DNA of 64,000 bases from the NCBI RefSeq assembly GCF_000379805.1, contig NZ_KB903540.1:9566-73565 (forward strand). Reading direction: 5' to 3'. The position numbers and the translations under genes are program-made. Shown piece by piece: positions 1-64,000 of the stretch (position 1 is its first letter; each line of letters opens with the position of its first letter). The notes below the pieces were generated by a model. It saw nothing but the letters and a program-made list of their open reading frames with translations. It ran no database searches and was not told the DNA's origin. Source of the DNA: Lewinella cohaerens DSM 23179. Lineage in GTDB: Bacteria; Bacteroidota; Bacteroidia; Chitinophagales; Saprospiraceae.

Positions 1-233
1 AACTCTGTGATTTCCAGCCCGTAGCTTGCGATTTTACCTTTCAACTCATCAGCATAAGTTTTGCTGCTTGCTGCTTTCTCCAGGTCAATTAGTCGGCTTT
101 CCCAGGTAGGAATCTGTACCCCTTTGTAACCAAGGTCGGCTGCCCACTGGCAAATAGCATCGAGGCTGTTGAAAGGAGCTTCATCACCCATAAATTGGGC
201 TAAAAATAGGGCAGGGCCTTTGATCGTCTTCAT
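1..233 (-). CDS. Sugar phosphate isomerase/epimerase, partial (3' part beyond window)
   Basis: The frame opens at the ATG complementary to 231-233 and runs off the window's left edge after about 77 codons. The translation begins MKTIKGPALFLAQFMGDEAP and continues with AICQWAADLGYKGVQIP, the first beta-alpha unit of a xylose-isomerase-like TIM barrel (the family of inosose dehydratases, hydroxypyruvate isomerases and related enzymes). These enzymes commonly sit beside Gfo/Idh/MocA oxidoreductases in sugar or inositol catabolism, and two such genes lie 3-6 kb away on the same strand, which supports the assignment. The substrate cannot be read from this fragment. Confidence 0.75.
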   Translation of the reverse strand, partial: MKTIKGPALFLAQFMGDEAPFNSLDAICQWAADLGYKGVQIPTWESRLIDLEKAASSKTYADELKGKIASYGLEITE

Positions 234-285
234 GTACAGATAGCTTTTGTTGATCCGGGCATTAAGATAATATACTTCGGGTAGA

Positions 286-328
286 TAAAAAAAACGAATC
301 CCGATGAATGGACATTCACCGGGATTCG
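286..328 (-). terminator. Rho-independent terminator of the T9SS gene at 360-2840
   Basis: Arms 295-310 (CGAATCCCGATGAATG) and 313-328 pair with a single G-U/mismatch position around a 2-nt turn. On the minus strand the hairpin is followed by a run of eight T (complement of 287-294). It lies about 30 nt past the stop of the minus-strand gene. Confidence 0.85.
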
Positions 329-359
329 AGTTCAAAGCTTGAATACTGAGTACAAAGTA

Positions 360-2840
360 CTATTTAACTACGACCTTGCGGTTTACCTGTAAACTTCCGT
401 TGGTAAGTGTTACCACGTAAGTACCAGCAGGGAATGCACTCAGGTCAATTTGTTCGTTGTATTGACTCAAGTTGCCCAATTGGCGATCAATCAGGGTGTT
501 GCCAAGGATACTGCTTACGCGTAAACGTAAACCATCCACCGCTTCTGGTAGATTGATACGTACCTGTAGCTGCCCATCGGTAGGGTTAGGGAACAAGTCT
601 ACGCTTTGCGCAAACGTCAGTTCGTCAACATTATCTATCAGATCACAAGTAGTACAGTAGCCAAAACATACCACATCCAGGGTTACATCCATATCGCCGG
701 TGTTGATAAAGCGATCAGCGAAGTCTCCTGTCGTACAATCGTCACCAACGCTGGTGTCAATAGTTTCCCAACCGTCGGGGCCGTTCTTGAACTTGTAGGT
801 ATACATGGTATTGTCTTCCAATGGCAAGGTAACGGTATAGATACCGTCAGCGTCCGCATCGTCCATTGCTACATTCATGAAATCACTGAAACCGCCTGCG
901 ATGAAAACACCATCAGGGCTGATGTCCTCCCGATTCATATCCACCTGGAAAGTAACGTCCGAAGTTACTACTGGTGCGTTGAAGATCAACTCCCAGCCGA
1001 AGCCGTCGCTCGACCAACCGTTGTCCCACTCAATATAGTAGGTGGTGCCTGCGGTTACAGGGAAGTCGCCAATGAAAGAGGCTGCACCTTCAGGACAGTC
1101 ATCGTCACTAACTGCTACAAGTGTCAGACTGCTCAGCGTGCCACACTCACCAGTGTAAACCCAAACGCGAGTATCACTTGCACTCAACTCACAAGAACTG
1201 ATAGAAATGGTGCCATCTACGGTAGGGGTAAACTGGTACCATTCCGTCTGTGCATAAGGGGTAGGAGACCGTCCCTGACTTCTGTTGTCAATGATTGGCC
1301 CAGTGTAGGCAGCGTTTCCTGTGAATTCCAAAATTTCAAACTCACCAGGCTGAATAACAGCTGCCGATTCACAGAAATCCCCCTCTACCAGTTCGGTATC
1401 GAAGAAGGATAGTTCAAAGTCGAAACCAGCGTCATCCCAAACATCTTCCCACATGATATAATAAGTTTGGCCACCCTGTACCACTGCTTCTCGGTAGGAT
1501 GCCCAAAGATTGTCAGACCCTTCTTCTATTGCGCACTGGTCATCATTGACACCAATGATTTCCAGGCTGTTACAATCGCCTCGTAGAATCCAACCCCGAG
1601 TATCAGCGCCACCTTCACAGCTGCTGATGCTGATCCAGCCATCAGCGGCAGGCGTGTATTGGAACCATTGGGCAGAGAATCCATCTCCAGCGTCATGGTG
1701 AATACCACCACCAAAGCAGCTAAGCTCATTCACGGTGTGCGTACCGGGCTCAATCACAGAAGCAGTATAGCAATACTGGTCTGGACCCGCTGCAGGAATC
1801 TCTAACCAAGACATATTGTCGAGGAACCAAACATGGGTGTCATCAATGGGATAGAAATTGATACCAGAGAATTGAGCTAGATCGAATTCTGCATTACCAT
1901 TGGTAACACCCTCGCTAAATACCCATGAGGCAATCGTGTACTCTCCTACAACAAGGCGAGCCTGATCGTTGTCTATATCAATGATTAGCGCAACGTAGAA
2001 GAACTCGTCTTCAGGGTAGTCAAAGCCATAAGTGGTGTCATCGGTGCCAGAATTGTCGTTCAAATCTAATACACCTACACCATCACCATCAAAAAACACA
2101 TCAAATGCCCAGAAACCTGCGGTCGTTGTAGGATCCTGGTGTTGGACGTTGAAATAAGCGGAATTTCCTGCGGGGATGTACATATTCCAAGAGAAGAAGT
2201 AATGACCACTGGTCAAGTCTCCTGTATCAAAATAGGCATCCTGGGTAGTAGGGCTACCAACGATAGCAAAGACATTGTCTCCGTCGATGGTGTCGATTTC
2301 AAAAGTGGCGGCACCACCAGGCCACGCAGACCAAGGGCCTGTAGGCGCCAATGGCCCTAAGTCATAGCTGCTGGCGTCATCGGTGAAAACAACGGCAGGG
2401 TTGTCACAATCAGTGACGGCACAAGCGCCACAACCCGAAAAACAAACAGGATCCAGAACAATAGTGGCTGCGTCAACTACCAGTGATCGGGCGTTGGCAG
2501 TAAGCCCAATAAGTTCGATAAGCGCCCCGCATTCCTCAGGAACCATCTCGAAGTTCATCGGATCGCTTATTGCTCCGTTGACAAAGAAATAATTGATGGC
2601 ATCATCCGATATGAAATAGGCTTCGGTATAGATACCATCCCCATCCCCATCGCTTAGGGCACCAACTGAGACATCGGCAATTGTGGAAGCGTCACTGGCA
2701 GCGAAAACTACCGAGACACCATCCGGACTAACGTCAACGCCACTGAGGTTGACAGAAAAGGTAACATCACCCTGGGAATACAGAGATAAGCCCCCCAAGA
2801 GCACCATTACAGATAGGCAAATTTTGTAAAATAATCGCAT
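360..2840 (-). CDS. Large secreted T9SS cargo protein with repeated beta-sandwich modules
   Basis: An 826-residue protein with an N-terminal signal peptide (about residues 1-22, ending LSLYSQ) and a C-terminal type A T9SS sorting domain in the last ~80 residues (LFPNPTDGQLQVRI through the final RKVVVK). Such proteins cross the outer membrane through the type IX system and are anchored or released. Two modules at about residues 24-130 and 640-730 resemble the starch-binding-like E-set fold seen in this phylum (DVTFQVDMN, DADGIYTVTLPL, YTYKFKNG). The middle holds a concanavalin-like region (about 150-345) and two repeats containing YYI-W-D (about 370-480 and 500-620). No catalytic motif is visible, so a binding or adhesive role is inferred. 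It is a single gene with its own terminator. Confidence 0.8.
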   Translation of the reverse strand: MRLFYKICLSVMVLLGGLSLYSQGDVTFSVNLSGVDVSPDGVSVVFAASDASTIADVSVGALSDGDGDGIYTEAYFISDDAINYFFVNGAISDPMNFEMVPEECGALIELIGLTANARSLVVDAATIVLDPVCFSGCGACAVTDCDNPAVVFTDDASSYDLGPLAPTGPWSAWPGGAATFEIDTIDGDNVFAIVGSPTTQDAYFDTGDLTSGHYFFSWNMYIPAGNSAYFNVQHQDPTTTAGFWAFDVFFDGDGVGVLDLNDNSGTDDTTYGFDYPEDEFFYVALIIDIDNDQARLVVGEYTIASWVFSEGVTNGNAEFDLAQFSGINFYPIDDTHVWFLDNMSWLEIPAAGPDQYCYTASVIEPGTHTVNELSCFGGGIHHDAGDGFSAQWFQYTPAADGWISISSCEGGADTRGWILRGDCNSLEIIGVNDDQCAIEEGSDNLWASYREAVVQGGQTYYIMWEDVWDDAGFDFELSFFDTELVEGDFCESAAVIQPGEFEILEFTGNAAYTGPIIDNRSQGRSPTPYAQTEWYQFTPTVDGTISISSCELSASDTRVWVYTGECGTLSSLTLVAVSDDDCPEGAASFIGDFPVTAGTTYYIEWDNGWSSDGFGWELIFNAPVVTSDVTFQVDMNREDISPDGVFIAGGFSDFMNVAMDDADADGIYTVTLPLEDNTMYTYKFKNGPDGWETIDTSVGDDCTTGDFADRFINTGDMDVTLDVVCFGYCTTCDLIDNVDELTFAQSVDLFPNPTDGQLQVRINLPEAVDGLRLRVSSILGNTLIDRQLGNLSQYNEQIDLSAFPAGTYVVTLTNGSLQVNRKVVVK

Positions 2841-2944
2841 GAAAAATTGGATTAAGTAAATGAAAGCACACGGGGACAGTACTAGGTAGGAAAGCGTTTT
2901 TCGATACTAGTATACTGAGCGTGTACGGTTAATTTTTTCCTTCG

Positions 2945-3065
2945 CTGACAATTTTTGTGGTCAAGCTAAAGCAAAAATCGTAAGTGACTGATGCCATAGG
3001 CATCCCCTACGGGGTAAGGAACGTGATTTTTGTTTTCGATTGACGCTAAACATGAAAATTGTCAG
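2945..3065. repeat. Structured inverted-repeat element A
   Basis: Perfect 11-bp outer arms (2945-2955 and 3055-3065) enclose inner complementary octamers (2972-2979 and 3025-3032) and two small apical hairpins, ATGCC-ATA-GGCAT (2991-3003) and CCCC-TAC-GGGG (3004-3014). No reading frame fits it. Together with the element at 3108-3237 it fills most of the gene-free stretch 2841-3272, which otherwise holds only the presumed promoter region of the upstream minus-strand gene. Confidence 0.6.
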
Positions 3066-3107
3066 AGAATCATTTTTCTGGTCTTTTTCTGGTCGTCCTT
3101 AATCGGC

Positions 3108-3237
3108 GCTAGATGAAATCGTTTGGGGTTGAATGCTTAAGACGTGGCTTGGACTTCAGTCCGAGCAGGAAAATATTGCGATTGTGGCCGGACTGAAGTC
3201 CAGCCTACGCTTTTCTAACCAAACGATTTCATCTAGC
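3108..3237. repeat. Nested inverted-repeat element H (double palindrome)
   Basis: Outer 19-bp perfect arms (3108-3126 and 3219-3237) flank two inverted copies of a smaller palindrome: TGGACTTCAGTCCG at 3149-3162 and CGGACTGAAGTCCA at 3189-3202. The layout of two palindromic units in head-to-head orientation inside larger arms is REP/BIME-like. It lies about 35 bp past the stop of the oxidoreductase gene at 3273-4427. Confidence 0.7.
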
Positions 3238-3272
3238 TACCCTTAATCCATTACTTCTTATAAAATCACAGA

Positions 3273-4427
3273 CTAAAATTTAGTCCATTTCTCTTTACTG
3301 TTGCTTGAAGCTACTACTTTTTCAATGAACTTCATACCCCTCAAGCCATCTTTTACACCAGGAAAATCCATCAATAGGGGATCTGGTGTTTCACCGGCAA
3401 GTCTTGCCTGTACACAGTGAGCAAAATTGCGGTAGATGTTTGCAAAAGCTTCAAGATAGCCCTCCGGGTGGCCGGCAGGTATACGGGTATGGGCTGTAGC
3501 TGTAGGGTATAAATCTCCAACGCCGGTGCGGCGAACTTCAACGGGTTTGTCTAGCCATTTTACCAATAAGGTGTTAGGCTCCATCTGCCGCCAATGGAAT
3601 CCTCCCTTTGTGCCATAAACACGAATGTTGAGGTCGTTTTCTTCACCGGCACTGATTTGGCTAGCGTGAAGAATACCCTTGGCGCCATTGTTGAAACGCA
3701 ACAAAACGTTGCCATCATCATCGAGTTGGCGGCCCGGCACAAAAGCTGTGAGGTCGGCACAAAGCTCCGTGATTTCCAGGCCGGTAATGTATTCGGCAAG
3801 GTTTTCAGCGTGGGTGCCAATATCCCCCATCGCACCAGCAATACCTGAACGACTGGGGTCGGTACGCCAATCTGCTTGTTTCTGTTCGGTGTCCTCAAGC
3901 TTGGTACTTAGCCAGCCCTGAGGGTATTCAACAACTACTTTTCGGATGTCTCCAAGCTCACCGGCCTCGATCATTGCACGTGCCTGCTTGACCATAGGGT
4001 AGCCGGTATAGTTGTGGGTAAGAGCAAAAATCAAACCTGTTTCTTCTACGAGTGCTACCAGTTCCTCCGCTTCTTCCATGTTGAAACACAGGGGTTTGTC
4101 GCAAACGACATGGAAACCATTTTGCAGCGCCATTTTTGCAGGGCCGTAATGGACATGATTAGGCGTGACAATGGATACAAAATCCATCCGCTCGCCCAAG
4201 GGCAATTGCTTTTCTTTTTCGATCATCTCGGCATAAGAGCCATAGACCCGTTCCGTAGGTAAATAGAAATCTTCGCCAGAAAGGCGCGAGCGCTCAGGGT
4301 TACTGCTAAAGGCACCGCAGACCAGCTCTACCTGGCCATCCAGTGCGGCAGCCATCCGGTGTACACCGCCAATAAATGCACCTCGGCCTCCACCGACCAT
4401 CCCCATGCGTATCTTTCGTTTGCTCAT
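3273..4427 (-). CDS. Gfo/Idh/MocA-family NAD(P)-dependent oxidoreductase
   Basis: A 384-residue cytoplasmic enzyme. The N-terminal Rossmann fold carries a glycine-rich dinucleotide loop ([16 protein letters not shown], about residues 9-24) and the family's lysine motif as CDKPL (about 109-113, normally EKP). The C-terminal alpha/beta domain has the [10 protein letters not shown] motif (about 201-210), whose Asp and His contribute to the active site. Known members oxidise or epimerise sugars, inositols or their derivatives; the substrate here is not predictable. It lies 51 bp after a second Gfo/Idh/MocA gene on the same strand, so the two are probably cotranscribed. Confidence 0.9.
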
Positions 4428-4478
4428 CGTTGTCTTAACAGTTATTTTTTTTAGTTTGTTGGGTCTTGTTAGAAGTTC

Positions 4479-5867
4479 TTATCCAATACTTTCCACTGTA
4501 CGGTTGCGCCTGCTTTTTTCGGCTAAGAATCCCATTTGATGACTCTCCATAGAGGCTGTCAAGGTGGAAGTCAATAATGTGCCGTCTTGTTGGTCTACAG
4601 CTTGCAACCAGTCGCGAACAAGGCCCCAATCGCCGCCGCCATGCCCGGAATCAAGGGATGCGTTATCATGAACATTCCACTTCTCTTGTTTTCCTGTTTG
4701 GAAATCGGTAATCAATAAATCGGTTTCGTCACCTACCATGTCTCCCATACTACCCATCACGCGGGTTCGTCGACCTTGGTAATGCGTGAAGGCCTCCATG
4801 TTGAAATTAGCCGTAATCTGATCTGCAAACTGGAGCGAAACGATCTGGTGATCGGCAACGTCATTGTCACAGTGGTATACACACCGCCCATAGGGGCCTT
4901 CTGTTATATTTTTTAAGATCGCCTCTCCTCGTGCGGGCTCCTCTTGTGGTAAATCAAAGTGATGGAGCCAAGTGCGGTTATCGTAATAAATCTTTTTAGC
5001 AGAATAAGGGCAGGTCGCCTCTATGGCGCAACCATCGGTGCAGCGCTTGGTACTTCCTTCAGGAGCGTTTTCTTTGCGGAACCATTTTAGTGACCCAAAT
5101 GAAGAAACATATTCGCAAGGGCGATCGATCCACCAGCGCATAATATCAAGGTCATGGCAGGATTTGGCCAGTATGATCGGGTTGGTATCGGCCTCTCTTC
5201 GCCAGTTGCCTCGAACATAAGAATGACTCATGTGAACATGCTGGATCGGCTCAAAGTGCTGCATGCTCACCAATTCTCCCAATACGCCACTGTCAATGAC
5301 GGCTTTTATTTTTTGATAATAAGGTGAATAACGTAAAACATGGCATACCGCTACGATGCGCCCTTTTTCTTCGGCCAGGTCTCTGATCTCTTTACACTCT
5401 TGCCAGGATTGAGCAATGGGTTTTTCCAACAACAAGTCGTATCCCAATGCCAGTGCAGCCATAGCCGGCCCGTGATGCAGGTCGTCTGGTGTGGTAATGA
5501 TGATAGCGTCTGCAAATTTGGGTTGGTCAAAGACGTGTTCCCAAGTTACAAATCGGCGATCTTCTCTTATTTTGTGCTTATCGACAAAGCGTTGCTGCCG
5601 GAGAGGAATGGGTTCCGCCACTCCTACGATATCCAACTGATCCGGGTACTTTAAGGCGTAGCCTCCATAAACGTTTCCTCGATTACCTGCACCTACTACA
5701 ATGGCTTTTATCGTCTTTGTTAGGTTCGGGGCGGTCGGTTCCGCAGGGGCAATATGAAGGGTTTGGTCAACAGGTTTTCCAAATGCAACACCCCCTAAGG
5801 TAGTACCCAGGGAAACTAAACCCAATGCTTTGAGTGCCTCGCGGCGTGAATTGGTAGGTGGCTTCAT
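4479..5867 (-). CDS. Gfo/Idh/MocA-family oxidoreductase with Tat signal
   Basis: A 462-residue protein starting with a twin-arginine signal (SRREALKALGLVSLG, residues 7-21), so export as a folded, cofactor-loaded enzyme is likely. The nucleotide loop is VGAGNRGNVYGGYA, followed by the family motif LLEKPIAQS and the active-site segment KSCHDLDIMRWW. A Cys-rich insertion (RCTDGCAIEATCPYSAKK, about residues 272-289) occurs in a subset of exported bacteroidotal members and could bind metal or form disulfides. It is the first gene of the pair with the 3273-4427 gene. The substrate is probably a sugar derivative (inference). Confidence 0.88.
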   Translation of the reverse strand: MKPPTNSRREALKALGLVSLGTTLGGVAFGKPVDQTLHIAPAEPTAPNLTKTIKAIVVGAGNRGNVYGGYALKYPDQLDIVGVAEPIPLRQQRFVDKHKIREDRRFVTWEHVFDQPKFADAIIITTPDDLHHGPAMAALALGYDLLLEKPIAQSWQECKEIRDLAEEKGRIVAVCHVLRYSPYYQKIKAVIDSGVLGELVSMQHFEPIQHVHMSHSYVRGNWRREADTNPIILAKSCHDLDIMRWWIDRPCEYVSSFGSLKWFRKENAPEGSTKRCTDGCAIEATCPYSAKKIYYDNRTWLHHFDLPQEEPARGEAILKNITEGPYGRCVYHCDNDVADHQIVSLQFADQITANFNMEAFTHYQGRRTRVMGSMGDMVGDETDLLITDFQTGKQEKWNVHDNASLDSGHGGGDWGLVRDWLQAVDQQDGTLLTSTLTASMESHQMGFLAEKSRRNRTVESIG

Positions 5868-5982
5868 TGGTACAGTTGGATATTATGCGAATTCTACGAT
5901 AATTTCGGCTCTAATTATACGAAAAAAAGATGAATAGCGAGAGAAATTTGAAAGAATCCTTAGTGCTGTAAGAAGGGTCTGT

Positions 5983-5990
5983 TACCTTTG
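5983..5990 (+). promoter_or_regulatory. Bacteroidota -7 element upstream of the E1 fusion gene
   Basis: TACCTTTG matches TAnnTTTG and lies 42 nt before the ATG at 6033. No convincing TTTG -33 box is seen at 19-21 nt. Confidence 0.45.
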
Positions 5991-6032
5991 CAGATTCGTT
6001 TTACCGGATAGATAATTAAAAGCCACCAAATA

Positions 6033-8027
6033 ATGGCCACCACCACTCCTGCTATGGTTTTTCAGAAGAAAGGATTTTCTAAAAAGCTACTTTTAAAGCT
6101 GCACGAAGACCTGCTTCGTCCCCGTATGATCGAAGAGAAAATGCTCATCTTGCTACGGCAGGGAAGGATTAGTAAGTGGTTTTCCGGCATAGGTCAGGAG
6201 GCTATCAGCGTTGGAGCTACGAATGCGCTTCTGGAAGATGAATATATCTTCACCATGCACCGCAATTTGGGCGTTTTTACCAGCCGGCGGTTACCACTAG
6301 AGCGTATGTTTGCACAGTGGCAAGGTAAAATGAGTGGCTATACCAAAGGCCGTGACCGTTCTTTCCATTTCGGAGCGCCAGAGCAAAATATCGTAGGGAT
6401 GATCAGCCACTTGGGGCCACAACTGGCACTGGCTTCCGGTGTGGCACTTGCCAATAAATTGGGACAGGAAGGCCGAGTGTCACTTGCCTTTACAGGTGAA
6501 GGTGGCACGAGTGAAGGCGATTTCCATGAAGCACTCAATACTGCAGCGGTTTGGCAATTGCCGGTCATTTTTGTTATCGAAAACAATGGCTACGGCTTGT
6601 CTACACCTACCAGTGAGCAATATCGTTGTGAAAATCTCGCTGATCGAGCACTTGGTTACGGTATGCGTTCGGTGGTTATTGATGGTAACAATATCCTCGA
6701 GGTTTATGATACCTTCAATAAGCTGGCTAAAGAATTGAGGAAAAACCCCGAGCCAGTGCTGGTAGAATGCCGCACCTTCCGGATGCGTGGGCATGAAGAA
6801 GCTTCTGGTACAAAATACGTTCCTCAGGAGTATTTTGATGAATGGGGACAGCGCGATCCGTTGGATAATTTTGAGCAATTTTTGTTGGACGAAAAAGTGC
6901 TAACCACTAAGAAGATAGAAAGCCTGCGGGCGCAAATTAAAACAGAGATAGAAGAAGGCCTGGAGCTTGCTTTTGCAGAAGCGCCGATCACAGCTGATAT
7001 AGAACAAGAATTGCAAGATGTTTATGCTCCCTGGACGCCCACGCCTGCACCTGCGGGGGAAGAGCGACGGGAAATCCGTTTTGTAGATGCTATCAGTGAT
7101 GGTCTTCGGACAGGAATGCAGCGCCACGATCAGTTGATACTGATGGGGCAGGATATCGCCGACTATGGAGGGGTGTTTAAAATTACGGATGGTTTTGTCG
7201 CCGAATTTGGCAAGGAACGAGTGCGTAACACACCACTGTGCGAAAGCGCCATTCTGGGTATTGGGCTGGGCTTGAGCATCAAAGGCTGGAAAGCCATGGT
7301 GGAAATGCAGTTTGCTGATTTTGTCAGTGTAGGATTCAACCAAATTGTGAACAACCTCGCAAAAATCCATTACCGTTGGGGGCAAACCGCCGACGTAGTG
7401 GTACGAATGCCTACTGGCGGTGGGGTAGGAGCCGGGCCATTTCATAGCCAAGCCAATGAAGCGTGGTTCTTCCACGTACCTGGGCTCAAGATGGTTTATC
7501 CATCTACCCCGGAAGATGCCAAAGGTTTGCTGCTGGCGGCTTTAGATGATCCTAATCCAGTTTTGTTTTTTGAACACAAGGGCCTCTACCGGAAAATTAC
7601 AGCTCCGGTGCCAGAAGGTTACTATACGACAGAGATTGGTAAGGCAAATTTGGTGCAAGCAGGAGAGACGCTCTCTATAATTACTTATGGGCTGGGTGTA
7701 CACTGGGCCCGCGAAGCGGCGGAAGAGCTAGGTATGGATGTAGATATTCTGGATTTGCGGAGTTTGTTGCCGCTGGATTACGATGCGATTGCAGCTACCG
7801 TGAAAAAGACAAACAAGGCCCTTGTTTTGCATGAAGCAACCCTGTTGGGAGGAATAGGAGCAGAACTTTCTGCTTATATTAGTCAGCATTTATTTGAGCA
7901 CTTGGATGCACCTGTTGTGCGGGTTGCTAGCCTGGATACACCTGTTCCTTTCGCTGCAAATCTGGAAAAAGCCTTCTTGCCGCAAGAGCGACTCCGTGAG
8001 CAAATGGTGATTTTACGCGATTATTAG
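6033..8027 (+). CDS. 2-oxoacid dehydrogenase E1, fused alpha and beta subunits (branched-chain/pyruvate type)
   Basis: A 664-residue thiamine-diphosphate enzyme that decarboxylates a 2-oxoacid and passes the acyl group to a lipoylated E2. Residues ~1-340 correspond to E1-alpha: the ThDP motif runs from GEGGTSEGDFHEALN to ENNGYG, and the RMRGHEE segment is present. Residues ~345-664 correspond to E1-beta (GQDIADYGGVFKITDGF, then CESAILGIGLGLSIKG, then RMPTGGGVGAGPFHSQ). The alpha-beta fusion is known in Bacteroidota; the type is usually annotated as branched-chain or generic 2-oxoacid dehydrogenase. No E2 or E3 gene is adjacent, and the 2-oxoglutarate-type E2 18 kb away is unlikely to be its partner. 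Confidence 0.9.
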   Translation: MATTTPAMVFQKKGFSKKLLLKLHEDLLRPRMIEEKMLILLRQGRISKWFSGIGQEAISVGATNALLEDEYIFTMHRNLGVFTSRRLPLERMFAQWQGKMSGYTKGRDRSFHFGAPEQNIVGMISHLGPQLALASGVALANKLGQEGRVSLAFTGEGGTSEGDFHEALNTAAVWQLPVIFVIENNGYGLSTPTSEQYRCENLADRALGYGMRSVVIDGNNILEVYDTFNKLAKELRKNPEPVLVECRTFRMRGHEEASGTKYVPQEYFDEWGQRDPLDNFEQFLLDEKVLTTKKIESLRAQIKTEIEEGLELAFAEAPITADIEQELQDVYAPWTPTPAPAGEERREIRFVDAISDGLRTGMQRHDQLILMGQDIADYGGVFKITDGFVAEFGKERVRNTPLCESAILGIGLGLSIKGWKAMVEMQFADFVSVGFNQIVNNLAKIHYRWGQTADVVVRMPTGGGVGAGPFHSQANEAWFFHVPGLKMVYPSTPEDAKGLLLAALDDPNPVLFFEHKGLYRKITAPVPEGYYTTEIGKANLVQAGETLSIITYGLGVHWAREAAEELGMDVDILDLRSLLPLDYDAIAATVKKTNKALVLHEATLLGGIGAELSAYISQHLFEHLDAPVVRVASLDTPVPFAANLEKAFLPQERLREQMVILRDY

Positions 8028-8080
8028 GTGGTATTTTTTTAGAAAACGGTCTTAGGAGGATTTTCATATATCATTTTTTT

Positions 8081-8100
8081 CACCTTTTAGGAAAAAGGTG
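8081..8100 (+). terminator. Possible terminator hairpin after the E1 fusion gene
   Basis: Arms CACCTTTT (8081-8088) and AAAAGGTG (8093-8100) with a 4-nt loop, preceded by a T run and followed by TACTTTTGG. The U-tract is weak. A second hairpin (CAAAACC/GGTTTTG) sits about 40 nt further on. Confidence 0.4.
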
Positions 8101-8215
8101 TACTTTTGGACAGAGCTTTGAAATATACTTGCCAGCAAAACCCCTTAGGGAGGTTTTGTTACTCTTCTACATACCTACTTTTTTACTCCAGACATCTACA
8201 TGAACGATTAGTTTG

Positions 8216-8223
8216 TACTTTTG
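8216..8223 (+). promoter_or_regulatory. Bacteroidota -7 element for the DUF5606 gene
   Basis: TACTTTTG lies 25 nt before the chosen ATG at 8249. Its position argues against the earlier in-frame ATG at 8213. Confidence 0.5.
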
Positions 8224-8248
8224 TGCTTTAATACCAAATTACAATAGT

Positions 8249-8653
8249 ATGAACCTTGATAATCTGATCGCAGTAAGTGGCTTGCCGGGCTTGTTCCGCA
8301 TGGCAGCTAACCGCAGTAACGGATTGATCGTTGAAGATCTGGATTCGGGGAAGCGGCGCTTTGTAAGTGCCCGCAAACACCAGTTTACGCCTCTGGGATC
8401 GATAGCCATCTTTACCGATGACGGAGACTCCGTTGAGCTTGCGAATGTTTTTCGCAATATGCGTGACCAATTCGAGGACCGCCCACCGGTAGACCCAACA
8501 GTAAAGTCGGATGAGTTATTTGACTACTTTACTGATATTCTACCCAACTACGATCCTGACCGTGTGTACCCTGGTGACGTTAAAAAAGTTATTAAGTGGT
8601 TTAATAGTTTAAAAGAAAACGGACTATTGACAGAAACGGACGAAGAGGAGTAA
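8249..8653 (+). CDS. DUF5606 family protein
   Basis: A 134-residue cytoplasmic protein beginning MNLDNLIAVSGLPGLFRMAA, followed by NGLIVEDLDSGKRRFVSARK. This is the hallmark N-terminus of DUF5606, a Bacteroidota-restricted family of unknown function with an SH3-like beta barrel look. I chose the ATG at 8249 because the conserved sequence starts there and a -7 promoter motif lies between it and the upstream ATG at 8213. The acidic C-terminus (ETDEEE) is typical. It stands alone, 81 bp before the M3 peptidase gene. Confidence 0.85.
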   Translation: MNLDNLIAVSGLPGLFRMAANRSNGLIVEDLDSGKRRFVSARKHQFTPLGSIAIFTDDGDSVELANVFRNMRDQFEDRPPVDPTVKSDELFDYFTDILPNYDPDRVYPGDVKKVIKWFNSLKENGLLTETDEEE

Positions 8654-8734
8654 CCTTCTCTCGCGGAGTGCCGTTGTTGTCAGTAGTTATGTATTGTGAA
8701 TAATTCATAATACGACGGACAACAAGTCATCTAT

Positions 8735-10465
8735 ATGAGAGCAACTGCACTACCGCGATCCAAAGCGAGAACCTATCTTCCGATAAGGTTCAAGTTGACC
8801 GTTTGGGAGCGGTTGCAGCCATTTTACGAAGAGTTGCTGCAAAGGAAGTTATTTACATTGAAAGACCTTGAGCAGTGGCTCCTGGATCGCAGTGAACTTG
8901 ACGCTTTCGTTAGCGAGTCATTTGCATGGCGTTATATCAACATATCCAGTGATAGCACTGATGCCGCTGCTCAAGACAGCTACCATTATGCTATACAGGA
9001 GCTTTCTCCACGTATTTCAGACTATTCTCATAAGCTCAATTCAAAGCTGGTCAATACACCCTTGATTAATCAGCTTGATCCCACCCGTTATGGAATTTAT
9101 CTGCGAGCAGTAAAAAATTTGGTCGACCTTTTTCGGAAAAAAAATATCCAACTCGAAACGGAAGTCCAACTGGATAGTAAGGTTCACGGAAAGATCTTTT
9201 CCGAGATGACGGTAGGTATCAATGATGTACAGCTCACTCTTCAAAAAGCTGGTGCGCTTTTAGAGGAACCCAGACGTGAATACCGCGAAGAAATTTATCA
9301 TAAGATCAACCGTCGTATTCAGGAGGATACAGAAGACCTGGAAGGGCTTTATGATAAGTTACTTCAAAAGCGTCATCAGATTGCGCTGAATGCTGGTTTT
9401 GATAATTTCCGAGATTATCGTTTCCGGAAATTGGGACGGTTTGATTATACACCAGATGATTGTGCTGATTTTCATGATGCTATCCGCGATGAAATCCTTC
9501 CATTGGTCGAACAACTTTACCTTCATCGCAAGAAAGCACTGGGGGTGGAAAAGCTACGTCCCTGGGATTTGCACGTAGATTCCAGTGGAAAAAAACCTTT
9601 ACGTCCTTTCCAAAATATGGATGATTTGGTACGTAAATCTACGAGCTGTCTACAAAGGGTTCATCCTCAGTTTGGGGAGGTTTTGACAACGATGCGAGAA
9701 CTTGGGCACCTGGATTTGGATTCTCGTCCAGGTAAAAGGCCAGGAGGCTATAATATGCCGTTACTCCTTACGGGGGTGCCGTTTATTTTTATGAATGCAA
9801 GCCGCTCATTGGGAGATATGCGTACTCTGCTCCACGAATGTGGCCACGCGGTACACTCTTACCTGACCCGTGACTTACCCCTTAGTTTTACCCGCCGTGT
9901 ACCTTCAGAGGTCGCTGAGTTAGCTGCCATGAGTATGGAGTTGCTCACGATGGATCACTGGGATGTTTTCTTCCCTAAAAAGGAGGATTTACAACGTGCC
10001 CGTTTGCAGCAGTTAGAAACGGTGTTAAAGGTATTGCCCTGGATTGCCACCATTGATAAGTTCCAGCACTGGGTCTATACCCATCCTAACCATAGTAGAG
10101 AAGAACGGCAAGAAGTTTGGTTGAAGTGCTTTAAGGAGTTTAATTCAGCCCATATCGATCATGATGGTTTAGAGGAATATGCTGCTCACTTATGGCATAA
10201 GCAACTCCATCTGTTTGAAGTACCCTTTTATTACATTGAATACGGTATTGCCCAATTGGGGGCAATTGCCATTTGGCAACAGTACCGTACTCACCCGGCA
10301 CAAACGGTAGAAAAATACCGTACAGCTCTACGGCTAGGATATACCCGCAATATCAGAGATATCTATAGTACGGCGGGCATTTCTTTTGATTTTTCAAAAG
10401 ACTACGTGCACCAACTGGGGCAATTTATCAAGAGCGAAATTGACTCACTACTGAAGGAGTATTAG
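8735..10465 (+). CDS. M3-family oligoendopeptidase (PepF-like zinc metallopeptidase)
   Basis: A 576-residue cytoplasmic protease that should cleave short peptides. The zinc motif is HECGH at residues 367-371 (in LLHECGHAVHSYL), followed about 25 residues later by the third-ligand helix (VPSEVAELAAMSMELL). The C-terminal IEYGIAQLGAIAIW segment, with its conserved Tyr, matches M3 enzymes. The length matches the family. There is no signal peptide. It is followed by a convergent gene with only ~20 bp between the stops. Confidence 0.92.
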   Translation: MRATALPRSKARTYLPIRFKLTVWERLQPFYEELLQRKLFTLKDLEQWLLDRSELDAFVSESFAWRYINISSDSTDAAAQDSYHYAIQELSPRISDYSHKLNSKLVNTPLINQLDPTRYGIYLRAVKNLVDLFRKKNIQLETEVQLDSKVHGKIFSEMTVGINDVQLTLQKAGALLEEPRREYREEIYHKINRRIQEDTEDLEGLYDKLLQKRHQIALNAGFDNFRDYRFRKLGRFDYTPDDCADFHDAIRDEILPLVEQLYLHRKKALGVEKLRPWDLHVDSSGKKPLRPFQNMDDLVRKSTSCLQRVHPQFGEVLTTMRELGHLDLDSRPGKRPGGYNMPLLLTGVPFIFMNASRSLGDMRTLLHECGHAVHSYLTRDLPLSFTRRVPSEVAELAAMSMELLTMDHWDVFFPKKEDLQRARLQQLETVLKVLPWIATIDKFQHWVYTHPNHSREERQEVWLKCFKEFNSAHIDHDGLEEYAAHLWHKQLHLFEVPFYYIEYGIAQLGAIAIWQQYRTHPAQTVEKYRTALRLGYTRNIRDIYSTAGISFDFSKDYVHQLGQFIKSEIDSLLKEY

Positions 10466-10486
10466 CGGCAAACCTGACAAGGGCCA

Positions 10487-11227
10487 CTATTCCCAAAGCG
10501 CCTTCAAGGGGCTGTTCTCATCGGTATAGCTAGGGTAGGTAAGGTCAATAATTGGCACATCTAATAGTTTTCCGTCGTGCTGTTGAGCAATCTGTGGGCC
10601 ATTGGTACCACCGCTCCAGTCTTCCCAGCTAAATTGCAATCCACCAACAGGGATTATATTTACCCACATCTGCCAAGCTTTAGGTTTTCCGGAGTCATCG
10701 AGTAACCACAGATAGCTATCGCCGGGCGTAACGCCACCAGAACTGTAGTGTACCAAAAGGCCCTCTTCACCTGCTTTATTGGTTGCGATCTCCCGACTAG
10801 TGCCAGGATCGAAAGCCTTCATCGGTGCGCACAGCCAAAAACTATCATTTGCGAATTGTGACCAAGCTTTATCAATCAATTTTTGCGTGGCTTCGGTATC
10901 GTTTACCAGTTGCCCATTAACGTAGACCAAGCCAGTACGGTCAGTTGTGTTAAGCAAAACTTTGTTATCTCCCCATTCTACTAAAACAGCCTTCTTGTCT
11001 TTATCCCAGAGGTAACGGGTGCCAGAGAGGAATTTCCAACTCACAAAGCGGGTTTGGTCCCAGGCTGTTTTATTGACAGCGCGTTCCATTTTTCGTGCAA
11101 GTTCATCTGCGGCGGTACCACCTTCTCGCTGGGTTGGCATGGGCTCATTGGCAATAAAACCAGCAATAACCGCTGCTACGATCAATACTGCAAGCCCTAA
11201 GCCTAAAAACTTTAATATCTTTTTCAT
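10487..11227 (-). CDS. Membrane-anchored hypothetical protein
   Basis: A 246-residue protein of no family that I recognise. It has an N-terminal transmembrane or uncleaved signal segment (residues 4-26, ILKFLGLGLAVLIVAAVIAG) and a soluble, Trp-rich domain rich in beta strands (YLWDKDKKAVLVEWGD, then SYLWLLDDSGKPKAWQMWV). The topology suggests a periplasmic domain tethered to the inner membrane. It is monocistronic. The alternating strand and turn pattern is reminiscent of lipoprotein carrier-like sheets, but that is speculation. Confidence 0.7.
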   Translation of the reverse strand: MKKILKFLGLGLAVLIVAAVIAGFIANEPMPTQREGGTAADELARKMERAVNKTAWDQTRFVSWKFLSGTRYLWDKDKKAVLVEWGDNKVLLNTTDRTGLVYVNGQLVNDTEATQKLIDKAWSQFANDSFWLCAPMKAFDPGTSREIATNKAGEEGLLVHYSSGGVTPGDSYLWLLDDSGKPKAWQMWVNIIPVGGLQFSWEDWSGGTNGPQIAQQHDGKLLDVPIIDLTYPSYTDENSPLKALWE

Positions 11228-11497
11228 CAGGAAACTATTTTAAACCGAACCAGTTAGAGGGCAATTTGTTTGTCATTAAAGCAGCTTTCTTAATAATCGG
11301 GAGAATTGAATCAAATCAAAAAAGTAGATTCAGAGGCAGGTTGTCAGCATTTTTCTTTTGCAAAAGGTAATACTTATGACATTTTATTGACGATTCCGCT
11401 GCATCTATTCTTTTTAAACCAACGTTTTCTTTACATTGAATTAATAACGAGCTATAAAGCTTGGATAGCCAAGGAAAAAGCTTTTTTATGAAAAAAT
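11228..11497. other. Gene-free AT-rich spacer
   Basis: The region upstream of the minus-strand gene at 10487-11227 and of the small-RNA promoter. I see no coding frame, strong hairpin or known element in it; short frames on either strand are AT-rich and lack start signals. Confidence 0.5.
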
Positions 11498-11529
11498 GTT
11501 GGTACATATACTTTTATACCGTACATTTG
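11498..11529 (+). promoter_or_regulatory. Bacteroidota promoter of the small RNA
   Basis: The -33 box GTTG (11498-11501) and -7 box TACATTTG (11522-11529) are separated by 20 nt, within the normal range. No protein-coding gene follows on this strand before the terminator at 11642-11672. Confidence 0.6.
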
Positions 11530-11534
11530 CGAAC

Positions 11535-11672
11535 GTGTTCAAATCTCTAACAGATTAATCGCCGGATTTTATCTTCCGGGAAAGAAATAAAAGCCAATTT
11601 GGCTTGAAAGATGTTAATAGGGTTTTAGGTGTTTATTTTGGGATCGGTACTATTGTACCGATCTTTTTTTTT
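11535..11672 (+). ncRNA. Candidate free-standing small RNA (6S-like?)
   Basis: A stretch of about 138 nt is bounded by a good promoter and a strong terminator, with no reading frame of note. It can fold into a long imperfect stem, 11541-11552 pairing with 11612-11626, which encloses two hairpins: CCGGA/TCCGG (11562-11579) and AAGCCA-ATT-TGGCTT (11591-11605). A long rod with an open middle is the general plan of 6S RNA, and its length is compatible with the short 6S variants of this phylum. I cannot confirm the family by eye, and it could equally be an uncharacterised regulatory RNA. The flanking genes are on the minus strand, so it is not a 5' leader. Confidence 0.6.
11642..11672 (+). terminator. 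Strong rho-independent terminator of the small RNA
   Basis: Perfect 9-bp stem GATCGGTAC (11642-11650) / GTACCGATC (11655-11663), loop TATT, followed by nine T (11664-11672). Confidence 0.9.
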
Positions 11673-11757
11673 GACATCCTAATCCTAAAATAAGAAGCTT
11701 GTAATTCATCCCCTCTTTAAAGCTTTTTATCCTCTAAATCAGGCTATTCCTATCAGT

Positions 11758-13179
11758 TTAGTAGGTCAATCGTACCAGTTTGAGGCGATTTCTTCTTTCA
11801 CTTGGAATGACTAATTCTGTGGGGCTTATTTGGGTAGCTGCTCGGAAACGCAGCCGAAGGTCTAAGTTGGTCGTACTGAACAAGCTGTTGCGATCGTACT
11901 CTCCCAGACCATTAATAACGTACTCGCTAACGGTGTTTTCATACCTGATTTCATCGTTAAACAGAAAGCGTAACCTACCTGGTGTTTCAAACAGAAAGTA
12001 GCTGGAAAACATCCCGTTGTCATCCTGGCTATACTGCTTTTTATGTAGAATGGTTTCCCAGTGGCGCTGACCATCAGGGTGAATCGAAAGGACAAAGACT
12101 TCTTCGTAATAGAAATCGACGAGATTGCGTTCTGTCGGGTCATAATAGACTCGGCTAGTAGTACTGGTTCGGCGTTGCAGTTGCTTGTTTCGTTCGGCAA
12201 TTAGCAATGCTCCTCCGTCTCGCCTCAGAACAATTTCTTGCACAGAAGTTTCATTTACGCCCTTCCCTTCGCGATAATCTCGTCCTAGTAAGTTTTGCAA
12301 GAACTCTTCTGTAAATGGAGTAAACTTGACCATGGGCTGAGCAGTTGTTCTAGGCGTAAACCGCAAGTAAAAAAAGCCCATTGCGCGTTCGGTATTATCA
12401 TCGGAATATAAGCCAGCAGCAATGATTTGATTGTTGAGGTTGTCTGCTTCAAAAAACACATCATAGGAGAGGTACTCGCCCATGGGGATATTGGTGAGCG
12501 TAGGCTCTCCGGATCCGTTGTAGGAATGTATTTGGTAAAAATGTTCTTTACGCCTGGATCGGAAATTATCTTTCTGAAAAATGAAACTGGCCTCGCCACG
12601 ATTATCGACAGTAGCTTGTACAAAATCTCTACTGAACAAGAAATCGTTCAGCGGAAACTTGTGTTCCCATATTATTGACTGAGTAGGCAGGTCAAAAGAA
12701 TAGGCGTGTAAGATATCCTGATTTTCAACGTAAAACATCAGAAGTTTGGATCGATCTTCAGAACGGACAAGTTCAAAACGAGGAGTGAAGAAAAGGTAGC
12801 CCAGATTGATAAGCAGGGAAGAGTCTACTAGGTTGGCTGCAGGGTCATAGCGGTGTGCTTTGATTAAGGTATTCCCTTTGTGTCGATAGGAATAAAGCAG
12901 CGTAAAGTCCTCCTGGGTAGGAACAACACCTAGGACAGAAGGTAGGCGCCGATCCAGTATCAATTCCTTAGACCAGCTTTTTCGCATTTGAGGATTAAAG
13001 GCCTGGATTTCAAATTCTGTCTTTCGGTCACGAAAAAGCAGGATATGGTTACCCATTTCTCCGATGACTTCATAGGCCACATCTGAACTCAGCGGAATTT
13101 CTTCTGAAACAGTGAGCACTTGTCCTATTGTGGAGAAATAGCACGCAAGAAAGGGGAGTAGTAAAAGAATCTTTTTCAT
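11758..13179 (-). CDS. Secreted hypothetical protein, possible beta-propeller
   Basis: A 473-residue protein with a clear signal peptide (MKKILLLLPFLACYFSTIGQ). I took the ATG complementary to 13177-13179 because the signal peptide starts there; the frame extends 12 codons further upstream without a plausible signal. The mature part shows repeated strand patterns (HILLFRDRKTEFEIQAFN, then SYRHKGNTLIKAHRYD) like those of beta-propeller proteins, but no catalytic motif. There is no T9SS sorting domain at the C-terminus, so a periplasmic location is likely. I do not recognise the family. Confidence 0.75.
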   Translation of the reverse strand: MKKILLLLPFLACYFSTIGQVLTVSEEIPLSSDVAYEVIGEMGNHILLFRDRKTEFEIQAFNPQMRKSWSKELILDRRLPSVLGVVPTQEDFTLLYSYRHKGNTLIKAHRYDPAANLVDSSLLINLGYLFFTPRFELVRSEDRSKLLMFYVENQDILHAYSFDLPTQSIIWEHKFPLNDFLFSRDFVQATVDNRGEASFIFQKDNFRSRRKEHFYQIHSYNGSGEPTLTNIPMGEYLSYDVFFEADNLNNQIIAAGLYSDDNTERAMGFFYLRFTPRTTAQPMVKFTPFTEEFLQNLLGRDYREGKGVNETSVQEIVLRRDGGALLIAERNKQLQRRTSTTSRVYYDPTERNLVDFYYEEVFVLSIHPDGQRHWETILHKKQYSQDDNGMFSSYFLFETPGRLRFLFNDEIRYENTVSEYVINGLGEYDRNSLFSTTNLDLRLRFRAATQISPTELVIPSERRNRLKLVRLTY

Positions 13180-13314
13180 AATCATTAATCTTTGAACCTG
13201 GCAGACATTGATCAAAATACGCTTATCTAAAAATAAAACGTAGGCTTAGCGCGATAAGTTGTTATTTATATAGGCAAGTACAGGCGGAATGCTACGCAAT
13301 TTTGTAAATCACCT

Positions 13315-13322
13315 TACCTTTG
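13315..13322 (+). promoter_or_regulatory. Bacteroidota -7 element of trmB
   Basis: TACCTTTG lies 33 nt before the ATG at 13356. It overlaps the possible upstream TTG start (13320), which supports the later start. Confidence 0.5.
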
Positions 13323-13355
13323 CAACTCGAATGGTCAGAGAATCTAAAAAATAAG

Positions 13356-14048
13356 ATGAGTAGGAGAAATAAGCTTCAGCGGTTTGCAGATATTCAACGT
13401 TTCCCTAATGTCTATGAAAATTTTCATTACGACAATCCCCACCTACTGGGTGAAGGCGGAGCGCCAGTAGAACGTGCGGGAAAATGGGCAAGTGAACATT
13501 TTAAAAATGAAAATCCGATCACACTTGAGCTGGCATGTGGTCGGGGAGAATATACTTTGGCCTTGGCAGAGATGTATCCAGAGCGCAATATTATCGGGGT
13601 AGATGTAAAAGGAGCACGTATTTGGAAAGGTGCTCGGTATGCGCTCCAAAATGAATTAAATAATGCTGCTTTTGTGCGTACGCGCATTGAGCAGCTACAC
13701 CATTTTTTCCATCCGGGAGAAGTGAGTGAAATCTGGATTACGTTCCCTGACCCCTTTCTGGAAAATGGTAAAGTTAATCGACGACTAACGAGTCCACGAT
13801 TTTTGGATAGTTATCGCAAAATGCTCCCTTCCGGAGGGCTGGTTCACCTCAAAACGGATTCTCCGGAATTGTATGAGCACACCCTCCTTGTGATGAAAAC
13901 GTATGAGCATGCTACGCTGGAGTTGCACCAGGATGATATCTACAGCAAGGAACTCGTCATGCCAGAGCTAGCGTTCAAGACCTACTACGAAAACCGCCAC
14001 TTACGAAAGGGGTTGACCATCAAGTATGTCCGAATACGATTGAAGTAA
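13356..14048 (+). CDS. trmB: tRNA (guanine-N7-)-methyltransferase
   Basis: A 230-residue SAM-dependent enzyme that makes m7G at position 46 of tRNA. The SAM-binding motif is LELACGRGEYTLALAE, followed by IIGVDVKGARIWKGA and the substrate-binding IWITFPDPF. The C-terminal YENRHLRKGLTIKYVRI fits the family. The start at 13356 gives MSRRNKLQRFADIQRFPNV, as in other bacteroidotal TrmB proteins. It is a single gene ending in a strong bidirectional terminator. Confidence 0.93.
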   Translation: MSRRNKLQRFADIQRFPNVYENFHYDNPHLLGEGGAPVERAGKWASEHFKNENPITLELACGRGEYTLALAEMYPERNIIGVDVKGARIWKGARYALQNELNNAAFVRTRIEQLHHFFHPGEVSEIWITFPDPFLENGKVNRRLTSPRFLDSYRKMLPSGGLVHLKTDSPELYEHTLLVMKTYEHATLELHQDDIYSKELVMPELAFKTYYENRHLRKGLTIKYVRIRLK

Positions 14049-14050
14049 GG

Positions 14051-14097
14051 CAAAAAAAATGCTCCTTTCGACATATTCGAAAGGAGCATTTTTTTTT
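14051..14097. terminator. Bidirectional terminator between trmB and a T9SS gene
   Basis: Perfect 13-bp stem ATGCTCCTTTCGA (14059-14071) / TCGAAAGGAGCAT (14077-14089), loop CATAT, with an A run on the left and a T run on the right, so it can serve both convergent genes. Confidence 0.92.
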
Positions 14098-14109
14098 AAC
14101 TAAAAGTTC

Positions 14110-14784
14110 TTAGAGCTTGTTTATCAGCTTGGTTACGAGCTGCTGTGAGTCACGATCGATCAAACGAACCAGGTAAGTACCAGTAGGTAAGTCAGAAATA
14201 TCATACCACTGTCCATCATTGTAATTAAACGATTTTACCCGACGGCCAGTAAGGCTGAACACCTCTACGTTGGCAATCTGCTTATTACCTTTAACAGAAA
14301 AGAGTCCGTTAGAAGGGTTAGGGTAAACCTTGATGGTTTGGCGGCTGGCCTCTGTCGTGCTGGAAGGACCAGTGTTAAAGTAGTACAGGTTAGACATTGT
14401 CAGTGAGCTGTCATCACTGTCTGTTACTACGATTTCTACGACGGCACTGCCATCAACACCGTTGGGGTAGGCATGGATATCCATGGTGCCAGCAGTATTT
14501 GCGTCAAGTACAAAATTTTCTGTTCCTACGGTAGGAAAATAGCACTGCACATTGTCACAAACGGCGGTCTGCCACCCATCTGTTATTTCGAGCACGTTAC
14601 GAACCCAGGTGAAGTTACGTGATGCGTCGGCAGTATTGGTCACTGTTGAGTGGGCAATACCTTCGAAATCGCTAGCTGCAATATTAGAAACGATAACCGG
14701 AGTTTCGCTAAACTCGATGTTTTGCGCTACCACAATGGAGCTTGTTAAACAGAGTGCGAGTAATAAGAGTATATTTTGCTTCAT
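14110..14784 (-). CDS. Small secreted protein with T9SS sorting domain
   Basis: A 224-residue protein with a signal peptide (MKQNILLLLALCLTSSIVVA) and a type A T9SS sorting domain over the last ~75 residues (IKVYPNPSNGLFSVKG, VEVFSLTGRRV, LPTGTYLVRLID). The ~125-residue mature domain resembles an immunoglobulin-like beta sandwich and has two closely spaced cysteines (AVCDNVQCYF) that may form a disulfide. The function is unknown. It has its own promoter, and the next gene upstream, on the same strand, is also a T9SS cargo gene. Confidence 0.82.
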   Translation of the reverse strand: MKQNILLLLALCLTSSIVVAQNIEFSETPVIVSNIAASDFEGIAHSTVTNTADASRNFTWVRNVLEITDGWQTAVCDNVQCYFPTVGTENFVLDANTAGTMDIHAYPNGVDGSAVVEIVVTDSDDSSLTMSNLYYFNTGPSSTTEASRQTIKVYPNPSNGLFSVKGNKQIANVEVFSLTGRRVKSFNYNDGQWYDISDLPTGTYLVRLIDRDSQQLVTKLINKL

Positions 14785-14809
14785 AAAATAGATGTTTTTC
14801 TATGTTATA

Positions 14810-14840
14810 CAAAAGTAACGTAAATACTTAGACTGCCAAA
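14810..14840 (-). promoter_or_regulatory. Full Bacteroidota promoter of the small T9SS gene
   Basis: On the minus strand TTTG (complement of 14837-14840), 19 nt, then TACTTTTG (complement of 14810-14817), 25 nt before the ATG at 14784. This is the best consensus match in the window. The -33 box lies inside the U-tract of the preceding gene's terminator. Confidence 0.75.
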
Positions 14841-14847
14841 AACAAAA

Positions 14848-14879
14848 ATCCGTCGCGTCAGCTAGCTGACGCGACGGAT
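14848..14879 (-). terminator. Terminator of the Omp28-like gene, a 32-bp perfect palindrome
   Basis: 16-bp perfect arms meet with no loop at the centre (TAGCTA). On the minus strand it is followed by TTTTTGTTTTTGG. Confidence 0.85.
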
Positions 14880-14922
14880 ACTTTAGTGTCTTAAACACCG
14901 TCGTTCAGAAAACTAATAGATA

Positions 14923-16941
14923 TTAGTGCTGAACGATGAAACGGCGGTTCAATTCACGATCAGCATTGAACATGCGCAAGAAGTACATGCCATTGCTCAA
15001 TTGAGCAGCATCGATGTTGATCTGATTGCGACCAGCACCGTAGTTAGCAACACCTAGTTGCTGTACGCGCTGTCCGGTAGCGTTGAATACTTCCACCTGT
15101 AATTGAGAAGCTTCTGCTAAGGTAAAGTCAACCTTCATCATTTCCTTAACCGGGTTAGGGAAGAGGCTGATTTCAGTTACTTCCGTCAATTCTTCGGTAG
15201 CAACAAAGTTACTAACGTTGATATTGTCAAGGAACAAGTTGTTACCCCAAGCAGAGAAAGCCTTGAACTGTACATTGATTTCCTGACCAGCATAAGCGCT
15301 AAGGTCAATCGTTTCCGTAGCCCAGTCACCAGCAGAAGGAATATAGAATGGATCAGAAGCAGGAGCTGTATTCAAATCAGCACCAGCAGCATCCCAAACA
15401 ACATCAAAGCTAGCAGCACAATCAGTAGATACCAATATCTGTAGGCGGTCACCTGATACACCATCACCAAGGTAGCTCGCACTCGCACGATCAAACATCA
15501 ACGCAGGCGTAGTAGCGCTGGTCAAGTCAATCTTCTGGTAAGTCAAAGATGCACTAGGAGCAGTACCAGAAGGGTTCCACTGGTAGAAGTTGATGAAGAT
15601 AGAACGATCAGATGTTCCGTAGCCACCAATAGGGCCACCGTCACCACCTGCAGGTAGATCTGCCGCAGCGTAAACAACGAAAGAGTTACCACCGAATTCA
15701 CCTAAAGGAATACCAGGAGTTACCAAGCCCGTTTCTGGGTAGATAGCGTTGTAAGACTCATTGTCTTCCATCAATTCAGTGCCGATTGGTGTGTCAGACA
15801 AAGAACCGTAAGAAACAGCTGCGGTAGAGTTGTTCAGACCGTTGATGTCAATACCTACACCGTTGTTTACTTCAGCAATATCGAAAGTAAGTTCGTTGTT
15901 AGATTCTGCCAAGATGATCTCGTCAAAAGTAAGCGTAGTCGTTTCACCAGGTGCCAATGTTTCAGCGTATTCAACAGTACCTACAACAGAACCATTGATT
16001 AAAGCATTTACAGTAGCTTGGGTAATGTCTACAGTACCTCCGTTTACAAACTCCACAATAGGTGTAATGGTCGCGCCACATAATCCTACAGGATCAGCAG
16101 TGAGGTTGCCACCAAAACCAGCGTCAATTGCATTAGCAATTTCCTGAGGTTCAGTGTAAGCAGTCTGCCATACTTCTTTAGAGGTATGATCTTGTACGAA
16201 CGCAATTACGCGCATTTCATTCAAGCCATAGATGTAATCAGGGATAGCACCAGTGATGGTTGTTTCGTAAGTGGCACCAGCAGCAATCGTCGTTAGATTA
16301 GTACCTTCTGCATTTGGGTACATCTTACGCATCACATCCTGGAATTCAAACTCTCCGGTAGAGCCAGGAGGAGAAGGGAAAACGATATCACGCTCTACAA
16401 GTACTACGTGTAGGCGTCCGTCAGCCATAGTGAAGTCTTCGGTGCTTTCATTCGTGATGGCTACGTTAACCGTCAGCTCAGTAGCATCTTCATTTAATTC
16501 ATGGGTCAGCACCATGCTAATTGGCGTTGCCTGATCTGCTGCATAGTCAAATACAGCTTGGTTGTGTCCGTAAGGGCCACCGGCATAACCACTGGTAGCA
16601 GTTATGTTCCAGTCTCCAATACCACCACCATAGTCATTGTCGCCAGTGAAACCATCCATCCAAGCAGTAGGTACACCTGAAAGGCCATAGTAATCACCAC
16701 GAGTATTTACCTCGCCAGGGTTTTGCTGATTCATTGGATCGAAACCAGGGAAAGGAGCCTGATATTTAACAGAGATGACTTTGTCTGGATTGGCACGAAT
16801 TAGTGCATTGAAAGCCGGGTTTTGGGCTTCACAAGGTGGACAAGAAGCATTGGTGAAATGCTCAATCAAAACGGTACGCTGAGCTTGTGCCAGCAAAAAG
16901 ATAGGCGCACACGCAAGTGCGAGAAGTAGAAGTTTACGCAT
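14923..16941 (-). CDS. Omp28-related secreted protein with thioredoxin-like domain and T9SS sorting domain
   Basis: A 672-residue cell-surface protein. After the signal peptide (about residues 1-20) comes a thioredoxin-like domain with a CPPC active-site motif (FTNASCPPCEAQNPAFN, about residues 29-45), a GLSGVPTAWMDG cis-proline segment, and the Omp28-type arrangement. Beta-sandwich modules follow, then a jelly-roll-like region near 420-580, and a T9SS type A domain closes the protein (LFPNPVKEMMKVDF, NGMYFLRMFN). CPPC motifs usually handle disulfides or bind copper; which applies here is not known. It is transcribed alone from a likely promoter at 16985-16992. Confidence 0.85.
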   Translation of the reverse strand: MRKLLLLALACAPIFLLAQAQRTVLIEHFTNASCPPCEAQNPAFNALIRANPDKVISVKYQAPFPGFDPMNQQNPGEVNTRGDYYGLSGVPTAWMDGFTGDNDYGGGIGDWNITATSGYAGGPYGHNQAVFDYAADQATPISMVLTHELNEDATELTVNVAITNESTEDFTMADGRLHVVLVERDIVFPSPPGSTGEFEFQDVMRKMYPNAEGTNLTTIAAGATYETTITGAIPDYIYGLNEMRVIAFVQDHTSKEVWQTAYTEPQEIANAIDAGFGGNLTADPVGLCGATITPIVEFVNGGTVDITQATVNALINGSVVGTVEYAETLAPGETTTLTFDEIILAESNNELTFDIAEVNNGVGIDINGLNNSTAAVSYGSLSDTPIGTELMEDNESYNAIYPETGLVTPGIPLGEFGGNSFVVYAAADLPAGGDGGPIGGYGTSDRSIFINFYQWNPSGTAPSASLTYQKIDLTSATTPALMFDRASASYLGDGVSGDRLQILVSTDCAASFDVVWDAAGADLNTAPASDPFYIPSAGDWATETIDLSAYAGQEINVQFKAFSAWGNNLFLDNINVSNFVATEELTEVTEISLFPNPVKEMMKVDFTLAEASQLQVEVFNATGQRVQQLGVANYGAGRNQINIDAAQLSNGMYFLRMFNADRELNRRFIVQH

Positions 16942-16984
16942 CGATACATTAGATTGATAAAGTGAATATTTTCAAATTACGCGA

Positions 16985-16992
16985 CAAAGTTA
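16985..16992 (-). promoter_or_regulatory. Bacteroidota -7 element of the Omp28-like gene
   Basis: The minus strand reads TAACTTTG, 43 nt before the ATG at 16941. The -33 box is not clear. Confidence 0.45.
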
Positions 16993-17165
16993 ATATTTAG
17001 TCGCTACTCGGACCTTTTTGCCAAAACAAATTTTACTTTAGCGCAAGATAGCGGACAGAAAAAAACAACTCGTTTGGGAACATTTTTGGCTAAATGTTTT
17101 GATCTATATAATTATCTCATGTCTAACCAGCATCAAATCAGTAATTTAATGTGAAAAGATACGGG

Positions 17166-17642
17166 TTAACGGGTTTCGTCAGTCTCCTCTAAAGCAAATT
17201 GTATCGACTTGATCTCTGGGAGAGGGTCGCGGCGAGAATATTGGTGGACACTCAATTCATAGGTGCCAGCTTGATTAAAATAGGCTCCCTGCTGAATAGG
17301 AATGTCTAAAGTGCAGGTCTCTCCACTGCAATTTCCTAACCAGACTCCTCCTTTAGCTGATAGCTCCAACGAAACCTGTTCCGTAAGCCGTTCTCCGTTA
17401 GGAAATTGAGTGCTAACTTGTACGTAGAAATTTTGGTAAGGAAAGAAGGTCGTATGCTCTACCAATAAGTGGAGGTTATAAATGGTATTCGTATCCGGAA
17501 TTTCGAAAGTTGCCAGCAAGCTGTCTTCGTAAGACCAACCGTTTTCGGGTATTTCCAGCGCTTGCTCATAAGCGTAGTTAGGCCCACAAGCAAAAAGTCC
17601 AAGTAATGCAGCGAAAGAGAAAAGGTAGAATAGACGGTTCAT
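17166..17642 (-). CDS. gldH: Gliding motility lipoprotein GldH
   Basis: A 158-residue lipoprotein with signal sequence and lipobox (LLGLFAC-G, Cys about residue 19). The mature protein matches GldH: YEQALEIPENGWSYEDSLLATF, cut here to its start and end, then HTTFFPYQNFYVQVSTQFP and GTYELSVHQYSR near the C-terminus. GldH is needed for gliding in flavobacteria and is linked to the T9SS gliding apparatus. I chose the ATG complementary to 17640-17642 because the lipoprotein signal starts there. It lies downstream of dnaJ but is separated from it by a strong terminator. Confidence 0.85.
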   Translation of the reverse strand: MNRLFYLFSFAALLGLFACGPNYAYEQALEIPENGWSYEDSLLATFEIPDTNTIYNLHLLVEHTTFFPYQNFYVQVSTQFPNGERLTEQVSLELSAKGGVWLGNCSGETCTLDIPIQQGAYFNQAGTYELSVHQYSRRDPLPEIKSIQFALEETDETR

Positions 17643-17686
17643 ACAAAGAAGATTAGTTATTGCCGGGGAATAGAACGTAAAACAAG

Positions 17687-17722
17687 GAGCGCCAAGTACT
17701 TTCATTTAGGTACTTGGCGCTC
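17687..17722 (-). terminator. Terminator of the grpE-dnaJ operon
   Basis: Perfect 13-bp stem GAGCGCCAAGTAC (17687-17699) / GTACTTGGCGCTC (17710-17722), located 5 nt past the dnaJ stop. The minus strand continues with CTTGTTTTA. Confidence 0.85.
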
Positions 17723-17727
17723 AAAAA

Positions 17728-18891
17728 TTACCCCTTAAAGTAATCTCGCATCCTGTCAAAAAAGCCGCGATCACTTTTGCCAGGTTGTGGGTGGAAATTC
17801 TCTTTGGTACGGAGGCTTTCCATCATTTTTTTCTCTTCGTCGGTAAGTTTTTTAGGCGTCCAGACATTTACGTGGATGAGTTGATCACCCTGGCCATAGT
17901 CTTGAACATTACTCAATCCTTTGCCTTTGAGGCGGAAAATTTTCCCGGACTGAGTGCCTGGCGGGATCTTGATCTTCACCCGACCGTCGATAGTAGGAAC
18001 TTCAACAGAAGTACCCAGTGCAGCATCGGCAAAGTTGAGGTAAAGGTCATGAATGAGGTTCATACCATCTCTTTGGAGATCGTCATGTGCTTTTTCCTCA
18101 ATGTTGATGAGTAGGTCACCAGCGGGGCCACCCATGCGACCTGCGTTGCCTTTGCCACGCATACTAAGCTGCATACCAGCTTCCACACCCGCTGGGATAG
18201 GAATCTCAATGGTCTCCTCGGCGTACATCCGGCCGTCACCTTTACATTTGGTACAGCGATCCTTGATGGTTTGGCCGCTACCATTACAGGTAGGACAGGT
18301 CGTAGTGGTTTGCATTTGCCCTAAAATGGTAGAGCGTACCTGGCGTACCATACCTGATCCACGGCAAGTATTACAAGTGGATACCGAAGAACTGTCTTTA
18401 GCACCACTACCACCACATTGGTCACAACCAACCTGCTTCTTAACTTTTATTTTTTTGGTAACTCCTTTCGCAATCTCCTCAAGGGTTAAGGAAACTTTGA
18501 TGCGAAGATTGCTACCCCGTTCCCCGCGACTGCGGGTAGAGGTACGGCCACCACCAAAGAAAGAGCCAAAGCCTCCTCCGGTTTCACCGAAAATATCGCC
18601 AAACTGAGAGAAAATATCATCCATGGTCATGCCACCGCCAGCAAAACCACCGCCACCAGCACCTTGGCCCACACCAGCGTGTCCAAAGCGATCATAGCGA
18701 GCACGTTTGTCCTCATCACTAAGGATTTCGTAAGCTTCGGCTGCTTCTTTGAACTTTTCTTCCGCCTCTTTATTGTCAGGATTCTTGTCGGGGTGGAACT
18801 TGATCGCCAATTTGCGGTATGCCTTTTTAATGGCCGCCGCGTCAGCTGACTTGTCTAACCCCAGAATCTCATAGAAATCTCTCTTTGCCAT
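17728..18891 (-). CDS. dnaJ: Molecular chaperone DnaJ
   Basis: A 387-residue Hsp40 that delivers clients to DnaK and stimulates its ATPase. The J domain carries HPD (in KFHPDKNPD, about residue 33), followed by a Gly/Phe-rich linker (about 75-120). Four CxxCxGxG zinc repeats follow ([32 protein letters not shown]). The C-terminal substrate-binding domains are complete. It follows grpE by 8 bp on the same strand. Confidence 0.97.
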
Positions 18892-18899
18892 CTTACTTG

Positions 18900-19466
18900 T
18901 TATTTGCCAGTAACTACCTTCGCGTGACGAATAATTTTCCCTTTCAAAGTGTAGCCACGTTCGATAGTGTCGACAATTTTTCCTTTCAATTCCTCTGTCG
19001 GAGCAGGGATTTCAGTGATTGCAGCGTGTAGTTCCGGGTCAAAAGGAAGGCCGGTACTCTCCATTGGTTCCAGGCCTCGCTGCTTGAGGATAGAAAATAG
19101 TTTGTGATAAACGAGTTCAATTCCTTCCTGAAAGGCCGGAGAGTTTTTCTGGTCCTCTGGAAGGTGTTGTGCTCTGTCAAAATCGTCCAATACAGGCAGC
19201 AATGCTGTCATGGTGTCGCGGGCAGCGGTGTTCATCAGCTCCATCCGTTCGCGAATATTACGCTTCTTGAAGTTGTCGAACTCTGCCATCAAGCGGAGAT
19301 ACTTGTCGCGTAATTCGTCTCGTTCTTGCTTCAGTTTTGCTTCGCTGCTGTCGTTATCGCTTTGGTTATCAGTTGGTTCGGTGCTTTCTTGGTCGGTGTT
19401 TTCGGCCACGTCTTGCGCATCGTTCAACTGTTCGTCAAGCGTTTCTTTATCTTGTTTCTTACTCAT
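18900..19466 (-). CDS. grpE: Nucleotide exchange factor GrpE
   Basis: A 188-residue protein: an acidic, low-complexity N-terminus (about 1-50), a long coiled coil ([20 protein letters not shown], continuing to FDNFKKR), and the C-terminal beta domain ending in [20 protein letters not shown], the family signature. It releases ADP from DnaK. I chose the ATG complementary to 19464-19466; in-frame ATGs at about 19490 would add 8 residues. It forms an operon with dnaJ. Confidence 0.95.
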
Positions 19467-19533
19467 TGAGTGTCGAAGTTTTTTAAACATCATACTATCA
19501 ATAGCAATTACTTTGCCAAGCACGGAAGGTGCG

Positions 19534-20073
19534 TCATTTTGACAGCCGCTGATCCAGTAAGCGTGCCATTTGTTCTGCCGTCATATTGACGCCAATAATT
19601 TGCCCGCGTGGATCAATAAGATAAGAAGTAGGCACTTCTGCAATGCCATAAAGGTTAGAAATCTCTCCATTGAAAAATTTCAAACTGGTAGAGTGGTCCA
19701 TAATGTGATAGGGCCAGTTTAATTGATCCCTGAGGATGGCCTGCTCCCATCGACTACTGTCTTTTTCTACGCCTATGTTGAGAATTACTAAGCCTTCTCC
19801 GTCGCTGAATTGTTGTTCGCGATAAGCATTGTACAACGCTACGATACCAGGGTTTTGAGCACGACAAGGGCCACACCAGCTACCCCAAAAATCAAGCAAA
19901 ACATATTTACCTTCCAGGTCGCTGAGCGCAAAAGGGCTGCCGTCACGGAGTTGGGCGGTAAAAGCCGGTGCAGGCTTGCCATTCGTGTATTTGGGTTGGA
20001 AGTAAAAGTAGCGGCCGATATAAAAAGCAGCAACTAATAATAAGGTGATAAGCCATCCATATTTCTTAATCAT
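19534..20073 (-). CDS. TlpA-like thioredoxin-fold lipid-bilayer-anchored protein
   Basis: A 179-residue protein anchored by an N-terminal transmembrane segment (about residues 6-24, WLITLLLVAAFYIGRYFYF). The periplasmic TlpA/ResA-type domain has the redox motif WCGPC (in DFWGSWCGPCRAQNPG) and the cis-proline loop EVPTSYLIDPRG. Such proteins reduce periplasmic disulfides, for example in cytochrome c maturation. The start at 20073 avoids overlap with xerD, which ends at 20111. It probably belongs to the ATP-grasp, xerD, thioredoxin run of minus-strand genes. Confidence 0.87.
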   Translation of the reverse strand: MIKKYGWLITLLLVAAFYIGRYFYFQPKYTNGKPAPAFTAQLRDGSPFALSDLEGKYVLLDFWGSWCGPCRAQNPGIVALYNAYREQQFSDGEGLVILNIGVEKDSSRWEQAILRDQLNWPYHIMDHSTSLKFFNGEISNLYGIAEVPTSYLIDPRGQIIGVNMTAEQMARLLDQRLSK

Positions 20074-20110
20074 GAAGTCGATTTTTGATTCTCTAGTTAT
20101 TAGAACAAGT

Positions 20111-21028
20111 CTATTCCTCAATAGGACGATTGCGGGGGTGAAACTGCAAGATAGTCTCCCTCAGGAAATCTGAATCCAGGTGCGTATAAATTTCAGTAGT
20201 CAGAATTGATTCGTGCCCCAGCATGTCCTGAACAGCTCGAAGGTCTGCACCGCCTTCAATAAGGTGTGTCGCAAATGAATGACGAAAAGTGTGAGGACTT
20301 ACGTTTTTTTCAATACCCGCTTCTTTGGCACACTTTTTTACGATGTTATAAACCATTATTCTGCTAAGGCTTCCCCCTCTGCGATTGAGGAATATCAGGT
20401 GCCGAGCTTCGGGCTTGATATTATTGAGGTGTCGCCGAACACCTTCCAGGTAAAAGCGAAGGTGTTTGATGGCGTCTTCCCCGATAGGAACCAGGCGTTC
20501 TTTATCTCCTTTGCCAATGATTTTCAGGAATCCCATTTCCCAGTAGACGTGCCGAAGGGGGAGCTGCGTCAATTCACTCACTCTTAATCCGCTAGCGTAC
20601 AGCATTTCCAGCATGGCCCGATTTCGGAGCCCGTGATCAGTACTCAGATCAATAGTTGCAAGCATCGCTTGGATTTCCTCGTAGGTAAGTACTTCGGGAA
20701 TGTAGCGCCCTAGTTTTGGGCCTTCCAACAGCTCGGTGGGGTCTTTATCTAAAATTTCTTCTGTTTGTAAATAGGTATAAAAGGTTTTAATACCTGAGAG
20801 GATTCGTGCCTGAGAGCGAACGCCGAGTTCAAGACTGTTGAGCCATTCCAGGAAGTTTTCTAATTGCTGCCGGGTTATTTTGCGAGGAGGTGTTTCGTCA
20901 CTGTGTAATTCCAAAAACGTGACCAGCTTGCGAACGTCTCTTTCGTAAGCCACAATGCTGTGAGATGATAATGCTTTTTCTAAACGAAGAAAAGCCTTAA
21001 ACCCGCGGATAGTAATTTCCCAGATCAT
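20111..21028 (-). CDS. xerD: Site-specific tyrosine recombinase XerD/XerC
   Basis: A 305-residue recombinase. It has the N-terminal SAM-like core-binding domain (about 1-95) and a catalytic domain with the full set: Arg in ASGLRVSEL, Lys in GKGDKERLVPI, HTFRH, the GHESI His, and the nucleophilic Tyr in TEIYTHLD. The size and C-terminus are those of chromosomal XerC/D rather than of an integron or phage integrase. The role is chromosome dimer resolution at dif. It lies 8 bp after the ATP-grasp gene. Confidence 0.9.
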   Translation of the reverse strand: MIWEITIRGFKAFLRLEKALSSHSIVAYERDVRKLVTFLELHSDETPPRKITRQQLENFLEWLNSLELGVRSQARILSGIKTFYTYLQTEEILDKDPTELLEGPKLGRYIPEVLTYEEIQAMLATIDLSTDHGLRNRAMLEMLYASGLRVSELTQLPLRHVYWEMGFLKIIGKGDKERLVPIGEDAIKHLRFYLEGVRRHLNNIKPEARHLIFLNRRGGSLSRIMVYNIVKKCAKEAGIEKNVSPHTFRHSFATHLIEGGADLRAVQDMLGHESILTTEIYTHLDSDFLRETILQFHPRNRPIEE

Positions 21029-21036
21029 GAAGGGAG

Positions 21037-22239
21037 TTAATCGGTGGGCTTATCTGGTGCTGGTGCGCTGGCATGGAATTCATTGAAAACCCGCTCGGCA
21101 TAGCTATCCAGAAGTTCAGTCACTCGCTCGCGGCTGGTAGATTGTACAATGAAACCAACGTGGTGGGGCTTGTTTATACGCCAAACAATCTCGGGGTCTT
21201 GAAAGCCACTGGTGTCTGGATGCTCATACCGGGCAAGAGAAATGAGAATGCCAGCATGGTGTTTTCGTACCGTAGGCAATTCGTAGACCTCATCTTTAGC
21301 GACAGCTGTCTCTAGTTTAGCCCATTCTGCCCAGAGGTTAATGCCCGAAGCGTATTCCACCATTTCAGCGAGGTGAGCACCACCCACGCGTGAAGAAGTC
21401 TCCAGGAAGTAAAAGTGACCATCCGCGTGTGAACGAATAAATTCGGTATGGCTGGCGCTGAATTTCATGCCAAAAGCGTTCATTACATCGCCAGTGAGCT
21501 TGCGTAGCCCTTCGTCTTCAACACCTTTGTAGGGAACCGTCTGAGACCGAAAAATACCACCGCCATGAGCTACTTCAAAAGGCGTGTTGAGGTATTTGGA
21601 TACCTGGCAAAAGGCTATTTCGCCTTCACTAGAGATGACATCTACGTGATAAACGTCACCGGGAAGGAATTGCTCAACGAGATAGTTGTTACGTTTTTCA
21701 CCCAGCTCATTGACAACCTTCCAGAGGTCTTCAGCAGAATGAACTTTCTTGATCCCCAGGGCACTGGCTTCTGCCCGAGGCTTCACAACCCAAGGGGGAG
21801 CTACAGTAGCAGCGTATTCATTAATTTCCTCATTGTTGAACAGCGCAGAAAAAGGAGGTACAGGGATGCCCGCATCCCGAGCCTTGATGCGCATGGCCAG
21901 TTTGTCTCGGAAATAGCGAGCAGTGGTTTGCCCCATTCCCGGAATTCGGAATTCTTCCCGAAGATAGGCTGCTTTTTCGACATCAAAATCATCTAAGGCT
22001 ACGATGCGATCAACTTTGTTTTCTTGCAAAAGCCAAGCGATACCTTTGCGCATTTCCTCGTAATTCTTTGGCGTATTGGCATCGTCTTCTAAATAGAAAA
22101 CATCCTTGAGGGATGCTCTGGGCCAAGGACTGTCTTCCAATGATTTTTTGGTCAACAAATACACTGTATTACCAGCGGCGGCACATGCTTCTAGAAAGCG
22201 GGTACCTTTAAAATAGAAAGAAATACAAAGAAAGGTCAT
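21037..22239 (-). CDS. ATP-grasp domain protein
   Basis: A 400-residue enzyme of the ATP-grasp superfamily, forming an acyl phosphate and then a C-N bond. Visible are a preATP-grasp domain, ATP contacts PPWVVKPRAEASALGIKK and NYLVEQFLPGDVYHVD, and the Mg-binding tail HFYFLETSSRVGG. It resembles carbamoyl-phosphate synthase or BioC-like biotin-carboxylase-fold peptide ligases; the substrate is unknown. I used the ATG complementary to 22237-22239 (MTFLCISFYFKGTRFLEACA), as the extra upstream codons look unlike the family. Confidence 0.85.
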   Translation of the reverse strand: MTFLCISFYFKGTRFLEACAAAGNTVYLLTKKSLEDSPWPRASLKDVFYLEDDANTPKNYEEMRKGIAWLLQENKVDRIVALDDFDVEKAAYLREEFRIPGMGQTTARYFRDKLAMRIKARDAGIPVPPFSALFNNEEINEYAATVAPPWVVKPRAEASALGIKKVHSAEDLWKVVNELGEKRNNYLVEQFLPGDVYHVDVISSEGEIAFCQVSKYLNTPFEVAHGGGIFRSQTVPYKGVEDEGLRKLTGDVMNAFGMKFSASHTEFIRSHADGHFYFLETSSRVGGAHLAEMVEYASGINLWAEWAKLETAVAKDEVYELPTVRKHHAGILISLARYEHPDTSGFQDPEIVWRINKPHHVGFIVQSTSRERVTELLDSYAERVFNEFHASAPAPDKPTD

Positions 22240-22330
22240 AGCAAAAGGAGTTTGAGAAGAAAGGAAAGATAGGTCATATTCCCGGGAATTGCCAAACTTC
22301 AAAGGAAGGAAAAAGCCATTTTTTTAATCT

Positions 22331-22434
22331 ATACCGATCTTAAAGTGGTTTGGGCTTTTGCCCAAATTACTTTGATCGGTATATCCCGACTGAAGTGTTT
22401 GGGCAAAAGCCCAAACCACTTAGTTGTCGGGATA
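22331..22434. repeat. Double-hairpin element G, overlapping the end of an O-methyltransferase gene
   Basis: Two back-to-back hairpins. The first has outer arms ATACCGATC (22331-22339) / GATCGGTAT (22374-22382); the second has ATATCCCGAC (22381-22390) / GTCGGGATAT (22425-22434). Each encloses the palindrome TTTGGGC-NNNN-GCCCAAA, with the two copies in opposite orientation, so 22343-22366 and 22398-22421 are 24-bp perfect inverted repeats. The right part contains the TTA complement of the methyltransferase stop (22420-22422). Confidence 0.75.
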
Positions 22435-23067
22435 TTTACGTTGGGCCATCATTAAGCCATCGCGAAGGGGAAGGATCAGGTTGGTGAAACGTTCATCCGC
22501 GAGTACTTTCTTGTTAAAGGCATCCAGCGTTTGGGTATCCTGGTCGGTTGCTCCGCTGACTACTTTACCGCTCCAAAGAACATTGTCTGCCAGAATAATT
22601 CCGCCGGGGTTGATACGATCAGCAAGGGCGTCGAAGTATTGGTCGTATTCACGTTTGTTGGCATCAAGAAAAACCAAATCGAAGTTGCCGGAGATAGTAG
22701 GGATAATGAGTTTAGCGTCACCTTGATGAACGGTTACTTTTTCATCCAGTGCTGCAGCAGTAAGGTGCTTCTTGATGAGGTAGACGATCTCGGGGTTGCC
22801 TTCAATGGTGTGTAAGTGCCCGGTGGGGAGTAGACCTTCGGCCAGGCAATGTGCGCCGTAGCCTGTAAAAGTACCTACTTCAAGGATTTGTTGAGGGCGC
22901 ATTATTCGACTTAGCATGGCTAAAAAACGCCCTTGCAAAGCACCCGATAACATCTGAGGAGCCAGCGTTTTGAGGTGGGTCTCCCGCTCAAGTGCTAGCA
23001 AAGTAGCTGGCGGTGGTGAAGAATGCCGCTGACAATATTGGTGAATTTCTCTTATCCATTGGTTCAT
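22420..23067 (-). CDS. SAM-dependent O-methyltransferase (catechol/caffeoyl-CoA type)
   Basis: A 215-residue class I methyltransferase. SAM motif I is ILEVGTFTGYGAHCLAEG, the acidic-loop region is HTIEGNPEIV, and metal ligands are in VFLDANKREYDQYF and ILADNVLWSGKV. This is the cation-dependent bacterial family often called YrrM/TrmR or catechol O-methyltransferase-like; some members modify tRNA wobble uridine, so the substrate is open. The last codons (PDN-stop) are supplied by the inverted-repeat element overlapping its 3' end. Confidence 0.9.
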   Translation of the reverse strand: MNQWIREIHQYCQRHSSPPPATLLALERETHLKTLAPQMLSGALQGRFLAMLSRIMRPQQILEVGTFTGYGAHCLAEGLLPTGHLHTIEGNPEIVYLIKKHLTAAALDEKVTVHQGDAKLIIPTISGNFDLVFLDANKREYDQYFDALADRINPGGIILADNVLWSGKVVSGATDQDTQTLDAFNKKVLADERFTNLILPLRDGLMMAQRKYPDN

Positions 23068-23451
23068 GGCTCAAAGATAAGACAGCTCAGCTTATTTCTG
23101 CGCAATATGATTATTGCGTATTGCGGAAAAAACGGGTAATTACCCATCTGTAAATAAGCGTAACAATAATTATGGTAAGCATGATTTTTTATAGCTAGAG
23201 CGAAAAAATGTTCTTGGGGATATTCAAAACAATGGTTTGACGACTTTAGAACGTATAAAGTCACTCAAATGTTAGTGTACTCAAACGTTAAAGTTGCTAT
23301 ATTGGTATAGTTGTTAATGTTTATTCTTCATGCGGCCTTATTTTTTTGTGCTGTTCCTTATTTTGAATTCGTACTAATTGGCCGTTTTTTTTTCGTTTTA
23401 TGCGAGGCGAATTGAAATCATAGCCTGTTGCCTAACCAAATACCAAAGTGC
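23068..23451. other. Gene-free AT-rich intergenic region between divergent genes
   Basis: 384 bp between the methyltransferase start and the SdiA-regulated-like gene. It must contain both promoters, but I could not place a clean TTTG/TAnnTTTG pair. It has T-rich stretches at 23340-23400 and no convincing frame, hairpin or repeat. Confidence 0.5.
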
Positions 23452-24375
23452 ATGACTCCGAAGCATTTGTTTATCCTTTTTATATGCTGTTTTTTTGTCA
23501 CCGTATCCTTCAGTCAGGAGCATCATAATCATGCAGATCCTTATGATTGGGATAACCCTGCACAAAGTTTTTCACTGGACGAAAAGCTAATAGAAATTTC
23601 AGGGCTATCCGTTGAGCCGACGGGAACTTATCTATTGGCTGTACAGGATGAGTTGGGGGAGTTGTTTGTGTTGGATAAAATGACTGGGCGAATTGTTCAG
23701 CAAATTCCTTTCTGGAAAGAAGGTGATTATGAAGGGATCGAGCAGGTCGGGTCTACGGTTTATGTTGTGAAAAGCACGGGCACTATTTACGAAGTAGCTC
23801 ACGCTGGTACCAGTGAGCAGACGGTAGAAAAATACAACGGCTTTTTAACGGGAGACAATGATATCGAAGGCTTGAGTTATTGGCCGGCACGTAATCAGTT
23901 ATTGTTGGCGTGTAAAGCACAACCAGGAGGGGAACTGGACCCTAATCGCTATAAAGCCATCTATGCTTTTGATTTAGAAACAAAAAGCTTTCTTACGGAA
24001 CCTTTGTTGTTGCTAGACCGCGAAGCGGTGAGCGCCTACCTCAAGGATTGTAAACCTGGGCCAGACCACCACAAGTTATGCGATATTTTTGATCCAGAGA
24101 AAGAAGATTTTGACCTGAGTCCGGCAGCTTTGGCTGTTCATCCATTAACGGATAATTTTTATCTTACTTCGTCGAAGGGAAACCTCTTAATCGTTATCAA
24201 TAGTGCTGGCGAGATTCTTCATATTGATAAGTTGCCTAAAGCGTTGCATCGCCAACCTGAAGGCTTGTGTTTTGACCTTGCCGGCAATCTTTATATCTCT
24301 AATGAACAAAAAAAAGACACGCCTCCATTAATTCATTATTATCTTTATGACCCAAATCGCACTACGGAGCGTTAA
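23452..24375 (+). CDS. Secreted SdiA-regulated-like beta-propeller protein
   Basis: A 307-residue protein starting with a signal peptide (MTPKHLFILFICCFFVTVSF). The mature part has the pattern of the SdiA-regulated / phytase-like esterase domain: LIEISGLSVEPTGTYLLAVQ, EGDYEGIEQVGSTVYVVK, DNDIEGLSYWPARNQLLLAC, PEGLCFDLAGNLYISNE. Each is a blade-forming segment. The biochemical role of this family is unproven. I preferred the ATG at 23452 over a TTG 24 nt earlier because the signal peptide starts there. A His-rich patch (EHHNHAD) follows the signal peptide. Confidence 0.8.
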   Translation: MTPKHLFILFICCFFVTVSFSQEHHNHADPYDWDNPAQSFSLDEKLIEISGLSVEPTGTYLLAVQDELGELFVLDKMTGRIVQQIPFWKEGDYEGIEQVGSTVYVVKSTGTIYEVAHAGTSEQTVEKYNGFLTGDNDIEGLSYWPARNQLLLACKAQPGGELDPNRYKAIYAFDLETKSFLTEPLLLLDREAVSAYLKDCKPGPDHHKLCDIFDPEKEDFDLSPAALAVHPLTDNFYLTSSKGNLLIVINSAGEILHIDKLPKALHRQPEGLCFDLAGNLYISNEQKKDTPPLIHYYLYDPNRTTER

Positions 24376-24482
24376 TTAAGAGACCATACAAAAATCTGGT
24401 ACTACAAATTTGTCAGGGTTAGATTTTGTATTCTCAATCAAAGGCCGCAAGTTTGCGCATTAATTAGACTGATTTCCACCTC

Positions 24483-25709
24483 ATGAGTATCGTAGAAATG
24501 AAAGTCCCCGTTATTGGGGAATCCATCACAGAAGTAACCCTTTCTCAATGGCTGAAAGCCGACGGAGCATACGTTGCACTTGACGAACCCATCTGTGAGT
24601 TCGAATCTGATAAAGCTACCCTCGAATTTCCTGCTGAAGCTGCGGGTAAACTCATCCATGTAGCTGCCGAAGAGGAGGACCTCGAGATTGGAGCACTGGT
24701 TGCCAAAATTGATACCAGCGTTGCTGCCCCTGAAGGTGGAAGTGGAGATGCTGCTCCTGCTAAAGAAGAAACCCCCACTAAGAAAGAAGAAGCTCCCGCG
24801 CCTGCTGTGGCCTCTGATTCTTACGCTAAAGGGCATCCAAGCCCCGCCGCGAATAAGATCCTGGCGGAAAAAAATATCGCTGCCGAAAACGTTCAAGGCA
24901 CCGGCCGCGACGGCAGAATCACGAAAGCCGACGCTGACAAAGCTACCGCTCCTGCACCCAAGGCTCCAGCGGCGGCGGCTCCTACACCCGCTCCACGTGC
25001 TGATTTCAGCAGAGAAGAGTCTCGCAAGAAAATGAGCCGTATGCGGCGCACGATCGCCAGTCGCCTCACCAAAGCGAAGAACGAAACGGCAATGCTTACG
25101 ACCTTCAATGAAGTAGACCTCACCAATGTGATGGCTCTTCGCAAACAGGTTCAGGAGAAATTTGTCGAAAAGTATGGCGTTAAGCTAGGCTTCATGTCTT
25201 TATTCTCTAAAGCTTGTGCCAAAGCACTGATGGAAAAGCCTGACGTGAACGCCTTCATCGACGATAATGAGTTGGTATATCACGATTACGCAGATATCTC
25301 TATCGCAATTTCTACCCCTACCGGCCTGGTTGTACCTCCCGTTAAAAATGTAGAATCGCTGAACTTCGCCGAAATCGAATTAGAAATTAAGCGCCTGGCT
25401 GGTCGCGCCCGCAACGGTGAGCTGACCCTGGACGAAATGCAGGGAGGAACCTTCGCGATCACCAATGGTGGTGTCTTTGGTTCTTTACTGAGCACACCTA
25501 TTTTAAACGCGCCACAATCGGCCATTTTAGGTATGCACGGTATCTTCAATCGCCCAATGGCCATCAACGGAGAAGTGAAGATTCGTCCGATGATGTACTT
25601 GGCACTGTCTTACGATCACCGCGTAGTTGATGGTAGTACTTCGGTAACCTTCCTCGTACGCGTGAAGGAACTCTTGGAGAACCCTAATTTGCTGTTGCTG
25701 GATGTATAA
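24483..25709 (+). CDS. sucB: Dihydrolipoamide succinyltransferase, E2 of 2-oxoglutarate dehydrogenase
   Basis: A 408-residue E2. The lipoyl domain (residues ~3-75) has its lysine in ESDKATLEF (K44). Ala/Pro-rich linkers flank a peripheral-subunit-binding domain ([20 protein letters not shown], about 119-155). The catalytic domain (about 180-408) has SYDHRVVDG (His379) and the C-terminus [10 protein letters not shown] typical of SucB. It transfers succinyl to CoA in the TCA cycle. sucA is not in the window; the gene is flanked by an unrelated upstream gene and a terminator. Confidence 0.95.
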
Positions 25710-25732
25710 ACAGTAAAGGGAATTAGATAAGC

Positions 25733-25768
25733 AAAGGGCCAAGCGTAGAGAATACGTTTGGCCCTTTT
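25733..25768. terminator. Bidirectional terminator after sucB
   Basis: AAAGGGCCAAGCGTA (25733-25747) pairs with TACGTTTGGCCCTTT (25753-25767) with one G-U pair. It separates sucB from the convergent gene at 25772. Confidence 0.85.
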
Positions 25769-25771
25769 GCG

Positions 25772-26197
25772 TTATTCCTGTCTCAATAGAAAGTCCAATT
25801 CTTCTTTTCTTATACGGGTTATTTGCAGCATGTGGTCGAGATAAATGATGCCCAGCAGGTGGCCCCGATAACCATCCGCAGCGGAATGGCTATGTCGGCG
25901 GCGGTGCATTACCCACGCTTGTTGGTAGATGACGATTTCCTGCCGCAAGGAGTCGTTCTCCTGCTGCTCAAGCAGTTTGATAAATTGAGCATTCATTGCT
26001 TCATCAGCCTCCTGAAAAGCCAAGTTTAAACAAATACGATGACTCAGGTTATCGCCCGGAGTACTGTCGCAATTTATGCGCTGTGCATAAGGCAGTTCCA
26101 TATAGCTCATCTTGCTCAGACGGTATACATCGGTTGTATCTTGCCCAATGGCGAGACTCGTATATAAAAGCATTAATAAGAAGTACCAACTACGCAT
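25772..26197 (-). CDS. LprI-like (DUF1311) secreted protein
   Basis: A 141-residue protein with a signal peptide (MRSWYFLLMLLYTSLAIGQ). It has the DUF1311/LprI pattern: paired cysteines (INCDSTPG, RICLNLAFQEADEAMN) and a Q-x-x-W segment (YQQAWVMHRRRHSH). LprI of Mycobacterium inhibits lysozyme, but most family members are uncharacterised. The start complementary to 26195-26197 gives the signal peptide. Confidence in the family is moderate because the helix-cysteine pattern is short. Confidence 0.65.
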   Translation of the reverse strand: MRSWYFLLMLLYTSLAIGQDTTDVYRLSKMSYMELPYAQRINCDSTPGDNLSHRICLNLAFQEADEAMNAQFIKLLEQQENDSLRQEIVIYQQAWVMHRRRHSHSAADGYRGHLLGIIYLDHMLQITRIRKEELDFLLRQE

Positions 26198-26257
26198 AAT
26201 TGAAATATTCCAGGGCAAACCCTTACACTTTTACACTAATCAAACCCTTACACTTTT

Positions 26258-28006
26258 TTAATACCTCCAAGACCGAACATCCGCCCCTTGTGGCGCAATC
26301 TTTGGCATGTCTTCCTTTACCCATTTGGGGATAAACATCTGGTGGTAACGCAAACGGCTGATGGCATTTGGCTGGGTAGGGTCGCCATTCCAGCAATGCT
26401 CGGCACGATCGCCGTAATCCACCTCGCCGTCGTAATAGGGAGCGGTCGTTTCTTCGAGGATTTCTTCTGCCAAATAGACGGCATTGTTGAGGTAATAATT
26501 ATCCATGTCGCCACAGTAGATGTGAACTTTACCGGTGAGTTTTGGCCCCAACGTTGCCCAGTCGCGTTTCATGATGTAGGCAAGGTCGTAGTTTTCTTTC
26601 CAGAATTCAGCGACTTCGGGGTTGATCTCGCCAGTGATTTTGTCCCAGATGCGTTGGGGGTAACCATCTTCTCCTACTGGACTGTAAACGGCTTCCCAAA
26701 TATCCCACTGCTGGCCAGAACGGCTATGGGTGCCGAGTACAAGCTCGCGTTGATTCATTTCCCGCAAGGTGCTATGTACATTGCCGAGATAATCGCGGTG
26801 GCCAGGAACCTCTGTCTTCTTGTAATCACTTTGTAGGAAATAAGCGTTTTTGTCTTCATAGATATTGGTCAAACAAAAAGCCCTAAAGTCAATGGGGTCT
26901 GGGCAAGCAGCATAGCAAGTGCCGTAGTCGTCAGGATAGAGGACTTGTGCGGCCAGGGCTTCCCATCCGCCAGTAGATCCGCCGTAGAGGAAGCGTGCCC
27001 AACCTTCGCCAATACCACGAAACTGCTCCTCGATGTAAGGAATCAATTCATTGGTAATGGCATCCCCGTAAGGGCCGAGGTTTTCTGAATTGACAGCGTA
27101 GCTATCGTCATAAAAAGGGTTGGCATGCTGTATTTCGATGGCGATAACCCGGGGGAAGTCATCTCCTGTCCATGATTCATAAAAAGCGTACTGTTCTTGT
27201 TCTACGATGTGGTTGTAACAATCAAGCTGAAAACGTTCGCTGTATTCACAGGGCGTAGAAGTATCAGGAGGTGTAGTGCGCCAACCTCCGAAATCGGATG
27301 GAAAATGCCCGTGCATAATGGCCAGTGGGTATTTCACATCGGGGTGCTCTGCCCAACCCTTGGGGAGCAGTACGTGAGCGCCGAGATACATGTCGCGCCC
27401 CCAAAATTCACTCAGGAGTTCCGAGCGTATTTTGATGTGCTTGATCCATTCGGTGTCCTCGGGTGGGGTGATTTCGGCAATCGCTTGGTCGAAGGTCAGT
27501 TGGTGGGTCTTGCCTGCTGCTATGCTCATTTTTGTGGGTGTACTCAAGAGGTTGCCAGGCGCCCGGTTCCATTGCTGGCCTTCGCCACGATCCATAGGTA
27601 GCTTCACGGTATGGCCATCGCTTCGGGTGAAGGTCTCGTATTTGTGCAGTAATACCTGTACGCGGTAATCACCCTCTTGGATATCTGCCAGGTTGGCCAA
27701 GGGATACCCGGGCGTGTTGGGCGTGAAGGTGAGGGTGCTGCCAGGCTCCCAACCTTCCACGTCCATCCCGAAAGCCAGCTGGGTATCAGGTCCATCAGAA
27801 ATCTGAAAGCGAGGTTCGCCTTCGTCTTCGGTGGAGAGCATCACGAGCAAACGCCCGTCTAGCGCTTGGTCGGCCAACTCCGCGGGGAGGGTCACCTCAA
27901 AGGAGGGCAGGGTAGAGGTGCTTTCCTCGGCAGGGGTAGTCGAGGTACAACTCCAATGGCCGAAGGCCAGGGCGATTAGTAATGTAAACAAGTATGGCTT
28001 TTGCAT
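26258..28006 (-). CDS. Lipoprotein of the putative esterase (alpha/beta hydrolase, PF00756-like) family
   Basis: A 582-residue lipoprotein with lipobox cysteine at about residue 20 (ALAFGHWSC). A beta-sandwich N-terminal domain (about 35-180) precedes an esterase-D-like alpha/beta hydrolase: strand PLAIMHGHFP, nucleophile elbow YGGSTGGWEAL (Ser of GGSTGG), and a late acid/His region (HIYCGDMDNYYLNN, DRAEHCWNGD). The C-terminus ends without a T9SS domain. Related proteins act on acylated polysaccharides or siderophores; the substrate here is unknown. I placed the start at 28006, where the signal begins. Confidence 0.82.
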   Translation of the reverse strand: MQKPYLFTLLIALAFGHWSCTSTTPAEESTSTLPSFEVTLPAELADQALDGRLLVMLSTEDEGEPRFQISDGPDTQLAFGMDVEGWEPGSTLTFTPNTPGYPLANLADIQEGDYRVQVLLHKYETFTRSDGHTVKLPMDRGEGQQWNRAPGNLLSTPTKMSIAAGKTHQLTFDQAIAEITPPEDTEWIKHIKIRSELLSEFWGRDMYLGAHVLLPKGWAEHPDVKYPLAIMHGHFPSDFGGWRTTPPDTSTPCEYSERFQLDCYNHIVEQEQYAFYESWTGDDFPRVIAIEIQHANPFYDDSYAVNSENLGPYGDAITNELIPYIEEQFRGIGEGWARFLYGGSTGGWEALAAQVLYPDDYGTCYAACPDPIDFRAFCLTNIYEDKNAYFLQSDYKKTEVPGHRDYLGNVHSTLREMNQRELVLGTHSRSGQQWDIWEAVYSPVGEDGYPQRIWDKITGEINPEVAEFWKENYDLAYIMKRDWATLGPKLTGKVHIYCGDMDNYYLNNAVYLAEEILEETTAPYYDGEVDYGDRAEHCWNGDPTQPNAISRLRYHQMFIPKWVKEDMPKIAPQGADVRSWRY

Positions 28007-28078
28007 GGCGTTAATTTTGTTCTCTGATGATTTTGGTACTTCCAAGATAGGACAAGAACAGCGTATTCGCGGGTTTTT

Positions 28079-28130
28079 ATCACATAGGTGCATAGAATGT
28101 TTGTGAAAGAAAACGATATGGCTATGTGAT
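28079..28130. repeat. Inverted repeat upstream of the esterase gene
   Basis: ATCACATAG (28079-28087) and CTATGTGAT (28122-28130) form 9-bp arms with a 34-nt spacer. A related segment, TTTTTATCACACAG, recurs at about 28150. It could be an operator or a remnant of a small repeat. Confidence 0.35.
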
Positions 28131-28178
28131 GAAGTTAATCCAGATACCTTTTTATCACACAGTACCTATGTGGTGAAA

Positions 28179-28196
28179 CTACTACTACTACTACTA
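28179..28196 (-). repeat. Six tandem TAG triplets at the FKBP stop codon
   Basis: (CTA)6 on the plus strand gives six consecutive in-frame TAG codons on the coding strand, the first being the FKBP stop at 28194-28196. Confidence 0.9.
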
Positions 28197-28751
28197 CCCC
28201 TTCTCCAGCACTTCCACCTCAAACGCCAAAATTTGATAAGGTGGCACGATCACCCTCCCCTTGCTTGTTTTCAAGCCATCAGCACCATAGCCCAAATGGC
28301 TAGGCACCAGCAATAGCAGCTTTCCTCCTACTTTTATATAAGTAAGCCCCTCATTCCAGGCCGGAATCATATTGCCTACATAAAACGAGAGCGGACGATC
28401 TTGTTCTCTCGAATCAGCGAAGACGGTACCATCTAGCAGATACCCCTTGTAATGTACCTTCAGGTAATCCCCCCAGGAAATAGCTTCGCCACCTCCCTCT
28501 TGCCGGACACCATAAAACAAGCCAGAGTTACTCACCTGCACATCCAGCAGGTTTTCAATCGCGTAGTCTACAATCTCGTTCTGCTCGCGTGCCACCCTGC
28601 TCGTATCTGTACTCAAATAGGCCGACAAACGCAGCAGCAAATCGTCTTCATTTACCAGTACTGGCGGTGGCTCCTGCTCTGCCGCTGGTGGTGGCTGCCC
28701 ACAGCTTACCAGCAGGCCCACCATCAACAGCAAAATCATTATTCTCTTCAT
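28194..28751 (-). CDS. FKBP-type peptidyl-prolyl isomerase lipoprotein
   Basis: A 185-residue lipoprotein (lipobox LLVSCG, Cys about residue 17) with a Pro/Glu-rich linker and a C-terminal FKBP domain: GDYLKVHYKGYLLDGTVFAD, LLLVPSHLGYGADG and the final strand LAFEVEVLEKG. It should catalyse proline isomerisation or act as a periplasmic chaperone. The domain core is complete, although some rotamase-pocket aromatics differ from the consensus. It starts 3 bp after the stop of the gene at 28755-29390, so the two are one operon. Confidence 0.88.
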   Translation of the reverse strand: MKRIMILLLMVGLLVSCGQPPPAAEQEPPPVLVNEDDLLLRLSAYLSTDTSRVAREQNEIVDYAIENLLDVQVSNSGLFYGVRQEGGGEAISWGDYLKVHYKGYLLDGTVFADSREQDRPLSFYVGNMIPAWNEGLTYIKVGGKLLLLVPSHLGYGADGLKTSKGRVIVPPYQILAFEVEVLEKG

Positions 28752-28754
28752 CTG

Positions 28755-29390
28755 TTATTTCTCTATCACTACCAGGCCATTAAGTAGCGCATCGCACTGC
28801 TCACGGTAGCTGTCCATTAAGTTCTGCGCAGTAAAAGTCACGTATTGCACCGTCCCGCTTTCATTAGAGTAATAATAGCCGTAGTACGAAAACTTGATCC
28901 CCTGCATCGTTCCGTCCATTTGCAAATGCAGTACTTTTAAGCCATTCACCATCCGGTATTCTTCCTTGACAATCTTCAAATCTGGCGCTGCAGCCTTGGC
29001 GGTACTCAGCGCAATCCCCCGAAGGGTTTCTAATGGAATTTCCAATTGCTCAGAGATAATCATCCCGTACAAGTCGCCCGACTTCAGGTGCAACTCATAC
29101 TCAGCAGCCGGGTTGCTACCATCCTTCATAAAGGTCCAATCTTTCGGATTCAGATAAAATCCAAAATCATTCTTGCTACTCTTCAATAAAAAACTGGCAC
29201 GCTCCCCTTTCGTAAAAGTCTCAGGATTCATCATTATTTCCTCAGCCTCCATCATCTCCATATCATCATAGGCCCAGGTTCCGTCATCATACAGCGTCAC
29301 CTCGTCTCCGTTTTCGGTAACGGCTTTTATCTGCCCATAACCCAGGGTCAACGAAAACATCAATAGCATTACTAATAACAAATTCTTCAT
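28755..29390 (-). CDS. Secreted hypothetical protein of unknown function
   Basis: A 211-residue protein with signal peptide (MKNLLLVMLLMFSLTLGYGQ). The mature start, KAVTENGDEVTLYDDGTWAY, is a short motif found at the front of many bacteroidotal secreted proteins. The rest (about 70-211) forms an alpha/beta domain that resembles the PsbP-like or DUF1795 fold in its order of strands and in the late segment YYYSNESGTVQYVTFTA. There are no catalytic residues to point to. It is the first gene of an operon with the FKBP gene. Confidence 0.75.
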   Translation of the reverse strand: MKNLLLVMLLMFSLTLGYGQIKAVTENGDEVTLYDDGTWAYDDMEMMEAEEIMMNPETFTKGERASFLLKSSKNDFGFYLNPKDWTFMKDGSNPAAEYELHLKSGDLYGMIISEQLEIPLETLRGIALSTAKAAAPDLKIVKEEYRMVNGLKVLHLQMDGTMQGIKFSYYGYYYSNESGTVQYVTFTAQNLMDSYREQCDALLNGLVVIEK

Positions 29391-29472
29391 CGTCGTTTAG
29401 GTATTTATTTTTTGTAAAAATACAGTAGTTTCTAATTTATCCTACACCAGGCAGCTGGTTCCTAAATGTTTT

Positions 29473-29638
29473 TTGGGCGCATCCCTCTCCCGATTCATCG
29501 GGATCGGGTCGCTCCCTTACAGGGTTCGCTATTCGCTCCGTCCCGACCTAAAACCACCAAGTATGGTGTCTTTAGGTCGGGGCCACTCCCTTCGGTCGTG
29601 CCTTCCAGGCAGCTTGCGCGGGGTATCCTCATACGCAG
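29473..29638. repeat. Structured intergenic element F abutting the YndJ-like gene
   Basis: About 166 bp with a GC-rich, hairpin-dense composition unlike its flanks. TCCCGA-TTCA-TCGGGA (29488-29503) is followed by a strong stem CCCGACCTAAA (29542-29552) / TTTAGGTCGGG (29571-29581) with inner pairing ACC/GGT. It begins GGGCGCATCCCTC and ends near GGGGTATCCTCATACGC, directly beside the stop of the minus-strand gene at 29641. It fills most of the 250-bp gap. Confidence 0.65.
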
Positions 29639-29640
29639 CG

Positions 29641-30534
29641 TTATTCCTCCTTTATGCTTCTTCCCCAAAAAGTCAGCAGCGTAAAGCCCACCGAATTCAG
29701 CACCCCATGCGTGGCATACATCCACGGAATCGTCAGCCACGACCACTGGTGAGCAAATCGCCAACCATATAGCAAGGCCAATAACAAACCACAAAACAGC
29801 GCTAGACTACCCAACCTCAATAGTATTTTACGCCCTACCTGGCGTACATTCCTTGCTTCATGCCACTGCAATGCAGCTATTCCCCAGCCAATCAGTACCA
29901 TCAGTGTTACCGCAGCTACCTCCAGCCAAGCCGGCCCTTGTAGTTGCGTGCTCGTAATCCCCACCGCTACGCCTCCTACACCTACAACCAATCCTTTACT
30001 CAGGGCTGCCTGCAAGCTACTTTTTGGCAACAATGCCGTCATCAATGCCAGTGCAAACCCTGCGTAATGAAAGTGGATCGCCGTTAACAATACAATCAAG
30101 GGATCAAACCCCAGCGGCTGCCATCCCCACCGATCAGCAAAGGCCCAAGCCGCGGCCACCCCAAGGAATAGTACGGCCAGCAACCCAGCCAAGGGCAGTT
30201 CCCGAAATCGTCGTACCGCCCATATTCCTATCCCTGCAACAGTTAGCAACCACAAGCCAGCCAAACTCGCCGCTATCCAGCCTGCTGGCAAACAGAAAGC
30301 TGCAACCAACGTTAACCCTGTAAACGGTAACAAACGAGTAATCATCAACTGTTGAGTAGGCCACTGTTCCGTCAGCAACCCCAAGCCCCAAGGGACAAAC
30401 AACACAGGACCAGCTAACAGTATCCAATACAAATATGCGGGCCCCCATTGCGGTTGTATCGGCAACAATAAGCAGCTACTCACAAACAGGAGTAAGGCTG
30501 CCCAAGGCAAGGGTGAGTATATTCCTTTTAACAT
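29641..30534 (-). CDS. YndJ-like multi-spanning membrane protein
   Basis: A 297-residue integral membrane protein with about nine hydrophobic segments. FDPLIVLLTAIHFHYAGFAL and TIPWMYATHGVLNSVGF match the YndJ family, whose function is unknown. The two His residues in the HFHYAGF segment and the THG segment are conserved-looking polar residues within the membrane. The next gene upstream (30568-31140) encodes a DUF1990 protein. YndJ and DUF1990 domains are found together or fused in other bacteria, which supports both calls. Confidence 0.75.
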   Translation of the reverse strand: MLKGIYSPLPWAALLLFVSSCLLLPIQPQWGPAYLYWILLAGPVLFVPWGLGLLTEQWPTQQLMITRLLPFTGLTLVAAFCLPAGWIAASLAGLWLLTVAGIGIWAVRRFRELPLAGLLAVLFLGVAAAWAFADRWGWQPLGFDPLIVLLTAIHFHYAGFALALMTALLPKSSLQAALSKGLVVGVGGVAVGITSTQLQGPAWLEVAAVTLMVLIGWGIAALQWHEARNVRQVGRKILLRLGSLALFCGLLLALLYGWRFAHQWSWLTIPWMYATHGVLNSVGFTLLTFWGRSIKEE

Positions 30535-30567
30535 GTTAATTAGTTGAAGGCGAGTTACGACTGCCCG

Positions 30568-31140
30568 TTAAGAGCTTGTTTCTACACTTAGTCGCATACT
30601 TTTTGCAGCAGCACGCACAAACCGCTGCTGTTGCCAGCGCAAAAACCAGGGAAATAACCGCGCTCCCCAATAATCTGGCTGACTAAAAGCTTTGAGTACA
30701 AACCAACATTTCCCATCCTCATCACGCTCTACCCCAAAATATTCCTCGCCCCGCCCTACATGGCCAGGTAGCGTCCCATAAGCGAAGCCATAAGTATGGT
30801 CAGTATTGGCTACATACACAATGCGACAGGCATTCTTCCACCAAACACCCAAAATACGGAAGCACACCACCACCACGGCCTTCTCGTCAATAGGTGCCGC
30901 TACAGGAAACACCTTTGCCCAACCGTTATTGAATGGCTGCCATTGGTCAATCGCATCTTTGGCACCTTGCCAGCAAGAAGGACCTTCTCCCAAATAAAAA
31001 CGATTACTGTGCTGCTGGTAATGGGCAGGAAACACTCCCTTGCTAGCCCCTACATCCTTATAAGAAAAAGATTGATAACTGCGATCGGTCAAATAAGCCT
31101 GTAATTGTGTGTCGCTTGGCTGTCGGAGGTGGGCACGCAT
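30568..31140 (-). CDS. DUF1990 domain protein
   Basis: A 190-residue soluble protein with the DUF1990 pattern: FSYKDVGASKG, LGEGPSCWQGAKDAIDQWQP, CRIVYVANTDHTYGFAYGTL, GHVGRGEEYF and a basic aromatic C-terminus (FLRWQQQRFVRAA). The family has a START-like/lipocalin-like fold and no proven function. It lies 33 bp before the YndJ-like gene on the same strand, so they are likely cotranscribed and functionally linked. Confidence 0.82.
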   Translation of the reverse strand: MRAHLRQPSDTQLQAYLTDRSYQSFSYKDVGASKGVFPAHYQQHSNRFYLGEGPSCWQGAKDAIDQWQPFNNGWAKVFPVAAPIDEKAVVVVCFRILGVWWKNACRIVYVANTDHTYGFAYGTLPGHVGRGEEYFGVERDEDGKCWFVLKAFSQPDYWGARLFPWFLRWQQQRFVRAAAKSMRLSVETSS

Positions 31141-31245
31141 AGGGTTAATGCTTAGTTGGAGTATTAAAACGACCTTGTTTTCATTTTGTTTTGAAAAATA
31201 TGAAAAACATTACAGCGAGGATGTAATCATACCAATACAATCTAA

Positions 31246-31480
31246 GGTTGGGGCACATCTTAGAAAAACAATAGCAGAATCAAAAAAAACACCTCGGAAA
31301 GGTGGAACATTGAAAAATCTTAATCTCCAACATTATTGCTCATGTTAGTTCCCTAACTAACATGTCATATTCCGCTGGTCCCCTGACCAGCAATCAGCAT
31401 TAACGCATTTTTACGCTGGTCTGGGGACTATCCCGACCAAGAAGGTCGGGAAGCCTATATAGTTTAAATGTGTCCCAACC
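31246..31480. repeat. Composite inverted-repeat element E with three hairpins
   Basis: Outer imperfect arms at 31246-31260 and 31466-31480 (GGTTGGGGCACATCT; 13 of 15 match) enclose three consecutive hairpins: CATGTTAGTT-CCCT-AACTAACATG (31341-31364), GCTGGTC-CCCT-GACCAGC (31374-31391) and TCCCGACC-AAGAA-GGTCGGGA (31431-31451). The first two share the loop CCCT. It occupies most of the gene-free stretch 31141-31511; I see no reading frame in it. Confidence 0.7.
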
Positions 31481-31511
31481 GTAGAGTGCGACCATACAAA
31501 AAACTCAAAAC

Positions 31512-32390
31512 CTACCGCTTCACCACCTTCCGCACTAAACGTCCACCTTCCGGCAACTCAATCACTACGATATACAGCCCAGCAGGCCAACTACTACTGT
31601 CGACGCTAGAACCATTGAAGATTACAGGCATCACCTGACCATAGCCATTATTTACGGTAACGATGCTTCCCTCTGGCAGCCCCCGTAATTGAAGCATATT
31701 ACTTACCGGATTAGGAAACACTTCTATTTCATCAATTACCGAAATAACATCTGTATTTGTGATTCCGCCTCCACAAAGGTCCGTATCCGTACCTGCGGGG
31801 TAATAAATAACCGCTTCATGTGAAGCATGACAAAGACTTTGAGCTACACCGTTTTCAGCAATAGCCGTCCGGAAAATGGGAAAAATCAAACTGGCACTGG
31901 GCCCCACTCCTTCAATGAAGGTGAGAGGTTCACAAATTTGGTCATCACCAACTTCACGGTCAAAAACGACTTCGCGCAAGCCATCCAATTCGGTTACGCT
32001 CACCACCGTAGCTACATCGCCAGACAGGCCATCACACCAACGAGCACTTAGTTCAATACTCTCACCTACTTCTAGGCTGATATCATACACCAAGTATTCC
32101 TGCGGATTGGTCGTTGTACGAAAATAGATTTCTCCGGCACCGGGGTCTTCCCGCAAGTAGCCAATGAACATATCCGCCTCTAAATTACGTTTGAAAAACA
32201 CTCTATTATAGAGCTGTCCATCAATTTTCTCGAAATTAGCTACCGTCACTTCTGCAGGCACAATACCCTCCACGGTCTCTAATTCCGTGCTAAAAAAAAC
32301 CTCCCCGTTAATTACGACCGGGATATAACCTTGTGCGAAAGAAGAGAATGCAAGGAGTACAAAAGCAAATAGAATAAGGATGCGTTTCAT
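31512..32390 (-). CDS. Secreted T9SS cargo protein, function unknown
   Basis: A 292-residue protein with signal peptide (MKRILILFAFVLLAFSSFA) and a C-terminal T9SS type A sorting domain (IEVFPNPVSNMLQLRG, WPAGLYIVVIEL, LVRKVVKR). The ~190-residue mature region is of a beta-rich type common among bacteroidotal secreted proteins and has four cysteines (for example in CDGLSGDV and LCHASHEAV). No enzymatic motif is apparent. The chosen start, complementary to 32388-32390, matches the signal peptide. A -7-like CAAATTTA (complement TAAATTTG) lies at 32424-32431. Confidence 0.8.
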   Translation of the reverse strand: MKRILILFAFVLLAFSSFAQGYIPVVINGEVFFSTELETVEGIVPAEVTVANFEKIDGQLYNRVFFKRNLEADMFIGYLREDPGAGEIYFRTTTNPQEYLVYDISLEVGESIELSARWCDGLSGDVATVVSVTELDGLREVVFDREVGDDQICEPLTFIEGVGPSASLIFPIFRTAIAENGVAQSLCHASHEAVIYYPAGTDTDLCGGGITNTDVISVIDEIEVFPNPVSNMLQLRGLPEGSIVTVNNGYGQVMPVIFNGSSVDSSSWPAGLYIVVIELPEGGRLVRKVVKR

Positions 32391-32516
32391 ATTTTTGGGA
32401 TTATTATCAATAAAATGAAATGCCAAATTTACGACCAATGCAGACACAAAGTGCGCTTTCCACGTAAATTATCCGACAATCATGCTTCCTTTCTCAATGG
32501 AAATTATAAAAAAAAA

Positions 32517-32524
32517 TAACTTTG
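32517..32524 (+). promoter_or_regulatory. Bacteroidota -7 element for the small gene at 32586
   Basis: TAACTTTG lies 61 nt before the ATG; no clear -33 box. Confidence 0.35.
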
Positions 32525-32585
32525 TTGGCAAAGCTACTAGCACACCTTGTACTACTGGCTTACTAAGCGCTACTAAACACCAATT

Positions 32586-32888
32586 ATGTTTACACCTGCT
32601 CACTTTTTAGTTCGTTGCAAACTCCCTTACACCCCGCCCTATGAGTCGGGTACAGAGCTAGCCACTGCCCAAGCGGTAGCTGTCGATCGTTTATTATTGA
32701 GTGGTGCTATATTACAATATGCTGTCGCTGAAGAAGAAGGCCTCTGGTGGGCTATTCTACCCGCCCAAACCGAATGGCATGCCCGCGAAATGGTAGCAAG
32801 TTTACCTTGGTGCGAAAGAGAGGAACTTAAAATTATTGAGCTTAGTTTCTTCGCATGCAACGAAACCCAAGGGTTTTCGCTCAACTAG
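32586..32888 (+). CDS. Small hypothetical protein, possible dimeric alpha-beta barrel
   Basis: A 100-residue protein. The strand-helix-strand order (FLVRCKLPYTPP, a helix with LATAQAVAVDRLLLSGAILQ, YAVAEEEGLWWAILPA, then AREMVASLPW) resembles muconolactone-isomerase or YciI-like ferredoxin folds of about 100 residues. It carries no catalytic signature. The coding bias and the upstream -7 motif suggest that it is real. It stands alone. Confidence 0.6.
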   Translation: MFTPAHFLVRCKLPYTPPYESGTELATAQAVAVDRLLLSGAILQYAVAEEEGLWWAILPAQTEWHAREMVASLPWCEREELKIIELSFFACNETQGFSLN

Positions 32889-32927
32889 GCCCACGTTTTT
32901 GCGCCAACATTATTGGCATTTATACTA

Positions 32928-33092
32928 AGGGGGCGACGAATAATAAGTTCCCCATTTCAGGCTAGATATTTGGGTACTGAACGAGGCGCGAAGACTGCGC
33001 ATAGCCTAAGCTACGCAAAGGATGAGTAAGTAACGAAGTTCAGCGACCAAAGATCAGTATTAAAGGGAGGAAGTTATTATTCGCCGCCCCCT
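32928..33092. repeat. MITE-like inverted-repeat element C (165 bp)
   Basis: 19-bp terminal inverted repeats (32928-32946, AGGGGGCGACGAATAATAA; 33074-33092) match at 18 of 19 positions. Inner arms, TTTGGGTACTGAAC near 32970 and GTTCAGCGACCAAA near 33038, continue the stem. The centre has CATAGCCTAAGCTA (33000-33013), which recurs in element D at 43077-43090. It fills the gene-free stretch 32889-33282 together with about 190 bp that holds the next gene's promoter. Confidence 0.75.
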
Positions 33093-33254
33093 AAAGCAAT
33101 AGCAAAACACTTTCCCTTCATCTACGTACAATACACTTAATAGCGGTCGCTACCAAGCATCACTATACGCTACTCCCCAACAAACGCAACGTGGCTAAAT
33201 AGCCTACGCTTGTGAAAAAAACACATTTTTCCCGTAGAGATGCGTCGTTTTACC

Positions 33255-33262
33255 TACATTTG
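33255..33262 (+). promoter_or_regulatory. Bacteroidota -7 element of the DUF6427 gene
   Basis: TACATTTG, 20 nt before the GTG start at 33283, which supports that start. Confidence 0.45.
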
Positions 33263-33282
33263 AACTTCACAATATAGCGAGC

Positions 33283-34272
33283 GTGTTAAGTATTTTTCGA
33301 ACCAATCAGCTTTTAGCTGGTATTGTAATTTTAGGGTACGCCCTTTTTCTGCACTTGGCCGATTTTTGGCAAAGTACGGTACCGCTTACTCCTATGCCTG
33401 GCTTAGGCAACACCTGGGTAACTCCCTGGCTAGACGCTTCCCCTAACCTTAGCTTAGGAGTAGTCGTTGCCTTGCTTTTTCTTCAAGCAGTATTTGCCAA
33501 CGCCATTATTTTCGCACATCGTATCAGTAGTCCCGTCAACCTATTTCCTGGCGTATTTGTCGTCCTGATAGGGTCTTTATTACCGGATTTTCATACTTAT
33601 TCCGGCTATCTCGTAGCCAATGTATTTCTGCTCTTATCTCTACGTTCTTACCTCAAGGCCTTCAGGGTCAATGCTGCTGCTGATCACATCTTCAATGCTG
33701 GGTTTTGGATAGGAATAGCGGCATTGTTTGTTCCTGCTTACCTCATATTCTTACTGGCATACAGCGCTATGCTACCCATTTTAAAATCAGGAAAATTCAG
33801 AGACCAATTGATCATAACCATTGGTGCTATCGTGCCACTATACCTTGTCGGAATTGGGTATTACTGGTTTGATATGATGCCCATTTTCTGGGAACAGCAA
33901 TGGTCTTCTGCTTTTTCATGGCCACAAACAATAACATGGTCTGAAATCCCAATTTTCGCGAATATCACAATGGCCGCATTGTTGCTGATTATACTCACCA
34001 GTCGCCGAACTTATCTGGCAAAGACCAAAATGGAAGTCCAAATAAAGATCGATATCCTTTATTGGATGCTGCTCGGAGCGGGTTTATCCATTTGGTGGTT
34101 CATGCCTTGGAATATGCAACAGTGGCAGACCCTCGTACCTATCGCAGGTATTTTACTAAGCTTCAATTTCACCAAAGCACGATCACAAACAGCTGAGGCA
34201 TGGCACCTAGTATTGCTAATTGTTCTTTTTTATCTGAATTTTGCTCCCGTGCTTAAGCTACCTATATGGTAG
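33283..34272 (+). CDS. DUF6427 family integral membrane protein
   Basis: A 329-residue protein with nine to ten hydrophobic segments, beginning (GTG) MLSIFRTNQLLAGIVILGYA, the typical start of DUF6427, a Bacteroidota-restricted membrane family. Other family-like parts are NVFLLLSLRSYLKAFRVN and FNAGFWIGIAALF. It is of unknown function and often lies beside genes for polysaccharide or nucleotide enzymes; here purQ follows by 52 bp. The GTG start is supported by the -7 motif close by and by the lack of an ATG upstream. Confidence 0.8.
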   Translation: MLSIFRTNQLLAGIVILGYALFLHLADFWQSTVPLTPMPGLGNTWVTPWLDASPNLSLGVVVALLFLQAVFANAIIFAHRISSPVNLFPGVFVVLIGSLLPDFHTYSGYLVANVFLLLSLRSYLKAFRVNAAADHIFNAGFWIGIAALFVPAYLIFLLAYSAMLPILKSGKFRDQLIITIGAIVPLYLVGIGYYWFDMMPIFWEQQWSSAFSWPQTITWSEIPIFANITMAALLLIILTSRRTYLAKTKMEVQIKIDILYWMLLGAGLSIWWFMPWNMQQWQTLVPIAGILLSFNFTKARSQTAEAWHLVLLIVLFYLNFAPVLKLPIW

Positions 34273-34280
34273 ATTTTGCC

Positions 34281-34288
34281 TACTTTTG
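34281..34288 (+). promoter_or_regulatory. Bacteroidota -7 element of purQ
   Basis: TACTTTTG, 36 nt before the purQ ATG, just past the DUF6427 stop. It implies separate transcription of purQ. Confidence 0.5.
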
Positions 34289-34324
34289 CGGCTTATTCAA
34301 TTCACGTACTAGATTGCAAGTATT

Positions 34325-35032
34325 ATGAAATTTGGCGTAGTCGTTTTCCCAGGTTCTAATTGTGATGATGACATGATCCACGTCTTAGGTGACGTTGTAG
34401 GTGCATCCGTTCGTAAGCTTTGGCACAAAGAAGAAAGCCTTGGCGACCTGACAACAGATGACTGCATCATCCTACCAGGTGGTTTCTCTTACGGCGACTA
34501 TATGCGTGCCGGAGCCATTGCCCGTTTTTCTCCGATTATGACAGCCGTTATCGAGCACGCTAATGCTGGTGGATACGTCTGGGGAATCTGCAATGGCTTC
34601 CAAATCTTGTGCGAAGCAGGCCTACTGCCCGGTGTATTGTTACACAACGACACCCAACGCTTTACTTGCAAAAACGTGTACTTGAAGCCTGCTACCGATA
34701 AATCAGCAATTACGGCTAAACTGGATCAGAACAAAGCTTACAAAATCCCTATTGCTCACGCAGAAGGTCGTTTTCACGCCGATGAAGCTACCATCAACCA
34801 ATTAGTGGCCAATCAGCAGGTACTTTTTTACTATTGTGATGAAAGTGGCCAGGTTACTGCCGACACCAACCCCAATGGCACACTACGTAATATCGCCGGC
34901 ATCTGCAACGAAAAACGTAACGTCTTTGGCATGATGCCTCACCCCGAGCGTGCCGCAGAAGACTTGCTAGGCAACACTGACGGACTCGACCTCTTTACCA
35001 GCTTGCTTGCCAGTACAGAGGTTGCGGTATAA
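34325..35032 (+). CDS. purQ: Phosphoribosylformylglycinamidine synthase, glutaminase subunit
   Basis: A 235-residue class I glutamine amidotransferase that supplies ammonia for step four of purine synthesis. [15 protein letters not shown] is the typical start. The catalytic Cys is in GICNGFQIL, and the His and Glu are in MMPHPERA. The small-type PurQ works with separate PurL and PurS; neither is in the window. It is probably transcribed from its own promoter. Confidence 0.95.
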
Positions 35033-35111
35033 CCGTAAACCAATTACGATATTCATTATTATGGTCACTGTACCTCGGTTTTATTACCAGTACAGGAAGT
35101 TTTAACGTTGA

Positions 35112-36416
35112 TTATTCTTTCTTAAAACGATAGAATAACACTATGCCCAAGCCCAAAACCAGTAGCCCAGCCAAAGACTGCTTTGGCCGCTCTAGTAAAG
35201 TATTCAACAAAAACAAGGTGGTTATTAACAGGTACAAGCCTGGGATAAAAGGGTAGCCCCAAGCACGATAAGGTCTGCTAACATTAGGAAGACGCTTACG
35301 AAAGAGAAAAATACCCGCAGCGGCCAAGGCCATAAAGCCGATATCAATAAACGTAACATAGGTAATCAAATCATGAAACTGCCCCCAAACCAAGAGCAGT
35401 AAAACAGCCCATATAGCCTGCACCATCATGGCATTGGCAGGGGTCTGAAAACGCGAATGTACTTTGGCCAGTTCTTTAAAAAAGACACCATCACGGGCCA
35501 TCGCAAAATAAATCCGGGGTGCCGACATGGTATAAATCGCAATCGTCCCAAATACGGAGACACCAATCAATAAAGCAACAGCCCGGCCGCCACCGTCCAT
35601 TACAGCCTCCAGCGCATCACCTGCTACCCGCTCACTACCCGCCAGTTGTTCAATAGGCAAAAGCCATAGATAAGCCAAGTTGGCCAAAACATAGGTCAAC
35701 GTTACAATAACAGCTCCCAGCAACATTGCCCGAGGAACATTACGCTGTGGATGCCTCGTTTCGCCCGCCAGATAAGTAGCGTGGTGCCAACCGCCAAAAG
35801 ACCACAAAACACCAATCAATGCCGTCAGTAAGAGCTTTCCCCAATTATCCGGCAAATTACTTTGCAAAGACCAAATCGGCTGATGCGTAACTTGGTCACG
35901 AAAAATAGTAGCAATCAGCACAATCAATAACAGAGCCAATAGCTTGGTCGTCGTGAACACATTGATGATCCACTGACTGGTATTGATTCCGCGAATATTC
36001 AGTAACGTAAGCCCAATAATAGTGCCCGCCGCCACAAGTACCTGAGCGGCTTCACTTAAAGGCACAAAAAAAGTGAGGTACTTGGCAAAAATAAGTGCCA
36101 ATGCGGCCAAAGACCCCGTATTCACCACCAGCAATGTAACCCACCCATAGAGAAAAGCCGTGAGTTCGCCATAGGCTTCACGCAAATAAACATAAATACC
36201 ACCTGCCTTAGGAAACATCCCTCCCAGTTCAGCAAACGTTAGTGCGCCTGTCAGCGTCACCAACCCGCCAACAACCCAAACAACGACCACCCAACCTGCG
36301 TGAGGAAAATCTGCAACGATCTTGCCGGGAGTAGCAAAGATACCAGCACCAATACAACTGCCAACGGCAATCATAGTAAGGCCATAAAGGGTAAGGCGGC
36401 GTTGCAACTGACTCAT
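35112..36416 (-). CDS. APC-superfamily amino acid permease
   Basis: A 434-residue transporter with about 12 transmembrane helices. The first helix shows the unwound substrate site GSCIGAGIFATPG (about residues 18-30), and the second part includes GVLWSFGGWHHATYLAGETR and PRAMLLGAVIVTLTYVLAN, both typical of the amino acid-polyamine-organocation family. Its substrate is probably an amino acid. It is monocistronic and convergent with purQ. Confidence 0.9.
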   Translation of the reverse strand: MSQLQRRLTLYGLTMIAVGSCIGAGIFATPGKIVADFPHAGWVVVVWVVGGLVTLTGALTFAELGGMFPKAGGIYVYLREAYGELTAFLYGWVTLLVVNTGSLAALALIFAKYLTFFVPLSEAAQVLVAAGTIIGLTLLNIRGINTSQWIINVFTTTKLLALLLIVLIATIFRDQVTHQPIWSLQSNLPDNWGKLLLTALIGVLWSFGGWHHATYLAGETRHPQRNVPRAMLLGAVIVTLTYVLANLAYLWLLPIEQLAGSERVAGDALEAVMDGGGRAVALLIGVSVFGTIAIYTMSAPRIYFAMARDGVFFKELAKVHSRFQTPANAMMVQAIWAVLLLLVWGQFHDLITYVTFIDIGFMALAAAGIFLFRKRLPNVSRPYRAWGYPFIPGLYLLITTLFLLNTLLERPKQSLAGLLVLGLGIVLFYRFKKE

Positions 36417-36488
36417 AGCTAGATAGTGGTGGTTGTCCAGCTAGTAAGATAGCTTTTTTTGTTAAAAAATCCCTTTTTTGACAATCGC

Positions 36489-37424
36489 CTACACTTTCAC
36501 CACCTTCAAATAATGAACTTGTAAATCATTGATTTTTAATGCCACAAAGTAATGTCCATTTGGCAAGGCACTATCAGGCTGCCAAGTGGCGTAATACTTT
36601 TCAGGCATCTTCTCACTATCTTCCAGCACTGCTACCTGTCTCCCTGCCAGATCAAACACCACCAAGCCTACTTTAGCTCTTTTAAACACCCCGTAGTGGA
36701 TCGTTAGCTCCGCCGTAAATGGGTTGGGAGACACCTTATATACCATCCCCGTGCTAAGGTGCAAATCACTGGTGCCAACAGCAATACCTTCACCGTCTAT
36801 CGTAATATCAAAAGTACCTTCCAGTACACCTTCCGCATTTGCCACCAGCGGAATGACCCGATTAGTAGCATCATAGGTACCTGAAGTGATCGAAGCCGCT
36901 GCATCACCAGGAATACTCGTATCCCCGGCAAAGTAGAGCTGAGTAATCAGTTGAGGAAAACCAGGGGGCGTAATTTTATAATGAATATGCGCTGGACGAA
37001 AGCTACTACCGTTGAGGTATTTCCCCGGCTTAATCGTTTCAAACAGATAAAAACCCTGCTCATTGGTACGGGTAAATCCACGCAACTTATAACCGCTATT
37101 ATCGTAGGCTCCTTCGTTGTCAGCATGCCAAACATCTATCACTGTATTGGGGATAAACTCCGAACAACTCAGGTTGAGTACCCGCCCACTGATGATCATT
37201 CGCTCGCCCGGTTCATCCATTTCTGCCAGCTGGTTCCCCTCCAACATGGGAGGGTTTTCCGTATAGAACGGGCCTTCTCCGTAATAATCAAGCGTGGTTC
37301 TGTCACAGGTAAGCAAAGAGGAAGGCTTACTTCCAGCAGGTGCGGCCTGGGCAGAGGAACCTAAGCCAAGGCCAAGGGTCGCCAGTGCCGTATTTTTGAG
37401 GAATGTTCTTCTGTCTTTAGTCAT
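36489..37424 (-). CDS. Exported intradiol ring-cleavage dioxygenase with Tat signal and T9SS sorting domain
   Basis: A 311-residue protein. The N-terminus is a Tat signal (DRRTFLKNTALATLGLGLG, residues 4-22). The dioxygenase domain (about 40-225) has the four non-haem Fe(III) ligands expected of catechol or protocatechuate 3,4-dioxygenases: Tyr107 (NEGAYDN), Tyr136 (PGKYLNG), and His146 and His148 (RPAHIHYKI). The last ~80 residues are a T9SS type A domain (VSPNPFTAELTIHYG, LVVFDLAGRQVAV). It predicts a folded iron enzyme moved by Tat to the periplasm and then by T9SS to the cell surface. It lies 18 bp after the barrel-fusion gene and may be in its operon. Confidence 0.85.
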   Translation of the reverse strand: MTKDRRTFLKNTALATLGLGLGSSAQAAPAGSKPSSLLTCDRTTLDYYGEGPFYTENPPMLEGNQLAEMDEPGERMIISGRVLNLSCSEFIPNTVIDVWHADNEGAYDNSGYKLRGFTRTNEQGFYLFETIKPGKYLNGSSFRPAHIHYKITPPGFPQLITQLYFAGDTSIPGDAAASITSGTYDATNRVIPLVANAEGVLEGTFDITIDGEGIAVGTSDLHLSTGMVYKVSPNPFTAELTIHYGVFKRAKVGLVVFDLAGRQVAVLEDSEKMPEKYYATWQPDSALPNGHYFVALKINDLQVHYLKVVKV

Positions 37425-37442
37425 TATAGTAAGGGGTGTTAG

Positions 37443-38666
37443 TTAAAATTGATAGCTCATCCCGAGTTGCACACGCCGCCTCAAGGGCCAACGAAAAGTA
37501 CCACTCCGGTCAAGCGAGAAGTATTGTTGAAAACCGGCATGAAAATGGTAAGCACTGGTTAACGAATAACCAAGTCTGACCCCCGCAGTAAGGTCTGATA
37601 GCAAGAATTTAGTGTCAGGAAGCTGGGCCTCTACTGTAACCGGTTGGTAAACACCATCATAATCATAAACGGCATTCATACCTGTATCCTTGTTCCATTG
37701 AAGGCCTGTATTAATAGAAATGGTCAGTTTTTTCAGCTTGTGCAAATGGTATGCCAACTGAACATCCAGATTTTGATTGTGATACTGAAGTTTCGTAATT
37801 GAAGGAAAATCTTCGTCCAAAGGAACATCTACGACGGGAACATTATAAGTATTTGGGTCACCGCTTATCGTACGCTGAACTTCCCCTTGGCCGTAGGCCA
37901 TTCGGGCTTGCCAATTGGGTGAAAAATTCACAGCTACCGCTCCATAATATTGCAAGGACAAATCAGGACTACCAACCCTACTAGCAGAGATAAAATCCTG
38001 CTGTACGCCCATTTCTAGTGCCCACTTATCCACTTTAGCCTTCGAGGTCATCGGTTTTTCATACGAAATAGCCAATGGCTTTTCCTTCACTGATGCATCC
38101 TTACTTGTTAGATCTATAAAAGGCAACGTCGCAATATTCCTTACTGCTCCAGTACTGATCGGTTCCTTAATCGTGGGAAAAGCCGCTGGATAATGGTAAG
38201 TATAGTTGCCGCCTAGTTGCTTTTCAGCAACCTTCTCTACAATTGTTTCTGCGGTACCTTCCTTCCCAAATATAGGAATTGAAGTAGGCAAACTCTGGCT
38301 TTCTTTCTCCTCATATATAGTAACGGGGGCTAACTTCTCTTCGCCACCATCTCTTCCCTTCGCCGCTTCCTTTTCAAAAGGAATACGCAATGGCGCTATC
38401 TGATGAGAGGAAGTTTCGATTTCTGTAGCTATAGGAATTTGAAACGCACCAACAACAGGCATTGACCCACCTGACTTCGGCGCAAGCGCCAGACACAGCA
38501 CAACGACACCAATACCTGTACCCAGAAGCCACCACCATATTGGTTTGCGACGGTTAGGAGCAGCCAAACGAGCGGCAACAACCTCCCACTGCTCTTCAGG
38601 GGTATGGAAATCTGCCATTGTTTCAAGCCCCGCCTTAAACAATTGATCCAATTCTCTATTTTCCAT
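37443..38666 (-). CDS. Anti-sigma-like inner-membrane domain fused to an outer-membrane barrel-like domain
   Basis: A 407-residue protein. Residues 1-38 form a cytoplasmic segment like short anti-sigma domains (ELDQLFKAGLETMADFHTPEEQWE). One transmembrane helix follows at about 43-62, then a ~130-residue disordered linker, then a domain from about 210 whose alternating strands and C-terminal Phe (RRVQLGMSYQF) look like an 8-stranded outer membrane barrel. The ECF sigma gene overlaps it by 11 bp, which suggests that the N-terminus binds that sigma factor. Such fusions span the envelope and could report outer membrane state directly. Confidence 0.7.
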   Translation of the reverse strand: MENRELDQLFKAGLETMADFHTPEEQWEVVAARLAAPNRRKPIWWWLLGTGIGVVVLCLALAPKSGGSMPVVGAFQIPIATEIETSSHQIAPLRIPFEKEAAKGRDGGEEKLAPVTIYEEKESQSLPTSIPIFGKEGTAETIVEKVAEKQLGGNYTYHYPAAFPTIKEPISTGAVRNIATLPFIDLTSKDASVKEKPLAISYEKPMTSKAKVDKWALEMGVQQDFISASRVGSPDLSLQYYGAVAVNFSPNWQARMAYGQGEVQRTISGDPNTYNVPVVDVPLDEDFPSITKLQYHNQNLDVQLAYHLHKLKKLTISINTGLQWNKDTGMNAVYDYDGVYQPVTVEAQLPDTKFLLSDLTAGVRLGYSLTSAYHFHAGFQQYFSLDRSGTFRWPLRRRVQLGMSYQF

Positions 38667-39210
38667 ATTCCGTGACTTGACGGTTGTGCAATATGACCAG
38701 TGCCTGAAGCTTCTTTCTGGCTTTCGCCAAATTAGATTTCGACGTCCCGCGGCTGATGCCTAACTGTTTTGCGATTTCTTCGTGGTTATACCCCTCAATG
38801 ACGTGGAGCACAAACACGATACGGTACTGAGGAGGGAGCTGTCTCACCAATTGTAGCAGGTATTCACGGTCTAGTTCATCAGCACCAGCATTACGAATGT
38901 TACCCCTGATGGGTTGCGACGCTTGCGCCCGCTCACGGGTTTGCTGCTTGCGGTAATAATCAATACCACAATTGATGATAATCCTCCGCAACCACAACTT
39001 AAAGGGTACTTCCGGCCTATAGCGATGAATATTCTCCAACATCTTGTAAAACCCGTCGTTAGCAATTTCTTCCGTTTCCTGTAAATGTTGACCATAGCGC
39101 GCAGCCACCGACATCCCGTAATTATACATTTGCAGGAACAGCCGTTTCTGGCATTGGGCATCACCTTCACGGCAACCCTCAATCAGCAGTGCGAGTTCGT
39201 GATCACTCAA
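38656..39210 (-). CDS. ECF-type RNA polymerase sigma factor
   Basis: A 184-residue sigma-70-family protein with sigma-2 (FLQMYNYGMSVAARYGQ, FKLWLRRIIINCGIDYYRKQ) and sigma-4 (LPPQYRIVFVLHVIEGYNHE, then EIAKQLGISRGTSKSNLAKA) regions. The start is a TTG complementary to 39208-39210 (TTG-AGT-GAT-CAC); no ATG is in frame before the preceding gene's stop 8 nt upstream. Its 3' end overlaps the anti-sigma-barrel gene by 11 bp, implying translational coupling. Confidence 0.88.
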   Translation of the reverse strand: MSDHELALLIEGCREGDAQCQKRLFLQMYNYGMSVAARYGQHLQETEEIANDGFYKMLENIHRYRPEVPFKLWLRRIIINCGIDYYRKQQTRERAQASQPIRGNIRNAGADELDREYLLQLVRQLPPQYRIVFVLHVIEGYNHEEIAKQLGISRGTSKSNLAKARKKLQALVILHNRQVTEYGK

Positions 39211-39218
39211 ACTATCTA

Positions 39219-39953
39219 TTATTGAATAAGTGCGCGAAAAGAGGCCTCCTGGACGGAATAAAAAGAATAAAACCCACAGCTCATGACTTTCAACTCTACC
39301 TCAAAGGTTCCTCCAACAACAATCGCGTCCTCTTCAGCAAGATAGCTAACCTCCGAAAAATCAAGGACTTCATGCGGAAAATAGAAGCCGTTACTCGAAA
39401 CCACCATGTCTCCCCATCCAGGCAAGGGCTCCTGCGGTAGCGGAAGTGTAAGCATCATCTGGTTGACATTGTAACCCGCAAACAAGCTGTTATTTCCAAA
39501 GTTTTCGGTCACCAAACGATTTGCTAGTAATTGTTTATCAATATAAACATAGGTACCATCAGCATTTTGCGCTAAATTTTCTAGCGCTTCCGTCAGAACA
39601 AATTCCAGGTCAAAAAGATCCTCAGGAAAAGCCGACCCTGGCGACTGTATAAAACGAATATTGCCTATGATGGCAAGAGAATCCGACGAGATATTTTGGT
39701 TGCTAGCAAAGTAGAGGTATCGATCTAAAGAGGCCACCTCTTTAAACGTGAACTCAAAATCAAGGTCCTGATCCGCATCGACATGAGTGACATCCTGATC
39801 ATCGGCACTCATATAGTCTATATTACGGATATCCAGATCCAGATAGTAATTTGCTAATTGTACTTCTTCAACATTCTGTGCCTCCTGTAGGATAGATTTC
39901 TGGCAAGATGTAGCCAAACAGAAGAGTAAGCTAAAGCATAATATACGATTCAT
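39219..39953 (-). CDS. Lipoprotein of unknown function, first gene of the ECF operon
   Basis: A 244-residue lipoprotein (lipobox FCLATSCQ, Cys about residue 17). The mature part is acidic and beta-rich (YYLDLDIRNIDYMSADDQDV, DLDFEFTFKE), with no family that I recognise and two cysteines, one in VMSCGFYSF near the end. It ends 8 bp before the TTG of the sigma gene, so it is probably cotranscribed and may be a sensory or target component of the sigma system. Confidence 0.7.
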   Translation of the reverse strand: MNRILCFSLLFCLATSCQKSILQEAQNVEEVQLANYYLDLDIRNIDYMSADDQDVTHVDADQDLDFEFTFKEVASLDRYLYFASNQNISSDSLAIIGNIRFIQSPGSAFPEDLFDLEFVLTEALENLAQNADGTYVYIDKQLLANRLVTENFGNNSLFAGYNVNQMMLTLPLPQEPLPGWGDMVVSSNGFYFPHEVLDFSEVSYLAEEDAIVVGGTFEVELKVMSCGFYSFYSVQEASFRALIQ

Positions 39954-40008
39954 AATCTTGCTTTTTACTTACTACACGGATTCGAAGGAACAGGGGTTGC
40001 CTGGGGCG

Positions 40009-41082
40009 CTAAATATTATTTCTTTTGTCAATTATTTCGGCTAACGCATCTCTTTCTTGAACTAACCATTCTTTAAAAGCACTTACGCTTAATAGCCCAT
40101 TAGCTTGTAATGGGATAGGCGCTATTTTTTCTGGGAAAAACAGCTCGGTTTTCTCTATCGCTTCATAATGATCCATCAACTCGTAGCTCACCTTAAGAAA
40201 CCGCAACCGCTGTAGGGCAAAGACCGTAGAAAACAGCCCCTCTGCCAACTCATTGAACCAATGATCTGCCTTTTCCCAATTTTCGGTAGCGACATAATAT
40301 TCCAGCAAGGGCAGAACAGCCTTGCGAGTGTACATCTTCTGCGATTCAAGCAAACATTTCTCCTGCTCATTAGCGTACAAACGTGCCAAATCAGTAGCCC
40401 CTGATTGCCAACTGCGCCATGCCATTTCCCCAAGAATATCCTGTGGCCCGCGCGTACAACTGGATATTTCTTTGCTCATCCACTGGTCGGTAAGCTGATG
40501 AGCTTGCTCCAAATCATCGTAGGCAAGGGCAACATTTACCTTTATGGTTTGATTACAACTTTTACATCCTGTTGCTTCCTTGCTCCAACCAATCGCTCGC
40601 AATTCTTTCGATCTGCGTTCTGCTTCCTCGGCTTGGCCCATCGCTTTGAGTGCCAACAATTCATAACAAGAAAGCAATTCTACCTGCGTTTTACTCCCTT
40701 CTATTATAACCCGAGCATCGGCAATTAACTCCTCCATTTGTCCCCTACTAATACTCATCACTTCAGCCAGATAGGGAAGGTATTCCACTAGATAGGCTGC
40801 AAGTTCATCCCCTAATTCATCCGGCGCTGCTGGATGACCGTAATAGCTACGTAAGTAATTAAGTGCAGGTAAACCCAGATCAGTATATTGCGTACGAACC
40901 GTCAAAAAGAGTAACATCCCGGCGATCTTAACGCCCAACTCCAAACCATCTACTCCGTCTGGTGCATTAAGGGCTTGCCCTTTCAGCAAAAACTGGATAT
41001 TTTCCTCCATATCACCCGAAAGAGAATGGTTACCCAAATGGGGATACTTGCTGGCAATATCATCGAACGCATCCAAAATCAT
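40009..41082 (-). CDS. Alpha-helical (TPR-like) partner of the divergent Hsp90
   Basis: A 357-residue cytoplasmic protein that appears wholly helical. From about residue 135 the helices pair in TPR-like fashion (LLSCYELLALKAMGQAEEAE, then RRSKELRA; LGEMAWRSWQSGATDLARLY; YYVATENWEKADHWFNEL). A CxxC (CKSCNQ, residues 173-176) with further cysteines at about 209 and 243 may bind zinc or be redox-active. It starts 31 bp after the Hsp90 stop on the same strand, so one transcript is likely, and a co-chaperone or client-adaptor role is inferred. I do not know the family. Confidence 0.75.
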   Translation of the reverse strand: MILDAFDDIASKYPHLGNHSLSGDMEENIQFLLKGQALNAPDGVDGLELGVKIAGMLLFLTVRTQYTDLGLPALNYLRSYYGHPAAPDELGDELAAYLVEYLPYLAEVMSISRGQMEELIADARVIIEGSKTQVELLSCYELLALKAMGQAEEAERRSKELRAIGWSKEATGCKSCNQTIKVNVALAYDDLEQAHQLTDQWMSKEISSCTRGPQDILGEMAWRSWQSGATDLARLYANEQEKCLLESQKMYTRKAVLPLLEYYVATENWEKADHWFNELAEGLFSTVFALQRLRFLKVSYELMDHYEAIEKTELFFPEKIAPIPLQANGLLSVSAFKEWLVQERDALAEIIDKRNNI

Positions 41083-41113
41083 GAGCTTGATAGTTTGATT
41101 CTCTGACTAATTT

Positions 41114-42919
41114 TTAGGAATGGGCAAGCATGAGTTTCATTATTCCATCATTGAGCATGGCCAATTCTTCCTCCATCAGGGTATAACGCCCTAGCATCAG
41201 CGCTTGCAGGTACAGAAATTTCACAAACATCTCCTGCGTCTCCAATGCTTTTATGGTTAACAACTGCTGTATCAATTCATTGTTGATGTTTAGAAAAAGA
41301 CTGGCATTTTGCCCTGAGCCCTGGTGAAGTGCGTTGGCTATATTCGACCAAACACCGGGGAGCTGTGGAAGTTCGGGGTCAGTATCTGCCTGTAAAAGTC
41401 CTCGCTTCATCAGCCCCATTTGGGTAACATTCAAAATGGAAGGTAAGTTATCTGGCGAAATATACTTAAGCTGTACCCGGCAGCCATACTCGTCGAGTAC
41501 CTCATTGGCGGTGGCTAAAAAATCGGCCCATCGGGCTTGATCCTGAAAAGATAATTCTCCAAAGCGATCCATAAAGTACATCGTACTTATAGGTTCAATC
41601 TTCACCCCTTCATATACAAGCGGCAAGCGTTCTAGCAACTTACGATCATTATTATAACGGGATAAAATAATCAAGTCATTAGATTGTTTGGCCAAAGAGA
41701 CAATCTTACGGTATTCATCCAAGTCATAAACATGCCGTATGATCTCGTTTTTTTGCCGGTATTCACGTATCGTTATCTGTCCTCCACTTGTTGGGAAGGT
41801 AAAATGAGGAATCATAATGCGGTAAAGTTCCTCATCATGCTCTGCCATCTGCTTGATGGCGTTTTGATGATTAAAGAAAATATTGTCTCTAATAACAGGA
41901 TCATTGTCATGAAGACGAATAAGATAAGAACGAATACATCGCCCAAGTGATTTCCGTACCTTTTCTAAGGTTTCATTTTCATAAAAACGCTCGCGCGAAG
42001 CCGTTGGCTGCAATTCAGAGGAGTTGATAACCGCACGTACAAAGAAAGCCCAAGGCGGTAAGATGTCATCTATTTTATCACTTAACAACATCCGCTTGAG
42101 GTACACCTTGTGCATCGGCCGGCTACCAGGATTGCATTCATGAGGCAAGATATAAGCCATGCCTTGTGTATCACCCGAAGGTGTCTCCAGTGCAATCACA
42201 TCAAGTGGCATAAACCCAAAAAGGTCCTTTCCGTACTGAAGCAACTCCTGCCGATCATTACTAATTGCAGCCTTTATATCCTCTGGGAAAGGAAACCGTG
42301 TATTGATTTGCTCACTTACTTCCCGTCCATCGAGGAATGTGTAAAAATCGATGGGATAAGCCAAAAGTTGACCATAATGCTTTAACAACCGAGGTATACT
42401 CTCCGCATCGAATTTCTTCGCTTTATGAGGCTTGAGCTGAATGTTCACTAATGTCCCGGCCTCTTCCAATGGCGGAATCTCCTCTACTTGGAAAGTACCG
42501 TTTTCTGACCCCGTCCATTTATAGGCTGGCCCACCAGCGAACGACTGTGTTTGCAACTCAATATTCTCGCACACCATAAAACAAGAGAGTAAACCAATAC
42601 CAAACTGGCCAATAAAATGCTCTCTCTGAGCGCCCAACTCCCTTTTGCTACTTGCACCTATGCTGCTCAGAAAAGTCGTAATCTCTTCTTCATTTAGCCC
42701 AATACCATTGTCCCGAACTTGCAGGGTAGAGGTGTCAGGCAAAAAGGTGAAACTAATAGATGGTTGAAAATTCGGCTCTAGTACGAATCTTGCACTACAG
42801 GCATCCACTGCATTTTGCAATAACTCACGGACAAAAACCTGGTCACTACTGTACAGGTGATCACTTAATAAATTGATGATCCCTGAAAGGTGGACCTGAA
42901 AATTTTGAGGTGCAGGCAT
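41114..42919 (-). CDS. Divergent Hsp90-family chaperone
   Basis: A 601-residue protein with the GHKL ATPase motifs of Hsp90: N-box RELLQNAVDA (31-40), RDNGIGL (69-75), lid glycine loop GQFGIGLLSCFMV (104-116) and GTLVNI (155-160). The middle-domain catalytic-arginine loop is TASRERFYE (306-314). Identity to standard HtpG is low: the classical NKEIFLRELISNASDA pattern is changed and the C-terminal dimer domain is short. It resembles the atypical bacterial Hsp90s found in actinobacteria. A standard htpG presumably exists elsewhere. It forms an operon with the helical-repeat gene. Confidence 0.88.
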   Translation of the reverse strand: MPAPQNFQVHLSGIINLLSDHLYSSDQVFVRELLQNAVDACSARFVLEPNFQPSISFTFLPDTSTLQVRDNGIGLNEEEITTFLSSIGASSKRELGAQREHFIGQFGIGLLSCFMVCENIELQTQSFAGGPAYKWTGSENGTFQVEEIPPLEEAGTLVNIQLKPHKAKKFDAESIPRLLKHYGQLLAYPIDFYTFLDGREVSEQINTRFPFPEDIKAAISNDRQELLQYGKDLFGFMPLDVIALETPSGDTQGMAYILPHECNPGSRPMHKVYLKRMLLSDKIDDILPPWAFFVRAVINSSELQPTASRERFYENETLEKVRKSLGRCIRSYLIRLHDNDPVIRDNIFFNHQNAIKQMAEHDEELYRIMIPHFTFPTSGGQITIREYRQKNEIIRHVYDLDEYRKIVSLAKQSNDLIILSRYNNDRKLLERLPLVYEGVKIEPISTMYFMDRFGELSFQDQARWADFLATANEVLDEYGCRVQLKYISPDNLPSILNVTQMGLMKRGLLQADTDPELPQLPGVWSNIANALHQGSGQNASLFLNINNELIQQLLTIKALETQEMFVKFLYLQALMLGRYTLMEEELAMLNDGIMKLMLAHS

Positions 42920-43002
42920 AGGTTGGTGTTTAGTAAAATGCAGAGACAGTTCCGTCCGATGCTAACGGAAAGAACAACACGCTCATAAACCAGATAGTTA
43001 TC

Positions 43003-43165
43003 TATACTTCGGCAAGCTTAGGTTTGTGAAAATTTGGCAACGCTATTTTTTTAGCTGGCAAGGCAAAAAAAGTAGCCATAGCCTAAGCTAAGGCGAGGCT
43101 TTTTAACGCCGCCGGATGAAAAAAGAGCAAGACAAAAATCACAAACCTAGGGTTGCCGAAGTATA
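43003..43165. repeat. MITE-like inverted-repeat element D (163 bp)
   Basis: 27-nt arms (43003-43029, starting TATACTTCGGCAA; 43139-43165) differ only in a 3-nt block. The inner region contains CATAGCCTAAGCTA (43077-43090), identical to the core of element C at 33000-33013, and the small hairpin parts GGCGAGGC and AACGCCGCC. The element ends 15 bp before the stop of upp and fills most of the gap 42920-43179. Confidence 0.75.
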
Positions 43166-43179
43166 AAAGTTCCCGTTGA

Positions 43180-43830
43180 TCAATCCTGCAATTTCGCGCC
43201 ATAGCTCAAATCGCCAGCATCACCCAAGCCCGGTACGATGTAGCTTTTGGCGGTTAGCTCTTCGTCGAGGGCCGCTAGCCAGATGTGAGCATCAGGGAAA
43301 TTACGTTGTAAATGCTCCAAGCCCAGGCGCGCACCAATAGCAACTACAAAATGAATAGCACTAGGCTTTCCGTAAGCTAACAAGGCTTGGGTCGCTAATA
43401 CCATACTGGCACCAGTTGCCAGCATTGGGTCACAAACAATCAATACTTTATTTTCCAGATCAGGACAACTGAGGTATTCAACTTCTATTTCAAAAGTTCC
43501 GTCTTTATGGTGTTTTCGGTAAGCCGAAACGAAGGCATTTCCTGCATCATCAAATACATTAAGCAAGCCTTGATGCAACGGCAAACCTGCTCGCAAAATA
43601 GTTGCCAGCACGAGTTCCTCTGCAGGCAATTCGGTAGGTGCTTGCCCCAACGGAGTTTCTATCGAATATTCTACATAATTGAGCTCTTTACTCAATTCGT
43701 ACCCGATACACTCCCCTAACCGTTCCATATTCCGGCGAAAGCGCATACTGTCTGCCTGAACATTAACATCTCGCAACTGGGCGACGTATTGATTAGCAAC
43801 AGAAGGAGTATCACTCAATAAATGGAGCAT
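43180..43830 (-). CDS. upp: Uracil phosphoribosyltransferase
   Basis: A 216-residue enzyme that salvages uracil to UMP with PRPP. The PRPP loop is VLIVCDPMLATGASM (about 129-143), and the uracil-binding tail is YIVPGLGDAGDLSYG. LRAGLPLHQGLLNVF matches the family's dimer/active-site region. The length is normal. It is monocistronic. Confidence 0.95.
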   Translation of the reverse strand: MLHLLSDTPSVANQYVAQLRDVNVQADSMRFRRNMERLGECIGYELSKELNYVEYSIETPLGQAPTELPAEELVLATILRAGLPLHQGLLNVFDDAGNAFVSAYRKHHKDGTFEIEVEYLSCPDLENKVLIVCDPMLATGASMVLATQALLAYGKPSAIHFVVAIGARLGLEHLQRNFPDAHIWLAALDEELTAKSYIVPGLGDAGDLSYGAKLQD

Positions 43831-43921
43831 AAAATGTATTTATTTTGGCTAAAGATAAGCAAGCCGTAGTAAAGATGGAGGGCCGCTAAACTTTTTCCTC
43901 TTCATTATTCTTTTCTTATGA

Positions 43922-45235
43922 TCATTTTTGTAATCCTTCATAAACCTCCCACCAGCCATCCCATCCGTGAAGGCTGGAAAAGCTACTGTTGTGCCAAAGC
44001 GTACAAAACTCCAATCCTTCTTTTTCGCAATACTCCTGCATATCTTTCAACGCCCCGACAGCTTCTTCGGCGGAATACCCCAAATATTGTTTAAGTGTTA
44101 CATCCATTACCCCAAAAGGATGAACCAACAGCTCAGTCACTTTATCCTCCTTCAGGTCATACCAGAAGAAAGGCTCTGTCGTTCCTGCTCGATAACCTGG
44201 CTCTGCGGCAAAGCCCATCGAATAATCATGGCGGATTCCAGCAGCCAATAATGCCCGGTAAGTATCCGGCAGGCGTAATCGTAAAAAATGCTGCCGACTA
44301 TGAGTAATTTCCGAGGCGGTAATCGTTTCCAAGCGTTTTTTATCACGCTCAATGATACTCGTAGCTTGCCAACTGTAATAAGAAGGATGAATACCAGGAT
44401 CGCTCCATTCGCTGACCTCCTTGATCAGCTTTTGGTAAGCGTCTAGCTTCCAGGATGGATTGATATCTTCGCGCGTCCTATTGGCCAACAACCAAAAAAT
44501 CCGGGGACGGATACCAGTGTCATTATGTAGTTTTTGCAAACGCGGAAAGGTAAAAAAAGGATCAGCCCTACCTTGCCGTTGAACCTGCCAACGTGCATGC
44601 ACCTGCCGCCAGTCTCTTTTCAGCAAATCTAAACCTACTCTACCCCAGCCTCGCAATCCACGATGGAGGTAAGCCCAAGGTAAATCAATATCATAGGTTG
44701 GCACAAAGACATACCCGGGAGGTTTCGGTTGCCAACGAGGGTGTTTTTGCGAAAATACAGCTCTCAAAAGCTTGCTCCATTCCCATAAAACAGGATATCC
44801 AAGGCAATTATTACGCGCCGCCCAAGAAGCTCTAGCAGGAAAACGACCATGCATATCTGGTTCAAAATGGAAATACTCTTCATACCTGCTCAAAAGGAAA
44901 AAACTTGCAGAAAACACGTCAAAAGGAAGATCATAGCCCGGGCCAGAAGCAAAAAAAGCAGGCTGATCACCAACAAGAAAAGAAGTAACAAACTGTTCTT
45001 TAATCCCTCGCTCATGGAGTAGGCCGTGAGGTTTAATATGCACTTCTTTACTACAAATAGGCGCACCTGAATAATTGCAGTGAATCCCGTTAAAAGACTG
45101 ATAGTCAATAGCCTGATGCGTCACACGCACCTTAAGACCCAGCAAATGAGTAAAAACATAATCCACAATATAAGTAAGCCTTGCACTAGGCTTCTCACAA
45201 TAGAAAATTGCCTCCATAACCTCAATTTTAAGCAT
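43922..45235 (-). CDS. Polysaccharide-deacetylase-like protein with DUF7033-type N-terminus
   Basis: A 437-residue protein without signal peptide. An N-terminal domain (about 1-165; HIKPHGLLHE, FFLLSRYEEYFHFEPDMHGR) precedes a NodB-like barrel with metal/catalytic candidates Asp-Ile-Asp (PTYDIDLPW), His (GIHPSYYSW) and RHDYSMGFAAEPGYRAGT. This architecture is found in bacteroidotal polysaccharide biosynthesis loci. An in-frame ATG 18 nt in (45217) is an alternative start. It is a lone gene, divergent from the GTPase module. Confidence 0.82.
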   Translation of the reverse strand: MLKIEVMEAIFYCEKPSARLTYIVDYVFTHLLGLKVRVTHQAIDYQSFNGIHCNYSGAPICSKEVHIKPHGLLHERGIKEQFVTSFLVGDQPAFFASGPGYDLPFDVFSASFFLLSRYEEYFHFEPDMHGRFPARASWAARNNCLGYPVLWEWSKLLRAVFSQKHPRWQPKPPGYVFVPTYDIDLPWAYLHRGLRGWGRVGLDLLKRDWRQVHARWQVQRQGRADPFFTFPRLQKLHNDTGIRPRIFWLLANRTREDINPSWKLDAYQKLIKEVSEWSDPGIHPSYYSWQATSIIERDKKRLETITASEITHSRQHFLRLRLPDTYRALLAAGIRHDYSMGFAAEPGYRAGTTEPFFWYDLKEDKVTELLVHPFGVMDVTLKQYLGYSAEEAVGALKDMQEYCEKEGLEFCTLWHNSSFSSLHGWDGWWEVYEGLQK

Positions 45236-45391
45236 TTAGCCCCCAAAAGCGAAGCCATTAGATTTAATTTTATAAAAAATGTTTACTTTAGAGCCTGTCG
45301 GAATATTTAGACTTTGCTTCCATAAAGAGGCCTGTCAAAAAAAATACTGTTATTCCAACAAGCCCTTAGTTTCTGTAAAAACACACTGTGC

Positions 45392-45688
45392 ATGGCAACA
45401 TCAAAACCTACCTCCCTCACTGAATTGATGACCATCAGAGATATTCTGATGGGCGAAATTATTAGTGAATACAATGAACGTTTCGAAATAGTAGAAGCTG
45501 AACTCAAGGCGCAAAAAGCATCCTTGGAGGCCAAAGAAGCAGCGCTTGATGAACGTATCAAAGCGCTAGACGAGCTGCTACAACAAAAAAGTACTCACCT
45601 CGCCACTCATTTCGAAAACAAAATGAACGACGATCGCCAGTCGTTGAGCGCACTGTTCCTTTCTTTGGGACAAGAACTCAAGCGCTAA
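45392..45688 (+). CDS. Small coiled-coil protein, first gene of the GTPase module
   Basis: A 98-residue acidic protein that is almost entirely helical. A long coiled coil spans about 27-66 (RFEIVEAELKAQKASLEAKE, then AALDERIKALDELLQQK). The ends are TSLTELMTIRDILMGEII and a second short helix. It is separated from the next gene by 15 bp and continues in the same direction. A scaffold or assembly role for the downstream GTPase and longin-like protein is inferred from position only. I recognise no family. Confidence 0.75.
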   Translation: MATSKPTSLTELMTIRDILMGEIISEYNERFEIVEAELKAQKASLEAKEAALDERIKALDELLQQKSTHLATHFENKMNDDRQSLSALFLSLGQELKR

Positions 45689-45703
45689 CCAGCAAACAGG
45701 ATT

Positions 45704-46519
45704 ATGGGCACAACAGGATCAACGCAGGATAAAATTCTTTTGGAACGTCTTCGGGATGCACTCCTCAGCAAAGACCGCCAGTCGGTAGCTGAGGTAAAGC
45801 ATATCGTAGAGAGCAAAGAAGAATTGTCCAAGCGGATCAACCCCATTATTACTGCTCACATGAAGGAGCTTGAAGAAAACTTCCCTGCTCCATACATCGA
45901 AGTTGTTCAAAAAATTGTCGACCAGCGGATGCGGCAAAAGCAAGATGAGCTTATCAACATCTTGTACCCCCGTTTAGGCTTACTCATCAGAAAATACATC
46001 AACAACGAATTTCGCTTACTCCGCGAGCGCCTTGATCAGGTACTCAAAGAGTCTTACTCCTATTTACGCTTTTGGAAACGTAAAACAGCAGATGAAATCA
46101 TTATTGACCTTCGCCCATCTATTGTAGAAGAAGTCTATATCATCAGTCACGAGTCAGGTCTACTACTAGGCAGTGCATCCTCTACAGAAACGGCAGATAA
46201 AGACATGATCGCCGGGATGCTAACAGCGATCAAGGCTTTTGTGGAAGATGCATTCAAGCGAACAGACGAAGAACTCCGAGGCATCCAATATGGTAATTAT
46301 GAAATAATGGTTCATAACTTTTTTAATTACTACATTGCACTAGCTATCGCAGGTACGATTAGCGAACAAGAACGTGATGAATTGGCAGAAAAAATATTGG
46401 CGTTTGCTGCACGTGAACTTAATCATGACTTGCAACAACCAGAACCTGCTTTTTATGCTCACATGCAAAAAGAACTAGATGCTTATTTTATTAAACCCTA
46501 CAAAGCCTTGCCGCAATGA
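45704..46519 (+). CDS. Helical protein with longin/roadblock-like domain, predicted GTPase regulator
   Basis: A 271-residue cytoplasmic protein. Residues 1-125 are helical (LINILYPRLGLLIRKYIN, then FRLLRERLDQVLKESYSYLR). Residues ~130-240 form an alpha/beta domain beginning VEEVYIISHESGLLLGSAS, then DKDMIAGMLTAIKAFVEDAF, then IQYGNYEIMVHNFFNYYIAL. I know this segment from large OmpA-type proteins of cyanobacteria and myxobacteria, where the sequence order is the same; its shape resembles longin/roadblock domains that bind small GTPases. Here no OmpA domain follows; instead the GTPase gene overlaps it by 4 bp. It has no transmembrane segment. Confidence 0.75.
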   Translation: MGTTGSTQDKILLERLRDALLSKDRQSVAEVKHIVESKEELSKRINPIITAHMKELEENFPAPYIEVVQKIVDQRMRQKQDELINILYPRLGLLIRKYINNEFRLLRERLDQVLKESYSYLRFWKRKTADEIIIDLRPSIVEEVYIISHESGLLLGSASSTETADKDMIAGMLTAIKAFVEDAFKRTDEELRGIQYGNYEIMVHNFFNYYIALAIAGTISEQERDELAEKILAFAARELNHDLQQPEPAFYAHMQKELDAYFIKPYKALPQ

Positions 46520-47013
46520 TCAGTAAAAAGGTAGTCATTACCGGGCATTTTGGGGTTGGAAAAACCTCTCTCTTTAATCGCTTTATTACCAATACTTTTA
46601 ATGAAAAGTACCTTACAACAATTGGTGTTCGCGTAGATAAAAAAAGTGTCATTGTTAATGGAGAGGAAATATCCCTGATAATATGGGACTTGGCAGGAGA
46701 AGTTTCCCAGGAGAAGGTTCCTCGCTCCTATTTTTTGGGGGCTAGTGCCATTATTTATGTTTTTGACCTTAGTCGGCCGGCTACATTTAGCCGCTTAGAA
46801 GATGATCTGGTCTATATCAACTCTGTATTGCCCAATGTTTTAATCAGAAAGGTTGGCAACAAGAAGGATCTGGTTTCAGATCAAACCCTAAAAGATATCC
46901 GCGCACAAACCCAACCTCACTTTTTTACCAGTGCTCGTACTGGCGAAAATGTAGAAGAGCTCTTCGAAGGAATTGCTCGTAAATTACTGAGGCCATTCAG
47001 CAATCCGGAATAA
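46516..47013 (+). CDS. Ras/Rab-like small GTPase
   Basis: A 165-residue single-domain GTPase. G1 is GHFGVGKTS (10-18), the switch I threonine lies in YLTTIGV (32-38), G3 is WDLAGE (57-62), G4 is GNKKD (114-118) and G5 is TSAR (138-141). In Ras the residue after DTAG is the catalytic Gln; here it is Glu62, so intrinsic hydrolysis may be slow or GAP-dependent. The C-terminus (PFSNPE) has no cysteine for prenylation. Its ATG overlaps the upstream stop (ATGA). It differs from MglA, whose switch regions are distinct, but the pairing with a roadblock-like protein is analogous to MglA/MglB. Confidence 0.92.
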   Translation: MISKKVVITGHFGVGKTSLFNRFITNTFNEKYLTTIGVRVDKKSVIVNGEEISLIIWDLAGEVSQEKVPRSYFLGASAIIYVFDLSRPATFSRLEDDLVYINSVLPNVLIRKVGNKKDLVSDQTLKDIRAQTQPHFFTSARTGENVEELFEGIARKLLRPFSNPE

Positions 47014-47124
47014 AAGCGTCCATTTACCGTCATTTATTGCAGGTTCTGTACTGATCAGAGAACAATTATCCAACAAGACTCATTAATTTATAGTAAATTA
47101 CATGGATAACAGCTCTTGGTCATT

Positions 47125-47943
47125 ATGAAATATTTCTTCTCCTTACTATTTAGTTTAAGTGCCTGCTATGCTATTGCTCAGCAATCATTACCTGCCGGAC
47201 AGAACTACTATAATGATGCCAATGTAGGTATCGTCTATAACAAGGAGTTGAGCTTTGACTTTCGGTTACTCACCCCTCGTTCTTTTGCATTTGGTGTTAA
47301 TATCGGCGAACTCAAGAGTTATGACCGGACTCGTTTTTACAATTTCGAATTTGGAGACATCCGTCACCCTCAAGAATATCGCCAAAGTTTTGATTTCCAG
47401 TTTGGACCTTCTAACCGCGTTTCCCGTGCATTCATTTATGGCAAACAAAATAGCGCTTTCGTCTTAAGAGCAGGTATTGGCGAGAAACGTTATTTTTCGG
47501 AGAAAGCCAAAACTCGTGGATTAGCCATTGGCATGAGCTACCAGTTGGGTGCTAATATTGGCCTGGTTAAGCCTTATTACCTAGAGGTACTACGCTCACG
47601 TGACCCTGGCTCTGGTTCTACCCAGTTTTATGTTAGCGAAGAACGTTACAGTGATGCGAACGAAAACATTTTTCTTGACCTCAGTCGCATTATCGGCGCA
47701 GCTTCCTTTTCGAAGGGACTGAATGAATTGGCCATTATGCCCGGTTTCCACGCTAAAGCAGCAGCACATTTTGACTGGGGTGCATTTGATGAACTCGTAA
47801 AAGCTTTCGAAGCCGGTATACAGGTCGATGTTTATTTCAAAGACCTGCCAATTATGATTGAAAGCCCAGAAGTACCCCACCTGCAAAACAGCCCTATCTT
47901 TTTTAATCTTTATTTAAACCTGCAACTCGGTAAGCGTTGGTAA
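47125..47943 (+). CDS. Outer-membrane beta-barrel protein, Bacteroidota hypothetical
   Basis: A 272-residue protein with signal peptide (MKYFFSLLFSLSACYAIAQ). The body is made of alternating amphipathic strands (YYNDANVGIVYNKELSFDFR, FAFGVNIGELKSYDRTRFYN) and ends in NLYLNLQLGKRW, a terminal aromatic as in outer membrane barrels. Similar proteins occur widely in this phylum without function. It follows the GTPase by 111 bp in the same direction and may be, but need not be, part of that unit. The ATG at 47125 precedes the signal directly. Confidence 0.7.
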   Translation: MKYFFSLLFSLSACYAIAQQSLPAGQNYYNDANVGIVYNKELSFDFRLLTPRSFAFGVNIGELKSYDRTRFYNFEFGDIRHPQEYRQSFDFQFGPSNRVSRAFIYGKQNSAFVLRAGIGEKRYFSEKAKTRGLAIGMSYQLGANIGLVKPYYLEVLRSRDPGSGSTQFYVSEERYSDANENIFLDLSRIIGAASFSKGLNELAIMPGFHAKAAAHFDWGAFDELVKAFEAGIQVDVYFKDLPIMIESPEVPHLQNSPIFFNLYLNLQLGKRW

Positions 47944-48073
47944 CGGCTAGCCCTCTGCTTGACGCTCTATTCTCTAGTACACTAAGCGACAGTGGAGTAT
48001 AAGTATCGCTAAACTTTTTGCCTACTCCAGCGTATTTACAAAGACAAGTAAGAGCTTTTTGGCAATTCTTGCC

Positions 48074-48081
48074 TAACTTTG
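48074..48081 (+). promoter_or_regulatory. Bacteroidota -7 element of lipA
   Basis: TAACTTTG, 33 nt before the ATG at 48115. It overlaps a possible upstream TTG at 48079, so it favours the later start. Confidence 0.5.
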
Positions 48082-48114
48082 CAGTGCGATAGACGCCGAC
48101 AAATACAATCATTC

Positions 48115-49002
48115 ATGCTGGAATTACCAATAGTAGAATCCAAGGAAGCCCGACGCAAAAAGCCAGATTGGCTGCGAGTTAAACTACCTATCGGACCTAA
48201 ATACAAAAAGGTACGCTCACTGGTTGATGAGTATCAGTTGCATACTATCTGCCAAAGTGGAAGCTGCCCCAACATGGGAGAATGCTGGGGTGCTGGTACT
48301 GCTACATTTATGATTCTAGGCAACACTTGTACACGTTCCTGTAGCTTTTGTGCCGTCAAAACTGGTCGGCCACCTGAGTATGATGAAGATGAACCAAGGC
48401 GCGTGGCAGAAGCCATTGACCTGATGGGCGTAAAACACGCCGTTATCACTTCCGTCAACCGCGATGAGCGAAAGGATCGGGGAGCAGAAATCTGGTATCA
48501 AACCGTTGTCCAGGTTAAAGATCGTACCCCTCACGTCACTATCGAAACTCTCATCCCCGATGTACGAGCTACATGGGATGCTCTCGAACGTATGATCGAA
48601 GGAGGACAAGAGGTCGTATCACATAACATGGAAACCGTTGAAGAGCTTTACCGCAAGGTGCGCCCCCAAGGCAAATACGCCCGTAGTCTTGAGCAGATCA
48701 AACGCACCAAAGACTTCGGCAAACGTACCAAAAGCGGTATCATGGTAGGCCTCGGCGAAACCAAAGAACAAGTTTTGAGAATAATGGACGATCTCGTGGC
48801 CCACGGCTGTGATGTACTCACCATTGGCCAGTACCTGCAACCTACCAAAATGCACCTGGAAGTAGCAGAGTATATCCACCCCGATATTTTCAAAATGTAC
48901 GAAGAAGTAGGTCTCGAAAAAGGATTCGACATGGTTGAAAGTGGCCCACTTGTACGCTCGAGCTACCACGCTGAAAAACATGTTTTCGCTAGCAAAAAAT
49001 AA
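48115..49002 (+). CDS. lipA: Lipoyl synthase
   Basis: A 295-residue radical SAM enzyme that inserts two sulfurs into octanoyl-E2. The auxiliary cluster ligands are in [12 protein letters not shown], the SAM cluster ligands in [13 protein letters not shown], and the terminal RSSYHAEK supplies the conserved serine. The substrates in the cell would be lipoyl domains such as that of SucB here. lipB is not in the window. It is a single gene convergent with the T9SS Plug gene. Confidence 0.97.
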
Positions 49003-49008
49003 GCAATC

Positions 49009-50307
49009 TTAATTTGTCTGCTGAGAATTTATCTGTAAAAAGCCAACAACCTGATCGTAGCGAGTACCAAAAGGACGATAATAAACCAATACATGGTAAT
49101 CGTTTTCGGTATCAGCATGGCTGCCTTCCGTTTCTATGATTGACGGAACCAGCGGCTGCTTGGGATCGGAATTCGAAGGAGCTGTAGCTAAATAGTAATT
49201 ATAATAACCCTGCTTAAACGGGAAGCGACCAACATAAGCTGAGATAGCCGGATTGTAGCGAAACCGGTACTCTTCTTTAAGCTGCCATTCCGTGACAGCA
49301 CCAAACAGGTAGACATGATCGTTGAAAAGTGGTTCATCAGCCTTGAACGTAATTAGCGTATAAACATATTCGCTCTGTAAATCAGCAATAGCCATATCCA
49401 GGTTTTCAATCAAAAACCGTCCATTAAAATCAATGAAGGATAAATGAGGCGCTTTGGATCTGTTGATAACCGGCAGAAGTTCAGCCTCCATTTGGTTATC
49501 GGTATTCACATCGAGATATTCAATATCCCGATGAGGAATCCGTAAGCTTCGCAAGTCAATAAGCCTAAATTCACTACCACCAGGAAAAACAATCTCCCCC
49601 TGATAATCAAAAATCGCCTGATCTGCAGAAAGAAATTTGGGCTTGATACCCGTAATGGCATTATCCCAACGTTGATTCTGAAGTACCGAAGCACTCATTT
49701 CAGCCATAGCGTTGCGAACACTCAGTCGCTGAAAATTAACAACAAAATCGACTTCTTGGTGAGTGTGAATCTTACTAACTTCCATAGGGCGAACAAACTC
49801 AGCACTGACACCTACTTGGCGATCTGCAACCACAAAACGGCGGCTTATTACAGCCCGCTTTTCATCTTCATCCTCAAAAACAACGAGGAGGTAATTCCCC
49901 GACTTGGTCACCGACATATTGCGATTAGGAAATGTAAGCGAGTAGTTAATATAGTTTTGTAATGTGCGGGAAGAGAAATTAAAAGTAGGGATATTCTCTT
50001 CCTCAAAACCATTAATATATTCTAACGGTGCCAGTCCGGAACGCTGCCAATCACGATCGCAATGGATAACCGTATAGGTATAGTTGCGTACATCAGATTC
50101 CATGTCATCGAAACTAAGGGAAAGTGTTTCATCACCATCCAGTGTAATCACAGGAAACAGATGAGGATACCCCGTAGGACCAAAAACAATGGTCTGTAAA
50201 TGATCTACATAAGTCTGGTTAGAGTATTGATATTCAACATCTTGAGCTGTCAGAGTAGAGCTACTCAGAGCTAAAAAAAGGAAGGAGTAAAAAAAATATT
50301 TGTACAT
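49009..50307 (-). CDS. Type IX secretion system Plug protein (DUF5103)
   Basis: A 432-residue protein with a signal peptide (MYKYFFYSFLFLALSSSTLTA). It matches DUF5103: LQTIVFGPTGYPHLFPVITL, TYTVIHCDRDWQRSGLAPLE, the YINGF segment, and the C-terminal YYRPFGTRYDQVVGF. In Flavobacterium the Plug closes the periplasmic side of the SprA translocon when PorV is not bound. It is the only T9SS machinery protein besides GldH in the window, while several cargo genes are present. The start complementary to 50305-50307 fits the signal peptide. Confidence 0.88.
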   Translation of the reverse strand: MYKYFFYSFLFLALSSSTLTAQDVEYQYSNQTYVDHLQTIVFGPTGYPHLFPVITLDGDETLSLSFDDMESDVRNYTYTVIHCDRDWQRSGLAPLEYINGFEEENIPTFNFSSRTLQNYINYSLTFPNRNMSVTKSGNYLLVVFEDEDEKRAVISRRFVVADRQVGVSAEFVRPMEVSKIHTHQEVDFVVNFQRLSVRNAMAEMSASVLQNQRWDNAITGIKPKFLSADQAIFDYQGEIVFPGGSEFRLIDLRSLRIPHRDIEYLDVNTDNQMEAELLPVINRSKAPHLSFIDFNGRFLIENLDMAIADLQSEYVYTLITFKADEPLFNDHVYLFGAVTEWQLKEEYRFRYNPAISAYVGRFPFKQGYYNYYLATAPSNSDPKQPLVPSIIETEGSHADTENDYHVLVYYRPFGTRYDQVVGFLQINSQQTN

Positions 50308-50342
50308 ATGTAAGTTTTCTCGGCCTCTATCAGAGGCATAAT

Positions 50343-50966
50343 TCAGGACTTTTTCTTGCGGATTTTGCTTACCCAGGGGCAATCACGCTGGTAAAATCGC
50401 CAAGGCCAATCTACACATTCTTCTGCATAATCAATACCAACTCGAGGCCCGGCAATAATTTCAGAAAAAGGAAGTACTGGAGCGTCAGCGATCCGAATGA
50501 GTCCCTTAGGCTCGGTCAATGAGATCGCATCATAAGCTTTTTCAATCCCCAAAGCCTTTGACATAACGCCCGGGCCAGCGCTTAATTGTGGCTTAAGTTT
50601 ATCTAGCCCTCGTCGTCGGAGCATGATTTCCTGTCCGGCTAGAGGTTCTACCGCCCGGATCAATACCGCATGAGCTGCCCCCTCTGGCCCTGTAACCACA
50701 TTAAACAGATGATGGATGCCATAACAAAGATAGATATAAGCTACCCCACCGGGGAGAAACATCGTTTTCGTACGCTTGGTCTTACGATTGAGGTAAGCGT
50801 GGCAGGCTTTGTCTTCAGGAGCTTTATAAGCTTCCGTCTCTACAATCCGTGCACTGGTAAGCAAACCGTTAAATTCCGTGATGATTACCTTACCAATAAG
50901 CTCCTTTGCAATTTGCACCGTATCTTCACGACAGTAAAAGCCAGCAGAAAGAATAGTCATATGCAT
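50343..50966 (-). CDS. mpg: DNA-3-methyladenine glycosylase (AAG/MPG family)
   Basis: A 207-residue base-excision enzyme that removes alkylated purines. The catalytic glutamate is in RIVETEAYKAPEDKACHA, followed by RTKTMFLPGGVAYIYLCYG, HHLFNVVTGPEG and LSAGPGVMSKALGI, which are the substrate and DNA contacts of the family. An ATG two codons later is an alternative start. It lies 35 bp upstream of the Plug gene on the same strand, probably by chance. Confidence 0.93.
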   Translation of the reverse strand: MHMTILSAGFYCREDTVQIAKELIGKVIITEFNGLLTSARIVETEAYKAPEDKACHAYLNRKTKRTKTMFLPGGVAYIYLCYGIHHLFNVVTGPEGAAHAVLIRAVEPLAGQEIMLRRRGLDKLKPQLSAGPGVMSKALGIEKAYDAISLTEPKGLIRIADAPVLPFSEIIAGPRVGIDYAEECVDWPWRFYQRDCPWVSKIRKKKS

Positions 50967-51045
50967 TCTGGTTTTGCAACTAATGATTTTTACCTACTGT
51001 CTTTTTGCTTGATCTTATTACAAAACTAATTAATACCCAAGAAAT

Positions 51046-51639
51046 ATGAAAATTTGGCTCTTAAACACGTTCATGCTACTATCCGTTGCCCTCATCGCTC
51101 AAAGCAAAGTGAATAACTTCACTCAAATTGAAATTGATGGCCCTGTAATTATTGAGCTTGTAGCCGGCGAACAACCTGGCGTGACCATCCTTAAAGGAGA
51201 AAACCAGGTAAACTGGGAAGTAAATGGTAAAGCGCTCGTTATCATGGCCCGTTACCGCAAAAACCAAGACACTCCTGAAGTAAGGGTAACCGTAACACAG
51301 CTGGAAGCACTTGAAACCACCGGATCAGTTATCATTAACGGCCAAGGCGTTTTTGCAGCCCGAAACCTAGACCTCACGATCAGTTCACAATCAATCGTCG
51401 CATTAGAAGTAGATGTAGAGGACCTAGATGCAGAAGTAGAAAGTCAGAGCATCTTAACTTTGAGTGGCAATGCCGATGATTTTGATTTATCACTCGACAC
51501 ACAGTCCATTGTTAATGCGGAAGACTTGAAGTCTGGCGTGATCAACGTTCAAGCCAACCGCCAGTCGGTGGCTACTATCAATAGTAATGGTGCAAAACTG
51601 ACCAAACAGGTGAGTAATCAGAGCTTGGTCGTAGAGTAA
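51046..51639 (+). CDS. GIN-domain (DUF2807-like) secreted protein
   Basis: A 197-residue protein with a signal peptide (MKIWLLNTFMLLSVALIAQ). FTQIEIDGPVIIELVAGEQP and VRVTVTQLEALETTGSVIIN match the front of the GIN (putative auto-transporter adhesin head) domain. It then runs through a right-handed beta-helix with regular turns containing SQS or RQS (ISSQSIV, VESQSIL, LDTQSIV, ANRQSVA, VSNQSLV). The ladder of Q-S residues suggests stacked coils. The role is unknown. A terminator follows. Confidence 0.78.
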   Translation: MKIWLLNTFMLLSVALIAQSKVNNFTQIEIDGPVIIELVAGEQPGVTILKGENQVNWEVNGKALVIMARYRKNQDTPEVRVTVTQLEALETTGSVIINGQGVFAARNLDLTISSQSIVALEVDVEDLDAEVESQSILTLSGNADDFDLSLDTQSIVNAEDLKSGVINVQANRQSVATINSNGAKLTKQVSNQSLVVE

Positions 51640-51658
51640 AAAACGACACAAAACAGAT

Positions 51659-51710
51659 AGGAGTCATCCCGAATTTTGGCCTAAGCCAAGATCCAGAGTG
51701 ACTCCTATTT
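51659..51710. terminator. Bidirectional terminator between the GIN gene and guaB
   Basis: Outer arms AGGAGTCA near 51659 and TGACTCCT near 51700 surround an inner hairpin TTGGC-CTAA-GCCAA (51676-51689), followed by ATTTT. Confidence 0.7.
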
Positions 51711-51713
51711 TAA

Positions 51714-53285
<1,572 letters not shown>

Positions 53286-53322
53286 CTATGCTACTATCCC
53301 CGGCACCCAATCATAAAAATGT

Positions 53323-53360
53323 AGAAAGGGTAAAAGGCGCAATGTCCTTCTACCCTTTCT
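53323..53360 (-). terminator. Terminator of the CotH-like gene
   Basis: AGAAAGGGTA (53323-53332) and TACCCTTTCT (53351-53360), with inner AAAGG/CCTT pairing, lie about 25 nt past the stop. The minus strand continues with ACATTTTTATG. Confidence 0.7.
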
Positions 53361-53384
53361 TTTAGTCAATTATCATTACATCTA

Positions 53385-54407
53385 TTACACGCCTGCCATA
53401 AAACTACCGTCTTGTAAGCTGTCGTAAAAATCACCTAGATATTTAGTGACTTGTCGCTTGCTGGATTTACTCAAATGAGGGTAGTTGTCTACCAACTGCA
53501 TTACCGCTGTTTCTTTGGATAAGAACTGCTGAACAGTCGTATCAAGCGTATTGCTACTTGCCGCAAATTCCCATATCCACATTCTTTGCTTTATGTGGCT
53601 TTGATCAAGATTGGGGTTAGGTATGGCATATTCTGCATCTACCAAGCCAGAAAAGTCAAAATCGTAAGGAACAATTTTAAACTGTCCTCCAGCTTGCTGC
53701 TGTACATGCTTTACATTGCGAGGAATTTTCACGTTATAATCCGCGTTGCCTATCATGTACTGGAACAAAGCGACCTGCTCAAGGTTGCCAGGCACGTACT
53801 TTTCTTGAGACAAGTTAAAACATTCATCACATTCTTCACCTCCCAAGGCCTGCGCCATTTCGTCAGTATCTTCGATCAGAATACCAAAGCGTTCTACAGA
53901 TTCGCCAGTCTTGGCATTACGGTAAGTTACTTGAACAAGCTGGGTGCGAAAACCTTCCCCAGTAATCAGACGGTACATATCATAGGCCAATTGCTCACGT
54001 AAAACGTTGTCGGCATTATCAAAGTTATCAGAACAGTGCGTTACTAACTTAAACTTGTTGTGGCGCTGTAAGCCAGCTGCTTCCAACATGTCTTTAGATA
54101 ACTTCAACTTAAGAGGCGGAAAATCACATACCCGGCGACGGTAACGACCGCGAACTTTAACTTTAGCATCCCAATTTTCGCCCTGATGAGAAAATGTAGC
54201 CGGGAAGTAATCTTCCGAACGCTTCATGTCTGGAAGCCCATCAATATCGAAAGTTAAAGTAAAACGAGTGATGTCGTTAGGGGTAGCCAGGCGGTCAAAA
54301 AAACTTTGTTGACCTTTGACAGTAGCAGTTGTTTCGGGTGCAGCAGACATAAACAGTCCACCTAACAGTACAAGCAGTACTGCTGGATACAGGAATCGGG
54401 CTTTCAT
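53385..54407 (-). CDS. CotH-like secreted protein (atypical kinase fold)
   Basis: A 340-residue protein with an N-terminal signal or anchor (MKARFLYPAVLLVLLGGLFM). The order of motifs follows CotH-type kinases: KVRGRYRRRVCDFPPLKLKL, KFKLVTHCSDNFDNADNVLR, then EQLAYDMYRLI, an AGNA-like MIGNADYNVKIPRNV, and a metal-binding-like VPYDFDFSGL. CotH in Bacillus phosphorylates coat proteins; secreted bacteroidotal relatives are uncharacterised. Several cysteines (HCSDN, GEECDECF) may form disulfides. The start complementary to 54405-54407 fits the signal. Confidence 0.65.
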   Translation of the reverse strand: MKARFLYPAVLLVLLGGLFMSAAPETTATVKGQQSFFDRLATPNDITRFTLTFDIDGLPDMKRSEDYFPATFSHQGENWDAKVKVRGRYRRRVCDFPPLKLKLSKDMLEAAGLQRHNKFKLVTHCSDNFDNADNVLREQLAYDMYRLITGEGFRTQLVQVTYRNAKTGESVERFGILIEDTDEMAQALGGEECDECFNLSQEKYVPGNLEQVALFQYMIGNADYNVKIPRNVKHVQQQAGGQFKIVPYDFDFSGLVDAEYAIPNPNLDQSHIKQRMWIWEFAASSNTLDTTVQQFLSKETAVMQLVDNYPHLSKSSKRQVTKYLGDFYDSLQDGSFMAGV

Positions 54408-55010
54408 AATTTCAGTCGGGTTAAGAAGTGCTTCTAACACTTCCTTTTTATAATCGGGTTCAAACAATAGACGAGGTCATTCCCTCATTGGTTGCAACAA
54501 AGATGCATGTAATTGCCCCTTACCCCCAATAATTTTACCTGAACTGCTCAAAATATGCGACGAATACCACCAAATTGGGAGTGAATGGAATTGCCTTTCG
54601 ATGAACGACCCTTTTTCTCGGATGAAGCTCAGAGAACTTTATATACCGCCGGCAATAAGCAAAAAAAAGCAAGCGACACGTATTATATATACGGTCGCTT
54701 GCCTGGTTTTAGTAAAGTTGGCTAAAAACCAAGGGGATAAAGTAAAGTATTCTTCCCCAAAAACAGTCTTAGATAAATTTGTCAGGTGATTTCCGGCTTT
54801 TGCCACTTATACATATACATTCAGAATACACTTGATTTCTCACCAAACATAAAACTTTTGCTTAAAGGACAGGGACCGATGCTGTGAACAAGGAAGTGCT
54901 TGCAGCCAAATGAAGCCGGAGCGCAGCGATAAAATAGTCCACCTTTACTAATTCCCGTAATTTTGGGGTAATTTGTAAGAAACCGTTCATAATTAAGTGC
55001 AATAACTATT
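54408..55010. other. Large intergenic region with an orphan terminator
   Basis: About 600 bp between divergent genes. A strong minus-strand terminator at 54661-54702 belongs to neither neighbour. A 62-codon plus-strand frame (54601-54789) and a 65-codon minus-strand frame (54821-55018) exist, but neither has a convincing start region or composition. A possible minus-strand -7 box, TATGTTTG, lies at 54844-54851. Confidence 0.55.
54661..54702 (-). terminator. Orphan rho-independent terminator on the minus strand
   Basis: GCAAGCGAC (54669-54677) pairs with GTCGCTTGC (54694-54702) and is extended by ACGTA/TACG. On the minus strand it is followed by eight T (complement of 54661-54668). No annotated minus-strand gene ends here. 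Confidence 0.75.
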
Positions 55011-56126
55011 TTGGCCAAAACACCAAAACATCAACCAGCTGAAGCTTGGTCGGGCAAACCCCTCCTCATTGGTATAGGTATTATGTATGCCTTTATCCAA
55101 TTGACAACACTTACCCGTGTTTATGCGCTCAATTATTTGGATAATTTAAATAGTCCAAGTAGCGAAATAATCCGCGACCGCCTCATCGCTACCATTGTAG
55201 GGCTCACCTTTATTTACCTTATCGTTACCATTTCACGGTATTTCCTAAGAAGAAACTGGCCAGGGTTCCGCATCATTGTGGCACACATGCTGATGGTCGT
55301 ACCCATTACTTTTTGCTGGTATTTTGTCTTTGGCCGGGTAGCCCTATGGTTTTGTCAGGTATTTCAGGATTGCGAACAAAACGTGGACGACCTGGTCTAC
55401 GGTTACCTCCTCAATGCAAATACTCTGACAATGGTGTATTTGCTAGCCGTAGCCGTGACCTACACCTATTATTATGTACGCAGGGATAACGAAAACCAGT
55501 TGCAACAATCAAAAATGGAAACCAAAGTGCTACAAGCACGCATGAAAATGCTGCGTTCCCAGTTGCACCCACACTTTCTTTTCAATACCCTCAATAGCGT
55601 AAACAGCCTGATGGATATTGATGTAAAAAAGGCCCAAGTGATGATTGTTGACTTGGCTGATTTGTTACGAAAAGTATTAGACTGGAAAGACACCCAAAAA
55701 GTGACCCTCAAAGATGAATTGTCTTTACTACAGCGCTATGTAGACATTGAAAAAATGCGATTCAGCGAAGACCTTAGTGTAGACTGGGAGATTGACGAAA
55801 CCGTAACCGATGTAAAAGTACCAGGATTATTATTACAACCATTGGTAGAAAACGCTATTCATCACGGGTTCTCTTCGGATCACCTGGAGTTAAAAATAAA
55901 AATTGCAGCATCCCGTGAAAACGGCCATCTGATCTTAAGGGTTAGCGATGACGGACAAGGTTTTTTGGAAGAAGAAAAAGAGGCCATTTTCGAACAAGGA
56001 ACGGGTTTGCAAAATACCCGTGAACGCCTGCGTACCATGTACGACAAAGATTTTCGCTTCGATGTATACAATACCCATCCTGGCGTAATCAGTGAAGTGG
56101 CAATACCAATAAGAAAAAAAGAATGA
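55011..56126 (+). CDS. LytS/YehU-type sensor histidine kinase
   Basis: A 371-residue inner-membrane kinase. Four hydrophobic segments (about residues 18-150) are followed by a coiled linker and the His_kinase domain: the phospho-acceptor His lies in SQLHPHFLFNTLNSVNSL, the N-box is LLLQPLVENAIHHGF, and the G-box is VSDDGQGF with GTGLQNTRERL. The start appears to be a TTG (TTG-GCC-AAA-ACA) at 55011, as no ATG is available upstream in frame. Its stop overlaps the response regulator start by 4 bp. Confidence 0.92.
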   Translation: MAKTPKHQPAEAWSGKPLLIGIGIMYAFIQLTTLTRVYALNYLDNLNSPSSEIIRDRLIATIVGLTFIYLIVTISRYFLRRNWPGFRIIVAHMLMVVPITFCWYFVFGRVALWFCQVFQDCEQNVDDLVYGYLLNANTLTMVYLLAVAVTYTYYYVRRDNENQLQQSKMETKVLQARMKMLRSQLHPHFLFNTLNSVNSLMDIDVKKAQVMIVDLADLLRKVLDWKDTQKVTLKDELSLLQRYVDIEKMRFSEDLSVDWEIDETVTDVKVPGLLLQPLVENAIHHGFSSDHLELKIKIAASRENGHLILRVSDDGQGFLEEEKEAIFEQGTGLQNTRERLRTMYDKDFRFDVYNTHPGVISEVAIPIRKKE

Positions 56127-56887
56127 CACGAACATTAATCATTGATGACGAAGCACTAGCCCGCCAACGGGTACGCAAGCTATTGGAAACACGTAGTGAT
56201 GTTGAAATAATGCAAGAGTGCCGCAACGGTAAAGAAGCTATCCAGGCTATTACAGAACACCAGCCAGACCTCATCTTCTTGGATATTCAGATGAAAGATA
56301 TGACGGGGTTTGACGTCCTGCAGTCCTTACCTGAAAACAGCTGGCCATTGACCATCTTCATAACCGCATACGACAAATACGCCATTCAAGCCTTCGATAT
56401 ATTCGCTTTTGATTATTTACTCAAGCCTTTTAAGAATGAGCGCTTCTATCTTTCTCTTGATAAAGCGATTCAACAATTGCAACAGGAAGAGGAGCAAGAG
56501 CAGCGAGTAGATCAGTTAAAAGAATTGGTTAATTACCTACAAAAGCAGCAGGAAAAACCTGAGCCGATGGCCTTGAAACAAGGTAGTAAAATCAGCTTGG
56601 TACAACTAGAAGACATTCGCTACATCGAAGCTTCCGGCTACTACATAGAAGTGTATACCAGCGAGAGCAAGCGCCTGCTACTACGCGAATCTATGACCAA
56701 TATGCTGGAGCAACTGGGCAAGCCCAACTTCATCCGTATTCACCGATCTACCATTATTAATACAGATTTTCTTTCCGAAATCCAACACACCGGTGCCGGA
56801 GATGTCGTCACAAAGATGAAAGATGGAAAGACTTTTCGGGTGAGTAAGTCGTATAAGGAGGCGCTTTTTAAGCGGCTGAAGTTATAG
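56123..56887 (+). CDS. LytTR-family response regulator
   Basis: A 254-residue transcription regulator. The receiver domain has LIIDDEALARQRV, the phospho-accepting Asp54 (LIFLDIQMKDMTGF) and the switch Thr/Lys positions (FITAYDKYA, YLLKPF). A Gln/Glu-rich linker (about 118-147) leads to the LytTR DNA-binding domain (about 150-254; YIEASGYYIEVYT, FIRIHRSTIINTDFL). It is translationally coupled to its kinase. Targets are unknown; no LytTR-type direct repeat was identified nearby. Confidence 0.94.
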   Translation: MTRTLIIDDEALARQRVRKLLETRSDVEIMQECRNGKEAIQAITEHQPDLIFLDIQMKDMTGFDVLQSLPENSWPLTIFITAYDKYAIQAFDIFAFDYLLKPFKNERFYLSLDKAIQQLQQEEEQEQRVDQLKELVNYLQKQQEKPEPMALKQGSKISLVQLEDIRYIEASGYYIEVYTSESKRLLLRESMTNMLEQLGKPNFIRIHRSTIINTDFLSEIQHTGAGDVVTKMKDGKTFRVSKSYKEALFKRLKL

Positions 56888-56992
56888 GATCTTAAAGATG
56901 TACAACTGAGTGCTGCGGTAGCAGTGACTTATCGTTGGTAAGGATTCTTAAATTCGTCTAATCCCAGGCTTTCTAAATAACACTATTGCTAT

Positions 56993-59900
56993 TTAGGAAG
57001 CCTGCCTCTCCTGCAAAATTTCCACCACTTCTCCTTTCCCTACAAAATGTACCCAATATTGATCGACTTTTCCTTTGCCACTGGCTTCCCAGGCCAGCCC
57101 GGCAGCCAACAACTGGTGGCCCGTGTCCAAGGCTGGCCGTTGGTGGTCTCCTCCCGTGAAGGGATTGTACTGAATAAAAACCCGTTGTGTTGGCGTTTCG
57201 ATGACCAAACCCACCGTCGTACGAAAGGTGCGCCCCTCCTTCGACCAGTGAATAGTCTGGCTGGAAAAACACTCAAATAAAGGTGGGAACTGCTGTTCCA
57301 GCCAGGCTTCCCATGCCGCGGCTTGCTCTACCAACTGTTCTGTATCGAAAGTGTCCGGTAAACCAAAACGAAGACTAAGCTCACGAGCCAGCAAGCGACG
57401 CTGACTACTTTCCTTGAGGTAAGCGCTCGCTTTGAGAAAGTGTTCCTGGACTTTCACCAGCACCTCGGGCCTGATTTCCTCCTCTTGCAGCGAGGCAAAA
57501 TAGGTATAGTTATCTCCACAAGTTGTATTTGTGCCGAGCGGAGCGAGTATCTCAACGGCTTCCATTACAGCAAGAGGGTGTTCTTGTTCCCCAAAAACCG
57601 GCGGCATAAAACGGGAAGCCTTATACTTTGATTCCGCCACAGGAAACTGGCGGGGATAGGTCTGCGCACGGATGGTTTTATCCAAAAAACGCCCCTTCCA
57701 CTCCCAAGGCGTGTCAGAGGTAGTGGCATCCAGGGCAGGAATAGATTCATCGCCTTTACTCCACACCCGATTGAGCCACTTGCTCGATCGGCCTTCCTGA
57801 GTCGGGTAAATGAGGTAGTCCCGTGCGCGGGTCAGCCCCACATACATCAGACGTGCTTCTTCGGCCAAAGCCTGCGCTGTTTTGTTTTTTTGTGCTTCAC
57901 TCGTACTCAATGCTTCCAGGAGTGGGGTTCGTGCTGATTGATCGGCGTAAGGGTTCACCCAGTAGCGAAGCCAACGGCCTTTCAATACTTGTGTCAAATC
58001 TACCGTTTCCTGTTCAGCTACCAGATCTACACCCCATAGATCAGCTCGGAGATTTTGCTCTAGATTATGACAGATGACGACGGGCCATTCAAGACCTTTA
58101 CTACGGTGGTAAGTAAGTACATTGACTGCTTGCGGATCTTCTCCTGCACCCTGGAGGTCTGTTTCATCCGCAGAAAGCTGGTTAAGCCACAAAAGAAAAC
58201 CACTAAGGCTGGCAGCGGTATGGGTATTGTTGCAGTTGTTTTCGTATTCCAGAGCCAGTTTGCGCAGTTGGTCAACATTAGCGAGGCGCTGCTCGCTGTT
58301 TCCCCAAACAACAATGCAGCGGCGCAGGTCCAACTCTTCCAATACCTGATGGAGGGTCTCGGCCCCGGAGGCTTCAGCCAGCTCCGGACGAAGCTTGTCT
58401 AATTTTTTAATATAACCGTTCTCCTCAGCCCAGTTGGGGCGCTTGTAATAAGGAATTTCCTTATGTTTTTCCAAATACTCAAGCCGATCCTCTACGATCT
58501 CTTCCAACGGTAGGCGGGCAGCTAATACCTGAATTTCAGCAACAGAAAGCGAGTCGTCTGCATGTAGAATGTACTTCAAACAAGCAAGCACCAAGCGAAT
58601 TTCGGCAGTAGCCAACAAACCCGCCCGAGCGATAGCCGCTTTTAAGCCTGCCCGATGTAAAGATTCTGCTACCGTAGCACAATCACGATTACTACGGCAA
58701 AGAATGGCTACATCTCCGGGCTGGGCCGGACGAAAACCTTTGGTTCCTTTGGGCTGAATGATGACTTTACTCGCGAGCCATTCTTGCAAGGTCCGCGCGA
58801 TACATTCTTCTATCCACGGTTTACCTGGTGCGCGGCGACCCTCCTCTGGTGAAAAATGCCAATGGATGATAGCATCTTCCATCTCCGCAGGTTCGGCGGG
58901 GCTATTTTCGTTTCCTGCGGGTATCCGTACCGCTTCCAGCGCGACCTGTTCAGGAGGCGTTGGCTCAAAAGCTTGGCAGAAGATAGCGTTCACCATGTCT
59001 ACCAAATCAGCACGTGAACGCCAGGATTTGATCTGTATATTTTCTTGTTTGATTCCTCCTGCGGCATCAATGATCGCAGCCATCAGCCGGGGTTCTGCTC
59101 CCCGGAAGCCATAGATCGACTGCTTGGGATCACCCACCCATACGGAGTGTTTAGCCAACTGCGATAACTTTAGAAAAATTTCCAATTGGATGGGGTTGGT
59201 ATCCTGAAATTCGTCTACCATTAAGAGGTCCAATTCGGCACGAAGAACATCTCGCACCTGTTCATTATTCAAGAGTCTACTGACTAATACTTCCATATCA
59301 GTATAGTCAATTAGGCCGCGCCGTTTTTTGTACTCGTCGTATTCCTGAAGCGCCGATACTGCGGTATCGAAAAGCCCAGCAATAAATTGGCGGATGTCTT
59401 GCTGAAAAGCGGGTAATTCCTGGTGTGTCCAGGCAAAAGTTTGCAGAGGTTCTACTATTTCGCGGCTTTTGGCTCCCACACCCAGCTTCCCGATAGTAGC
59501 CCACTGGTGCCAATAGAGATAGCCTCGCAGTTGTATTTCCCGGCGGAAGTTACGCAGTCGATCTTTAGCGGTACTGGTCACTTTAGTGGTGTCTTCGCCG
59601 TTGTCTAATGCGTAGATGGTATCCTCTAGCGATTCTGCGAGTTGCTTGTGAGCCTCTTCTTTAGTCGTTGTTCCAGCGGCAGGGAGGAATTCAGCAAAAG
59701 AAGCCCAAGAGAGGTCCCGACTTTTTTGCAAATCGGTGATCGAGAAATCATTGGCACGTGCGACGTCCACCAGCTGACGAACCTCTTTACGCCAATCAAA
59801 GAAGCCTGTTCGTTTGGTGAGCCCCAAGCGATCAGAAAGTTCGTCCATCTCTTCGATCAGTTCCAACTGGAGGGTAGCAGCCAAAGCTTGATTGAACATT

Positions 59901-60232
59901 TGTTGCTGCTCGCCGTCGGGGAGAATATCTACTTGCGGAGAAACACCAGCTTCAAAGGCAAAGCGCTTGAGTAATTTCACACCCAAGCCATGAACCGTGC
60001 CAATCAAAGCATTGGTGAGCTCGTCGGCTTCTTTGGTCAGGCCACTACTGAGCAGCTTGACGCGCACCCGTTCCTGCAGTTCAGCAGCAGCTTTACGAGT
60101 AAAGGTCGTAGCTATAATTCCGCTAGGCTGGGCATGACCACCTTGTAGTAGGGCGACCATTTCCTGGGTTAGGCGATATGTTTTTCCACTGCCGGCACCT
60201 GCCGAGATGATTTTGAGCTGCTCGAGATTCAT
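56993..60232 (-). CDS. UvrD/RecB-like helicase with degenerate C-terminal nuclease domain
   Basis: A 1079-residue SF1 helicase of the AddA/RecB group. Walker A is SAGAGSGKTYRLTQEM, motif Ia TFTRKAAAELQERV, motif II LLMVDEFQDTNPIQLEIF, motif III VGDPKQSIYGFRGAEP, motif V TYHRSKGLEWPVVI and motif VI YVGLTRARDYL. The ~160-residue C-terminus has the outline of a PD-(D/E)XK nuclease, but where IDYKT is expected it reads FIQYNPF, so it is probably inactive. The AddB-type partner is not adjacent. The start at 60232 is chosen because MNLEQLKIISAGAGSGKT is the normal beginning. Confidence 0.88.
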   Translation of the reverse strand: MNLEQLKIISAGAGSGKTYRLTQEMVALLQGGHAQPSGIIATTFTRKAAAELQERVRVKLLSSGLTKEADELTNALIGTVHGLGVKLLKRFAFEAGVSPQVDILPDGEQQQMFNQALAATLQLELIEEMDELSDRLGLTKRTGFFDWRKEVRQLVDVARANDFSITDLQKSRDLSWASFAEFLPAAGTTTKEEAHKQLAESLEDTIYALDNGEDTTKVTSTAKDRLRNFRREIQLRGYLYWHQWATIGKLGVGAKSREIVEPLQTFAWTHQELPAFQQDIRQFIAGLFDTAVSALQEYDEYKKRRGLIDYTDMEVLVSRLLNNEQVRDVLRAELDLLMVDEFQDTNPIQLEIFLKLSQLAKHSVWVGDPKQSIYGFRGAEPRLMAAIIDAAGGIKQENIQIKSWRSRADLVDMVNAIFCQAFEPTPPEQVALEAVRIPAGNENSPAEPAEMEDAIIHWHFSPEEGRRAPGKPWIEECIARTLQEWLASKVIIQPKGTKGFRPAQPGDVAILCRSNRDCATVAESLHRAGLKAAIARAGLLATAEIRLVLACLKYILHADDSLSVAEIQVLAARLPLEEIVEDRLEYLEKHKEIPYYKRPNWAEENGYIKKLDKLRPELAEASGAETLHQVLEELDLRRCIVVWGNSEQRLANVDQLRKLALEYENNCNNTHTAASLSGFLLWLNQLSADETDLQGAGEDPQAVNVLTYHRSKGLEWPVVICHNLEQNLRADLWGVDLVAEQETVDLTQVLKGRWLRYWVNPYADQSARTPLLEALSTSEAQKNKTAQALAEEARLMYVGLTRARDYLIYPTQEGRSSKWLNRVWSKGDESIPALDATTSDTPWEWKGRFLDKTIRAQTYPRQFPVAESKYKASRFMPPVFGEQEHPLAVMEAVEILAPLGTNTTCGDNYTYFASLQEEEIRPEVLVKVQEHFLKASAYLKESSQRRLLARELSLRFGLPDTFDTEQLVEQAAAWEAWLEQQFPPLFECFSSQTIHWSKEGRTFRTTVGLVIETPTQRVFIQYNPFTGGDHQRPALDTGHQLLAAGLAWEASGKGKVDQYWVHFVGKGEVVEILQERQAS

Positions 60233-60396
60233 GCCTGTAAAAGTAGTATCTTTGAAACAGCACAAAAATAAATTTTCCATTCGTTTTTGTAATAATTGAC
60301 TAAGCCTTACATTTCAAGCGTGTCGGTTATTGCAAAAAACTCAGAGAATGGAAAATTGATTTTTTGCGCAATACTTTACAATCTGACCTTATAACT

Positions 60397-60846
60397 ATGA
60401 TTAAATTCTTTAAGCCCGAAGAAGAAACCTTGATTATTGCGGCCATCCGCCGGGCGGAGATGCAGACTTCCGGAGAAATCCGAGTACACCTGGAGGAAAA
60501 TCCCCGCAAGGAAGCTTTGGAAGAAGCCAAGCGCACTTTCTTTCGACTAGGTATGCACAAAACACAAGATCGCAATGGCGTGCTTATTTTATTAGCCCCC
60601 GAGCAAAAGCAATTTGCGATCATTGGTGACGAAGGCATTGACAAGGTTGTCGAAGGTGATTTTTGGGAAAGCGAACGCGATCTGCTGGCAGGTTACTTTA
60701 AAAAGGGTGCTTTTTGTGCCGGGCTTGTCGCAGCTATCAATCTCATTGGGGAGAAACTAAAAGCCTATTTCCCTTACGAAAAAGAGGATAAAAACGAGCT
60801 ATCAGATGATATTTCCTATGGAAATAACGACGAGCATTTAGGCTAA
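60397..60846 (+). CDS. Cytoplasmic TPM-domain protein
   Basis: A 149-residue protein consisting of one TPM (TLP18.3/Psb32/MOLO-1) domain: AIRRAEMQTSGEIRVHLE, RNGVLILLAPEQKQFAIIGD, EGIDKV. The C-terminal tail is acidic and polar. It lacks the signal peptide and the transmembrane segment usual for TPM proteins, so it is probably cytosolic or peripheral. It lies about 100 bp before a second, membrane-anchored TPM gene. A LemA gene, a frequent partner, is not seen. Confidence 0.85.
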   Translation: MIKFFKPEEETLIIAAIRRAEMQTSGEIRVHLEENPRKEALEEAKRTFFRLGMHKTQDRNGVLILLAPEQKQFAIIGDEGIDKVVEGDFWESERDLLAGYFKKGAFCAGLVAAINLIGEKLKAYFPYEKEDKNELSDDISYGNNDEHLG

Positions 60847-60944
60847 GACAACCAAAGGCTTGTCGAAAACATTTGATAAGTAGACTTCTTTGAGATAAGT
60901 TACTATCGTATAATTTATCGTCCATAGAATAGGATCATATAAAA

Positions 60945-61787
60945 GTGAAAGAGATCAAACAGTTATTCCAAATTCGTTTTTTGTTACTTCTCGCAGGGGT
61001 ATTACTACTAGTACCTTCCCTTACGGGGCAAAAGCAGGTACCAGAACCCACTCAGTACCTGATTAATGATTATGCAGGGTTGCTCAATCGTTCGCAGGTC
61101 GTTGCCTTGGGGGATAAACTGCGCGACTACGTAGGAGAAACTTCTACACAGATCGTCATTGTCACCGAAGAATCGCTGGAAGGAGACGATTCTTTTCAGT
61201 ATGCTCAGCGATTGGCAACCAAATGGGGCATTGGCGGAGCAGGAAATGACAACGGTATTCTCATCTATGTTTCAAAACAAGACCGCCAGGTGCGAATTCA
61301 AACCGGTCAAGGCACAGAGGGCTTCCTACCAGATATCACGGCTAAAAGAATCATTGAAAATATTATTGTTCCGGCTTTTCGTTCCGGAAATTACTACCAA
61401 GGCTTGGATCGGGCTACCGACGCTATCATGGACCTGGGGCGTGGCGAGTATGAAGGAGATGGTTTCAGTAGCAACAATAAAGAGAGTGTCCCAGGTTGGA
61501 TCATCATTGTATTCCTAATCCTCCTGATCGTGGTAATCTCTTGGCTTACGCACAATGATGACGATGATGACGATGGCGGTTATTATCGTGGCGGTCGTTA
61601 TGATATGCCAGAGCGGCGGCATCGTCGTCGCGGACGTACAATTATCTTTCCCGGAGGAGGAGGTTGGTCACGTGGTGGTGGCGGAGGCAGTAGTGGCGGT
61701 GGTGGTTTTGGCGGCTTCGGTGGCGGCGGCTTCGGCGGTTTTGGCGGCGGTAGCTTCGGCGGCGGTGGTGCTGGCGGAAGTTGGTAA
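60945..61787 (+). CDS. Membrane-anchored TPM-domain protein with Gly-rich tail
   Basis: A 280-residue protein starting with GTG. It has a signal peptide (about 1-29), a TPM domain (about 38-165; YLINDYAGLLNRSQVVALGD, TQIVIVTEESL, NDNGILIYVSKQDRQVRIQTG), a transmembrane helix (about 183-201), then an Asp run (DDDDDD), an Arg-rich stretch and a Gly/Phe/Ser-rich tail ending GGGGAGGSW. This is the classical YgcG-like architecture. The tail lies on the cytoplasmic side of the inner membrane. Its function is unproven. Confidence 0.9.
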   Translation: MKEIKQLFQIRFLLLLAGVLLLVPSLTGQKQVPEPTQYLINDYAGLLNRSQVVALGDKLRDYVGETSTQIVIVTEESLEGDDSFQYAQRLATKWGIGGAGNDNGILIYVSKQDRQVRIQTGQGTEGFLPDITAKRIIENIIVPAFRSGNYYQGLDRATDAIMDLGRGEYEGDGFSSNNKESVPGWIIIVFLILLIVVISWLTHNDDDDDDGGYYRGGRYDMPERRHRRRGRTIIFPGGGGWSRGGGGGSSGGGGFGGFGGGGFGGFGGGSFGGGGAGGSW

Positions 61788-61831
61788 ACCAACAAATATT
61801 AGAAGGGAAGTAATTCAGAGAAATAAAGTAC

Positions 61832-62161
61832 ATGGCCGTCAATCCAACATACGTTACCTATGTAGAAGAACAACTCTCAGAATTCGGCACAGTGGAGTTA
61901 AAGAAAATGTTTGGAGGTATTGGCATCTTTCACGAAGGGCTAATGTTTGGTATGATTGGAAGTGATATCTTTCGACTCAAAGTAGACGAACACAACCAAG
62001 CCGACTTTGAAAACCTAGGGGTGCAGCCATATGCTTCAAAAACGAAGAAAAAAGGAATGCCCTACTGGGAAGTTCCTGCTGAAATATTAGAAGACTGTAC
62101 ACTTCTAGCTGTATGGGCAAAAAAATCTTTTGCTGCTGCTCAACGTTCTGCAAAAAAATAA
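61832..62161 (+). CDS. TfoX N-terminal-domain protein
   Basis: A 109-residue protein with only the TfoX_N domain: YVEEQLSEFGTVELKKMFGG, IGIFHEGLMFGMI, RLKVDEHNQADFENLGVQPY, MPYWEVPAE. The DNA-binding-like C-terminal domain of Sxy/TfoX is absent, so a link to competence is not assured. The Lys-rich C-terminus is common in this short subfamily. It precedes the NTF2-like gene by 10 bp. Confidence 0.85.
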   Translation: MAVNPTYVTYVEEQLSEFGTVELKKMFGGIGIFHEGLMFGMIGSDIFRLKVDEHNQADFENLGVQPYASKTKKKGMPYWEVPAEILEDCTLLAVWAKKSFAAAQRSAKK

Positions 62162-62171
62162 ACTCATACCA

Positions 62172-62543
62172 ATGTTGACCAACAAAGAAAATGCAATTGC
62201 CTTTTACAAAATGGCATACGAAGGTAACCCTCGCAAAGCAGTGGAGCTTTACGTCGGGGCGGAATACATCCAGCACAATCCACTGGTAGGTAATGGGCCT
62301 GAACCTTTTATTTCCTACTTTGAAAAAATGCAGGCGGAGTATCCTGACAAATCAATTGAATTTGTACGTGCCATCAGTGAAGGAGACTTGGTGGCTCTGC
62401 ACACGCACCAGGTTTGGCCAGGAAATGACGAGTACGTAACCATGGACTTTTTTCGATTTGATACTCAAGGGAAAATCGTTGAACATTGGGATGCTATGCA
62501 ACAAATTCCAGACGAAAGCCTGAATGGCAATACAATGTATTAG
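62172..62543 (+). CDS. SnoaL/NTF2-like protein
   Basis: A 123-residue protein with the NTF2-like fold of the SnoaL-like polyketide-cyclase family: AIAFYKMAYEGNPRKAVELY, EYIQHNPLVGNGPEPFISYF, GDLVALHTHQVWPGNDEYVT, MDFFRFDTQGKIVEHWD. His residues in IQHNP and HTHQ are typical cavity residues. The start at 62172 follows TfoX closely. The substrate is unknown. Confidence 0.85.
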   Translation: MLTNKENAIAFYKMAYEGNPRKAVELYVGAEYIQHNPLVGNGPEPFISYFEKMQAEYPDKSIEFVRAISEGDLVALHTHQVWPGNDEYVTMDFFRFDTQGKIVEHWDAMQQIPDESLNGNTMY

Positions 62544-62594
62544 TGGTTCAAGCAGTTGAATTTGATGGGGCATAATTGTTTTCAGATATACACC

Positions 62595-63896
62595 ATGATG
62601 ATACATTTCAACATAAAGTGGGTGGCTTTAATCCTTCCGATGATTATTTTGGGAATCTTTACCTGTTCTCCTAAGCTAGAATCTCGCTTACTTTCAGCCG
62701 AAGAAATGGGCATTCTGCCCACCGCTTTTGACGCTACTCCTCAAAATCGACGAGTAGATCCCCGCGATCCTTGTACCAGCCAGGATAATTACATCATAGA
62801 CACCACCCGCTTGGAGGATTATCCTATGCAGTATATCCGGATAAACATCCACTGGATGAACAGTGAAGACGGGCAGCAGAATGTTCCCGAACAGGAAGCG
62901 AAAGCACACACGCGAAGGATTGTAGACGCGATGAATTATGCGTTGGAAAACAACAAGAAAATGTTCCTGCCCATCGGTAATACTACGCCGGTGCATCCCA
63001 TCAATTTTCGCTATGTGCTTACCGGTAGACCAGGTGATCCGGAGGATGATGGCATCTACTATCATTATGACGATTCTCTTTACTACTACGTACATTTTCG
63101 TAAAAAAGATTCCAACTTGTACGACCGTACCGTATTTGACAAATACGGTGTGCAACTGGATACGGTCCTCAATTTTTTCATGATGCCACATCAGCCCGAT
63201 AGTGTGGCTTCGCCTACTTATCAGGCTGACAACGTAGGTGTAGCGCTGCGAAACGCGCTAAAAGTTGCGGCTCCCTGGAAAGAAGACTTTGCCCGTGATC
63301 CTAAAAACACGCACTGGCGCTACCGGGGTGTGATCAACCACGAGGTGGGGCATATTTTGGGTATTAGCCACGCCTGGAGCCGTGGGGATGGGTGCGACGA
63401 TACGCCGGTACACCCTAATCGCTGTTATAGTACGGGCTCTGGGCCAGGCTGTGATACGCTGGCATCCAATAATGTGATGGATTACAATTCGCTCCAATTG
63501 GCGTGGACACCTTGCCAAATAGCGAAAGTGAATCGCCGATTTGCAAACTCCCGATACCTGCAAAGGCAATTCCTAGAACCTCGTTGGTGTACCCGGAACC
63601 CTGAGATGGATATGACGATCCGGGACGAGGTCGATTGGCCCAGCATGCATGATCTTCACGGGAATCTGACGATTGCTACTGGGGCACGGTTGACTATCCG
63701 CTGCCGAGTATCGATCCCAGCGGATGGATTGGTGACCATTCAGCCCGGCGGCGAGCTCATTATTGATGGTGGTTATCTCCACCAAGACTGTGGGGGTACC
63801 TGGCAAGGGATTCGCGTAGAAAAGAACGGCCAACAAGAAGGTACTTTGACGTTGGTTAACGGAGGAGAGGTTCTTGATGTAGAAACCAGTCGCTAA
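62595..63896 (+). CDS. M43-type metalloprotease-like lipoprotein
   Basis: A 433-residue lipoprotein (lipobox IILGIFTCS, Cys about residue 24). The zinc site is HEVGHILGISH (residues 249-259), followed by a Met-turn region (SNNVMDYNSLQLAW), as in pregnancy-associated plasma protein-A-type (M43) metzincins. The C-terminal ~90 residues form beta-helix-like coils (GNLTIATGARLTIRCRVSIP, LVTIQPGGELIIDGG). It lacks the T9SS sorting domain often found on such proteases. The start could be either of two adjacent ATGs at 62595 and 62598. Confidence 0.85.
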   Translation: MMIHFNIKWVALILPMIILGIFTCSPKLESRLLSAEEMGILPTAFDATPQNRRVDPRDPCTSQDNYIIDTTRLEDYPMQYIRINIHWMNSEDGQQNVPEQEAKAHTRRIVDAMNYALENNKKMFLPIGNTTPVHPINFRYVLTGRPGDPEDDGIYYHYDDSLYYYVHFRKKDSNLYDRTVFDKYGVQLDTVLNFFMMPHQPDSVASPTYQADNVGVALRNALKVAAPWKEDFARDPKNTHWRYRGVINHEVGHILGISHAWSRGDGCDDTPVHPNRCYSTGSGPGCDTLASNNVMDYNSLQLAWTPCQIAKVNRRFANSRYLQRQFLEPRWCTRNPEMDMTIRDEVDWPSMHDLHGNLTIATGARLTIRCRVSIPADGLVTIQPGGELIIDGGYLHQDCGGTWQGIRVEKNGQQEGTLTLVNGGEVLDVETSR

Positions 63897-63919
63897 GCTT
63901 GACTTTAGCCAAGCTTAGC
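63892..63919. terminator. Hairpin overlapping the stop codon of the metalloprotease gene
   Basis: GCTAAGCTTG (63892-63901) and CAAGCTTAGC (63910-63919) form a perfect 10-bp stem with an 8-nt loop; the TAA stop lies in the left arm. No T run follows on the plus strand (AAAAACAAAAA), so termination is not certain. Confidence 0.4.
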
Positions 63920-63929
63920 AAAAACAAAA

Positions 63930-64000
63930 ATGATGGCAAAAGGAAGAATTACCGGCATTGGTGGCGTCTTTTTTCAGTGCGACGATCCCAATAAAATGCG
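63930..64000 (+). CDS. VOC-family (glyoxalase-like) protein, partial (5' end only)
   Basis: The frame opens with two adjacent ATGs (63930, 63933) and reads MMAKGRITGIGGVFFQCDDP then NKMR before the window ends. ITGIGGVFFQ-DDPNKM is the usual first beta strand and first helix start of VOC/glyoxalase-like proteins. The rest is outside the window. Confidence 0.75.
   Translation, partial: MMAKGRITGIGGVFFQCDDPNKM

What the first reader, a model, noticed from the sequence alone, without database searches (positions are those of the whole stretch)
45392..47013. Three-gene module: coiled-coil protein, longin-like protein and Ras-like GTPase
Seen: three tightly packed plus-strand genes (15-bp gap, then ATGA overlap). 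The last is a single-domain GTPase with all five G motifs. The middle one has a segment resembling the longin/roadblock-like part of large OmpA-type proteins, but no OmpA domain. The first is a short coiled-coil protein. Established: MglA/MglB polarity systems pair a Ras-like GTPase with a roadblock protein. Inference: this is a separate GTPase switch in which the middle protein acts as GAP, GEF or membrane adaptor and the coiled-coil protein as scaffold, perhaps for gliding, polarity or envelope traffic.
Basis: partly seen in the sequence, partly recalled or inferred. Interest (0 to 1): 0.78.

Follow-up and report, generated by a model that had tools for sequence, protein, structure and literature searches.

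The report
Bacterial longin and Rab-like GTPase operon
Three neighbouring genes in this bacterium encode a small Rab-like GTPase switch, a partner with the 'longin' fold that eukaryotes and Asgard archaea use to control such switches, and a coiled-coil helper; the gene set was noted in 2014 but never tested, and here it lacks its usual membrane anchor and its usual kinase output.

Summary
Three packed + strand genes (45392-47013) encode a 98-aa coiled-coil protein (CC), a 271-aa protein (LON) and a single-domain Ras-like GTPase. They are strongly conserved together: every one of 80 named relatives keeps LON-GTPase on one strand, and 78 keep CC upstream (the other two are cut by contig ends). 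In 150 genomes of the order, all 25 with LON also have the GTPase. The middle protein's residues 138-269 are predicted to be a true longin fold (VIA-align Z about 12 to AP-sigma, VAMP7, Mon1-Ccz1 and TRAPP; MglB 10.4 over a shorter core). This is the uncharacterised 'Group 1 Rup' system described computationally in 2014 (PMC4316618), whose 'Unc' domain that paper left unassigned. It is not MglA/MglB: the G3 Asp is kept, the G3 Gln is absent (0 of 111), and the genome has no roadblock-family gene. The window holds a reduced variant. It has no transmembrane helix or OmpA domain, and it lacks the fourth gene (a Gln-containing sensor domain, alone or fused to a histidine kinase), which was not found in its genome. 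GAP, GEF or scaffold roles remain inference, and nothing ties it to gliding or polarity.

The parts
45392..45688 (+). CC: 98-aa coiled-coil protein of a conserved family (N-terminal motif, coiled coil, C-terminal LG..L...G..L motif)
45416..45454 (+). CC N-terminal motif LTELMTIRDILMG (family consensus IxxIRxIL[FM]G; Gly21 invariant in 61 rows)
45704..46519 (+). LON: 271-aa middle protein, short form without transmembrane helix or OmpA domain
45737..45778 (+). LON N-terminal motif LLERLRDALLSKDR, similar to the CC motif
45716..46054 (+). predicted long helices of LON (residues 5-117), with invariant Pro89
46115..46510 (+). predicted longin domain of LON (residues 138-269; bbabbbaa)
46199..46255 (+). 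helix a1 of the longin domain (residues 166-184), the most conserved element of LON
46516..47013 (+). Rab-like single-domain GTPase (Rup Group 1 type)
46684..46701 (+). G3 motif WDLAGE: Asp kept, Glu in place of the usual Gln
47014..47115 (+). site where relatives carry the fourth gene (F4); no F4 here

Best explanation
A Group 1 Rup-type signalling module in reduced form. The GTPase is the only single-domain Ras-superfamily switch found in the genome. LON is a cytosolic longin-domain protein, probably dimeric, that binds the switch face of the GTPase through the conserved helix of its longin domain and serves as its regulatory platform (more likely GEF-like or a scaffold than a GAP with a catalytic finger). 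The coiled-coil protein shares a short N-terminal helical motif with LON and probably assembles with it. In relatives, GTPase state is read by a fourth protein whose N-terminal Gln-containing domain stands alone or is fused to a histidine kinase; in the window's lineage that gene is gone, so the output must go through CC/LON or an unlinked target. Shown or well predicted: gene order, co-occurrence, the longin fold, the G-motif features, and the lack of a membrane anchor and of the fourth gene. Inferred: dimerisation, contact with the GTPase, GEF/scaffold activity, CC-LON assembly.
For: Conserved order and co-occurrence. Longin fold: AF2 pLDDT 81 on 110 sequences; Foldseek top hits are roadblock/longin proteins; VIA-align Z 12.4 AP-sigma, 12.1 Mon1-Ccz1, 12.1 VAMP7, 11.9 TRAPP Trs23, 11.5 Lokiarchaeal longin. 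GTPase closest to Rabs in the PDB. G3 Asp in 111/111 and no Gln in 111. No MglB/roadblock gene and no other single-domain small GTPase among the hits. Conservation peaks in longin helix a1 (0.78) and is high in GTPase switch I (0.79). TM helix in 12/12 long forms, none in 107 short forms. The four-gene Rup description is in PMC4316618.
Against: No direct evidence of physical contact: the linker-fusion model gave pTM 0.62 and no interface readout, and paired covariation was dominated by phylogeny. GTPases without LON exist in three genomes of the order and as a second copy in one more, so the GTPase can persist without LON. Phylogenetic placement among the published Rup sequences was not tested. 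Longin domains also have GTPase-independent roles.
Confidence: 0.65

Rival explanations
1. LON is the GTPase-activating protein. Because the GTPase lacks the G3 glutamine, LON (or CC) completes the active site, as MglB does for MglA by repositioning MglA residues.
For: G3 Gln absent in 111/111, so hydrolysis presumably needs help. MglB shares the roadblock/longin core with LON (Z 10.4 over 102 residues). The window has no fourth protein to supply a Gln in trans.
Against: The most conserved LON residues (P89, G152, A175, F179, G217, L173, L258) offer no obvious catalytic Arg or Gln. The longin matches with the highest Z include mainly GEF subunits and adaptors.
Confidence: 0.25
2. LON is an effector or adaptor that the GTP-bound GTPase recruits, like AP-sigma or VAMP7 longins, and the regulators are encoded elsewhere.
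For: AP-sigma and VAMP7 longins are among the closest folds. In other lineages LON carries a TM helix and an OmpA domain, which looks like an output or anchor.
Against: No roadblock regulator is present in the genome. In the order, LON is never found without the GTPase, as expected of an obligate regulatory partner as much as of an effector.
Confidence: 0.2
3. The window's module is a decaying remnant that has lost its output gene.
For: The fourth gene is absent at the locus and not detected in the genome, and the nearest relatives already carry only a kinase-less version.
Against: All three ORFs are intact. Against L085 the proteins are 63, 69 and 84% identical while synonymous sites are saturated, so selection still holds them. 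23 of 94 short-form loci lack a detected fourth gene, which suggests a stable state.
Confidence: 0.07

Closest known systems
Group 1 Rup GTPase system (Wuichet and Sogaard-Andersen 2014, PMC4316618)
   Same: Ras-like single-domain GTPase with G3 Asp and no G3 Gln; coiled-coil cytoplasmic protein; 'Unc' domain protein; in relatives a signalling protein with a near-invariant Gln in its N-terminal region; no MglB.
   Different: In the window the Unc protein has no TM helix or OmpA domain and the output gene is absent. The Unc domain, unassigned in 2014, is here predicted to be a longin domain.
MglA/MglB polarity module
   Same: Small GTPase plus a roadblock/longin-class partner in one operon.
   Different: MglA has Thr where other GTPases have a highly conserved Asp (PMC3000849 abstract, and G3 Asp absent only in MglA per PMC4316618); this GTPase keeps Asp. 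LON is longin rather than roadblock, with a long helical N-terminal half. No Robl_LC7 gene in the genome.
Eukaryotic longin Rab regulators (TRAPP Bet5/Trs23, Mon1-Ccz1, Fuzzy-Inturned)
   Same: Longin fold paired with a Rab-like GTPase.
   Different: No DENN, TRAPP or other companion domains; the GTPase has no C-terminal prenylation Cys (it ends RPFSNPE); no credible sequence-level match to any PDB chain.
Asgard archaeal longin/roadblock-GTPase sets (PMC10933270)
   Same: Prokaryotic longins together with Rab-like GTPases.
   Different: That paper says the MK-D1 small GTPase genes are generally not in operons with roadblock, longin or TRAPPC3 genes; here they are consistently linked.

Membership tests
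Group 1 Rup system | single-domain GTPase under 240 aa | tested here: met
   165 aa, Pfam Ras E 1.5e-30
Group 1 Rup system | G3 keeps Asp and lacks the catalytic Gln | tested here: met
   Asp58 in 111/111; Gln at position 62 in 0/111
Group 1 Rup system | adjacent coiled-coil gene and Unc-domain gene | tested here: met
   CC and LON in fixed order; long LON homologues carry OmpA
Group 1 Rup system | Unc protein often followed by TM helix and OmpA domain | tested here: not met
   Window LON has no TM helix and no OmpA domain; the source says 'often', so this is not obligatory
Group 1 Rup system | fourth gene: signalling protein with a Gln-containing N-terminal region | tested here: not met
   Not at the locus, none detected in the genome; present in 62 of 80 named relatives. 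The window is therefore filed as a variant
Group 1 Rup system | clusters with the published Group 1 sequences in a tree | not tested
   reference sequences not at hand
MglA/MglB | MglA lacks the G3 Asp (Thr instead) | tested here: not met
   Asp58 in the window and in 111/111
MglA/MglB | roadblock (Robl_LC7) partner | tested here: not met
   no PF03259 match in the genome at E<=0.01; LON has no credible Pfam match
longin domain fold | bbabbbaa topology with two C-terminal helices | tested here: met
   AF2 model; Z about 12 over 115-130 residues including both C-terminal helices. Met by prediction only
longin domain fold | experimental structure or sequence match to a known longin | tested here: inconclusive
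   no credible PDB chain found by sequence profile
Rab GTPase | C-terminal cysteines for prenylation | tested here: not met
   window GTPase ends ...LLRPFSNPE
GAP or GEF for the GTPase | biochemical activity | not testable with these tools
   needs protein

The most novel reading that the evidence does not exclude
A true longin domain, paired in an operon with a Rab-like GTPase, exists in bacteria as a GTPase regulator. The longin-Rab partnership that runs eukaryotic membrane traffic would then have a bacterial counterpart or source, rather than longins having arisen only from archaeal roadblock proteins.
Probability: 0.2. Interest if true: 0.85.

Novelty: new variant of a known kind. Interest (0 to 1): 0.56.

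Why it matters
[quoted passage not shown] Predicting the unassigned partner as a longin domain gives a concrete biochemical hypothesis. It also bears on where longin-GTPase pairs came from: PMC3521125 derives eukaryotic longins from prokaryotic roadblock domains. The reduced three-gene form, soluble and without the kinase, is a convenient minimal set to reconstitute. It also tests the 2014 idea that the missing catalytic Gln is supplied in trans by the output protein: that cannot hold here if the fourth protein is really absent.

Tried and rejected
MglA/MglB membership rejected. LON-GTPase complex: a natural read-through of adjacent LON and GTPase genes in L148 (stop codons read as Gly, intergenic codons as linker) was folded with paired and unpaired rows; each domain was confident, but pTM was 0.62, no coordinates or PAE were available, and a PDB search only recovered Rabs for the GTPase half, so contact is undecided. 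Paired covariation over 108 loci (Neff 90): top inter-protein pairs share a few hub columns, a phylogenetic signature, so not used. Sequence-profile searches of the PDB with LON and with the fourth-gene domain gave nothing credible. Viral contigs: no relatives; viral fold library: no match with E<=0.001. An amphipathic membrane-binding helix before the longin domain was considered, but its moment and charge vary and the region has the lowest pLDDT. A weak fourth-gene hit in the genome (E 0.1) lies in a locus that reads as a phosphoribosyltransferase-like ORF; the second profile gave only E 1.68. Hit G273/L077 is an alpha/beta hydrolase and was discarded.

Full report
Observation. The window holds three tightly packed plus-strand ORFs: 45392-45688 (98 aa, 'CC'), 45704-46519 (271 aa, 'LON') and 46516-47013 (165 aa, GTPase), with a 15-bp gap and an ATGA overlap. 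The GTPase matches Pfam Ras at E 1.5e-30; LON has no credible Pfam or NCBIfam match and CC only weak coiled-coil matches. All five G motifs are there. The window lies in a 7.3-Mb genome assessed as 100% complete.

Conservation and synteny. LON homologues occur in 25 of 150 genomes of the order, and all 25 carry the GTPase beside LON (in one, a ~1-kb gap holds another ORF). A separate search for the GTPase in the same 150 genomes finds it in 28: the same 25 plus three without LON (one-sided Fisher 1.7e-25; genomes are related, so this overstates independence). A scan of public genomes found 347 relatives; the 80 kept are named as Saprospiraceae, Chitinophagales, Cyclobacteriaceae, Flavobacteriaceae (Nonlabens, Oceanihabitans), Roseivirga, Aureispira and others. 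In all 80 the GTPase lies downstream of LON on the same strand, and in 78 CC lies upstream; in the other two LON sits at the contig end.

The fourth gene. In 62 of the 80 loci an HMM finds a further protein (F4) downstream. It begins with a ~115-aa domain with a near-invariant Gln and a QQERNE-like motif. Over all loci held, sorted by length, F4 is a kinase-sized protein in 32, a longer form in 13 (kinase plus receiver domain, sometimes Hpt, in the two tested), and a stand-alone domain of under 175 aa in 32. On the GTPase tree the F4 state changes at least 16 times (quick tree). The window and its closest relative (L085, a Lewinella MAG; GTPase 84% identical) have no F4 at the locus, while the next relatives L086, L093 and L090 have the stand-alone form. 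Two F4 profiles found nothing credible in the window's genome. In L093 the same chromosomal frame holds F4 between the GTPase gene and the following outer-membrane-like gene; in L108, L085 and the window it is missing.

Two forms of LON. In other classes of the phylum the LON domain is the N-terminal part of proteins with a C-terminal OmpA domain, some with a BON domain. All 12 long forms have a hydrophobic segment directly after the LON domain (19-residue Kyte-Doolittle mean 1.88 or more); none of 107 short forms exceeds 1.71, and the window's is 1.32. Short and long forms fall on opposite sides of one branch of the GTPase tree (support 95). In seven of the 12 long-form loci the GTPase is on the other strand or was not found nearby.

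Fold of the middle protein. AlphaFold2 on 110 aligned sequences gave mean pLDDT 81 (pTM 0.59, so the relative placement of helices and domain is uncertain). Long helices occupy residues 5-117, and residues 138-269 form a b-b-a-b-b-b-a-a domain. Foldseek against the PDB put roadblock/longin proteins first: p14/MP1, AP-sigma, Ragulator, roadblock, Fuzzy-Inturned, TRAPP, Ykt6, MglB (E from 1.4e-4 to about 3e-3). VIA-align ranks longins and AP-sigma subunits highest (Z 12.4 AP-sigma, 12.1 VAMP7, 12.1 Mon1-Ccz1, 11.9 TRAPP Trs23, 11.5 a Lokiarchaeal longin), aligned over 115-130 residues through both C-terminal helices. MglB aligns at Z 10.4-10.5 over 102 residues without the last helix. The topology is longin rather than roadblock. 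Sequence profiles find no credible PDB relative, so the assignment rests on prediction.

The GTPase. Its best PDB relatives by sequence are Rabs (Rab4A, E 2.9e-23). Across 111 family members Asp58 of G3 is invariant, while the catalytic Gln position is Glu in 94 and never Gln. [quoted passage not shown] The genome has no Robl_LC7 gene; the other Ras/Arf-type hits lie in long ORFs, and the two read look like IF-2 and HflX.

Shared motif. CC proteins begin with IxxIRxIL[FM]G and LON proteins with LxxLRxILLxxDR. Profile comparison aligns just these segments (E 3.5e-4 but probability only 37%), and the CC profile also hits the N-terminus of LON in two loci. A common docking or co-assembly helix is plausible but weakly supported.

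Where the constraint lies. In LON the longin helix a1 is the most conserved element (0.78 against 0.31-0.73 elsewhere); in the GTPase, outside the nucleotide-binding motifs, switch I is the most conserved (0.79) and switch II is next (0.69). This fits, but does not prove, binding of the longin platform to the switches. Attempts to show contact directly failed to decide.

Relation to what is known. [quoted passage not shown] It proposes that the missing GTPase Gln is supplied in trans. The window matches in GTPase features and in two of the partners, and lacks the anchor and the fourth gene, so it is filed as a variant. No later experimental work on Rup was found in the open-licence library, and no paper there names a bacterial longin in this system; subscription journals are not covered. 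A review table lists 'Longin/Roadblock' together as present in bacteria (PMC4917890), so novelty of the longin assignment is probable but not certain. If F4 is truly absent here, the in-trans Gln cannot come from F4 in this lineage.

Verdict. A real, strongly conserved operon of a known but uncharacterised kind. What is added here: the longin prediction for its unassigned domain, the soluble short form, the separable fourth domain, and a lineage that lacks it. Function in gliding, polarity or traffic is unsupported either way.

Noticed in passing
window 43180-43830 (-), 43922-45235 (-), 47116-47943 (+), 48079-49002 (+): The flanking genes (a phosphoribosyltransferase-like gene, a DUF7033 protein, an outer-membrane-like protein, a lipoyl-synthase-like gene) stay around the module in several relatives (L085, L093, L108; the left pair also in L086 and L090), so the chromosomal position is conserved. 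Apart from DUF7033 the names are from reading the sequence only.
   Followed up: partly
L165, L166, L167, L168: Orphan GTPases of this family without a detectable CC or LON nearby. In L166, two genes upstream resemble those beside the module of a same-genus genome (L047), as if CC and LON had been deleted and the GTPase kept.
   Followed up: partly
L065:3905-5656 (-): In a long-form locus the signalling gene next to the GTPase is a PAS plus sigma-54 activator, an output type not named in the passages of the 2014 description that were read.
   Followed up: partly
L153:5960-8400: This locus shows several GTPase and F4 fragments in a row before an intact pair, which looks like a duplication with one decaying copy or an assembly error.
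   Followed up: no
L068, L069, L074: Long-form CC-LON(OmpA) pairs with no GTPase of this family within the 15 kb examined; whether the GTPase is elsewhere in those genomes was not checked.
   Followed up: no
L049:7836-8669 (+): One genome carries an unrelated-looking 277-aa ORF between LON and the GTPase gene, the only such gap among the 24 loci of the order.
   Followed up: no
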